Under the pieces are notes generated by a model. The model searched no databases, had not been told where the DNA came from, and saw only the letters and a list, made by a program, of their open reading frames with translations. Below, piece by piece: positions 1 through 36,268 of a stretch of 36,268 nucleotides of DNA. Position 1 is the first letter of the stretch. Each line of letters opens with the position of its first letter. Origin of the DNA: SAR86 cluster bacterium (lineage in GTDB: Bacteria; Pseudomonadota; Gammaproteobacteria; Magnimaribacterales; Magnimaribacteraceae); NCBI GenBank assembly GCA_022447025.1, contig JAKUUL010000008.1:1-36268 (forward strand), in the 5' to 3' direction. The position numbers were made by a program, and so were the translations under genes.

Positions 1-66
1 TGATTCATGAGTTAACTAATTGCGTTGATTCTTTTCTAATTTATAATTAATGGGAGGTTAATTTAT

Positions 67-1281
67 ATGGACTTGCAATTTACACAAGAAGAACTTGATT
101 TTCAAAGTGAAGTTAGGGACTGGTTGAAAGAAAATTATCCAGAGGACATGAGAGAAAGGCATAACAACAGCCCTAATGGAAGTATCTCTAGAGAGGAACA
201 AATGCAATGGCAGGTGGCTCTTTACAAGCAGGGATGGGCAGGTATTAACTGGCCTAAAGAATATGGAGGAGCGGAATTTAGTGCTTCTAAGAAATATCTC
301 TTCAATAAAGAAATGGCAGCTGTTAACGCTCCTACGGTCATTGCTTTTGGAGAAAAAATGGTAGCGCCTGTAATAATGGCCTTTGGGACTGACGAACAAA
401 AGGAAAAGTATCTTCCAGACATTCTTTCTTCTAAGGTTTGGTGGTGTCAAGGCTATTCTGAACCAGGATCTGGATCGGATTTAGCTTCTTTAAAAACCAA
501 AGCAGAAGACAAAGGCGATCATTATCTTGTAAATGGAGCTAAAACCTGGACAACCATGGCTCAGCATGCGGATATGATTTTTTGTCTTGTAAGAACAAGC
601 AATGAAGAGATTCGCCAAATGGGCATCTCCTTCTTATTAATAGACATGCACTCTCCGGGTATTATCGTTCAGCCAATTGTTACTTTGGATAAAGCCCCTG
701 AAGGGCATCAAGAAATTAATACCGTATTTTTTGAAGACGTTAAGGTTCCCAAAGAAAATTTAATTGGTGAGGAAGGAAAGGGGTGGACTTATGCCAAATA
801 TTTATTGGAATTTGAAAGGGGCAATGGTTATTCAGCAGGCCTCTACTCTTCATTAGAAAAAATAGTTGATATGGCTAAAACGCCAACTTCCGGAGGCGAG
901 CCTTTGATGGAAGACTCTAGTTTTAAGGAAAAGTTGGCAGATGTTGAGGTCCAGATAAATGCCATGGAAGCAACCGAACTACGCATACTGGGTAGTTTGT
1001 CTGCTGGACAGAATGTCGGACCCGAATCTTCTTTATTAAAAACCAGGGGTACTGAAATAGGTCAACTTATTACTGAGTTAGCGGTTGAAGCAGTTGACTA
1101 TTATGCTATCCCCTTTAATAACCCGGGACCCGGTATTGGTCATAATGAACCTCCTATAGGGAGCGCTTTTGCTAACACATCAGCTCCTAGATATTTTAAC
1201 TACAGAAAGGCAAGCATCTATGCGGGCTCTAATGAAATTCAAAGAAATATAATGGCAAAATTAGTGTTGGGACTCACATGA
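67..1281 (+). CDS. acyl-CoA dehydrogenase family protein
   Basis: 404-aa ORF with ACAD motifs (WWCQGYSEPGSGSDLASL; C-terminal YAGSNEIQRNIMAK); GGGAGG Shine-Dalgarno upstream. Confidence 0.93.
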   Translation: MDLQFTQEELDFQSEVRDWLKENYPEDMRERHNNSPNGSISREEQMQWQVALYKQGWAGINWPKEYGGAEFSASKKYLFNKEMAAVNAPTVIAFGEKMVAPVIMAFGTDEQKEKYLPDILSSKVWWCQGYSEPGSGSDLASLKTKAEDKGDHYLVNGAKTWTTMAQHADMIFCLVRTSNEEIRQMGISFLLIDMHSPGIIVQPIVTLDKAPEGHQEINTVFFEDVKVPKENLIGEEGKGWTYAKYLLEFERGNGYSAGLYSSLEKIVDMAKTPTSGGEPLMEDSSFKEKLADVEVQINAMEATELRILGSLSAGQNVGPESSLLKTRGTEIGQLITELAVEAVDYYAIPFNNPGPGIGHNEPPIGSAFANTSAPRYFNYRKASIYAGSNEIQRNIMAKLVLGLT

Positions 1282-2048
1282 TTATTCTTTTATCTCCAGC
1301 AAAAACTCTCGACTATGAGACGCCTTTACCTGTTCAAGATTTCAGTGTTTCGGAAAACTTGGGTAAATCAGAAGAATTAATAGGAGAGTTAAGAAAGAAA
1401 GATCCTCAAGGTTTATCAGATCTAATGGGGCTTAGTGAAAAGCTAGCCAACCTTAACTTTGAAAGGAACATGAATTGGGAGCCTCCAGTTATTCTTTCTG
1501 AGGAGTCTAGACAAGCAATATTTGCTTTTAAGGGAGATGTATACGCCGGGCTTTCTGCCTATAGTCTCAAGAATGCAGACATTAAGTTTTTGGATAAACA
1601 CGTGAGAATTCTTTCAGGCCTGTATGGAATATTAAAGCCATTAGACCTTATGTCCCCTTATAGGTTGGAAATGGGAACAAAACTCAAAAACACCAAAGGA
1701 AAAAACTTGTATGAATTTTGGGGTACAGATATAACTGAGTCAATTAATGAATCTATTTCGACCCACAAAAATAAAACTATATTGAACTTAGCTTCTGTGG
1801 AATATTTTTCTTCCGTAAAACAGGATTCTTTAGAGGGCAATGTTGTAAGTCCTATTTTTAAAGACTATAAAAATGGAAATTATAAAATCATCAGTTTTTT
1901 TGCAAAAAAAGCAAGGGGCTTGATGACAAGATATCTGGTAGAAAATAGGATAAATTCTCCCGAGGGCCTTTCGGGCTTTAATTACGATGGATACAAGTAC
2001 TCTAAGTCAGAATCTACAGATCAAAACCCTGTATTTCTTAGAAAATAA
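1278..2048 (+). CDS. yaaA: peroxide stress protein YaaA (UPF0246/DUF328)
   Basis: MIILLSPAKTLDYETP N-terminus and LSGLYGILKPLDLMSPYRLEMGTKL motif; overlaps the preceding stop by 4 nt. Confidence 0.93.
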   Translation: MIILLSPAKTLDYETPLPVQDFSVSENLGKSEELIGELRKKDPQGLSDLMGLSEKLANLNFERNMNWEPPVILSEESRQAIFAFKGDVYAGLSAYSLKNADIKFLDKHVRILSGLYGILKPLDLMSPYRLEMGTKLKNTKGKNLYEFWGTDITESINESISTHKNKTILNLASVEYFSSVKQDSLEGNVVSPIFKDYKNGNYKIISFFAKKARGLMTRYLVENRINSPEGLSGFNYDGYKYSKSESTDQNPVFLRK

Positions 2049-2900
2049 CTAAGACGGTATTTCGCCGTCTAAATATTTCCTTCTGGGCAGCATATCCTCA
2101 AATTCAGGATCTTTTTTTTCAGCTTTAGCTTTAAAAGCAGCTGACATCTCATCCCCGATGCCCATTGCATTATTCCAAAGAGCTATGTGGTTAAGGGCCT
2201 CTTCTGTGGTGTGGTCTCGTCCATAATTTAGAGATTCTTTAGTGCCTGCTATAGCAAGAGGTCCTTTAGAAGCAATTTCTTTAGCTACACTCATAACCTC
2301 CGCCATCATTTCTTCTTTAGTATCAAATATTTGATTAACCAGCCCATGTTTTAAAGCCTCTTCTGGTAAGAACCTCCTACCGGTGTAGGCTAATTCTCTG
2401 ACGATACCTTCAGGCACAAGCCTAGGTATTCTTTGGAGAGTTCCAACATCTGCAGCCATTCCTATATTTATCTCTTGTATGCAAAAGAAAGCATCTTTTG
2501 TGCAATAACGAAGATCAGTAGCGGTCGCCATATCAACTCCACCTCCAATGCAAGCACCCTGAATGGCTGAAATTACAGGCATTCTAGCCTTTTCTAAGCA
2601 AGAGATAGTATGTTGTAGGTCCAAAGTTACCCTATAAGCCGATTCACTTCTCATTCCACTATGAGCGTTAGGTTGAGAATCTGAAGGCGTAAAATTAGCC
2701 AAGTCCATGCCAGCACAAAAATGTTTCCCTTCCCCCGACAAAACAACCACTCTTGCAGAAGCATTGTCTGAAAGATCTTCTATCAGATGGGGTAATTCAG
2801 ACCAGAATGCCTTGTTCATAGAATTGAACTCGTCAGGCCTGATCATTTTAATGTGTGCGATTTTGTCCTTTATTTCACAATCAAAACAGCTGTAATTCAT
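2049..2900 (-). CDS. enoyl-CoA hydratase/isomerase (crotonase) family protein
   Basis: Crotonase motifs (HFCAGMDL; AIQGACIGGGVDMATATDLRYC); AAGGAG Shine-Dalgarno upstream. Confidence 0.92.
   Translation of the reverse strand: MNYSCFDCEIKDKIAHIKMIRPDEFNSMNKAFWSELPHLIEDLSDNASARVVVLSGEGKHFCAGMDLANFTPSDSQPNAHSGMRSESAYRVTLDLQHTISCLEKARMPVISAIQGACIGGGVDMATATDLRYCTKDAFFCIQEINIGMAADVGTLQRIPRLVPEGIVRELAYTGRRFLPEEALKHGLVNQIFDTKEEMMAEVMSVAKEIASKGPLAIAGTKESLNYGRDHTTEEALNHIALWNNAMGIGDEMSAAFKAKAEKKDPEFEDMLPRRKYLDGEIPS
2052..2070. terminator. candidate hairpin at the convergent yaaA/crotonase junction
   Basis: AGACGG-TATTTCG-CCGTCT, 6-bp perfect stem inside the last codons of the crotonase gene; only AT-rich flanks, no long T tract. 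Confidence 0.4.
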
Positions 2901-2910
2901 TAGACTCTCC

Positions 2911-3090
2911 TTATAATTCGTTGGTTTCTTGCTTCAAGTCGCTAAGCATTTCTTCAATTCTTGCTTCAAGCTCATCAGTTAATTCAAAAGTTTTGTGATG
3001 AGAAAGTACGGTTTTTCTATTCCTTCCAAGTAGCTTAAGTCCTTTTTTTAGAACTTCCGCGTTCTCTATTAATTTTTGTTTATTATTCAT
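2911..3090 (-). CDS. hypothetical 59-aa small protein (MNNKQKLIENAEVLKKGLKLLGRNRKTVLSHHKTFELTDELEARIEEMLSDLKQETNEL), absent from the supplied ORF track
   Basis: Uninterrupted ATG-to-TAA reading frame read manually; co-directional and 10 nt upstream of the crotonase start; charged, helix-like composition. Confidence 0.6.
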   Translation of the reverse strand: MNNKQKLIENAEVLKKGLKLLGRNRKTVLSHHKTFELTDELEARIEEMLSDLKQETNEL

Positions 3091-3158
3091 ATCACTTTTA
3101 TAGCAAGGATTTGTCAGTTATTGTAAAAGAAAAAGAACAGCTAACAAATTAAAGATAG

Positions 3159-3971
3159 ATGTTTATGGACAAAGAAAAGTTACTAGAGCTATCAGATAAA
3201 GTCTCTGAGATAGCCTTAAAGGCCTCTCAGAGCATTATGGATATCTACACAAGAAAAGAGATTGCTCTTGAAAAAAAGGAAGATGGATCGCCCCTAACAG
3301 AAGCCGATCTTACTTCTCACAAAATCTTAGTAGAAGGACTAGATAACTTAGACCTAGGGTTTTCTGTACTGTCAGAAGAAGGCAAATCAAAGCATAAGCT
3401 GGATGATGAGACTTTTTGGTTAATAGACCCTTTAGACGGAACAAAAGAGTTCTTAAATAAGAATGGTGATTTCACAGTAAACATAGCTTTAATAGACAAG
3501 GGCACTCCTTTGATGGGCATAGTAAGCGCCCCAGCCAAGGGAGAATTGTTTAAGGGCATCTTGGGTATTGGAGCTTACAAAGTTAATGATGGAGGTCAAA
3601 CTGAAATAAAAACCAAAACATTAAACAAAGACCTTATAACTGTCACTGTGAGCAGGAGTCACCAAACTGAAAAAGATAAACAGGCCCTTAAGGGCATAAG
3701 TAAAAATTTTAACGAAATAGAAATAATTGAAGCAGGAAGTTCATTGAAACTCTGTAGGGTTGCAGAAGGGCTTGCGGACATTTATTGCAGAATGGGGCCT
3801 ACTTACCAATGGGACATAGCAGCGGGACAGGCCGTAGCAGAGGCAGCTGGGGGAGCTTTAAAGACATTAGATGGGAATGATTTTTTCTATACTTTTGACT
3901 CGGAAAAGAAGAACCCTGAATTTTATTGTGTTGGAGACTCAAGCTTCGCCTGGAAAACCCTATTTTCTTAA
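3159..3971 (+). CDS. cysQ: 3'(2'),5'-bisphosphate nucleotidase CysQ (inositol monophosphatase family)
   Basis: IMPase-family motifs FWLIDPLDGTKEFLNKNGDFTVNIALI and YQWDIAAGQAVAEAAGG. Confidence 0.92.
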   Translation: MFMDKEKLLELSDKVSEIALKASQSIMDIYTRKEIALEKKEDGSPLTEADLTSHKILVEGLDNLDLGFSVLSEEGKSKHKLDDETFWLIDPLDGTKEFLNKNGDFTVNIALIDKGTPLMGIVSAPAKGELFKGILGIGAYKVNDGGQTEIKTKTLNKDLITVTVSRSHQTEKDKQALKGISKNFNEIEIIEAGSSLKLCRVAEGLADIYCRMGPTYQWDIAAGQAVAEAAGGALKTLDGNDFFYTFDSEKKNPEFYCVGDSSFAWKTLFS

Positions 3972-4025
3972 AGAATTGCATAATTTGGATAATTTATTGT
4001 TAAAAATGTAGAATTCCGCCAAGAA

Positions 4026-4916
4026 ATGGCAAAAAAACCAAAAAAAGAACAAATTAAGCCAGGTACTTCGCTACAGGAGATGGATATAGCATCGCCTGGA
4101 GGAAACCTTGAATCTTATATAAATTCTATTCACAACATCGGTATTCTTTCTCCTGAACAGGAAAGGAAGTTAGCTGAAGATCTTTATTACAACGATGATC
4201 TAGATGCAGCAAGAAAATTAGTAATGGCTCACCTTAGGTTTGTTGTATACATAGCTAAGACCTATTCAGGTTATGGGCTTTCTGAAGCAGACCTTATTCA
4301 GGAAGGAAATATAGGGTTAATGAAGGCAGTTAGAAGATTTAATCCCGAAGTTGGGGTAAGGCTTATTTCTTTTGCAGTGCATTGGATTAAGGCAGAGATA
4401 CATGAATACGTTTTAAGGAATTGGAAGATCGTCAAAATTGCTACGACTAAAGCGCAAAGAAAGCTTTTCTTTAATTTAAGAAGTAAGAAGAAGAATTTGG
4501 GCTGGTTAACAGAAGATGAAATTAAATCAATTTCTAAAGACTTAGGAGTTAAGCCGGCAGAAGTCAGAGAGATGGAAAAACGCCTTAGTGGACTCGATAT
4601 GTCATTTGACCCCCTTGAAGGAGATGAAAGCGACGATGCTAATTATGCTCCAGCTCAGTACTTGGAAGACTCTTCTGCCAATCCCTCAGAGATAATTGAG
4701 AAAGAAGATGACTCAGCTTTGAACACAACGCAGCTTTATGAAGCCCTGAAGCAATTAGATGACAGAAGTCGAGATATCATTTATGACAGGTGGCTTTCAG
4801 ACCAGAAACTAACACTGCACGAATTAGCTGACAAGTATGGTATTTCTGCTGAAAGAGTAAGGCAGATAGAACAAAATGCCATGAAGAAGGTTAAACTGAA
4901 TTTTCCTTTGGATTAA
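4026..4916 (+). CDS. rpoH: RNA polymerase sigma-32 factor RpoH
   Basis: Sigma70 regions 2 and 4, plus the RpoH-characteristic QRKLFFNLR box. Confidence 0.95.
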
Positions 4917-4943
4917 TTTTTAGCTAAAGCTAAAATCCCCTAC

Positions 4944-5144
4944 ATGTTATTAAAGGTTAACGGCGATTCAGTCGAGATTGATGATGGATCTAATATCGAT
5001 GAGCTATTAGATATGCTAGAAATACCTAAAACCAAGGTAGCGGTGGAGCTTAATGGAGTCGTTATACCTAATTCTGAACTTCTAGGTAAAGCACTTAAGG
5101 ATCAGGATATTCTAGAGATAGTTCGGGCTATAGGCGGGGGATAA
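4944..5144 (+). CDS. thiS: sulfur carrier protein ThiS
   Basis: 66-aa ubiquitin-like protein ending in GG(G); immediately followed by thiG. Confidence 0.92.
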   Translation: MLLKVNGDSVEIDDGSNIDELLDMLEIPKTKVAVELNGVVIPNSELLGKALKDQDILEIVRAIGGG

Positions 5145-5150
5145 AGCAAG

Positions 5151-5930
5151 TTGGAAGATTTATTAACCATAGCCGGTCGAACTTATAAATCCAGGCTCTT
5201 AGTTGGAACGGGTAAGTATAAAGATTTTGAGGAAACCCGTTCTTCAATAGAGGCCTCAGGAGCAGAGATTGTGACTGTAGCTATAAGAAGAACAAATATA
5301 GGTCAAGATTCTTCAGAACCAAACATTTTAGATTTTCTTTCACCAGATAAATTCACAATTTTGCCAAATACTGCAGGATGCTATACAGCTGAAGAGGCAA
5401 TCAGAACATGTAAATTGGCAAGAGAATTATTGGAGGGTAATAATTTAGTAAAATTAGAAGTTCTAGGAGATAAAGAAACCTTATATCCAAATATGCCTGA
5501 AACGTTAAAGGCGGCCAAAGATCTTGTTAAAGATGGATTTGAAGTTATGGTTTATTGTTCTGACGACCCCTTACTAGCAAAAGAATTAGAAGGATTAGGC
5601 TGTGTTTCAGTTATGCCTCTTGCTTCGCCTATCGGTTCGGGTCTAGGTATTCAAAATCCTCATAATATAGAAATGATTCTTTCAAAAGCAGAGGTTCCAA
5701 TAATTGTTGATGCGGGGGTGGGTACTGCCTCAGATGCATCTATTGCAATGGAGCTGGGTTGCGCTGGAGTTTTGATGAACACAGCAATAGCTAAAGCACA
5801 GGAACCAGTTCTGATGGCACAAGCAATGAAAAAGGCAATTGAATCAGGCAGGCAGGCTTATTTAGCAGGCAGGATGGAAAAAAAGAGTTACGCTTCACCT
5901 TCATCACCTACGAAAGGCTTAATAAAGTAG
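5151..5930 (+). CDS. thiG: thiazole synthase ThiG
   Basis: ThiG motifs ([47 protein letters not shown]); TTG start codon. Confidence 0.95.
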
Positions 5931-5952
5931 ATTCTTCATAGGTTTATTACTA

Positions 5953-6633
5953 ATGCAGGCACAAAAGAATACTGAGAAAAGCTTTGTTCTAAGAAAGGGG
6001 AGAGTAACAGCAGCACAAAGAAGGGCACTTAATTCTTTAAAAAACGAATATACCATTACGCCTGGTAAGAGCAGGCTAAGCCTAGCAGAGGCATTTCTAG
6101 ACTCCGACAGAAAGCTTATAGCAGATGTTGGTTTCGGATCGGGCGAAAGCTTGCTGTCAATGGCAAATAAACATCAAGAAGCCAACTTTGTAGGCATTGA
6201 AGTATATTCTTCGGGGATTGGTTCGGCTCTAAACCAAATTCAGAAAAGCAACCTAACTAACTTAAAAATAATAGAGGCTGATGTTTTTCAACTACTGGAA
6301 ACAAACATAGCGGATGAAACCTTTGATGTTGTTGTCTTTCTTTATCCAGACCCATGGCCTAAAAGAAAACATCACAAAAGAAGGCTGTTATCAGAAGGTT
6401 TCTTAAATATTCTTTACGGCAAAATAACAACCAATGGTTTAGTTTACTGTAAGACTGATTGGGAAGACTACTATTGTCAAATTAAAGAAGTTTTTTCTTC
6501 TGATGACAGGTGGGCAAGTGAAGATTTAACTAATTTACCCGAATATTTGCAGTCTTTGCCTAAGACAAAATACGAGAGAAAGGCATTGATTGAGGGAAGG
6601 CAGACAAGGGAATTATTTTTCCGTAAGGCCTGA
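5953..6633 (+). CDS. trmB: tRNA (guanine-N7-)-methyltransferase TrmB
   Basis: DVGFGSGESLL SAM motif, YPDPWPKRKHHKRR signature. Confidence 0.95.
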   Translation: MQAQKNTEKSFVLRKGRVTAAQRRALNSLKNEYTITPGKSRLSLAEAFLDSDRKLIADVGFGSGESLLSMANKHQEANFVGIEVYSSGIGSALNQIQKSNLTNLKIIEADVFQLLETNIADETFDVVVFLYPDPWPKRKHHKRRLLSEGFLNILYGKITTNGLVYCKTDWEDYYCQIKEVFSSDDRWASEDLTNLPEYLQSLPKTKYERKALIEGRQTRELFFRKA

Positions 6634-7206
6634 AGATAGTTTTTCTAGAAGAGATTTAAAGGCATTCGCACGATGGCTTATTAGATTCTTTTTTTCCTGA
6701 TCCATTTCAGCCATATGTAATAAAGACCCTTTAGGAAGAAAAATGGGGTCGTAACCAAATCCCCTGTCTCCTCTTTTTTCTTCAGCTATTTTTCCTTCAA
6801 CAGATCCCTCAGAGCAAATAAGATTAGCAGTACCTTCTTGTATCAAAACCAGACAACACTTAAATCTTGCAGATCGATCTTCATGAGGAATCCCTTTTAA
6901 CTCATTGAGTAATTTATCCACATTAGATTCGTCTGTAGCTTTTTTTGAAAATCTTGAAGAATGAACACCGGGTTTCCCATTTAGGGCATCGACTTCCAGT
7001 CCTGAGTCATCTCCGAGGCAGGTTCTCCCAGTCAAGGAAAAAGCAAAGTTAGCCTTAATTGAGGCATTTTCAAAAAATGTACTTCCTGTTTCTTCGGGAA
7101 AGGTGGAATTACTTGGAACGGGAATAAAATTGAATTCTGTACCCTTGGCCAGTTCATTAAACTCTTTTATTTTCCCATTATTCTGTGTAGCTAAAATAAT
7201 TTCCAT
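6613..7206 (-). CDS. rdgB: RdgB/HAM1 family non-canonical purine NTP pyrophosphatase
   Basis: ATQNNGKIKEF N-terminus; GDDSGLEVDALNGKPGVHSSRF; GDRGFGYDPIF. Confidence 0.95.
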   Translation of the reverse strand: MEIILATQNNGKIKEFNELAKGTEFNFIPVPSNSTFPEETGSTFFENASIKANFAFSLTGRTCLGDDSGLEVDALNGKPGVHSSRFSKKATDESNVDKLLNELKGIPHEDRSARFKCCLVLIQEGTANLICSEGSVEGKIAEEKRGDRGFGYDPIFLPKGSLLHMAEMDQEKKNLISHRANAFKSLLEKLSSGLTEK

Positions 7207-7208
7207 TT

Positions 7209-7796
7209 TTATCTAGAAAGTCTATATATGACAGCACTACTCAATAAATTCGACCAACCAGAAGATATGGTGCTAACTTTGCCCTCAGAATTAAGAATTT
7301 TCTTTTCTTCAATGACAATACCTAACTCAGAACACAGATTTTCAAAATCAGCCACTGTGCACAAGTGAATATTTGGTGTTTCATACCATTTCTCAGGAAG
7401 GGTTTCAGTTACTGGCATCTTACCTCCTAAAAAAACAGTTAATCTAGATTTCCAGTGTCCAAAGTTAGGAATGACTATTATGGACTGATGTCCAATTCTG
7501 GTAATTTCATCCAGGGCTTGTTTAGGGTTCTTTAGTACCTGTATGGTTTGGCTAACTAAGACTGTATCAAAGCTTTTGTCTTGAAAGTTTGAAAGCCCTT
7601 CATCAATGTTTTGTTCAATTACTTCGAGGCCTTTCTCTAAGCAAGCTTGAATGTTCTCTTTATCAATCTCAATGCCATAGCCGCCTACAGATTTATTTAG
7701 TTTCAAAGCTTCGAGAATAGATCCATCCCCACACCCTAAATCCAAAATTCTTGAGCCTGAACTAACCCAATTTTCAATTACTTCTGCAGTTTTCAT
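7209..7796 (-). CDS. metW: methionine biosynthesis protein MetW
   Basis: [17 protein letters not shown] motif and [12 protein letters not shown]; 4-nt overlap with metX. Confidence 0.95.
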
Positions 7797-8917
7797 GAGG
7801 GACTCCCCAGAAAAGCCTTAAGCACTTCAACATATCTTTCTTCAGGAAATAGAAAAGAGTCATGACCTAATGAAGACTCAATTTCTATGTGACTCACTTT
7901 CTTTTTTACTCCAATAAGGGCATCAGTTATTTCTTTTGATCTTGACGGAGAAAACCTCCAGTCTGAAGAAAATGAAAGCACGAGAATTTGTGCAAGTATC
8001 GGTTCAAATGCTTTCATTAAATCCCCATTAAATTCATCAGCCGGATCAAAATAATCCAACACCTTTGTCATTAAAAGATAGGTATTTGCATCGAAAGTGT
8101 CGGAGAAGACATCACCCTGATGTCTTAAATAACTTTCAACTTGGAATTCAGCATCAAAGCCGAAGCCTAATTTTTCTTCCTTAAGCTCTCTTCCAAATTT
8201 ACTTTTCATTGATTCATCTGAGAGATAAGTAATGTGACCAACCATTCGGGCTAACCTTAAACCACTTTTTGGTGAAGTGTTTTCCAAAAGATAGTTTCCT
8301 TCTTGATAATCAGGGTCAGAAGTGATCGCCTGTCTGGCCACCTCATTAAAGGCAATATTTTGAGCGCTTAATTTGGGAGCGGCTGCAATGACACCAGCTT
8401 TCTTTATTCTCTCGGGGTATGCAATGCTCCAATCCAAAGCTTGCATGCCCCCCAGGCTTCCCCCGATTACTGCATGCCAAGCTTTGATATTTAAGTGATC
8501 GGCTAACATTGCTTGACTATTGGTCCAATCCCTAACCGTTAAGACTGGAAAATTAGGACCAAAGATTTTGTTGGTATCAGGATTTATTGATATTGGACCG
8601 GTTGTACCGTGACAACCACCCAGATTATTTGGTGAAACTACGAAATATTTATTAGTGTCTATGGCTTTATTTGGACCTATTAATGAATCCCACCAGCCAG
8701 CCCTTTTTTCTGAATCTTTATGATAGCCCGCAGCGTGATGATTCCCGCTCAGTGCGTGGCAAATTAAGACGGCATTTGAATTTTCATTATTTAGCTTTCC
8801 ATAAGTTTCATACACTAGCTCAAAGCCTTTAAGCTCTTTACCGCACTCTAAAAGCAAAGGGTCTTTAAAACTAGCTGAACTTGGTTCAACTATCCCCACT
8901 GAGTCTTTATTATTCAT
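7793..8917 (-). CDS. metX: homoserine O-acyltransferase MetX
   Basis: Alpha/beta hydrolase with [19 protein letters not shown] and [14 protein letters not shown]; adjacent metW. Confidence 0.95.
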
Positions 8918-8920
8918 TTC

Positions 8921-8955
8921 AAAAAAAAACCTGCCAGCAAATGCTAAACAGGTCT
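8921..8955 (-). terminator. intrinsic terminator between the SAM-II aptamer and metX
   Basis: Minus strand AGACCTG-ttt-AGC-attt-GCT-gg-CAGGTTT followed by an uninterrupted T tract, ending 3 nt before the metX ATG. Confidence 0.8.
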
Positions 8956-8958
8956 CAT
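8944..8958 (-). other. candidate 4-codon leader ORF (ATG AGA CCT GTT TAG, MRPV*)
   Basis: ATG lies 5 nt after the GAGGG at the 3' end of the aptamer; the ORF runs through the 5' arm of the terminator hairpin. Confidence 0.4.
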
Positions 8959-8963
8959 TTATA

Positions 8964-9014
8964 CCCTCTTTAGCCGCATTTATTTAGCACCCGCAAGCTG
9001 GATCAAATCGGTGC
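8964..9014 (-). ncRNA. SAM-II riboswitch aptamer upstream of metX
   Basis: Minus strand GCACCGATTTGATCCAGCTTGCGGGTGCTAAATAAATGCGGCTAAAGAGGG: P1 GCACC/GGTGC, GATTTG..CC..CTTGC loop, TAAATAAATGC and GCTAAA.AG blocks characteristic of SAM-II (metA motif) pseudoknots; sits upstream of metX. Confidence 0.88.
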
Positions 9015-9021
9015 AAGCACA

Positions 9022-9049
9022 ATTCTAAGCCATATTTTCAAGAATTCAA
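9022..9049 (-). promoter_or_regulatory. candidate sigma70 promoter for the SAM-II/metX transcript
   Basis: Minus strand TTGAAT, 16-nt spacer, TAGAAT; predicted start site about 7 nt downstream falls at the first aptamer nucleotides. Confidence 0.5.
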
Positions 9050-9083
9050 AATTTAAGCTAATCAGTCAATCAAGCTGATGTAC

Positions 9084-9659
9084 TTAACCACCCATACTAA
9101 GGTGCATGGGTAAACCAGCTTCTATTGAAAGACCAAAAGCAGCAGCCCAGAGAAAATTAAGTAGTATAAAAGCAAGAATAGGAGAAAAATCTAACCCCGC
9201 AACCGGCGGTAAAAATGATCTAAAGGGTTTACAAATTTGATCTGACATCTGCATTAGGAGACTGAAAGCAGGGTGCGGATTACCGCGAGCAACCCAACTG
9301 ATAACTATGCCTGCGACTAAACCCCACCAGACAATAGTTAATACCATCAGTAGAACTGAGAATAGAGACCAAGAAATCATGATGCCAAAACTAAATAAAA
9401 TAGCATCGTCTAAAGAGATCAAGTAAAAGCAAAAGGCCTGCAGGGCTACTGCTGTTATAAGGCTAGCTAGATCTATCCCAAAAAGGGGCCTGAATATGGA
9501 CCTTATTAGAGAAGTAAAAATATCTGCGAACTTCAACATTCCCTGTACTAAGGGGTTGTAGTAATCAACCTTTAAGAGTCGAAATAAAAAAGTTATAAGA
9601 ATTACTAAAGAAATTACATCTAAAATAGCTTTAAATAAGTATAAGGTTGCTTCAGTCAA
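9084..9659 (-). CDS. yggT: YggT family membrane protein
   Basis: 191-aa hydrophobic protein with duplicated YggT domain; downstream of proC/yggS. Confidence 0.88.
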   Translation of the reverse strand: MTEATLYLFKAILDVISLVILITFLFRLLKVDYYNPLVQGMLKFADIFTSLIRSIFRPLFGIDLASLITAVALQAFCFYLISLDDAILFSFGIMISWSLFSVLLMVLTIVWWGLVAGIVISWVARGNPHPAFSLLMQMSDQICKPFRSFLPPVAGLDFSPILAFILLNFLWAAAFGLSIEAGLPMHLSMGG

Positions 9660-9661
9660 TT

Positions 9662-10480
9662 TTAAGATTCTCCTAGGTCCTTAGATTTCTCAGTCGCTTT
9701 TAAGATTGCTTCTACAATTGAGTCACCAACTTCCCTTTCATTTAGAACTTCTAAGGCTTTCTCTGTTACACCGCCAGGCGATGTGACCTTTTCTCTTAAC
9801 AAAGAAGGGCTGTCTTCACTTAAGCTAGCTAGAGTAGAAGAGCCCTTTATCATTTCAGTTATTAATTCTTTTGTAATGCCCTCATCTAAGTTTAATCCCT
9901 TTGCTGCTTGTTGCAGGGCCTCTATTAAATAAAAAATGTAAGCAGGCCCAGAACTTAGTAGTGCGGTGAATAAATCAAAAGCGCTTTCATCTAGCCAACA
10001 AGTTAAACCAACTGAACTAAACACAGACTCAGTTATAGCTTTATCTTCATCAACTACTAGTTTGTTGGGTGTTAAAGCACTAACGCCCATTCCAATAGAG
10101 GCAGGGGTGTTGGGCATGGCTCTTATTATCTTTGATTCCGAATTTAATCTTTTTTCTATAGATGCAATTTTGTAACCAGCAACTATAGAAATCAATAAAG
10201 GATCTTTCTCACAAATTTCAGCTGATAGCTCATCTAATACTGACTCTATTACATTTGGTTTGACAGCTAGTACAAGAGTTGATGCTGACTTAACAACCTC
10301 TACATTGTCTTCGGTGACATTAACGGAAAAGTTATCCTTAAGTTTTTTTAAATGCTCTTCTTCTGGAGAGCTAACAAAGATCTGTGAATTGTTGTATTTA
10401 TTTTTTACTAAACCAGCAATAAGGGCACTTGCCATATTGCCTGCACCAATAAATCCTATATTAGATAAATCCTCGTTCAA
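9662..10480 (-). CDS. proC: pyrroline-5-carboxylate reductase
   Basis: IGFIGAGNMASALIAGL Rossmann motif; RAMPNTPASIGMGVSAL; LLREKVTSPGGVTEKAL. Confidence 0.95.
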   Translation of the reverse strand: MNEDLSNIGFIGAGNMASALIAGLVKNKYNNSQIFVSSPEEEHLKKLKDNFSVNVTEDNVEVVKSASTLVLAVKPNVIESVLDELSAEICEKDPLLISIVAGYKIASIEKRLNSESKIIRAMPNTPASIGMGVSALTPNKLVVDEDKAITESVFSSVGLTCWLDESAFDLFTALLSSGPAYIFYLIEALQQAAKGLNLDEGITKELITEMIKGSSTLASLSEDSPSLLREKVTSPGGVTEKALEVLNEREVGDSIVEAILKATEKSKDLGES

Positions 10481-11154
10481 TCTCTTTCACCAAAAATTTT
10501 AGTCCCAATCCTAATCATTGTAGAGCCTTCCAGCATAGCTGCCTCATAATCACCAGACATACCCATTGAAAGGGTATCCAGCTGAGGGTAAGTAGACTTA
10601 AGGTCTTCAAAACAGGAACGAATTCTACCAAACACTTTTCTTTGTTGTTCAAAATCCTTGGTAGCTTTTGGAATTGACATCAATCCTCTAACTTCCAGTC
10701 TTTCCAGTTGAACCAGTTCAGATATAAATTTTTTACAATCAGAAAGGGGAATTCCGGATTTATGTTCCTCATTGTCTGGATTTACTTGGACACATACATT
10801 CAGTTTGTTCATTTCTAATGGTCTGTGCTGGTTAAGCTTCTTGGCAACTTTAATTCTGTCTACTGTTTGGACCCAGTCAAATAAAGAAGCTATTTTCTTG
10901 GCTTTTCTGCTTTGAATAGCGCCTATAAAATGCCAAGTGGGAATAGCACCAATTTTTAATATTTTTGGTTCAGCTTCTTGAAGAAAATTCTCTCCAAAGT
11001 GTTGAATTCCCCCAGCCAAAGCCAGTTCTATCGAATCGATTTCTTGACTCTTGCTTGCACCCAAGACAGTCAAGTCTTCAGAATTTTTTCCTGTTCGTTC
11101 ACATATTTTATTTAATTCCAAAAGGAAGGAGTTTAATTTTTCTGGCTTTCCCAT
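10477..11154 (-). CDS. yggS: YggS family pyridoxal phosphate homeostasis protein
   Basis: HFGENFLQEAEPK, WHFIGAIQSRKAK, LSMGMSGDYEAAMLEGSTMIRIGTKIFGER. Confidence 0.94.
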   Translation of the reverse strand: MGKPEKLNSFLLELNKICERTGKNSEDLTVLGASKSQEIDSIELALAGGIQHFGENFLQEAEPKILKIGAIPTWHFIGAIQSRKAKKIASLFDWVQTVDRIKVAKKLNQHRPLEMNKLNVCVQVNPDNEEHKSGIPLSDCKKFISELVQLERLEVRGLMSIPKATKDFEQQRKVFGRIRSCFEDLKSTYPQLDTLSMGMSGDYEAAMLEGSTMIRIGTKIFGERD

Positions 11155-11162
11155 ACCAAACT

Positions 11163-12932
11163 CTACATAGATTCAGGGGCACTGATACTCAGAATTTTTA
11201 AGCCATTGAAAAGGACTTGTCTTACTGCAGAAATTAAAATTAATTTAGCTTGAAGAACATTCTCCTCCTCAACCAATATGCGCTCGTTGTTATAGTAACT
11301 GTGGAAGGTTCCAGCTAAATTTCTCAAATAATAGCAAATCAAATGTGGCTCATAATTTTCTGCAGAACGCTTAATTACATCAGGAAATTGACTTAATAAT
11401 TGCTGAATTTCAACTTCTTGATCACTAGTGAGTTGATCAAGAGACTCCAAGGCAACCGATTCTTTATATGACTTTCCATTTTCCTTTAGTTTATCGAAAA
11501 CACTGCATATTCGCGCATGGGCATACTGAATATAATATAAAGGATTATCTTTGCTTTCTTCTTTAGCAAGATCCAGATCAAAATCTAAATGCTGGTTAGC
11601 TTTTCTGTTGATGTAAAAAAACCTTGCGGCTTCAGAAGTTACCTCTTCAATTAATTCATTTAAGCTTATGAATTCGCCGGCTCGTGTAGACATAGAGAGT
11701 TTTTTGCCACCTCTGATCAAATTTGCAAATTGAATAAAAATCACCTCAAACTTATCTGTATCTTCACCAAGTGCAGACATAGCAGCGCTAACTCTTGGCA
11801 GATACCCATGGTGATCAGCCCCCCAAACATTAATAATTTTTGAGTACCCTCTATTAAATTTATTGGCGTGATAAGCAATATCTGAAGCAAAATAGGTAGT
11901 TGCTCCATTTTCTCGTTTTACAACTCTGTCTTTTTCATCACCAAAATCAGTAGACTGAAACCAAAGGGCCCCATCTTTTTCATAAAGTTGTTTCTTAGAT
12001 TTTAGAGAATCCAGGGCTTCACTAATTAAAGATCCGTTTGTTTTAGAAGCAGTAAACATTGAAGACTCTTTAAACCATTTGTTGTGTTCAACACCAAAAG
12101 CTTTTAAATCTCCCTCTATAGTTTGCAAAATATTTTTAAGGGCAAAAGTCTTAATTTCTTCAAAGCCTTTCTTTAAAACTTCTTTAGATTTAGCTATTAA
12201 GTTATCTAGTTCTTCTTCAGTTAAATCTGAAGAAAGCATTTGTGATATTTCTTTTTCATTTTCTTGATCAACACAGAACTTCTTGTCTTTCTCTTTTTCA
12301 AGTTCTTTAGCTAAGGATTCAATGTAGGCTCCTTGATAGCAGTTATTTGGGAAAAGGCTCACTTGATTAAAAATTTCTAAATATCTTAACCATACACTTA
12401 AAGAAAGAATTTCCGTTTGGCGCCCCTGGTCGTTGACATAGTATTCTTCATCAACTTGATGGCCCGTTGCTCTAAGTATACTGGCAAGCACTGATCCGAA
12501 AGCTGCGCCTCTTCCGTGACCAACGTGCAAAGGGCCTGTGGGGTTACTAGAGACGTATTCAATTAATACACTATCTTTCTCGTTTGTTTTCCTTGTGCTG
12601 AAACCAAACTTATTTTTTTCTTTATTAATTGTTTTAAGAATCTCAGTTCTTGATGCATGAGATAAAAAGAAATTGATGAACCCAGGGCCTGCAATTTCCA
12701 TTCGATCTATGAAGTCTTTTTCTCCCAATTCTTTTAAGAGCATTTCTGCAATATCCTTAGGAGGTTTAGAGAACTCTTTTGATAGTACAAGAGCTAAATT
12801 AGAAGAAAAATCACCAAATTGCTTCTCTTTATTTTCTTTTATTTCAATCTTAGTTTTTGAAAGATTTACATTGTGTTCCTTTTCTAATGACTTTATGGCT
12901 TGATTTAAAGATTTTTTTAATACTTCCTTCAT
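11163..12932 (-). CDS. argS: arginyl-tRNA synthetase
   Basis: HIGH-like NPTGPLHVGHGRGAAFG, WGADHHGYLPR, C-terminal anticodon-binding (DALR) region. Confidence 0.95.
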   Translation of the reverse strand: MKEVLKKSLNQAIKSLEKEHNVNLSKTKIEIKENKEKQFGDFSSNLALVLSKEFSKPPKDIAEMLLKELGEKDFIDRMEIAGPGFINFFLSHASRTEILKTINKEKNKFGFSTRKTNEKDSVLIEYVSSNPTGPLHVGHGRGAAFGSVLASILRATGHQVDEEYYVNDQGRQTEILSLSVWLRYLEIFNQVSLFPNNCYQGAYIESLAKELEKEKDKKFCVDQENEKEISQMLSSDLTEEELDNLIAKSKEVLKKGFEEIKTFALKNILQTIEGDLKAFGVEHNKWFKESSMFTASKTNGSLISEALDSLKSKKQLYEKDGALWFQSTDFGDEKDRVVKRENGATTYFASDIAYHANKFNRGYSKIINVWGADHHGYLPRVSAAMSALGEDTDKFEVIFIQFANLIRGGKKLSMSTRAGEFISLNELIEEVTSEAARFFYINRKANQHLDFDLDLAKEESKDNPLYYIQYAHARICSVFDKLKENGKSYKESVALESLDQLTSDQEVEIQQLLSQFPDVIKRSAENYEPHLICYYLRNLAGTFHSYYNNERILVEEENVLQAKLILISAVRQVLFNGLKILSISAPESM

Positions 12933-12937
12933 TGCTA

Positions 12938-13501
12938 CTACTTCCTTCCTTGGTATTCACCATTTCTGGTGTCTACCGTAACAATGTCTCCCTCTGAAAC
13001 AAACAAAGGGACTTTGATAACTGCACCGGTAGCTAAGGTGGCCGGCTTGTTACCTCCCGAAGCGGTATCGCCTTTAACACCAGGATCAGTTTGAGTAATT
13101 TTTAAATCCACAAAATTTGGAGGAATTATAGAAATAGGGGTGTCATTCCATAGAAGCACCTGACAAATGTCTTCTTCAGTCAACCAGTTTTTGTTATCCC
13201 CAAATAAATTTTCAGAAATCAGAACTTGGTCATAAGACTCCTGGTTCATAAAACACCTATCTGAGCCGTCTAAGTACAAGTACTGCATTTCAACTTCATT
13301 CACGTCTGCGGATTCTATTGACTCTCCAACCTTGCAAGTCTTTTCGCCAGTTCTCTGAGTTAAGAGGTTCCTAAATTTAACTTTACTGAAGGCCTGTCCC
13401 TTACCGGGTTTCACAAACTCTTCTTCAATGATTTCACAAGGCTCACCATCGATTAAAATTTTTAACCCAGGTTTAAAATCACTGGTTGAGTAAGAGACCA
13501 A
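12938..13501 (-). CDS. efp: translation elongation factor P
   Basis: EFVKPGKGQAF loop with the conserved modifiable Lys; PPNFVDLKITQTDPGVKGDTASGGNKPATLATGAVIKVPLFV; TTG start preceded by AAGGT. Confidence 0.95.
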   Translation of the reverse strand: MVSYSTSDFKPGLKILIDGEPCEIIEEEFVKPGKGQAFSKVKFRNLLTQRTGEKTCKVGESIESADVNEVEMQYLYLDGSDRCFMNQESYDQVLISENLFGDNKNWLTEEDICQVLLWNDTPISIIPPNFVDLKITQTDPGVKGDTASGGNKPATLATGAVIKVPLFVSEGDIVTVDTRNGEYQGRK

Positions 13502-13515
13502 AATTTACCTTGTAA

Positions 13516-15141
13516 TTATTTCTTTGACAGATTTATTAATTCTTCACCAAATTTTACAGCTTTAGACTCATACAAGAAATTTTTATCTGCTTCTATACCT
13601 GAAGGCAGTAACAAAATTACTGTAGAGCCCATTTGAAAGTAACCTAATTCTTGGCCTTTACTCACAGCTTTTAAATTTTCTTCAGGACCTTCGTTCCACA
13701 AATCAACTAAATTTCTTCTTTTAGGTTTAGTTTCTGTATTCCAAAAAGGAACTATGCTACCGACCATGGCTGCCCCCACACTGACCAGGCCGTAATAAAA
13801 ATTATCTGACTTTACATAGCAAAAAGTTCTTTCATTATTGCTGTACAAAGACTTTATCTTTCGAGTTGATTGGGCATTAACGCTGTATAAATTACCTTCT
13901 AGATACCTAGTTTCTTCTATTGTTCCGTTAAAAGGAGAATGTATTCTGTGGTAATTTTTAGGTGCCAAATAAATAGTAATAAAAAAACCATTTCTGAAAG
14001 TCTTTGCCAATGTCTTATCTTTAATAAGATCGCCTAAATTGTATTTAATGCCTTTCGCTTGAATGAGCGTCTCTTTTTCTATCTTTCCCAGCTGCACAAC
14101 CATTCCGTCAACAGGAGAAGTTATTATATTTATATCTGGGTTTATTGGCCTAGATTCGGATTTTAGCTTCCTTGTAAAGAAAGCATTAAAACTTTTGAAC
14201 CTTTTTATATTGCCTTCTGCAGACTCTTTAAGGTTAGGTTTATAAAAATAACAAAAAAGGCCTATAAGTAAGTCTTTTATAAAAAGAATTTCTGATTTAG
14301 AAAAATACCCAGCTAAGGTAGTTAGCTGTTTAAAAGGTACAAGCGGCCTTATTACGGCTAAAGGGCTATTTTTTCCAATAAAAAAATCAGGGATAAGCTT
14401 GTTGGTGTGGATTGAATAAACTGTGTATTTAGGAAAGTCAGCAAGTAATCTTTTTTCTGTCCCTTCAATAGAAATAAACAGGTAAAGGGACATAATTAGA
14501 GGTCCGTAAAAACTCCATTCTCCGCCTATTGAACTACACGCAATTATATATAGAGCCCACCACTGCAATAGATGACCAAAATAATTAGGATGTCTTGAAA
14601 GTCTCCATAAACCAGTAGTTAAAATTTCCGTTTCTTTAGGGTTTTCGGCCTTAAAGGCTAATAAATCACGATTAGATTTAGTTTCTGCATAAAAACCCAA
14701 GGAAAATAGAATTAATCCCATGAAATCAAGAAAGTTAAGACTATTCATGCCAGGAAGGTAGTTAACTGAAATTATTGGAGAGATAACAATGACTTGCAGT
14801 ATTCCCATTTTAAGAAAATTATTTCTATAAGACTCCAAGCTCCTTTCATAAACTTCTTTTCCTATACCAGTCTTTAGTTCCCCTTTTTTATTTGTGAAAA
14901 GAAGAAGCTTAATTCCTAACACTAAGGCTAAGGAATTAACCAAAATTTGTCTTAAATGGAAGCCAGAAATCTCTAAAAGGCCTTGCAAGGCCATTGTCAA
15001 AAGTGCGAGCAGGGCAATGCCACCTCCCCAATAAAGATCTCTTAAATAAAACTGGTCTTTTTTCTTAATGATCAACCACAAAAGAGTAACTATTGACCAA
15101 TTGATCAAAGTGATATAAATAAAAAGTTCTAGAAGCGACAT
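13516..15141 (-). CDS. psd: DUF1295 (ICMT/steroid-reductase-like) membrane domain fused to phosphatidylserine decarboxylase
   Basis: N-terminal part: multi-TM region with LSRHPNYFGHLLQWW and IEGTEKRLLADFPKY. C-terminal part: PSD with FNAFFTRKL, SPVDGMVVQLGKIE (Asp), YHRIHSPFNG (His) and MGSTVILLLP (Gly-Ser self-cleavage site). Confidence 0.9.
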   Translation of the reverse strand: MSLLELFIYITLINWSIVTLLWLIIKKKDQFYLRDLYWGGGIALLALLTMALQGLLEISGFHLRQILVNSLALVLGIKLLLFTNKKGELKTGIGKEVYERSLESYRNNFLKMGILQVIVISPIISVNYLPGMNSLNFLDFMGLILFSLGFYAETKSNRDLLAFKAENPKETEILTTGLWRLSRHPNYFGHLLQWWALYIIACSSIGGEWSFYGPLIMSLYLFISIEGTEKRLLADFPKYTVYSIHTNKLIPDFFIGKNSPLAVIRPLVPFKQLTTLAGYFSKSEILFIKDLLIGLFCYFYKPNLKESAEGNIKRFKSFNAFFTRKLKSESRPINPDINIITSPVDGMVVQLGKIEKETLIQAKGIKYNLGDLIKDKTLAKTFRNGFFITIYLAPKNYHRIHSPFNGTIEETRYLEGNLYSVNAQSTRKIKSLYSNNERTFCYVKSDNFYYGLVSVGAAMVGSIVPFWNTETKPKRRNLVDLWNEGPEENLKAVSKGQELGYFQMGSTVILLLPSGIEADKNFLYESKAVKFGEELINLSKK

Positions 15142-15166
15142 TCAATCGTTGCGTTGTTAAAAAATT

Positions 15167-15202
15167 CCCTCTATAGTCTACATTCCTCGATGAGGGAGAG
15201 GG
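15167..15202. other. nested hairpin in the psd/DUF3450 divergent intergenic region
   Basis: CCCTCT...CCTC-GAT-GAGG-G-AGAGGG: 6-bp outer and 4-bp inner complementary arms. Confidence 0.4.
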
Positions 15203-15285
15203 TATTTTCTGGTGTGTTGATCATATCATTTTAAGAAAAAAACACTGGAACAAATTACTAATTAAGAATTAAAGGAGATAGTCTA

Positions 15286-16053
15286 ATGAAGCTTCTTAGC
15301 ACTTTTCCACTGATTACAGTGGCAACCCTACTAGGATCTACGCTTGTTTTTTCTGACCAAATACAACCTTTACTGGATATAGGTGAGGAGCGTCAAGTAA
15401 CAGAACAAGCATCTCAAACAAAAATAGACTCAATGGATGATGATACATCCTTAATAGTCAATGAATACAAAACAGTCAGCAAGCAAATAGAAGGCTTAAG
15501 GGTCTATAACGCTCAAATGAAAATGCAAATTGATCGTCAAGAAGCTAGGTTAAAAGAAATTGATAAGACCATGAAAGAAGCCCAAGTTATGCAAAGGCAA
15601 ATACCGCCTTTTACGAGACGACTGCTAGCGGGTATAGAAAAATCAATAGAATTAGACATGCCCTTTCACTTAGCTGAAAGGAAAGAGAGAGTTGCCTTTG
15701 CTATGGCCGCTATTGATAATCCTACTGTTTCCCCTGCAGAAGGACTAAGGCAAGTCCTAGAAACCTTTAATGTTGAAATGGAATACGGCAGAAAGCTTGA
15801 TAACTACAAAGACACCATAGAAATTGAAGGTCAACAAAGAGAGGTTAATGTGCTTAGAATTGGTAGGTTGGCTTTGGTTTATCAGTCTGCCGATGAAAGC
15901 TTAACAGGGGCTTGGGACAACAATAAAGACGAATGGGTTGCTTTAGACAGCAGCTACAGAAATCCAACTAGAAAGGGACTGAGAATAGCAAACAAACTTG
16001 CTACGGTTGATATGCTCGAACTGCCTATACAAAATCCGGAGGCAGTACAATGA
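15286..16053 (+). CDS. DUF3450 family protein, first gene of the TonB2/TtpC-type operon
   Basis: Signal peptide, central coiled coil, RRLLAGIEKSIELDMPFH...R...; AAGGAG Shine-Dalgarno; followed by MotA/TolQ/ExbB-family genes. Confidence 0.88.
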   Translation: MKLLSTFPLITVATLLGSTLVFSDQIQPLLDIGEERQVTEQASQTKIDSMDDDTSLIVNEYKTVSKQIEGLRVYNAQMKMQIDRQEARLKEIDKTMKEAQVMQRQIPPFTRRLLAGIEKSIELDMPFHLAERKERVAFAMAAIDNPTVSPAEGLRQVLETFNVEMEYGRKLDNYKDTIEIEGQQREVNVLRIGRLALVYQSADESLTGAWDNNKDEWVALDSSYRNPTRKGLRIANKLATVDMLELPIQNPEAVQ

Positions 16054-17447
16054 AAAAATTAACTTACAAATTATTGCCTTTATTTTTTATTACTTTATTG
16101 GTCTTTCCAGTTAATGCTGAGGAAGAAGCAGAAGAAGCAGCCAATGAACCTTCAAATCCTTCAGAGTTATTAGAGCTCGTTCAGAAAGGTCAGTTTGCTG
16201 ATACTGCAGAGCAGAGAGAAAGGGAGAGGAAATTTAGGAATGAAAAAAATAAACAAGCTAAGCTATTAGCTGATGCGAAAGCTGAAAGAGCAAGGCTTGA
16301 AAGAGAAGCAGCTAGACTAGAACAAAAATTTGAGGCTAACGAAGCTTTACTAGTAGTAGCAGAAGCCCAGTTGAAAGAAAGGCTTGGTTCTCTGAACGAA
16401 ATATTTGGTCATTTAGCTGGTCTGGCAACAGAAGCAAGGAATATCTTTGAACAATCTCTTACTTCGGCTCAGTTTGGAAAAGACCGAGAAGAGTTTTTAA
16501 CCAAATTGGCTGTAAAAATGGGAGAGGGAGTGGCTTTGGCTACCATCCCTGAATTAGAAAGACTCTGGTTTGAGCTTCAAAGAGAAATCAATGCAACTGG
16601 AGAAGTGGTTAAGTTTAACGCAGATGTAATAGCTTTAGATGGAACAGTCGAGGAACGAGAAGTCGTTCGAGTAGGTGTATTTAATGCTGTGTCAGATGGA
16701 AATTATCTTACCTATGCTTCAACAAGGGGTATGTATGAGGAACTGCCATCTCAACCGGCTGGAAGATACACTTCAACCACCTCTGATGTCTTTGATGCCG
16801 ATGCTTTCCCAGTCCAATTTGCGGTTGATCCTACTGGACCCCAAGGGGGATCTTACCTGGCTAGCTTAATTTCAATGTCTGGAGCTTGGGAAAGAATTAA
16901 CGGTGAAGGCGGACCCATTGGTTACGTTATTTTCTACGTACTTGGTCTTGGAGGAGTGGGACTGTTTATATGGAGATTAGTAACTTTAAGAGGCATTAGG
17001 GCTGCAGTAGATTCACAACTAGCTGCCTCGACTCTTAATACTGATAATCCATTGGGTAGGGTTCTGAAAATAGCGGAAGATAATCCAAAAGCTGATACAG
17101 AAACTTTAGAACTTAAAATGGCAGAGCAAATATTGAATGAGAGACCGCCAATTGAAAAACTCAATTGGCTGATAAAATTAATCTCTATAGTCGCTCCACT
17201 AATGGGCCTTTTTGGAACAATAGTAGGAATGATTGAAACTTTCCAAATGATAACCTTATTTGGAACGGGAGACCCGAAAACCATGGCAAGTGGTATCTCA
17301 ATCGCTTTAGTCACAACCTGGTTAGGGTTAATGGTTGCAATTCCAATGACATTTATGTCCGCTATAGTTTCTAATTTCTCGAAAGGAATTTTAGAAACAA
17401 TTGAAGAGCAGGCAATTGGAATGGCAGCTGAAAGGTCTGAAAAGTAA
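16050..17447 (+). CDS. MotA/TolQ/ExbB proton channel family protein with long periplasmic coiled-coil N-terminus (TtpC-like)
   Basis: Signal peptide and Glu-rich coiled coil, then C-terminal APLMGLFGTIVGMIETFQMITLFGTGDPKTMASGISIALVTTWLGLMVAIP. Confidence 0.9.
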   Translation: MKKLTYKLLPLFFITLLVFPVNAEEEAEEAANEPSNPSELLELVQKGQFADTAEQRERERKFRNEKNKQAKLLADAKAERARLEREAARLEQKFEANEALLVVAEAQLKERLGSLNEIFGHLAGLATEARNIFEQSLTSAQFGKDREEFLTKLAVKMGEGVALATIPELERLWFELQREINATGEVVKFNADVIALDGTVEEREVVRVGVFNAVSDGNYLTYASTRGMYEELPSQPAGRYTSTTSDVFDADAFPVQFAVDPTGPQGGSYLASLISMSGAWERINGEGGPIGYVIFYVLGLGGVGLFIWRLVTLRGIRAAVDSQLAASTLNTDNPLGRVLKIAEDNPKADTETLELKMAEQILNERPPIEKLNWLIKLISIVAPLMGLFGTIVGMIETFQMITLFGTGDPKTMASGISIALVTTWLGLMVAIPMTFMSAIVSNFSKGILETIEEQAIGMAAERSEK

Positions 17448-17472
17448 TTTAGACTGAGGAGATAACGGAACC

Positions 17473-17997
17473 ATGTTCTTCTTCTATGATGCTGCAGATG
17501 CTCTCTTTGAATTTATGCAAAAGGGAGGCGATGTTCTCTACTTAATCGGGTTATTGGCTTTCTTAATGTGGTTTCTTATCTTTGAGAGACTTTGGTATTT
17601 CAGGTTTAATCATCCTTATAATGTGATGGGGGCTGTTGAAGATTGGTCTAAAAGGAAAGATAAAAAAACATGGAATTCCAAGGCAATAAGAGAAATGTTG
17701 ATTTCTCAAACTTCTACCAAGATTAATCAAAATTTAACTTTAATAAAACTGTGTGTAGGCGTTGCACCATTATTGGGCTTGTTTGGAACCATAACAGGCA
17801 TGATAGAGGTGTTTCACCTTTTAGCTGTAACCGGAGGCGGTGATGCTAAGGCAATGGCCGGCGGTGTTTCCAGGTCAACAATACCAGCTATGGCAGGGCT
17901 TTCTGTAGCCATAACCGGTACCTTTGCTAGCACTTTCTTAAAAAATAAATCTAAAAGAGAAGCAGAGCTCTTGTCAGAGCACTTAGTTTCTGAATAA
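17473..17997 (+). CDS. exbB: ExbB family proton channel protein (ExbB2-type)
   Basis: CVGVAPLLGLFGTITGMIEVFHLLAVTGGGDAKAMAGGVSRSTIPAMAGL. Confidence 0.9.
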   Translation: MFFFYDAADALFEFMQKGGDVLYLIGLLAFLMWFLIFERLWYFRFNHPYNVMGAVEDWSKRKDKKTWNSKAIREMLISQTSTKINQNLTLIKLCVGVAPLLGLFGTITGMIEVFHLLAVTGGGDAKAMAGGVSRSTIPAMAGLSVAITGTFASTFLKNKSKREAELLSEHLVSE

Positions 17998-18011
17998 TAA
18001 AGGTAATAATT

Positions 18012-18422
18012 ATGAGAAGATCACCCATAAGCCAAGCAACTGAAGCAGAGGAAGAAATAAGCTTAACCCCTATGTTGGATGTGGTGTTTATTCTTTTAAT
18101 CTTTTTTATTGTTACAGCAAATTTTATTAAAGAACCCGGTCTCGAAGTTAATCGTCCCGATGCAGAAACTGCTAATATTCAAGACAATGCTGCTATCCTC
18201 ATTGCGATAGGGTCAAATGATGATATTTGGATCGATGGCCGAAGAGTTGATGTAAGGCAAGTTAAAGCCAACGTTACCAAGTTACTAGCCGACAATCCTC
18301 AAGGCTCAGTAGTTATACAAGCTGATGAAAGGGCAACCGCTGATGCTATTATTAAGGTAATGGACCAGTCAAGAGATGCTGGGGTTTATGCAATCTCTCT
18401 TGCATCTGAACCAAAGTTTTAA
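18012..18422 (+). CDS. exbD: ExbD/TolR family biopolymer transport protein
   Basis: EEISLTPMLDVVFILLIFFIVTANF TM segment with conserved Asp. Confidence 0.93.
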   Translation: MRRSPISQATEAEEEISLTPMLDVVFILLIFFIVTANFIKEPGLEVNRPDAETANIQDNAAILIAIGSNDDIWIDGRRVDVRQVKANVTKLLADNPQGSVVIQADERATADAIIKVMDQSRDAGVYAISLASEPKF

Positions 18423-18428
18423 GGATTT

Positions 18429-19067
18429 ATGAATCTTTCTTTATTAGATATTAGGAAATTTACAACTGCAATTGGCCTTTCAGCAGTTTTAACTCTTATC
18501 ATCTTTTACGTAATGCAATGGCTGATTGCTACAGGCGATGTAGAGTTGACTGAAAAGGGCATAAGAATAGCAGACGTAACAATGCCAGAAAGGGAGTTGG
18601 AGTTATTAATGGATATAGAAAGACCAGAAGAAGAAGAGCCACCTCCTGAAACCATGCCACCAGAATTTGATATGACGCCTCCTGCGGACTTAGATAATGC
18701 CACTCCCAGACCTAAATTTGATATGAAGGGGAGAAAGGCAGGGGTATTTGCTGACGGCTCTTACGTTCCAATTTTTAAGGTTCCTCCTATTTATCCTAGA
18801 AGGGCTCAAGAAAGAGGTATAGAAGGCTGTGTAATGCTTGAGTTTACGGTCACAAAAGTAGGCGCAGTTAGAGAACCAATTGTTGTTTGGTCTCAACCAA
18901 GTGGTATTTTTGATAGAGCGGCTATGCGTGCTGCTCTGAAATTTAAATACAAGCCTCAAATAAGAGACGGAGAAGCCATAGAGGTACCAGGCGTTTTAAA
19001 TCAAATCACTTTTATAATTGAAGACCCCAATAAGACTGCTGAATATGTACCCGAAGGTTGCGCTTAA
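18429..19067 (+). CDS. tonB: TonB family energy transducer (TonB2-type)
   Basis: N-terminal TM, Pro/Glu-rich spacer, C-terminal PPIYPRRAQERGIEGCVMLEFTVTKVGAV...FKYKPQ. Confidence 0.93.
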   Translation: MNLSLLDIRKFTTAIGLSAVLTLIIFYVMQWLIATGDVELTEKGIRIADVTMPERELELLMDIERPEEEEPPPETMPPEFDMTPPADLDNATPRPKFDMKGRKAGVFADGSYVPIFKVPPIYPRRAQERGIEGCVMLEFTVTKVGAVREPIVVWSQPSGIFDRAAMRAALKFKYKPQIRDGEAIEVPGVLNQITFIIEDPNKTAEYVPEGCA

Positions 19068-19077
19068 ATAGATCTTT

Positions 19078-20532
19078 ATGTATAAACAAGCTATGAAAAT
19101 TTTGATTAAAACTTTAGTTGTAACAGTTGTAATAAGTCTTATGCCAATTGTTATTAGTGAATTAGCTCCTGAGTACGATGGTTTTAATTTAGAGGCAGCT
19201 GATGACACTAAAAAGAAGAAGACAAGAAAAAGAGTCAAACTACCAAGCAAGAAAGCGCAAAAGCTTTTACAAACAGTACAGCCTTTTTTAGAAGAGGAGA
19301 TGTGGGATGAGGCAATTGAAATGCTTGCTGTTATCGGAACAGACCCCAAGTTTACTGAGACTGATAGAGCCAGAATGCATTGGTATTTTGGCTACATTTA
19401 TTTTGCTCAGGAAAAATATGATCTTGCAATCGTTGAATATGAAAACCTCCTCGCATCTGAAGGCTCAGACTTTAAATTACAGAATCAGGCTAGATTTTCT
19501 TTAGCTCAACTAGCGTTCATTAAAGAAGACTATAGAAAGTCGATTAAATACTTACTTGCGTGGATAGAGGAAGAAGATGAACCAAGCTCTCAAGGTTACT
19601 CTCTTATTGCAACTGCTTATTTTCAGCTAGAAGATTTTAGAAACGCCAGAACCTTTATTGAAACAGCTATAGAGCTAGCAGAGAGCAGAGATATACCCAT
19701 AAAGGTTATCGATGAAGAGACGGGCGAAGAAGTCGAGACAGGAGAGACCAAAAAAGCTGTGGCTAGAGAAAATGATTATTTATTGAAGATAGCTGTCTAC
19801 AGTGAGCTAAAAGAAGACCTAGACGTCCTTCCAATATATAAGATTCTAGCCGTTAATTTTCCTAAGAAAAGGTATTGGGTAGGCTTATCCCAGCTTTATG
19901 GCCAAAAAGATCGGTTTTTAGATCAATTGGGTGCTCTTGAAGCCGCACACGAAGATAGGTTGTTAGATAAACAAAGAGAATATGTGGCCTTAGGTCAGCT
20001 ACTATTTATGCATCAAAACCCTCATAAAGCGGCCCAAGTAATGGAATATGGTTTTAAAAATGATTTTATCAAGGAAGAAGAAAAAACATTAAAAGCCTTG
20101 GCTCAATACTGGCATGCTGCTAAAGAATTAAAAAAAGCTAAACCTGCTTATGAGAAGGCAGCAAGTAAGTCTAAAGAAGGAGAGCTTTACATATTCTTAG
20201 GTCAGGTGCATTTTGGCTTAGATGAATTTTCAGGAGCTGAAAAAGCAATTAGAGCGGGGATAAAAAAAGGAAAGCTTAAAGATGAGGCAAATGCCCATAT
20301 GCTCCTTGGTCAAGTTCTATTTGAGTATCAGAAATGGGATGAAGCTATATCTTCCTTTAGAAAGTGTATAGATGTTGCAGAAAAGCAATATAGCGATAAG
20401 AAGGAAGCTCAGAAGAAAAAGAAGAAGAAAATCCAAGACCAAGCTAGGAAATGGATCACCTACACAGAAGGTGAAGAGGAAAGAGTACAAGCACTTATCT
20501 TAAAGAAAAAAGCTTTAGGTCTAGGTTCTTAG
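19078..20532 (+). CDS. TPR-repeat protein associated with the TonB2 operon
   Basis: N-terminal signal/TM segment, repeated TPR-like helices (WYFGYIYFAQEKYDLAIVEYENLL; MLLGQVLFEYQKWDEAISSFRKCI), Lys-rich segments. Confidence 0.85.
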   Translation: MYKQAMKILIKTLVVTVVISLMPIVISELAPEYDGFNLEAADDTKKKKTRKRVKLPSKKAQKLLQTVQPFLEEEMWDEAIEMLAVIGTDPKFTETDRARMHWYFGYIYFAQEKYDLAIVEYENLLASEGSDFKLQNQARFSLAQLAFIKEDYRKSIKYLLAWIEEEDEPSSQGYSLIATAYFQLEDFRNARTFIETAIELAESRDIPIKVIDEETGEEVETGETKKAVARENDYLLKIAVYSELKEDLDVLPIYKILAVNFPKKRYWVGLSQLYGQKDRFLDQLGALEAAHEDRLLDKQREYVALGQLLFMHQNPHKAAQVMEYGFKNDFIKEEEKTLKALAQYWHAAKELKKAKPAYEKAASKSKEGELYIFLGQVHFGLDEFSGAEKAIRAGIKKGKLKDEANAHMLLGQVLFEYQKWDEAISSFRKCIDVAEKQYSDKKEAQKKKKKKIQDQARKWITYTEGEEERVQALILKKKALGLGS

Positions 20533-20536
20533 TAGG

Positions 20537-21019
20537 CTACTTCCTTTTATACTCTAGAAAGCAGTATTTAATATCTTGATCGAGGTCTCTTTTATCTTGT
20601 CTAGATAATTCCTTCCAGTCACTTAAATTCCAATTAGGAAAGAAAGCATCTCCTTTAACTTTAATATCAATTTTAGTTAGATACATCTTTGTTGCGAGCG
20701 GGAGAAATTCTTCATAGACTTTTTCACCACCTATAATAAATACTTCATCAGAATAAGAAGAAGCTATTTCTAAGGCCTCCTTTCTATTACTAACTTCTTT
20801 TACTCCTTCTAGCTTTTTAGGGTTTTTAGTCATGACGATATTAAGTCTGTTGGGTAATGGCCTTCCTATGGACTCATAAGTTTTCCGACCCATTACAACA
20901 GAACATCCCTCAGTTTTATTTCTAAAATGCTTTAAGTCCTCTTTTAGAGTCCAAGGGATCTTGCCGTCTTTACCAATGACCCCTTCTTCAGCAAAAGCAG
21001 CTATTAATGATATTTTCAA
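20537..21019 (-). CDS. folA: dihydrofolate reductase
   Basis: ISLIAAFAEEGVIGKDGKIPWTLKEDLKHFRNKT; VVMGRKTYESIGRPLPNRLNIV; VFIIGGEKVYEEFLP. Confidence 0.95.
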   Translation of the reverse strand: MKISLIAAFAEEGVIGKDGKIPWTLKEDLKHFRNKTEGCSVVMGRKTYESIGRPLPNRLNIVMTKNPKKLEGVKEVSNRKEALEIASSYSDEVFIIGGEKVYEEFLPLATKMYLTKIDIKVKGDAFFPNWNLSDWKELSRQDKRDLDQDIKYCFLEYKRK

Positions 21020-21020
21020 T

Positions 21021-21815
21021 TTAAACAGCTATAGGAGCAGAAATATGCGGATGTGATTCATAATCTTCTAGAGAAAAGTCCTCATATTCAATATCAAGGA
21101 CATTTTTTATATCTTTAGTAATACTCATTTTAGGAAGAGGGAAGGGTTGTCTTTTTAATTGTTCATCTACTTGATCAAGGTGATTTAAGTAAAGGTGTGC
21201 ATCTCCTAGTGTATGAACAAATTCTCCAGGCTTTAATCCAGTTACTTTGGCCATCATTAGCACCAACAAAGCATAAGAGGCAATGTTAAAGGGTACTCCT
21301 AGAAATATGTCTGCACTTCTTTGATATAGCTGACAAGAAAGCTTTCCATCAGCAACATAAAACTGAAACATGGCATGGCATGGTGGTAGGGCCATGCTAT
21401 CAATTTGAGAAACATTCCAGGCACTTACTATTAGCCTCCTAGAATCTGGATTAGCCTTTATCTGATTAATAACTTCTGAAATCTGATCTATTGAACTTCC
21501 GTCTTGTGTAGGCCAAGACCTCCACTGAGCTCCATAGACGGGTCCAAGTTCTCCTCGTTCATCAGCCCATTCATCCCAAATACTTACCCCATGTTCGTTT
21601 AGGTAATCTATATTAGTAGAGCCCTTTAAAAACCATAAGAGTTCATAGATTATGGACTTTAGATGAACTTTTTTTGTTGTAACTAAAGGGAAGCCTTCTT
21701 CAAGGTTAAAACGCATTTGATAACCAAATACACTTAGGGTACCCGTTCCCGTTCTGTCACCTTTCTCAGTTCCAGACTCTCGAACATATTTCATTAAATC
21801 AAGATATTGTTTCAT
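21021..21815 (-). CDS. thyA: thymidylate synthase
   Basis: [54 protein letters not shown]. Confidence 0.97.
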
Positions 21816-22590
21816 CCTTTTTTACAACTTTTCTGTATGAATAAAATAATAACATGAGCCCGATTACTATCATTGGAATAGAAAGAATCTGCCCTCTAGA
21901 TATTGACTCAAATAAATCAAAGCCTATATGGGCATCAGGTTCTCTAAAGGCTTCAGTAAAACTTCTGATAACTCCATAACCAATTAGAAACATAGAAGAC
22001 ACTGCCATACGCGGTCTAGGTTTCTTGGAATACCACAGCATAAATAATAAAAGAACTATACCTTCTCCCACTGCTTGATATAACTGAGAGGCATGTCTAA
22101 CTAACCCCAATGGATCAGAAGGAAAAACAACGCCCCAAGATACTTCTGTAGGCCTTCCCAGCAATTCGGAGTTTAAAAAGTTGCCTATTCGGACAGTGCC
22201 AAGCCCTATGGGTACATAAGGTGCTATAAAATCCATGACTTCAAAGAATTTAAAACCCCACTGTTTACTTAATAGAAAACAGGATATTAATACGCCTAAA
22301 AGGCCTCCATGAAAGGACATTCCACCCTGCCAAAAATAAAATAGAGAAAGAGGATCTGCCATTAATTGACCCGTATTATAGAAAAACATATAACCAGTTC
22401 GACCCCCTATAACAGCACCTAGTAGGCCGTAAAACATTAGATTCTCTAATTGTTCTTTAGAGAATTTGGATAAATTCCTAGAAGCTAAAAAGTAAATGAG
22501 TCCAAAAGCAACTACCCAGGTTATGCCATACCACCTTATGGCAAGGGGGCCGATTTGGAATGCAATGGGATCAATTTCTGGAAGAATCAT
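21799..22590 (-). CDS. lgt: prolipoprotein diacylglyceryl transferase
   Basis: [39 protein letters not shown]; overlaps thyA by 17 nt. Confidence 0.95.
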
Positions 22591-24338
22591 TATGGCTGTC
22601 TTAATTCCTCTACCATTGAAGAAACCTCTTTAGGAGGGGCTGAAGTTAAAGAAGAAACTATCAAAGAAACAGAAACATTTATTAACATTCCAACAAAACC
22701 TATTCCTTCAGGAGAAATACCAAATAACCAATTGTCAGATGTGTTTAGTTCAGGCGCTAAGAATTTAAAGTAAATGATATATCCCGCAGTAAAGATCAAA
22801 CCAATAAGCATACCTGAGATAGCACCTTCCTTATTGAGTCTTTTTGAGAATATTCCTAACAGTAAAACTGGAAATAAAGTAGACGCAGCTAGACCAAAAG
22901 CAAATGCAACAACCTGAGCTACAAAAGCAGGGGGGTAGATGCCAAATAATCCAGCTATTCCTATAGCAAACGCTGTGGCTAATCGGCTATACAGCAACTC
23001 CTGTTTTTCACTAATTCTAGGCATAAAGGTTTTCTTAAGTAAATCATGAGAAATTGCTGAGGAGATAGTAATTAACAATCCAGCTGCAGTAGACAGGGCT
23101 GCAGCCACACCGCCTGCAGCAACTAATGCGATTACCCAAAAAGGCAGCTTGGCTATTTCAGGATTAGCTAAGACAATAATATCTCTATCAATATAAACCT
23201 CATTTTCGTTGCTAAAATCTGGTTCATTTAAAACCAGCCTTTCTCCGGAGCTTCCCTCTCCATCAATATAAATAGGCTTAACCCCATCAAGTGCATTTCC
23301 AGAAGAATACCGAATCAAACCATCCGAGTTTTTATCTTTCCAAGCTATAAGGCCGATAGTTTCCCAATTTTGAAACCACTGAGGCGAATTGGAATATTCA
23401 GTATCCTGAATAGAGTCTATGAGATTCATTCTTGCGAAAGCAGATACTGCAGGTGCGGTGGTGTATAGAAGTGCAATAAAGATTAAAGCATAGCCGGCTG
23501 ATTTTCTGGCAGCTCTAAAGCTGGGAACTGTGAAGAACCTTACTATGACATGAGGAAGGCCTGCTGTTCCTACCATTAAGGCAGCAGTAATACAGAAAAC
23601 ATCTATTTTACTTTTGGTATTTTCAGTATAGGCAGTGAAGCCTAAGTCAGTGGTGACTTTATCCAACTTATCTAATAAGAACTCAGGACTTCCAGCTAAT
23701 GTACTTCCAAAACCCAACTGCGGTATCGGGTTATTTGTCATTATTATTGAAATGTAAATGGCAGGTACAAGATAAGCAAAAATTAAAACTGTGTATTGGG
23801 CTACTTGAGTGTAAGTTATTCCTTTCATGCCTCCCCAAACTGCATAAACAAAAACAATTCCCATTCCTATCAGAACGCCCAGGTTTATATCCACCTCAAG
23901 GAAACGAGAAAAGACTATACCCACACCCCTCATCTGTCCGGCAATATAGGTAAAAGAAATAAAGATTAGACATAAAACAGCAACCACCCTCGCTGTATTT
24001 GAGTAGTACCTTTCACCAATAAAGTCAGGTACGGTAAATTGTCCAAATTTTCTTAAATAAGGTGCAAGAAGCAGAGCCAATAATACATATCCTCCAGTCC
24101 AGCCCATTAGATAAACAGAACCGTCTTTACCAAGAAAAGCTATTAATCCAGCCATAGATAAGAATGAAGCGGCAGACATCCAGTCGGCTGCTGTGGCCAT
24201 GCCGTTTACTATGGGATTAACACCCTTTCCTGCTACATAAAAATCTGAAGTGGATTTAGCTCTGGATTTGAAGGCAATTAAAATATAAACGGCAAAGCTC
24301 ATGCCCACCATTACAAAAGTCCATTCTTGTACTGTCAT
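22590..24338 (-). CDS. sodium:solute symporter large subunit (SSS family, VC_2705-like)
   Basis: SSS motifs (TSDFYVAGKGVNPIVNGMATAADWMSAASFLSMAGLI; GLPHVIVRFFTVPS); paired with a DUF4212 small subunit. Confidence 0.92.
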   Translation of the reverse strand: MTVQEWTFVMVGMSFAVYILIAFKSRAKSTSDFYVAGKGVNPIVNGMATAADWMSAASFLSMAGLIAFLGKDGSVYLMGWTGGYVLLALLLAPYLRKFGQFTVPDFIGERYYSNTARVVAVLCLIFISFTYIAGQMRGVGIVFSRFLEVDINLGVLIGMGIVFVYAVWGGMKGITYTQVAQYTVLIFAYLVPAIYISIIMTNNPIPQLGFGSTLAGSPEFLLDKLDKVTTDLGFTAYTENTKSKIDVFCITAALMVGTAGLPHVIVRFFTVPSFRAARKSAGYALIFIALLYTTAPAVSAFARMNLIDSIQDTEYSNSPQWFQNWETIGLIAWKDKNSDGLIRYSSGNALDGVKPIYIDGEGSSGERLVLNEPDFSNENEVYIDRDIIVLANPEIAKLPFWVIALVAAGGVAAALSTAAGLLITISSAISHDLLKKTFMPRISEKQELLYSRLATAFAIGIAGLFGIYPPAFVAQVVAFAFGLAASTLFPVLLLGIFSKRLNKEGAISGMLIGLIFTAGYIIYFKFLAPELNTSDNWLFGISPEGIGFVGMLINVSVSLIVSSLTSAPPKEVSSMVEELRQP

Positions 24339-24592
24339 TAGGAGTCCTTTTTGTCTCTTTCTTCAGAAACCTTCTTATCTAGTCTACCCATTAGGAAAAC
24401 ATAGGTAAAAATGAGGAGTATGAAGACATAAATGCTTCCTTGTTGTGCAAACCAGAAGCCTAATTTAAAGCCACCAATCCTAAATTGATCTAACCAATCA
24501 GAAAGTAAAATGCCAAAGCCGAAAGAGACAATAAACCAGATAGTTAAAAGGCAAAATAATATTTTAAGATTAGCTTTCCAGTAGTAATCCAT
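24338..24592 (-). CDS. DUF4212 sodium:solute symporter small subunit
   Basis: 84-aa two-TM protein (YYWKANLKILFCLLTIWFIVSFGFGILLSDWLD...GFWFAQQGSIYVFILLIFTYVFLM) directly upstream of the large subunit. Confidence 0.92.
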   Translation of the reverse strand: MDYYWKANLKILFCLLTIWFIVSFGFGILLSDWLDQFRIGGFKLGFWFAQQGSIYVFILLIFTYVFLMGRLDKKVSEERDKKDS

Positions 24593-24602
24593 TAACTGAA
24601 TT

Positions 24603-25430
24603 TTATCTTAGAAGTAAGTTAAGTCCCATAATCATTAATAGTACTGCAAAACCCAACCTTAATTTTTTTTGTTTTATTCTGTGTGCCGCTCTAACTCCTA
24701 CTATGGCGCTCCAAGCGCTAGCTAATCCCACTACGATGGCGGCCGGAAGATATACATAACCCACTGAAAAATCAGGGAGGTTTGAAATACTTGATCCCAC
24801 AATCATATATGAAATTGAACCAGAAAAAGCTATAGGGATGCCGCAGGCCGCTGATGTACCAATAGCTTGTTTCATTTGTAATCCTCTGTGATAAAAATAA
24901 GGTACAGAAAATACACCTCCACCGATGCCAAAAATTCCGGAAAACCACCCTATGCCGCTCCCGACAAGAACGGGGCCTATCACATTAGTTTTAGGGTTCT
25001 GTGAAGGCGGAGGAAATTCAAAAGCCATCTGAATAGATATTAAAACCAGAAAGATTGCCACGAGAACTTGGAGTGTTGAGCTCGCAATATAACTTGCAGT
25101 CAATGCTCCTAAGGCAGCGCCTACGCAGATACTCGGAACTATTACCCTTAGGACATTCCGGATAACAGCTTTTCGTTTATTGTGAGAATAAGTAGAGGCC
25201 AAAGAACTAAAAGCTATGACACCCAAGGATGTTCCCAAAACTGTATGTGCTAAAACCCCTTCAGGGACTCCCACTATGTTTTTAAAAATAGCAAAAAAAA
25301 CTGGGATGATGATAATCCCTCCTCCTATCCCAAAGAGTCCTGCTAAAATACCGGAAAAAATTCCCAGTAAGAAATATAAAAAAAGTTCTATTAACACGAA
25401 AGAGACATCATTATCGCTTATAGCCGACAT
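24603..25430 (-). CDS. TauE/SafE family sulfite exporter-like permease (TSUP)
   Basis: Two TSUP repeats: GILAGLFGIGGGIIIIPVFF and GIGWFSGIFGIGGGVFSVPYFY. Confidence 0.93.
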   Translation of the reverse strand: MSAISDNDVSFVLIELFLYFLLGIFSGILAGLFGIGGGIIIIPVFFAIFKNIVGVPEGVLAHTVLGTSLGVIAFSSLASTYSHNKRKAVIRNVLRVIVPSICVGAALGALTASYIASSTLQVLVAIFLVLISIQMAFEFPPPSQNPKTNVIGPVLVGSGIGWFSGIFGIGGGVFSVPYFYHRGLQMKQAIGTSAACGIPIAFSGSISYMIVGSSISNLPDFSVGYVYLPAAIVVGLASAWSAIVGVRAAHRIKQKKLRLGFAVLLMIMGLNLLLR

Positions 25431-25475
25431 AATAAGAACCAGAAATTAACTCCATAAAGAAATTTTTAGTACAAG

Positions 25476-26243
25476 ATGTGTTTAATAGTTTTTTCTTATC
25501 AAGAAAATAAAGAAAACTCAAAAGCCTTTCCTGGATCCTTAATCTTGGCAGCCAATAGGGATGAGTATTACGAAAGGCCCACTAAGAGTATGCATTGGTG
25601 GGAGCCAGAAAAAATACTTGCTGGAAAGGACTTACAGGCGGGAGGAACTTGGTTAGCCGTATCTGATGATGGAAGATTTGCTGCTATTACTAACTATAAA
25701 GAACTTATAAATGGGAAGGCAGACCTAAAAACCAGGGGAGAGTTGGTATCTAATTACATTACCTCTAAAGGGTTATCTTCCATAGACTATTTAGAAAACA
25801 TTAAAGGAATAAATTACGCAGGTTTTAATTTATTGTTGGGCGATAAGGAAGGTATTCATTACTTCTCAAATAGGACTGAAGAGATAGATAAGCTTGAACC
25901 GGGAATCCATGCTGTAGGTAACTTGCTACTAAACTCACAAACAAAAAAATCTATAAAAGTTAAGAATCAATTCAAAGAACTGTTACAAACCAATCCAGAC
26001 GAAGTTGCACTAATGGAATTTATGAAACGAGACTCAGGCGACTTATCTGACCTTGATATGGCTGGATTTAAAGAAACTGAACATGAAGAAATTCCTTATA
26101 GATTTATCAAATCGGATGTTTATGGCACAAGATGCACAACTCTTTTAACTATTAACCCTAATGGAAAATATAGAATAACAGAACAAAACTATTCAAAAAG
26201 AGGGGATAAAACTAGAAAAATATCCCACGAGATTATTACCTAG
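25476..26243 (+). CDS. NRDE/TANGO2 family protein
   Basis: MCLIVFSYQ...LILAANRDEYYERPT (NRDE motif); GGTWLAVSDDGRFAAITNYKE. Confidence 0.93.
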   Translation: MCLIVFSYQENKENSKAFPGSLILAANRDEYYERPTKSMHWWEPEKILAGKDLQAGGTWLAVSDDGRFAAITNYKELINGKADLKTRGELVSNYITSKGLSSIDYLENIKGINYAGFNLLLGDKEGIHYFSNRTEEIDKLEPGIHAVGNLLLNSQTKKSIKVKNQFKELLQTNPDEVALMEFMKRDSGDLSDLDMAGFKETEHEEIPYRFIKSDVYGTRCTTLLTINPNGKYRITEQNYSKRGDKTRKISHEIIT

Positions 26244-26724
26244 AGATAAGTTTATTGTATTCAGGTAGAAGATGGATTAAAGCCTGTCGATAAACTTCTT
26301 TTTTAAAGGGAACAACAGTCTCAAGTGGATACCAGTAGCTTGACCAAACCCACTCATCAAATTCTATTGGTCTTGAGGCGTGTAGATTTATCTTAGTGTC
26401 GTCAGAAAGCAGTCTAGCTAAAAACCATTTTTGTTTTTGACCCTTATAAACATTTCTTCTGAAATACTTAGGCCTTTTATCTCTTGGTACGTCGTACTTA
26501 AACCAATCCTTTGTCTCAAATATAATCTCAATATCTTGTTCTTCCAGACCCACTTCTTCTTTAGTCTCTCTAAGAACTGCTTCAAGAGGAGACTCTCCCT
26601 GGTCTATACCGCCTTGAGGGAACTGCCATCCATCATGGTCTATTCTTTGACACCACAAGACCCTATTCAAAGGCCCTACAATCACAGCTGCTACGCAAGG
26701 CCTATATTCTTCTTGTGAAGACAA
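26236..26724 (-). CDS. rppH: RNA pyrophosphohydrolase (Nudix)
   Basis: Nudix box GGIDQGESPLEAVLRETKEEVGLEE; QKQKWFLARLLS; SYWYPLETVVPFKKEVYRQAL. Confidence 0.93.
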   Translation of the reverse strand: MSSQEEYRPCVAAVIVGPLNRVLWCQRIDHDGWQFPQGGIDQGESPLEAVLRETKEEVGLEEQDIEIIFETKDWFKYDVPRDKRPKYFRRNVYKGQKQKWFLARLLSDDTKINLHASRPIEFDEWVWSSYWYPLETVVPFKKEVYRQALIHLLPEYNKLISR

Positions 26725-26747
26725 CTCTTCTTAACTCCAATATTTTT

Positions 26748-29603
26748 CTAGCTAAATTCTTCCATGGAAGGGCAGTTACAGAGTAAGTTTCTATCACCAT
26801 AAACATTATCAACCCTGCTAACTGGGCACCAATACTTATTATTTCTTAAGCTATCAACAGGATAAGCTGCTTCTGATCGCGAATAGGGATGGTCCCATTC
26901 ATCAGCAGAAACCTGCTCTGCTGAATGCGGAGCATTCTTTAACATATTGTCTTGTATATCTAAATCACCCACTTCAACTCGCTTAATTTCTTTTCTAATT
27001 TCTATCATTGCTTCACAAAATCTATCCAGTTCTGCTTTAGATTCACTCTCAGTAGGTTCTATCATTAAGGTACCGGCCACAGGCCAAGACATGGTCGGAG
27101 CGTGAAAGCCGTAATCAATTAGCCTTTTAGCAATATCTTCGACTTCAATATCTGCACTTTCTTTAAAACTTCTCACATCAATGATGCATTCATGCGCAAC
27201 CAAGTCATTTTCTCCTTTATAAAGAACTTTAAAATGGTTTTTAAGGCGATGGGCTATATAGTTGGCGTTTAGGATGGCAGCTTGTGAAGCTTCTTTTAAT
27301 CCAGAAGCACCCATCATTTTGATGTACATCCAGCTAATTGGAAGGATGCTGGCACTTCCCCATTCAGTTGCACTCACAGGACCTACTGGGGAATCTTCAA
27401 GATGATTTCCAGGTAGAAAATCTTTTAAATGTTCAGCTACACCTATGGGCCCAACTCCGGGGCCACCACCACCATGAGGTATGCAGAAAGTTTTATGCAA
27501 ATTTAAATGAGAAACGTCACCGCCAAATTCGCCTGGGTAACATAAACCAATCATGGCATTTAGGTTTGCGCCATCTATATAAACCTGACCCCCGTGTTTG
27601 TGTACGACTTCACAAACCTTTCTTACATTTGTTTCAAATACACCATGGGTAGAGGGGTAGGTGATCATGATAGAAGAAAGATTATTTGAGTTTTCTTTGG
27701 CTTTTTCTTGTAAATCAGTTAAATCAATATTGCCTTCTTTATCACAGTTAATAGGAATGATCTTCATACCAACCATCTGAGCGGATGCTGGATTTGTTCC
27801 ATGTGCAGACATGGGTATTAGGCAGATATTTCTATCATTATCTCCTCTGCTTCTATGAAAAGCATCTATTGCCAGAAGGCCAGCATATTCTCCTTGCGAA
27901 CCTGCGTTTGGCTGCAAAGACACCTTTGAGTAACCCGTAATATTTACTAGTTGTTCTTCTAATTCATCAATTAATTGCTTATAGCCTTTGGTTTGGTTTT
28001 CGGGTGCAAATGGATGAATAGAAGAAAATTCTGGCCAACTGACAGGCAACATTTCTGAAGTAGAATTTAGCTTCATGGTACAAGAACCCAGAGGAATCAT
28101 GGCTCTATCAAGTGCGATGTCCTTCTCGTAGAGTCTTTTTATGTAACGCAACATTTCCGTTTCCGTACGGTAAGTATTGAAAACAGGATGTTGGAGATAC
28201 TTGCTAGTTCGCAAAAGGGCTTTAGGGATCGAGCTAGTTTCTTCTTTAGGTTCTTTTACAGACTTAATTGAAAAAACGGAAAGAATATTCTTTAGTACTT
28301 GCTCATCTACACTTTCATCTAAAGAAATACCTATAAAGTTCTTATTTATTTTCCTTAGATTAATACCCTTTTGTGAAGCAGCTTCTAACAAAGAGTCAGT
28401 ATTCTCACCTGAATCAATCGTTATTGTGTCGAAGAAGTGTTTGGTTCTTACCTTAAATCCTTTTTCTTCAAGTGATTTGGCTAACTGAATGGTATGTTTG
28501 TTAACCTCATTAGCTATATTCTTTATACCCTCAGGTCCATGATATACACCATAAAATCCTGCCATAATTGCTAAAAGAGCTTGAGCTGTACAAATATTAC
28601 TAGTGGCCTTTTCTCTTCTTATATGTTGTTCTCTTGTTTGGAGGGCCAATCTGTAAGCCACTTTTCCTTTTTGGTCTATAGAAGCACCTACCAATCTGCC
28701 CGGTAAAAGTCTTTTAAATTCTTCTTTCACAGACATAAAAGCTGCATGTGGGCCTCCATAGCCCATTGGTACACCAAATCTTTGAGAGGAGCCTATAGCA
28801 ATATCTGCTTTGAGTTCGCCTGGGGATTTTAGTAAACATAAAGCCAAAAGGTCTGTGGCTAAAATTACTATGGCATCTTTTTTCTTCGAAAAACCGATTT
28901 CTTCAGAAAAAGAATTGATTTCTCCTTCTGCATTAGGGTACTGGAAAATAGCCCCAAAATAATCTTCTTTTTTACAAGAAGCGGAAGGGCCAATAATTAG
29001 GTTTATATCTAAAGGTTTAGCTCTTGTTTGCATGACTTTAATGGTTTGAGGAAAACACATTTCATCAACAAAGAAGTTATTAGATTTTGATTTAGAAACT
29101 CTCTTGGCCAAAGTCATAGCTTCTGCAGCTGCAGTGGCTTCGTCTAATAATGAAGCGTTTGAAATATCTAAACCAGTTAGATCACTTACCATCGTCTGGA
29201 AGTTTATTAGAGCTTCTAATCTGCCCTGAGAGATTTCCGGTTGATACGGGGTGTAAGAGGTGTACCAACCAGGATTTTCAAATACATTCCTTAAAATAAC
29301 AGTTGGCGTGAGAGTGTTGTAGTAACCCTGTCCAATAAAAGAATGATGCAAGCTATTTTGTGAGGCTATATGTTTTAGTTCTTTTAAAGCTTTCTCTTCA
29401 GAAATTCCTTCATTCAAACTTAAAGGATCGGTATTGAGGATATCTTTGGGTACAACTTTTTTTATAAAATCGTCATAGTTTGAGAAACCAATCTCTTGAA
29501 GCATTTGGTCTCTTTCATTGTCTCCTAGACCAATATGCCTAGTAGAAAATGACTTTAAGGTTGAAGGCTTATCCTGAGGTAGATTTTTTTTAGATTCAGA
29601 CAT
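26748..29603 (-). CDS. gcvP: glycine dehydrogenase (decarboxylating), P protein
   Basis: 951 aa; GCVP motifs ([62 protein letters not shown]). Confidence 0.97.
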
Positions 29604-29607
29604 TCAA

Positions 29608-29994
29608 TTAGTCTTCACATTGCTCGCTGTACTCTTCTGGCGTAAGCAAGTTTTCAAATTCAGAGCTGTCTGTTACTTCTATTTTAAAGAACCAACCCTC
29701 TTCATAAGCTGAAGAGTTTACTATTTCAGGGGAATCTTCCAGAGACGAATTCAAGTCTACTATTTTGCCACTCATAGGAGAGTATACCTCTGAAGCTGCT
29801 TTGACGGATTCAACTACAGCCGCCTCATCTCCTTGGTTGACCTCTGAATCCAATTCCGGTAACTCAACAAAAACTATATCTCCAAGTTGATCTTGAGCAT
29901 AGTCACTAATTCCAACAGTAACTATTCCATCTTCCTCTAATTTTGCCCATTCGTGGCTAGACAAAAATTTATAATTTTCTGGTATATCTTTCAT
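29608..29994 (-). CDS. gcvH: glycine cleavage system H protein
   Basis: VTVGISDYAQDQLGDIVFVELPE; lipoyl-Lys motif VVESVKAASEVYSP. Confidence 0.97.
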   Translation of the reverse strand: MKDIPENYKFLSSHEWAKLEEDGIVTVGISDYAQDQLGDIVFVELPELDSEVNQGDEAAVVESVKAASEVYSPMSGKIVDLNSSLEDSPEIVNSSAYEEGWFFKIEVTDSSEFENLLTPEEYSEQCED

Positions 29995-30006
29995 GAAGCT
30001 TTGTCC

Positions 30007-31092
30007 TTAAAAAACTATTTTTCCTTCTTTAATAAACCTTGGCTGACCGATTGCAGCAGTGAATATTTTATCCCTTACCTCTGCAAGGCACGTTTCTCTA
30101 TCAGAAGGCGCTATTCTAGCTAAAGCTATAGATTTTTTCAGCGTTGGAGAGTAAGTACCGCTTGTAACGATCCCTTTTTTGGTCTTTTGTTCATCAAAAA
30201 ATATTTCTTGATTAGACCTAACTATGCACCTGTCTTCAAATAGAAGCCCCTTTAACAAATGGTAGTCTCCAGTTTTCTTTTTAAGTTCAAATGAGTCTTT
30301 CCCGATAAAGTTTCTTTCTTTATCCTTCAAAGAGACTGTCCAAGCCATATTGCATTCAAGGGGTGAAATATTTTCATCCATTTCAAACCCATAAAGATTC
30401 ATTCCAGCCTCCAACCTAAGAGTATCTCTTGCAGCTAGCCCCACAGGACTTGCTCCAGACTGTATGGCTTTTTGCCACAAGGAATTAGCTTTCTCATTAT
30501 CTATCATCACTTCAACCCCTTTTTCACCGGTGTACCCTGTGGTCGTAACTAATGTTCCGTCTTCCATTAAACCTTCAAAAGGTCTTTTCTTCATTAATTC
30601 ATTAGATGTTTCAGTGGAAAAGCATCTCGATAAAACTTTCAAAGCGTTTGGCCCCTGAATAGCTATCATTGATAAATCTGTGCGCTCTGAAAAAGAAACA
30701 TCCATATCACCTACTTGAGAAGCTATCCAACTTATATCAGACTCTCTAGTCGCACAGTTGACCACCAACCTGTAGCCTGATTCCAGTTTGTAGGCTATTA
30801 AATCATCTAGAATTCCTCCTGATTCATTCAATAAAGCTGAATACAGACCATCAAAGTATTCATTTAATGAATTTATATCATTAGCCAAAAGCTTTCTTAG
30901 GAACTCTTTTGCGTCTTTGCCTTTAAAATCAAGAATAGTCATGTGTGAAACATCAAAAATACCGCATGAATTCCTAACCTGTTCATGTTCACTGAGTTGA
31001 GAACCATAATTTATAGGCATATTCCACCCATGGAAATCGACCATCTTTGCAGAAGAGTCCAAGTGTTGGTCGTGTAGAGCTGTTTTTTTCAA
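30007..31092 (-). CDS. gcvT: aminomethyltransferase (glycine cleavage T protein)
   Basis: MVDFHGWNMPINY; GIFDVSHM; TGYTGEKGVEVMI; AARDTLRLEAGMNLYGFEMDE. Confidence 0.96.
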   Translation of the reverse strand: MKKTALHDQHLDSSAKMVDFHGWNMPINYGSQLSEHEQVRNSCGIFDVSHMTILDFKGKDAKEFLRKLLANDINSLNEYFDGLYSALLNESGGILDDLIAYKLESGYRLVVNCATRESDISWIASQVGDMDVSFSERTDLSMIAIQGPNALKVLSRCFSTETSNELMKKRPFEGLMEDGTLVTTTGYTGEKGVEVMIDNEKANSLWQKAIQSGASPVGLAARDTLRLEAGMNLYGFEMDENISPLECNMAWTVSLKDKERNFIGKDSFELKKKTGDYHLLKGLLFEDRCIVRSNQEIFFDEQKTKKGIVTSGTYSPTLKKSIALARIAPSDRETCLAEVRDKIFTAAIGQPRFIKEGKIVF

Positions 31093-31137
31093 GACTAATA
31101 TATAGAAGTTAGTATTTTACTTCTTTTTTCTTTATCT

Positions 31138-31162
31138 GTTATCCACTCTTACTGTGGATAAC
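31138..31162. promoter_or_regulatory. perfect inverted repeat containing two opposed DnaA-box-like sequences
   Basis: GTTATCCAC-TCTTACT-GTGGATAAC; right half read on the minus strand is TTATCCACA (DnaA-box consensus), left half is TTATCCACT. Confidence 0.5.
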
Positions 31163-31305
31163 TCTGTGCAGTATTTTAAGAAATCCTTTAATGAGGCCAT
31201 AATTGTGATCTGATCAAAAATTAACCAGTCGATTTCAAAGCTGTATTGAAATGTTCGGGAGTGATATTATTTATTTCTGGTAAAAATACTTACCAAATCC
31301 AACAA

Positions 31306-32532
31306 ATGAATCAAAATTTAACTGTTCAAGAGGCTGAAGATCACTACCAAGAGCTAAAAGCTAGAGGTAGCCAACTTGATTTAACCAGGGGCAAGCCATC
31401 AAGTGAACAACTTGATCTCTCTCTAGACTTAGAGAACCTCCCGATTGGCAATTTTATTGAGGATGGAATTGATACAAGGAATTATGGAGAACTACTGGGT
31501 TTAGAAAAAATGAGGCAATTAGGCTCAGAAATTCTTGGATGTAAAAAGGAAATGGTTATTGCGGGTGGCAATAGTAGCCTCACTTTAATGGCCCAATACA
31601 TTTCTAATTTATTTTTTCAAGGAAGTGGGGAAGGCCCTTGGTCTATGCATGAAAGAAATTCTGTCCTGTGTCCAGTGCCTGGATATGACAGACATTTCGC
31701 TTTATGTGATGAATTTTCAATAAATATGATACCTATTCCTTTGACAGGTAATGGGCCAGACATCGAGAAAGCTAAATCTATTGTTTCAAATGATCCTTCT
31801 GTTAAGGGAATATGGTGTGTTCCAAAACATTCAAACCCTACAGGAGAGACTTATAGCAAAGAATCTATTGAAGGGTTATTAGAGATAGCCAGTCAAAGAA
31901 AAGGGTTTAGGATCTTTTGGGATAATGCTTATGCAGTGCATGATTTTAAAGAATCTGCTCCGCTACCTAACATCTTTTCTTTAGCTAAAGAAAAAGAGAT
32001 GTTGGAATCAATTATAGCCTTTGCCTCTACTTCAAAAATCACATTTGCTGGTTCAGGAGTAAGCTTCATGGCCATGAGTGAACCTAATTTAGACAACTTC
32101 ATTAAACATTATGCTTCTATGGTGATTGGACCCGACAAAGTGAACCAATCAAGGCACATAAAATTTTTTAAGAATATTGAAGGACTTAAAAATCACATGC
32201 TTAAGCACGCAGAAATACTAAGGCCTAAATTCCAATTGGTTGATAAATGGCTTTCAAAACAAAATTTTGGATCTTGGACTAAACCTACAGGTGGTTATTT
32301 CGTTACATTTAAAAGCGAACCAGGACTGGCAAAGGAAATAATCAGTTTAGCCAAAAAGGCAGGATTAAAACTAACTCCAGCTGGAGCAACTTTTCCTTAT
32401 GGGGTAGACCCCCAAGATGAAATAATTAGATTGGCCCCGACAGCCTGTACGATTGAGGAACTAGAGCAAGCAATGCAGATTTTTAATGCTTGTGTAGCCT
32501 TAGCCAGTGTAAAGAAAGCGGCTAGTTCTTAG
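31306..32532 (+). CDS. class I/II aminotransferase (aspartate aminotransferase Ic-like)
   Basis: LDLTRGKPSSEQLDLS, PKHSNPTGETYS, ASTSKITFAGSGVSFM (PLP Lys region). ATG at 31306 preferred over the TTG at 31246 used by the ORF track because the preceding 20 residues look non-homologous. Confidence 0.85.
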   Translation: MNQNLTVQEAEDHYQELKARGSQLDLTRGKPSSEQLDLSLDLENLPIGNFIEDGIDTRNYGELLGLEKMRQLGSEILGCKKEMVIAGGNSSLTLMAQYISNLFFQGSGEGPWSMHERNSVLCPVPGYDRHFALCDEFSINMIPIPLTGNGPDIEKAKSIVSNDPSVKGIWCVPKHSNPTGETYSKESIEGLLEIASQRKGFRIFWDNAYAVHDFKESAPLPNIFSLAKEKEMLESIIAFASTSKITFAGSGVSFMAMSEPNLDNFIKHYASMVIGPDKVNQSRHIKFFKNIEGLKNHMLKHAEILRPKFQLVDKWLSKQNFGSWTKPTGGYFVTFKSEPGLAKEIISLAKKAGLKLTPAGATFPYGVDPQDEIIRLAPTACTIEELEQAMQIFNACVALASVKKAASS

Positions 32533-32854
32533 TAGCTTCTAAAATACTATACGATTCGCCGTTAAACTCGCCGAAGAAGATGGGGACGTCAGGGTGTTCA
32601 ACAGGAACCAGACTGCCATCTATTTGTAGGTTCTGCTGAGAGACGTAAGCAGAATAGAAAACCTGATCATTCTCAGCAAAAACATGATAAAAGGGCTGTT
32701 CTTTCTTGGGTCTGATTTCAGCAGGTATTGATTGATACCACTCCTCAGTATTATTAAATTCTGGATCTACATCGTAAATCACACCCCTGAAATCAAGGTA
32801 TTTATGTTTTACAACTTGTCCTATGGAGTACTGTGTTTCAACTATTTCTTTCAT
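32522..32854 (-). CDS. hspQ: heat shock protein HspQ (YccV-like)
   Basis: YSIGQVVKHKYLDFRGVIYDVDPEF; PFYHVFAENDQVFYSAYVSQQNLQID. Confidence 0.92.
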   Translation of the reverse strand: MKEIVETQYSIGQVVKHKYLDFRGVIYDVDPEFNNTEEWYQSIPAEIRPKKEQPFYHVFAENDQVFYSAYVSQQNLQIDGSLVPVEHPDVPIFFGEFNGESYSILEATKN

Positions 32855-34065
32855 TTGAGTAGGTCTTTTAGTTCAACAGATTGGTCGCAAAGCACATCTG
32901 AACTTATTTTTAGTTTATTTGCAACCAGCTTTTTTGAAATTAGAAAATCTTTGGGATTATTGACAGAATCAACAGCAATTAGTTCTCCCTTTTTTAGGTA
33001 AAAAAGCATAAATGACCTTTCCTCAATAAACCCCCTAACTACTGTTTCATCGTGGTCTCCAGACAGACCAACTATCTGAAGTTTATCTTCAAACTGATCG
33101 GACCAAAACCAAGGGACTTGATCATACTTTTCTTGTTTACCCAGCAGAGATAATGCAACGGTTTTAGCTTGCTCTAGTGCATTGTGAACTGATTCCAATC
33201 TGATGTTTTTATTTAGATAAAAATTGGGATGATTAGTACAGTCTCCACAAGCAAATACAGAAGAGTCTTCAGTTCTTCCAAATTCGTCCACAAGAATACC
33301 GTTACTGCATTTGAGCCCCGCTGACTCTGCTATCTCCTGGTTGGGCAATATACCCACTCCGATAACCACGCTATCCGCTTCTAGTATCGTACCGTCGGTA
33401 CAAACAACTTTTTCAACATGGCTTTTACCCACAAATTTTTCCAGAGCTGATCCTAAAATTATTTCTACTCCTTTATTACGGTGTAAGGTATCAAAATACT
33501 CTGAAATAACAGGATCCACAGTCCTGCTCATAACTCGATTTTCCATCTCAACTACCGTTACTTTCAATCCTTTCTTTACTGCGGCAGCAGCTACTTCAAG
33601 GCCTATATACCCGGCACCTATAATTACTAGGCTTTTTCCTTTTTTAAACTGATCCTTAAGGTTATTTGAATCATTAATCGATCTGAGATAATTTATATTT
33701 TTTAAATCTGAGCCTTCAACCTCTAGTTGTCTCACTCTACTTCCAGTTGCTAAGACTAAGTTTTCATAAGGAAGAGCTTCTCCTTTAGATAAATGAACCA
33801 TCTTTTCTTTTCTGTCTAATGACAGAACTTTTGTTGCAACTTTTACAGTTACATTATTTTGATCATAAAAATCTTGAGTCTTCATATAAACCCTATCAAG
33901 TCCAACTTCACCAGATAGATAGTCCTTAGAGAGAGGAGGGCGTTGATAGGGCAAATGATCTTCTTCACCTACGACGACAATAGACTCTTCAAAATTATTT
34001 CTCTTTAGAGTTAATACACATTGGGCAGCTGATTGCCCTGCACCTACGATAACTAGATCCTTCAT
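32851..34065 (-). CDS. FAD-dependent NAD(P)H:ferredoxin/rubredoxin-type reductase
   Basis: Two Rossmann motifs (VIVGAGQSAAQCVLTL; LVIIGAGYIGLEVAAAAVKKG), FACGDCT, and the C-terminal WFWSDQFEDKLQIVGL typical of ferredoxin reductases. Confidence 0.92.
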   Translation of the reverse strand: MKDLVIVGAGQSAAQCVLTLKRNNFEESIVVVGEEDHLPYQRPPLSKDYLSGEVGLDRVYMKTQDFYDQNNVTVKVATKVLSLDRKEKMVHLSKGEALPYENLVLATGSRVRQLEVEGSDLKNINYLRSINDSNNLKDQFKKGKSLVIIGAGYIGLEVAAAAVKKGLKVTVVEMENRVMSRTVDPVISEYFDTLHRNKGVEIILGSALEKFVGKSHVEKVVCTDGTILEADSVVIGVGILPNQEIAESAGLKCSNGILVDEFGRTEDSSVFACGDCTNHPNFYLNKNIRLESVHNALEQAKTVALSLLGKQEKYDQVPWFWSDQFEDKLQIVGLSGDHDETVVRGFIEERSFMLFYLKKGELIAVDSVNNPKDFLISKKLVANKLKISSDVLCDQSVELKDLLK

Positions 34066-34139
34066 TATTAGAAAAGTACTCGATTATTCCTTTAAATAGA
34101 AATAAAGTTTACATTTAATTTCCAATAAGTGAGGACTAA

Positions 34140-34424
34140 ATGATAGGAATAATTGCGACCATGAAAATTAAGGAAGGCACAAATAAAGATTTTGAAGAAG
34201 TTGCTTCAAGATTACAAAGTGCTGTTACTGAAAATGAACCCGGTGTTGTTTATTACGATTGGTATAAAGGTCAAGACGACACAACATACGTTGTTTTGGA
34301 ACGCTATGAATCTCAAGATGCCTTAGATGCTCACGGCCAAACAGATCACATGAAAAGTATTGGCGGAGAAATGGGTCAATATATGGCTGGGCGCCCTGAA
34401 GTTACTATTCTTAAAAGTATTTAA
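34140..34424 (+). CDS. antibiotic biosynthesis monooxygenase (ABM/YgiN-like) family protein
   Basis: 94-aa ferredoxin-like fold: IATMKIKEGTNKDFEEVASRL...NEPGVVYYDWYK...VLERYESQDALDAH. Confidence 0.88.
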   Translation: MIGIIATMKIKEGTNKDFEEVASRLQSAVTENEPGVVYYDWYKGQDDTTYVVLERYESQDALDAHGQTDHMKSIGGEMGQYMAGRPEVTILKSI

Positions 34425-35483
34425 TTAAGACAGGTGGGGTAAAGAAAGGAATTCTCTCGACTTCATTTCCTCAAGCCTACTAAGAGCTCTTTCGATGGGT
34501 TTCAACAACTTAGACCCTGAATAGATTTCTTTTATCTTTTTTTCTGAAGAAATTATAAGGTTAACTTTTCGTTCATAACATTCATCGATAAGAGCAATAA
34601 ATCTTCTTGTTTCATTTTCTTTTGACTCTGTAAGAAGTGGTATGTCAGATACCAGAAGGGTGTGGAATTCCTTACTAATTTCTATGTAATCCTTTGAACT
34701 TCTTGGACCTTCACAGATATCATTAAAATGAAACCAAGCAACGCCTTCAGAAAGTTTTTTGGTATTAATATTTCTACCTAAAATTTCTATAGTTTGTGCA
34801 AGCTTGATCTCACCCTGAGCAAGCGAATTAAAGTGTTTTGATAGTATTTCATCCGTTTCTTTCGTCCCCGAGATAAGTTGAATTTTTTCTTGTTCAAGAT
34901 TTCTTAGCCTGTAATCTTGAGAGGTTTTTAGTTGGTAGATTTTGCAGTGGTTTTTTATAGATTCAATAGCAGGATAAAACCTATCTCTGTGGAGACCACC
35001 TTCATATAAAAATTCAGGGTGTATATTAGAAGTTGCCACCAGCGGTATTCCCGCTTCAAATAATCTATCTAAGAACCTAGCCAACATCATTGCATCGCCA
35101 ATATCCTCCACAAAGAACTCATCAAAACATAAGATATCAGCCTTTCTTGCTAGTTTTTCCACAATCTTTTTAATTGGGTCTTCTTGCTTTGCCATACGAT
35201 TCATATCGTTATGAAGATTTTGCATAAATCTGTGAAAGTGAAGTCTGACCTTGTTGGAGGTGTCTAAACTTTGAAAAAATATATCCATGAGTTGAGTTTT
35301 ACCAGAACCCACTGACCCATAAATATACAATCCCCCCAGGGGTTTTTTACTAAACCATGACCTAGATCTAGCGGTAACTTTTTCTTGTAGACTGTCTAAT
35401 TCAACCAGAAGTTCTTTTTGGGCAGGATCGTCTATTAATTTTTCATTAGAAACCAAATCTTCATGTATGTGCGAAGGTTTCAA
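34425..35483 (-). CDS. zapE: cell division protein ZapE / AFG1-family ATPase
   Basis: Walker A YIYGSVGSGKTQLMD, Walker B DILCFDEFFVEDIGDAMML, LVATSNIHPEFLYEGGLHRDRFYPAI. Confidence 0.93.
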   Translation of the reverse strand: MKPSHIHEDLVSNEKLIDDPAQKELLVELDSLQEKVTARSRSWFSKKPLGGLYIYGSVGSGKTQLMDIFFQSLDTSNKVRLHFHRFMQNLHNDMNRMAKQEDPIKKIVEKLARKADILCFDEFFVEDIGDAMMLARFLDRLFEAGIPLVATSNIHPEFLYEGGLHRDRFYPAIESIKNHCKIYQLKTSQDYRLRNLEQEKIQLISGTKETDEILSKHFNSLAQGEIKLAQTIEILGRNINTKKLSEGVAWFHFNDICEGPRSSKDYIEISKEFHTLLVSDIPLLTESKENETRRFIALIDECYERKVNLIISSEKKIKEIYSGSKLLKPIERALSRLEEMKSREFLSLPHLS

Positions 35484-35505
35484 AGAAATTCCTTTTTACT
35501 TAGAT

Positions 35506-35925
35506 TTAGGTTTCAGGGTTTTTAGTAAAGCTATGCAGGGTTTCATCTACGGGAGACCAGTGTCTTGCACTTGAGCTCCAGAAATTGGAATCTATTTTTA
35601 GCCAAGACGAATCATCTAAGCTTCCTGCTTTGACTAATCTTAAGCCTTCTACCTCCTCTATTAAACTCAATAAGGGAGAGCCGCACTTCTCACAGAAACC
35701 TCGACTAATATGGCTTCCGTCAGTACCGGTAACTGTGTAAAACTTCAGTTCTCCTTTAATCTCTAAAGCTTCTTCAGGAACCATAATAATTGTAGCTTTG
35801 CCTGAACCCGTCGACCTTTGACAATCTGTGCAATGGCAGTGACTTGCAGATATTACTGAAGACTCATTAAAGCTATAACTTATGTCTCCACACAAGCAAC
35901 TGCCCGTTTTCTTTTCTTCACTCAT
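35506..35925 (-). CDS. GFA (glutathione-dependent formaldehyde-activating enzyme-like) family zinc protein
   Basis: GSCLCGDISYSF; SHCHCTDCQRSTGSG; FCEKCGSPL. Confidence 0.93.
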   Translation of the reverse strand: MSEEKKTGSCLCGDISYSFNESSVISASHCHCTDCQRSTGSGKATIIMVPEEALEIKGELKFYTVTGTDGSHISRGFCEKCGSPLLSLIEEVEGLRLVKAGSLDDSSWLKIDSNFWSSSARHWSPVDETLHSFTKNPET

Positions 35926-36268
35926 TATTTTCCTTTAATTTTTTTTTACCCATTGGAAACAGAGAAGAAGTAGTTTGTTTATAAATCTGATAATCTGGAT
36001 CTTCACCCCATTTCTTATCCGCTCTTCTCTCCAACATGCTAATCCCACTTATTCTTGTTAAGAGAATATAAACGAAAATTGGAGAAATTAAAGTAAGAAG
36101 TTGCCATCCTTCTAGCACCGGGAAAGCTATAAGGGCAATTCCTAACCATAAAGTAATTTCGCCATAGTAGTTAGGATGCCTAGAAAACCTCCAAAGCCCT
36201 TCATCAATAAACTTACCTTCATTTTCTTTTTTTGATTTAACTTTAGTCTTTTGATTATCAGCAACAAC
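35918..36268 (-). CDS. DUF1295 family membrane protein, truncated by the window edge
   Basis: Frame stays open through the ORF-track start to the window end: VVADNQKTKVKSKKENEGKFIDEGLWRFSRHPNYYGEITLWLGIALIAFPVLEGWQLL...LERRADKKWGEDPDYQIYKQTTSSLFP. Confidence 0.9.
   Translation of the reverse strand, partial: VVADNQKTKVKSKKENEGKFIDEGLWRFSRHPNYYGEITLWLGIALIAFPVLEGWQLLTLISPIFVYILLTRISGISMLERRADKKWGEDPDYQIYKQTTSSLFPMGKKKLKENNE

What the first reader, a model, noticed from the sequence alone, without database searches (positions are those of the whole stretch)
13516..15141. Natural fusion of a DUF1295 membrane domain to phosphatidylserine decarboxylase
One continuous 541-codon frame encodes a DUF1295 (ICMT / steroid-5-alpha-reductase-like superfamily) domain, then a complete PSD with its Asp, His and Gly-Ser self-cleavage motifs. 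The linker (KYTVYSIHTNKLIPDFFIGKNSPLAVIRPLVPFKQLT) has no Met that could start a separate psd, so it does not look like two unfused genes. PSD makes phosphatidylethanolamine. Related ICMT/PEMT-type enzymes use RHPxY-type motifs for SAM-dependent methylation, while steroid-reductase relatives reduce lipids. Inference: the enzyme may couple PE formation to a second lipid modification, or the extra domain may only anchor the enzyme.
Basis: partly seen in the sequence, partly recalled or inferred. Interest (0 to 1): 0.68.

Follow-up and report, generated by a model that had tools for sequence, protein, structure and literature searches.

The report
Membrane-anchored PE-making enzyme fusion in SAR86
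In one small branch of the ocean bacteria called SAR86, the enzyme that makes the common membrane lipid phosphatidylethanolamine has become one protein with a seven-helix membrane partner that most relatives encode as the gene next door; the partner looks worn down as an enzyme, so it more likely holds the lipid enzyme at the membrane than adds a second lipid reaction.

Summary
In detail: window 13516-15141, minus strand, is one 541-codon frame with DUF1295 (residues 21-243) and a complete phosphatidylserine decarboxylase (PSD, about 262-541). It is not an artefact: the same unbroken fusion occurs in all four species of this SAR86 genus (88-54% identity) and in one species of another genus. 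About 29 other genomes of the family carry the two halves as adjacent, closely spaced genes at the same syntenic place, several in the same frame and parted by one stop codon. No other fusion turned up in 369 gammaproteobacterial and 299 phylum-wide genomes (overlapping samples).

PSD keeps its triad (D345, H398, S506), and PssA is encoded. The psd-linked DUF1295 is one monophyletic, fast-evolving subfamily that has lost most residues invariant in ordinary DUF1295, including positions matching steroid-reductase NADPH contacts (D164 is N157, E197 is H190). Yet it is under purifying selection (dN/dS about 0.25), and RHPNY is kept in all five fused proteins. Seven helices and the positive-inside rule put PSD on the cytosolic face. 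Best reading: an integral anchor or scaffold derived from a membrane reductase/methyltransferase fold, joined by stop-codon loss. An altered second activity in the fused genera is not excluded.

The parts
13516..15141 (-). DUF1295-PSD fusion gene, 541 codons plus stop
14413..15141 (-). DUF1295 domain, residues 1-243: seven predicted TM helices (3-28, 32-55, 63-90, 102-128, 137-165, 185-201, 207-235)
   Evidence: Pfam PF06966 21-243 E 1.8e-32; AlphaFold model, mean pLDDT 89
14581..14595 (-). RHPNY motif, residues 183-187; H190 (14572-14574) stands where ordinary DUF1295 mostly has Glu
14359..14412 (-). variable linker, residues 244-261; residues 251-255 have pLDDT below 50; no standard start codon
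   Evidence: dN/dS of residues 244-290 is 0.39-0.47 in g1 pairs
14242..14358 (-). N-terminal helices of PSD (260-267, 270-281, 286-300), matching by position the three membrane-binding amphipathic helices of E. coli PSD
   Evidence: model; E. coli helices described in PMC7952604
13519..14241 (-). PSD catalytic core, residues 301-541: D345, H398, H401; cleavage between G505 and S506 would leave a beta chain (1-505, still joined to DUF1295) and an alpha chain (506-541)
   Evidence: fold match to E. coli PSD 7cnx/6l06, TMt 0.86-0.89; cleavage itself inferred
13516..13518 (-). stop codon

Best explanation
The gene encodes an integrally anchored phosphatidylserine decarboxylase. SHOWN from sequence: an adjacent, closely spaced gene pair (a diverged DUF1295 followed by psd), present across one SAR86 family at one place, became a single gene in genus g1 (window) and in g2, most simply by substitution of the DUF1295 stop codon, since many unfused pairs are in frame with one stop between them. 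PREDICTED: seven helices with positive cytosolic loops put the C-terminus, and so PSD, on the cytosolic face, where PssA-made PS is available. INFERRED: the PSD part autocleaves at G505/S506 via D345-H398, leaving a 505-residue membrane-embedded beta chain and a 36-residue pyruvoyl alpha chain that decarboxylates PS to PE. The DUF1295 part no longer does its ancestral cofactor-dependent reaction; it serves as a membrane anchor or scaffold that fixes PSD stoichiometry, position and perhaps substrate entry, in addition to PSD's own amphipathic helices.
For: Fusion conserved in 5 genomes. DUF1295 and psd joined or adjacent and syntenic in 18 of 18 family genomes examined besides the window, the partner being degenerate in one, G009; gaps of -4 to +27 nt once psd starts are matched, in frame in 8 of 14 unfused junctions. 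Psd-linked DUF1295 is one clade, 100/100. Ordinary DUF1295 invariants kept: S69 0/30, R103 1/30, D183 1/30, E216 1/30, against 19-20 of 20 canonical paralogs; E87, D88, R90, R95 in 0-2 of 28 against 23/23 in other gammaproteobacteria. PMC7815742 lists D164, N193 and E197 of SRD5A2 among NADPH-binding residues; the HMM alignment puts D183 and E216 at D164 and E197. Pfam DUF1295 score falls from 253 bits (ordinary) to 100-136 (three fused), 32-71 (four unfused) and none in G009. dN/dS of the DUF1295 half is 0.23-0.28 in g1 pairs, so it is kept. K+R counts: cytosolic loops 4, 6, 4, 5; periplasmic 0, 0, 0. PSD triad kept 5/5. PssA in 7/7 family genomes tested.
Against: Within g1 the RHPNY block and TM6 (173-206) is the most conserved part of the whole protein, 65% invariant against 53% for the PSD core; a bare anchor would not obviously need this. 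The five fused proteins keep R, H, P, N, Y, W194 and W195, and one (G003) keeps Asp at position 157. PSD already binds membranes by its own helices in E. coli, so why an extra anchor is needed is unclear. Domain orientation in the model is uncertain (pTM 0.68). No biochemistry.
Confidence: 0.58

Rival explanations
1. Bifunctional enzyme with changed chemistry: in the fused genera the DUF1295 half keeps a cofactor pocket (RHPNY) with H190 in place of Glu and modifies PE or its acyl chains, for instance by SAM-dependent methylation or NAD(P)H reduction, with product passed on from PSD.
For: RHPNY plus W194-W195 kept 5/5; block 173-206 the most conserved in g1; PEMT hit 24.9 bits at a 25-bit cut-off and Steroid_dh over its cut-off; D35 and W38 still present in the window.
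Against: Glu replaced by His or Thr at 190 in all five fused rows, Asp by Asn at 157 in four of five, D88 and R90 of the ED-x-RY loop absent in all five. Related unfused partners lose even RHPNY, so the pairing with psd does not depend on it. The PEMT hit is at superfamily level: ordinary DUF1295 L123 scores 30.7 bits.
Confidence: 0.25
2. The DUF1295 half is still an ordinary reductase or methyltransferase of its family, merely joined to PSD without functional coupling.
For: Pfam DUF1295 well above cut-off; same fold class.
Against: Loss of family invariants; monophyletic long-branched clade always beside psd; adjacency kept across a family argues for coupling.
Confidence: 0.12
3. Artefact: sequencing or assembly error joins two genes, or a free PSD is made from an internal start so the fusion is only apparent.
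For: The window genome is incomplete and fragmented (123 contigs, 74% complete); neighbours in the family have two genes; G001 and G002 have start-like codons in their linkers.
Against: Five genomes with open frames at 88-41% identity; dN/dS below 0.5 across the linker in g1 pairs that could be computed; no standard start codon between 218 and 346 in the window.
Confidence: 0.03

Closest known systems
E. coli phosphatidylserine decarboxylase (Psd; TIGR00163; PDB 6l06, 7cnw-7cnz)
   Same: PSD half 38% identical over the fold match; self-cleavage residues D90, H144, G253-S254-T255 kept; N-terminal helices in place
   Different: E. coli Psd is monotopic with no TM domain (PMC7952604); here about 260 residues with seven TM helices precede it, and D142 is Asn
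DUF1295 (PF06966), e.g. the SAR86 paralogs and the 260-aa gammaproteobacterial proteins such as L123
   Same: Same Pfam family, seven-helix fold, RHPNY-G block, C-terminal E and Y..Y positions
   Different: Lost D183/D158, R103/R73, E216 and the ED-x-RY loop; separate clade
Steroid 5-alpha-reductases SRD5A2 (7bw1) and PbSRD5A (7c83)
   Same: Fold class, seven TM helices, N-out/C-in (PMC7815742)
   Different: NADPH residues D164 and E197 replaced by N157 and H190; fold match weak (TM about 0.55, E 0.08-0.3 for the domain alone)
ICMT / PEMT methyltransferases (5v7p)
   Same: RHPxY-type motif, superfamily fold
   Different: Below Pfam cut-offs for the window protein; SAM-binding motifs not tested

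Membership tests
Phosphatidylserine decarboxylase, proteobacterial type (TIGR00163/PF02666) | Profile match over curated cut-off | tested here: met
   205.1 bits against 111.75; PF02666 206.9 against 22
Phosphatidylserine decarboxylase, proteobacterial type (TIGR00163/PF02666) | Asp-His-Ser self-cleavage triad and G-S-T site | tested here: met
   D345, H398, S506, GST 505-507; the second Asp (D142) is Asn, reported redundant with D90
Phosphatidylserine decarboxylase, proteobacterial type (TIGR00163/PF02666) | PSD fold | tested here: met
   Foldseek E 1e-19, TMt 0.88 to E. coli PSD
Phosphatidylserine decarboxylase, proteobacterial type (TIGR00163/PF02666) | Decarboxylates PS to PE; autocleaves | not testable with these tools
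   needs expression in a psd(ts) strain
DUF1295 (PF06966) | Profile match over cut-off | tested here: met
   113.1 bits against 20.4
DUF1295 (PF06966) | Residues invariant in ordinary members | tested here: not met
   R103, D183, E216 and ED-x-RY lost in the window; RHPNY kept. A diverged subfamily by homology, not an ordinary member
NADPH-dependent steroid 5-alpha-reductase | NADPH residues including D164, N193, E197 (SRD5A2 numbering) | tested here: not met
   D164 and E197 replaced; N193 = N186 kept; the other listed residues not assessed one by one
SAM-dependent phospholipid/isoprenylcysteine methyltransferase (PEMT/ICMT) | Profile match over cut-off | tested here: not met
   window: PEMT 24.9 against 25, ICMT 18.8 against 24; ICMT 27.2 passes for one fused relative, L036
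SAM-dependent phospholipid/isoprenylcysteine methyltransferase (PEMT/ICMT) | SAM binding | not testable with these tools
   needs a binding assay

The most novel reading that the evidence does not exclude
In the fused genera the DUF1295 half has been re-tuned (H190 for Glu, RHPNY retained) into a second active site that acts directly on the PE made by the attached PSD, giving a two-step lipid enzyme and an unknown membrane lipid in abundant ocean bacteria.
Probability: 0.2. Interest if true: 0.75.

Novelty: new variant of a known kind. Interest (0 to 1): 0.42.

Why it matters
I found no earlier description of this architecture in the papers searched. It links a protein family of unknown function (DUF1295), physically and by conserved gene order, to PE synthesis, and supplies a graded natural series: separate genes, in-frame separate genes, fusion, and a decayed partner. 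That makes it a tractable case for how a membrane enzyme turns into a scaffold, and for what PSD gains from an integral anchor. It also draws attention to the uneven PE pathway in SAR86, one of the most abundant ocean bacterial groups.

Tried and rejected
Frameshift or assembly error: rejected, five genomes agree. Independent internal psd start: no ATG/GTG/TTG from codon 219 to 346 in the window, but G001 and G002 have ATG/GTG/TTG codons in their linkers, so it is excluded only for the window species. Ordinary SAR86 DUF1295 paralog as source of the fused half: not supported, psd-linked DUF1295 is a separate 100/100 clade. Fusion elsewhere: none in 369 class-level genomes or 299 phylum-level genomes; a DUF1295-like frame downstream of psd in L074 was seen once and not pursued. 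Single or double origin of the fusion: unresolved; the five fused PSDs group with support 75/56 only. Literature on DUF1295 with PSD, or SAR86 PSD: nothing relevant.

Full report
WHAT IS THERE. Window 13516-15141 on the minus strand is one frame of 541 codons with an ATG start. Residues 21-243 match DUF1295 (E 1.8e-32) and 318-536 match PS_Dcarbxylase (E 3.2e-61); TIGR00163 scores 205 bits against a cut-off of 112. Between codons 219 and 346 the only near-start codon is a CTG at 221, so the statement that no separate psd start exists holds for this species.

IS IT REAL. The window is contig C102 of a 74%-complete genome; the nearest named records are SAR86 REDSEA-S09_B4 (88%), Gammaproteobacteria UWMA-0063 (64%) and SAR86 ALOHA_A2.5_133 (54%). 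Searching 61 relatives, the whole 541-residue protein is matched without a stop in all four species of genus g1 and in the one g2 genome. Within g1, dN/dS is 0.23-0.28 for the DUF1295 half, 0.16-0.20 for PSD and 0.39-0.47 for the linker where dS was not saturated. That excludes an assembly join and shows that both halves are maintained.

WHERE IT CAME FROM. Eighteen further family genomes were read around the locus. The order is the same everywhere: a divergent ExbB-like operon, then DUF1295, psd, efp and argS. In g1 and g2 the two middle genes are one; in the others they are two, with gaps from -4 to +27 nt once psd starts are matched to relatives. In 8 of 14 unfused junctions psd is in the same frame as DUF1295. 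In G006 the spacing from the T-P-K-L-F-P block at the end of DUF1295 to the first proline of PSD is 18 codons, one of them a stop; in the window the spacing from T-N-K-L-I-P is also 18 codons, with no stop (read by eye). Loss of that stop is enough to make the fusion. The five fused PSDs group together, but only at 75/56 support, so one or two events are possible. No other fusion appeared in 369 gammaproteobacterial genomes or 299 genomes across the phylum. The two samples overlap, and unfused adjacency outside the family was checked only in the fetched loci.

THE PSD HALF. It is the canonical gammaproteobacterial type. D90, H144, G253, S254 and T255 of E. coli PSD correspond to D345, H398, G505, S506 and T507, kept in all five fused, 14 unfused and 21 other proteins. 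E. coli D142 is Asn in all five fused and Asp in all 14 unfused relatives, and Asn also in 4 of 21 other gammaproteobacteria. D90 and D142 are reported to stand in for each other in autocleavage (PMC7952604), so cleavage is still expected. The model matches E. coli PSD at TMt about 0.88. PssA, which makes the substrate, is found in all seven family genomes tested.

THE DUF1295 HALF. The model has seven helices (mean pLDDT 89, pTM 0.68) and weak fold matches to PbSRD5A, SRD5A2 and ICMT. Charges in the loops (cytosolic K+R 4, 6, 4, 5; periplasmic 0, 0, 0) put the C-terminus in the cytosol, in line with the N-out, C-in topology of PbSRD5A (PMC7815742). This is the right side for PSD.

The psd-linked DUF1295 proteins form one clade (100/100) apart from the other SAR86 DUF1295 paralogs. 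Compared with 20 SAR86 paralogs, 30 psd-linked rows (two of them fragments) keep R103 in 1, D183 in 1 and E216 in 1. Compared with 23 other gammaproteobacterial DUF1295 proteins, 28 rows keep E87 in 2, D88 in 0, R90 in 1, R95 in 0 and D158 in 1. By the profile alignment, D183 and E216 fall on SRD5A2 D164 and E197, both listed as NADPH-binding. In the window these are N157 and H190; the fused protein of G003 keeps the Asp. Alignment in the charged loop is uncertain because it is shortened. The final Glu is not invariant in the wider gammaproteobacterial family either: L134 has Asn there. The Pfam score declines from 253 bits (ordinary L123) through 113-136 (g1) and 100 (g2) to 32-71 in four unfused partners, and no hit in G009, whose 207-residue partner has lost the RHPN stretch.

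HOW IT PROBABLY WORKS. Shown: fusion, conservation, synteny, loss of family invariants, purifying selection. Predicted: topology and fold. Inferred: PSD autocleaves at G505/S506, leaving the beta chain joined to the membrane domain, and converts PS to PE on the cytosolic face; the DUF1295 half acts as anchor or scaffold. E. coli PSD holds the membrane with three amphipathic helices; helices at the matching place are still present here (260-300), so the TM domain is an addition, not a substitute.

WHAT DOES NOT FIT. Inside g1 the RHPNY block and following helix (173-206) is 65% invariant, above the PSD core at 53%. Fused proteins keep R183-Y187, W194 and W195. A scaffold could need this block for packing, but a changed active site is a fair alternative, which I put near 0.25.

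NOVELTY. Both domains are known; the joined architecture and the psd-linked, decaying DUF1295 subfamily were not found described, within an open-access library only. I call it a new variant of a known kind.

Noticed in passing
SAR86 order: G035-G038, G040, G041, G043, G056 and others: PSD is patchy in SAR86: found in 89 of 199 genomes and 14 of 40 high-quality ones; eight PSD-negative, near-complete genomes also have no PssA over the TIGR00473 cut-off, so some SAR86 may lack the usual PE route.
   Followed up: partly
L052-L063: Other SAR86 families carry a different, shorter PSD (about 220-270 aa, with FGSRVD at the cleavage site) next to a CDP-alcohol phosphatidyltransferase-like gene, not the E. 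coli type.
   Followed up: partly
window 35918-36268 (-): Start-truncated ordinary DUF1295 paralog at the window edge with intact RHPNYYGE, a useful contrast to the fused copy.
   Followed up: yes
window N396 (codon at 13954-13956, minus strand) and its column in fused and unfused PSDs: The second Asp of the E. coli cleavage site (D142) is Asn in all five fused proteins and Asp in all 14 unfused family members.
   Followed up: partly
L123 (G203): The closest DUF1295 outside SAR86 to the psd-linked clade (142 bits against 114 for the next) lies beside a small membrane-protein frame, not psd.
   Followed up: partly
L074, frame at about 2999 (+): DUF1295-like frame some 700 bp downstream of psd in one gammaproteobacterium (G437), E 1.5e-7.
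   Followed up: no
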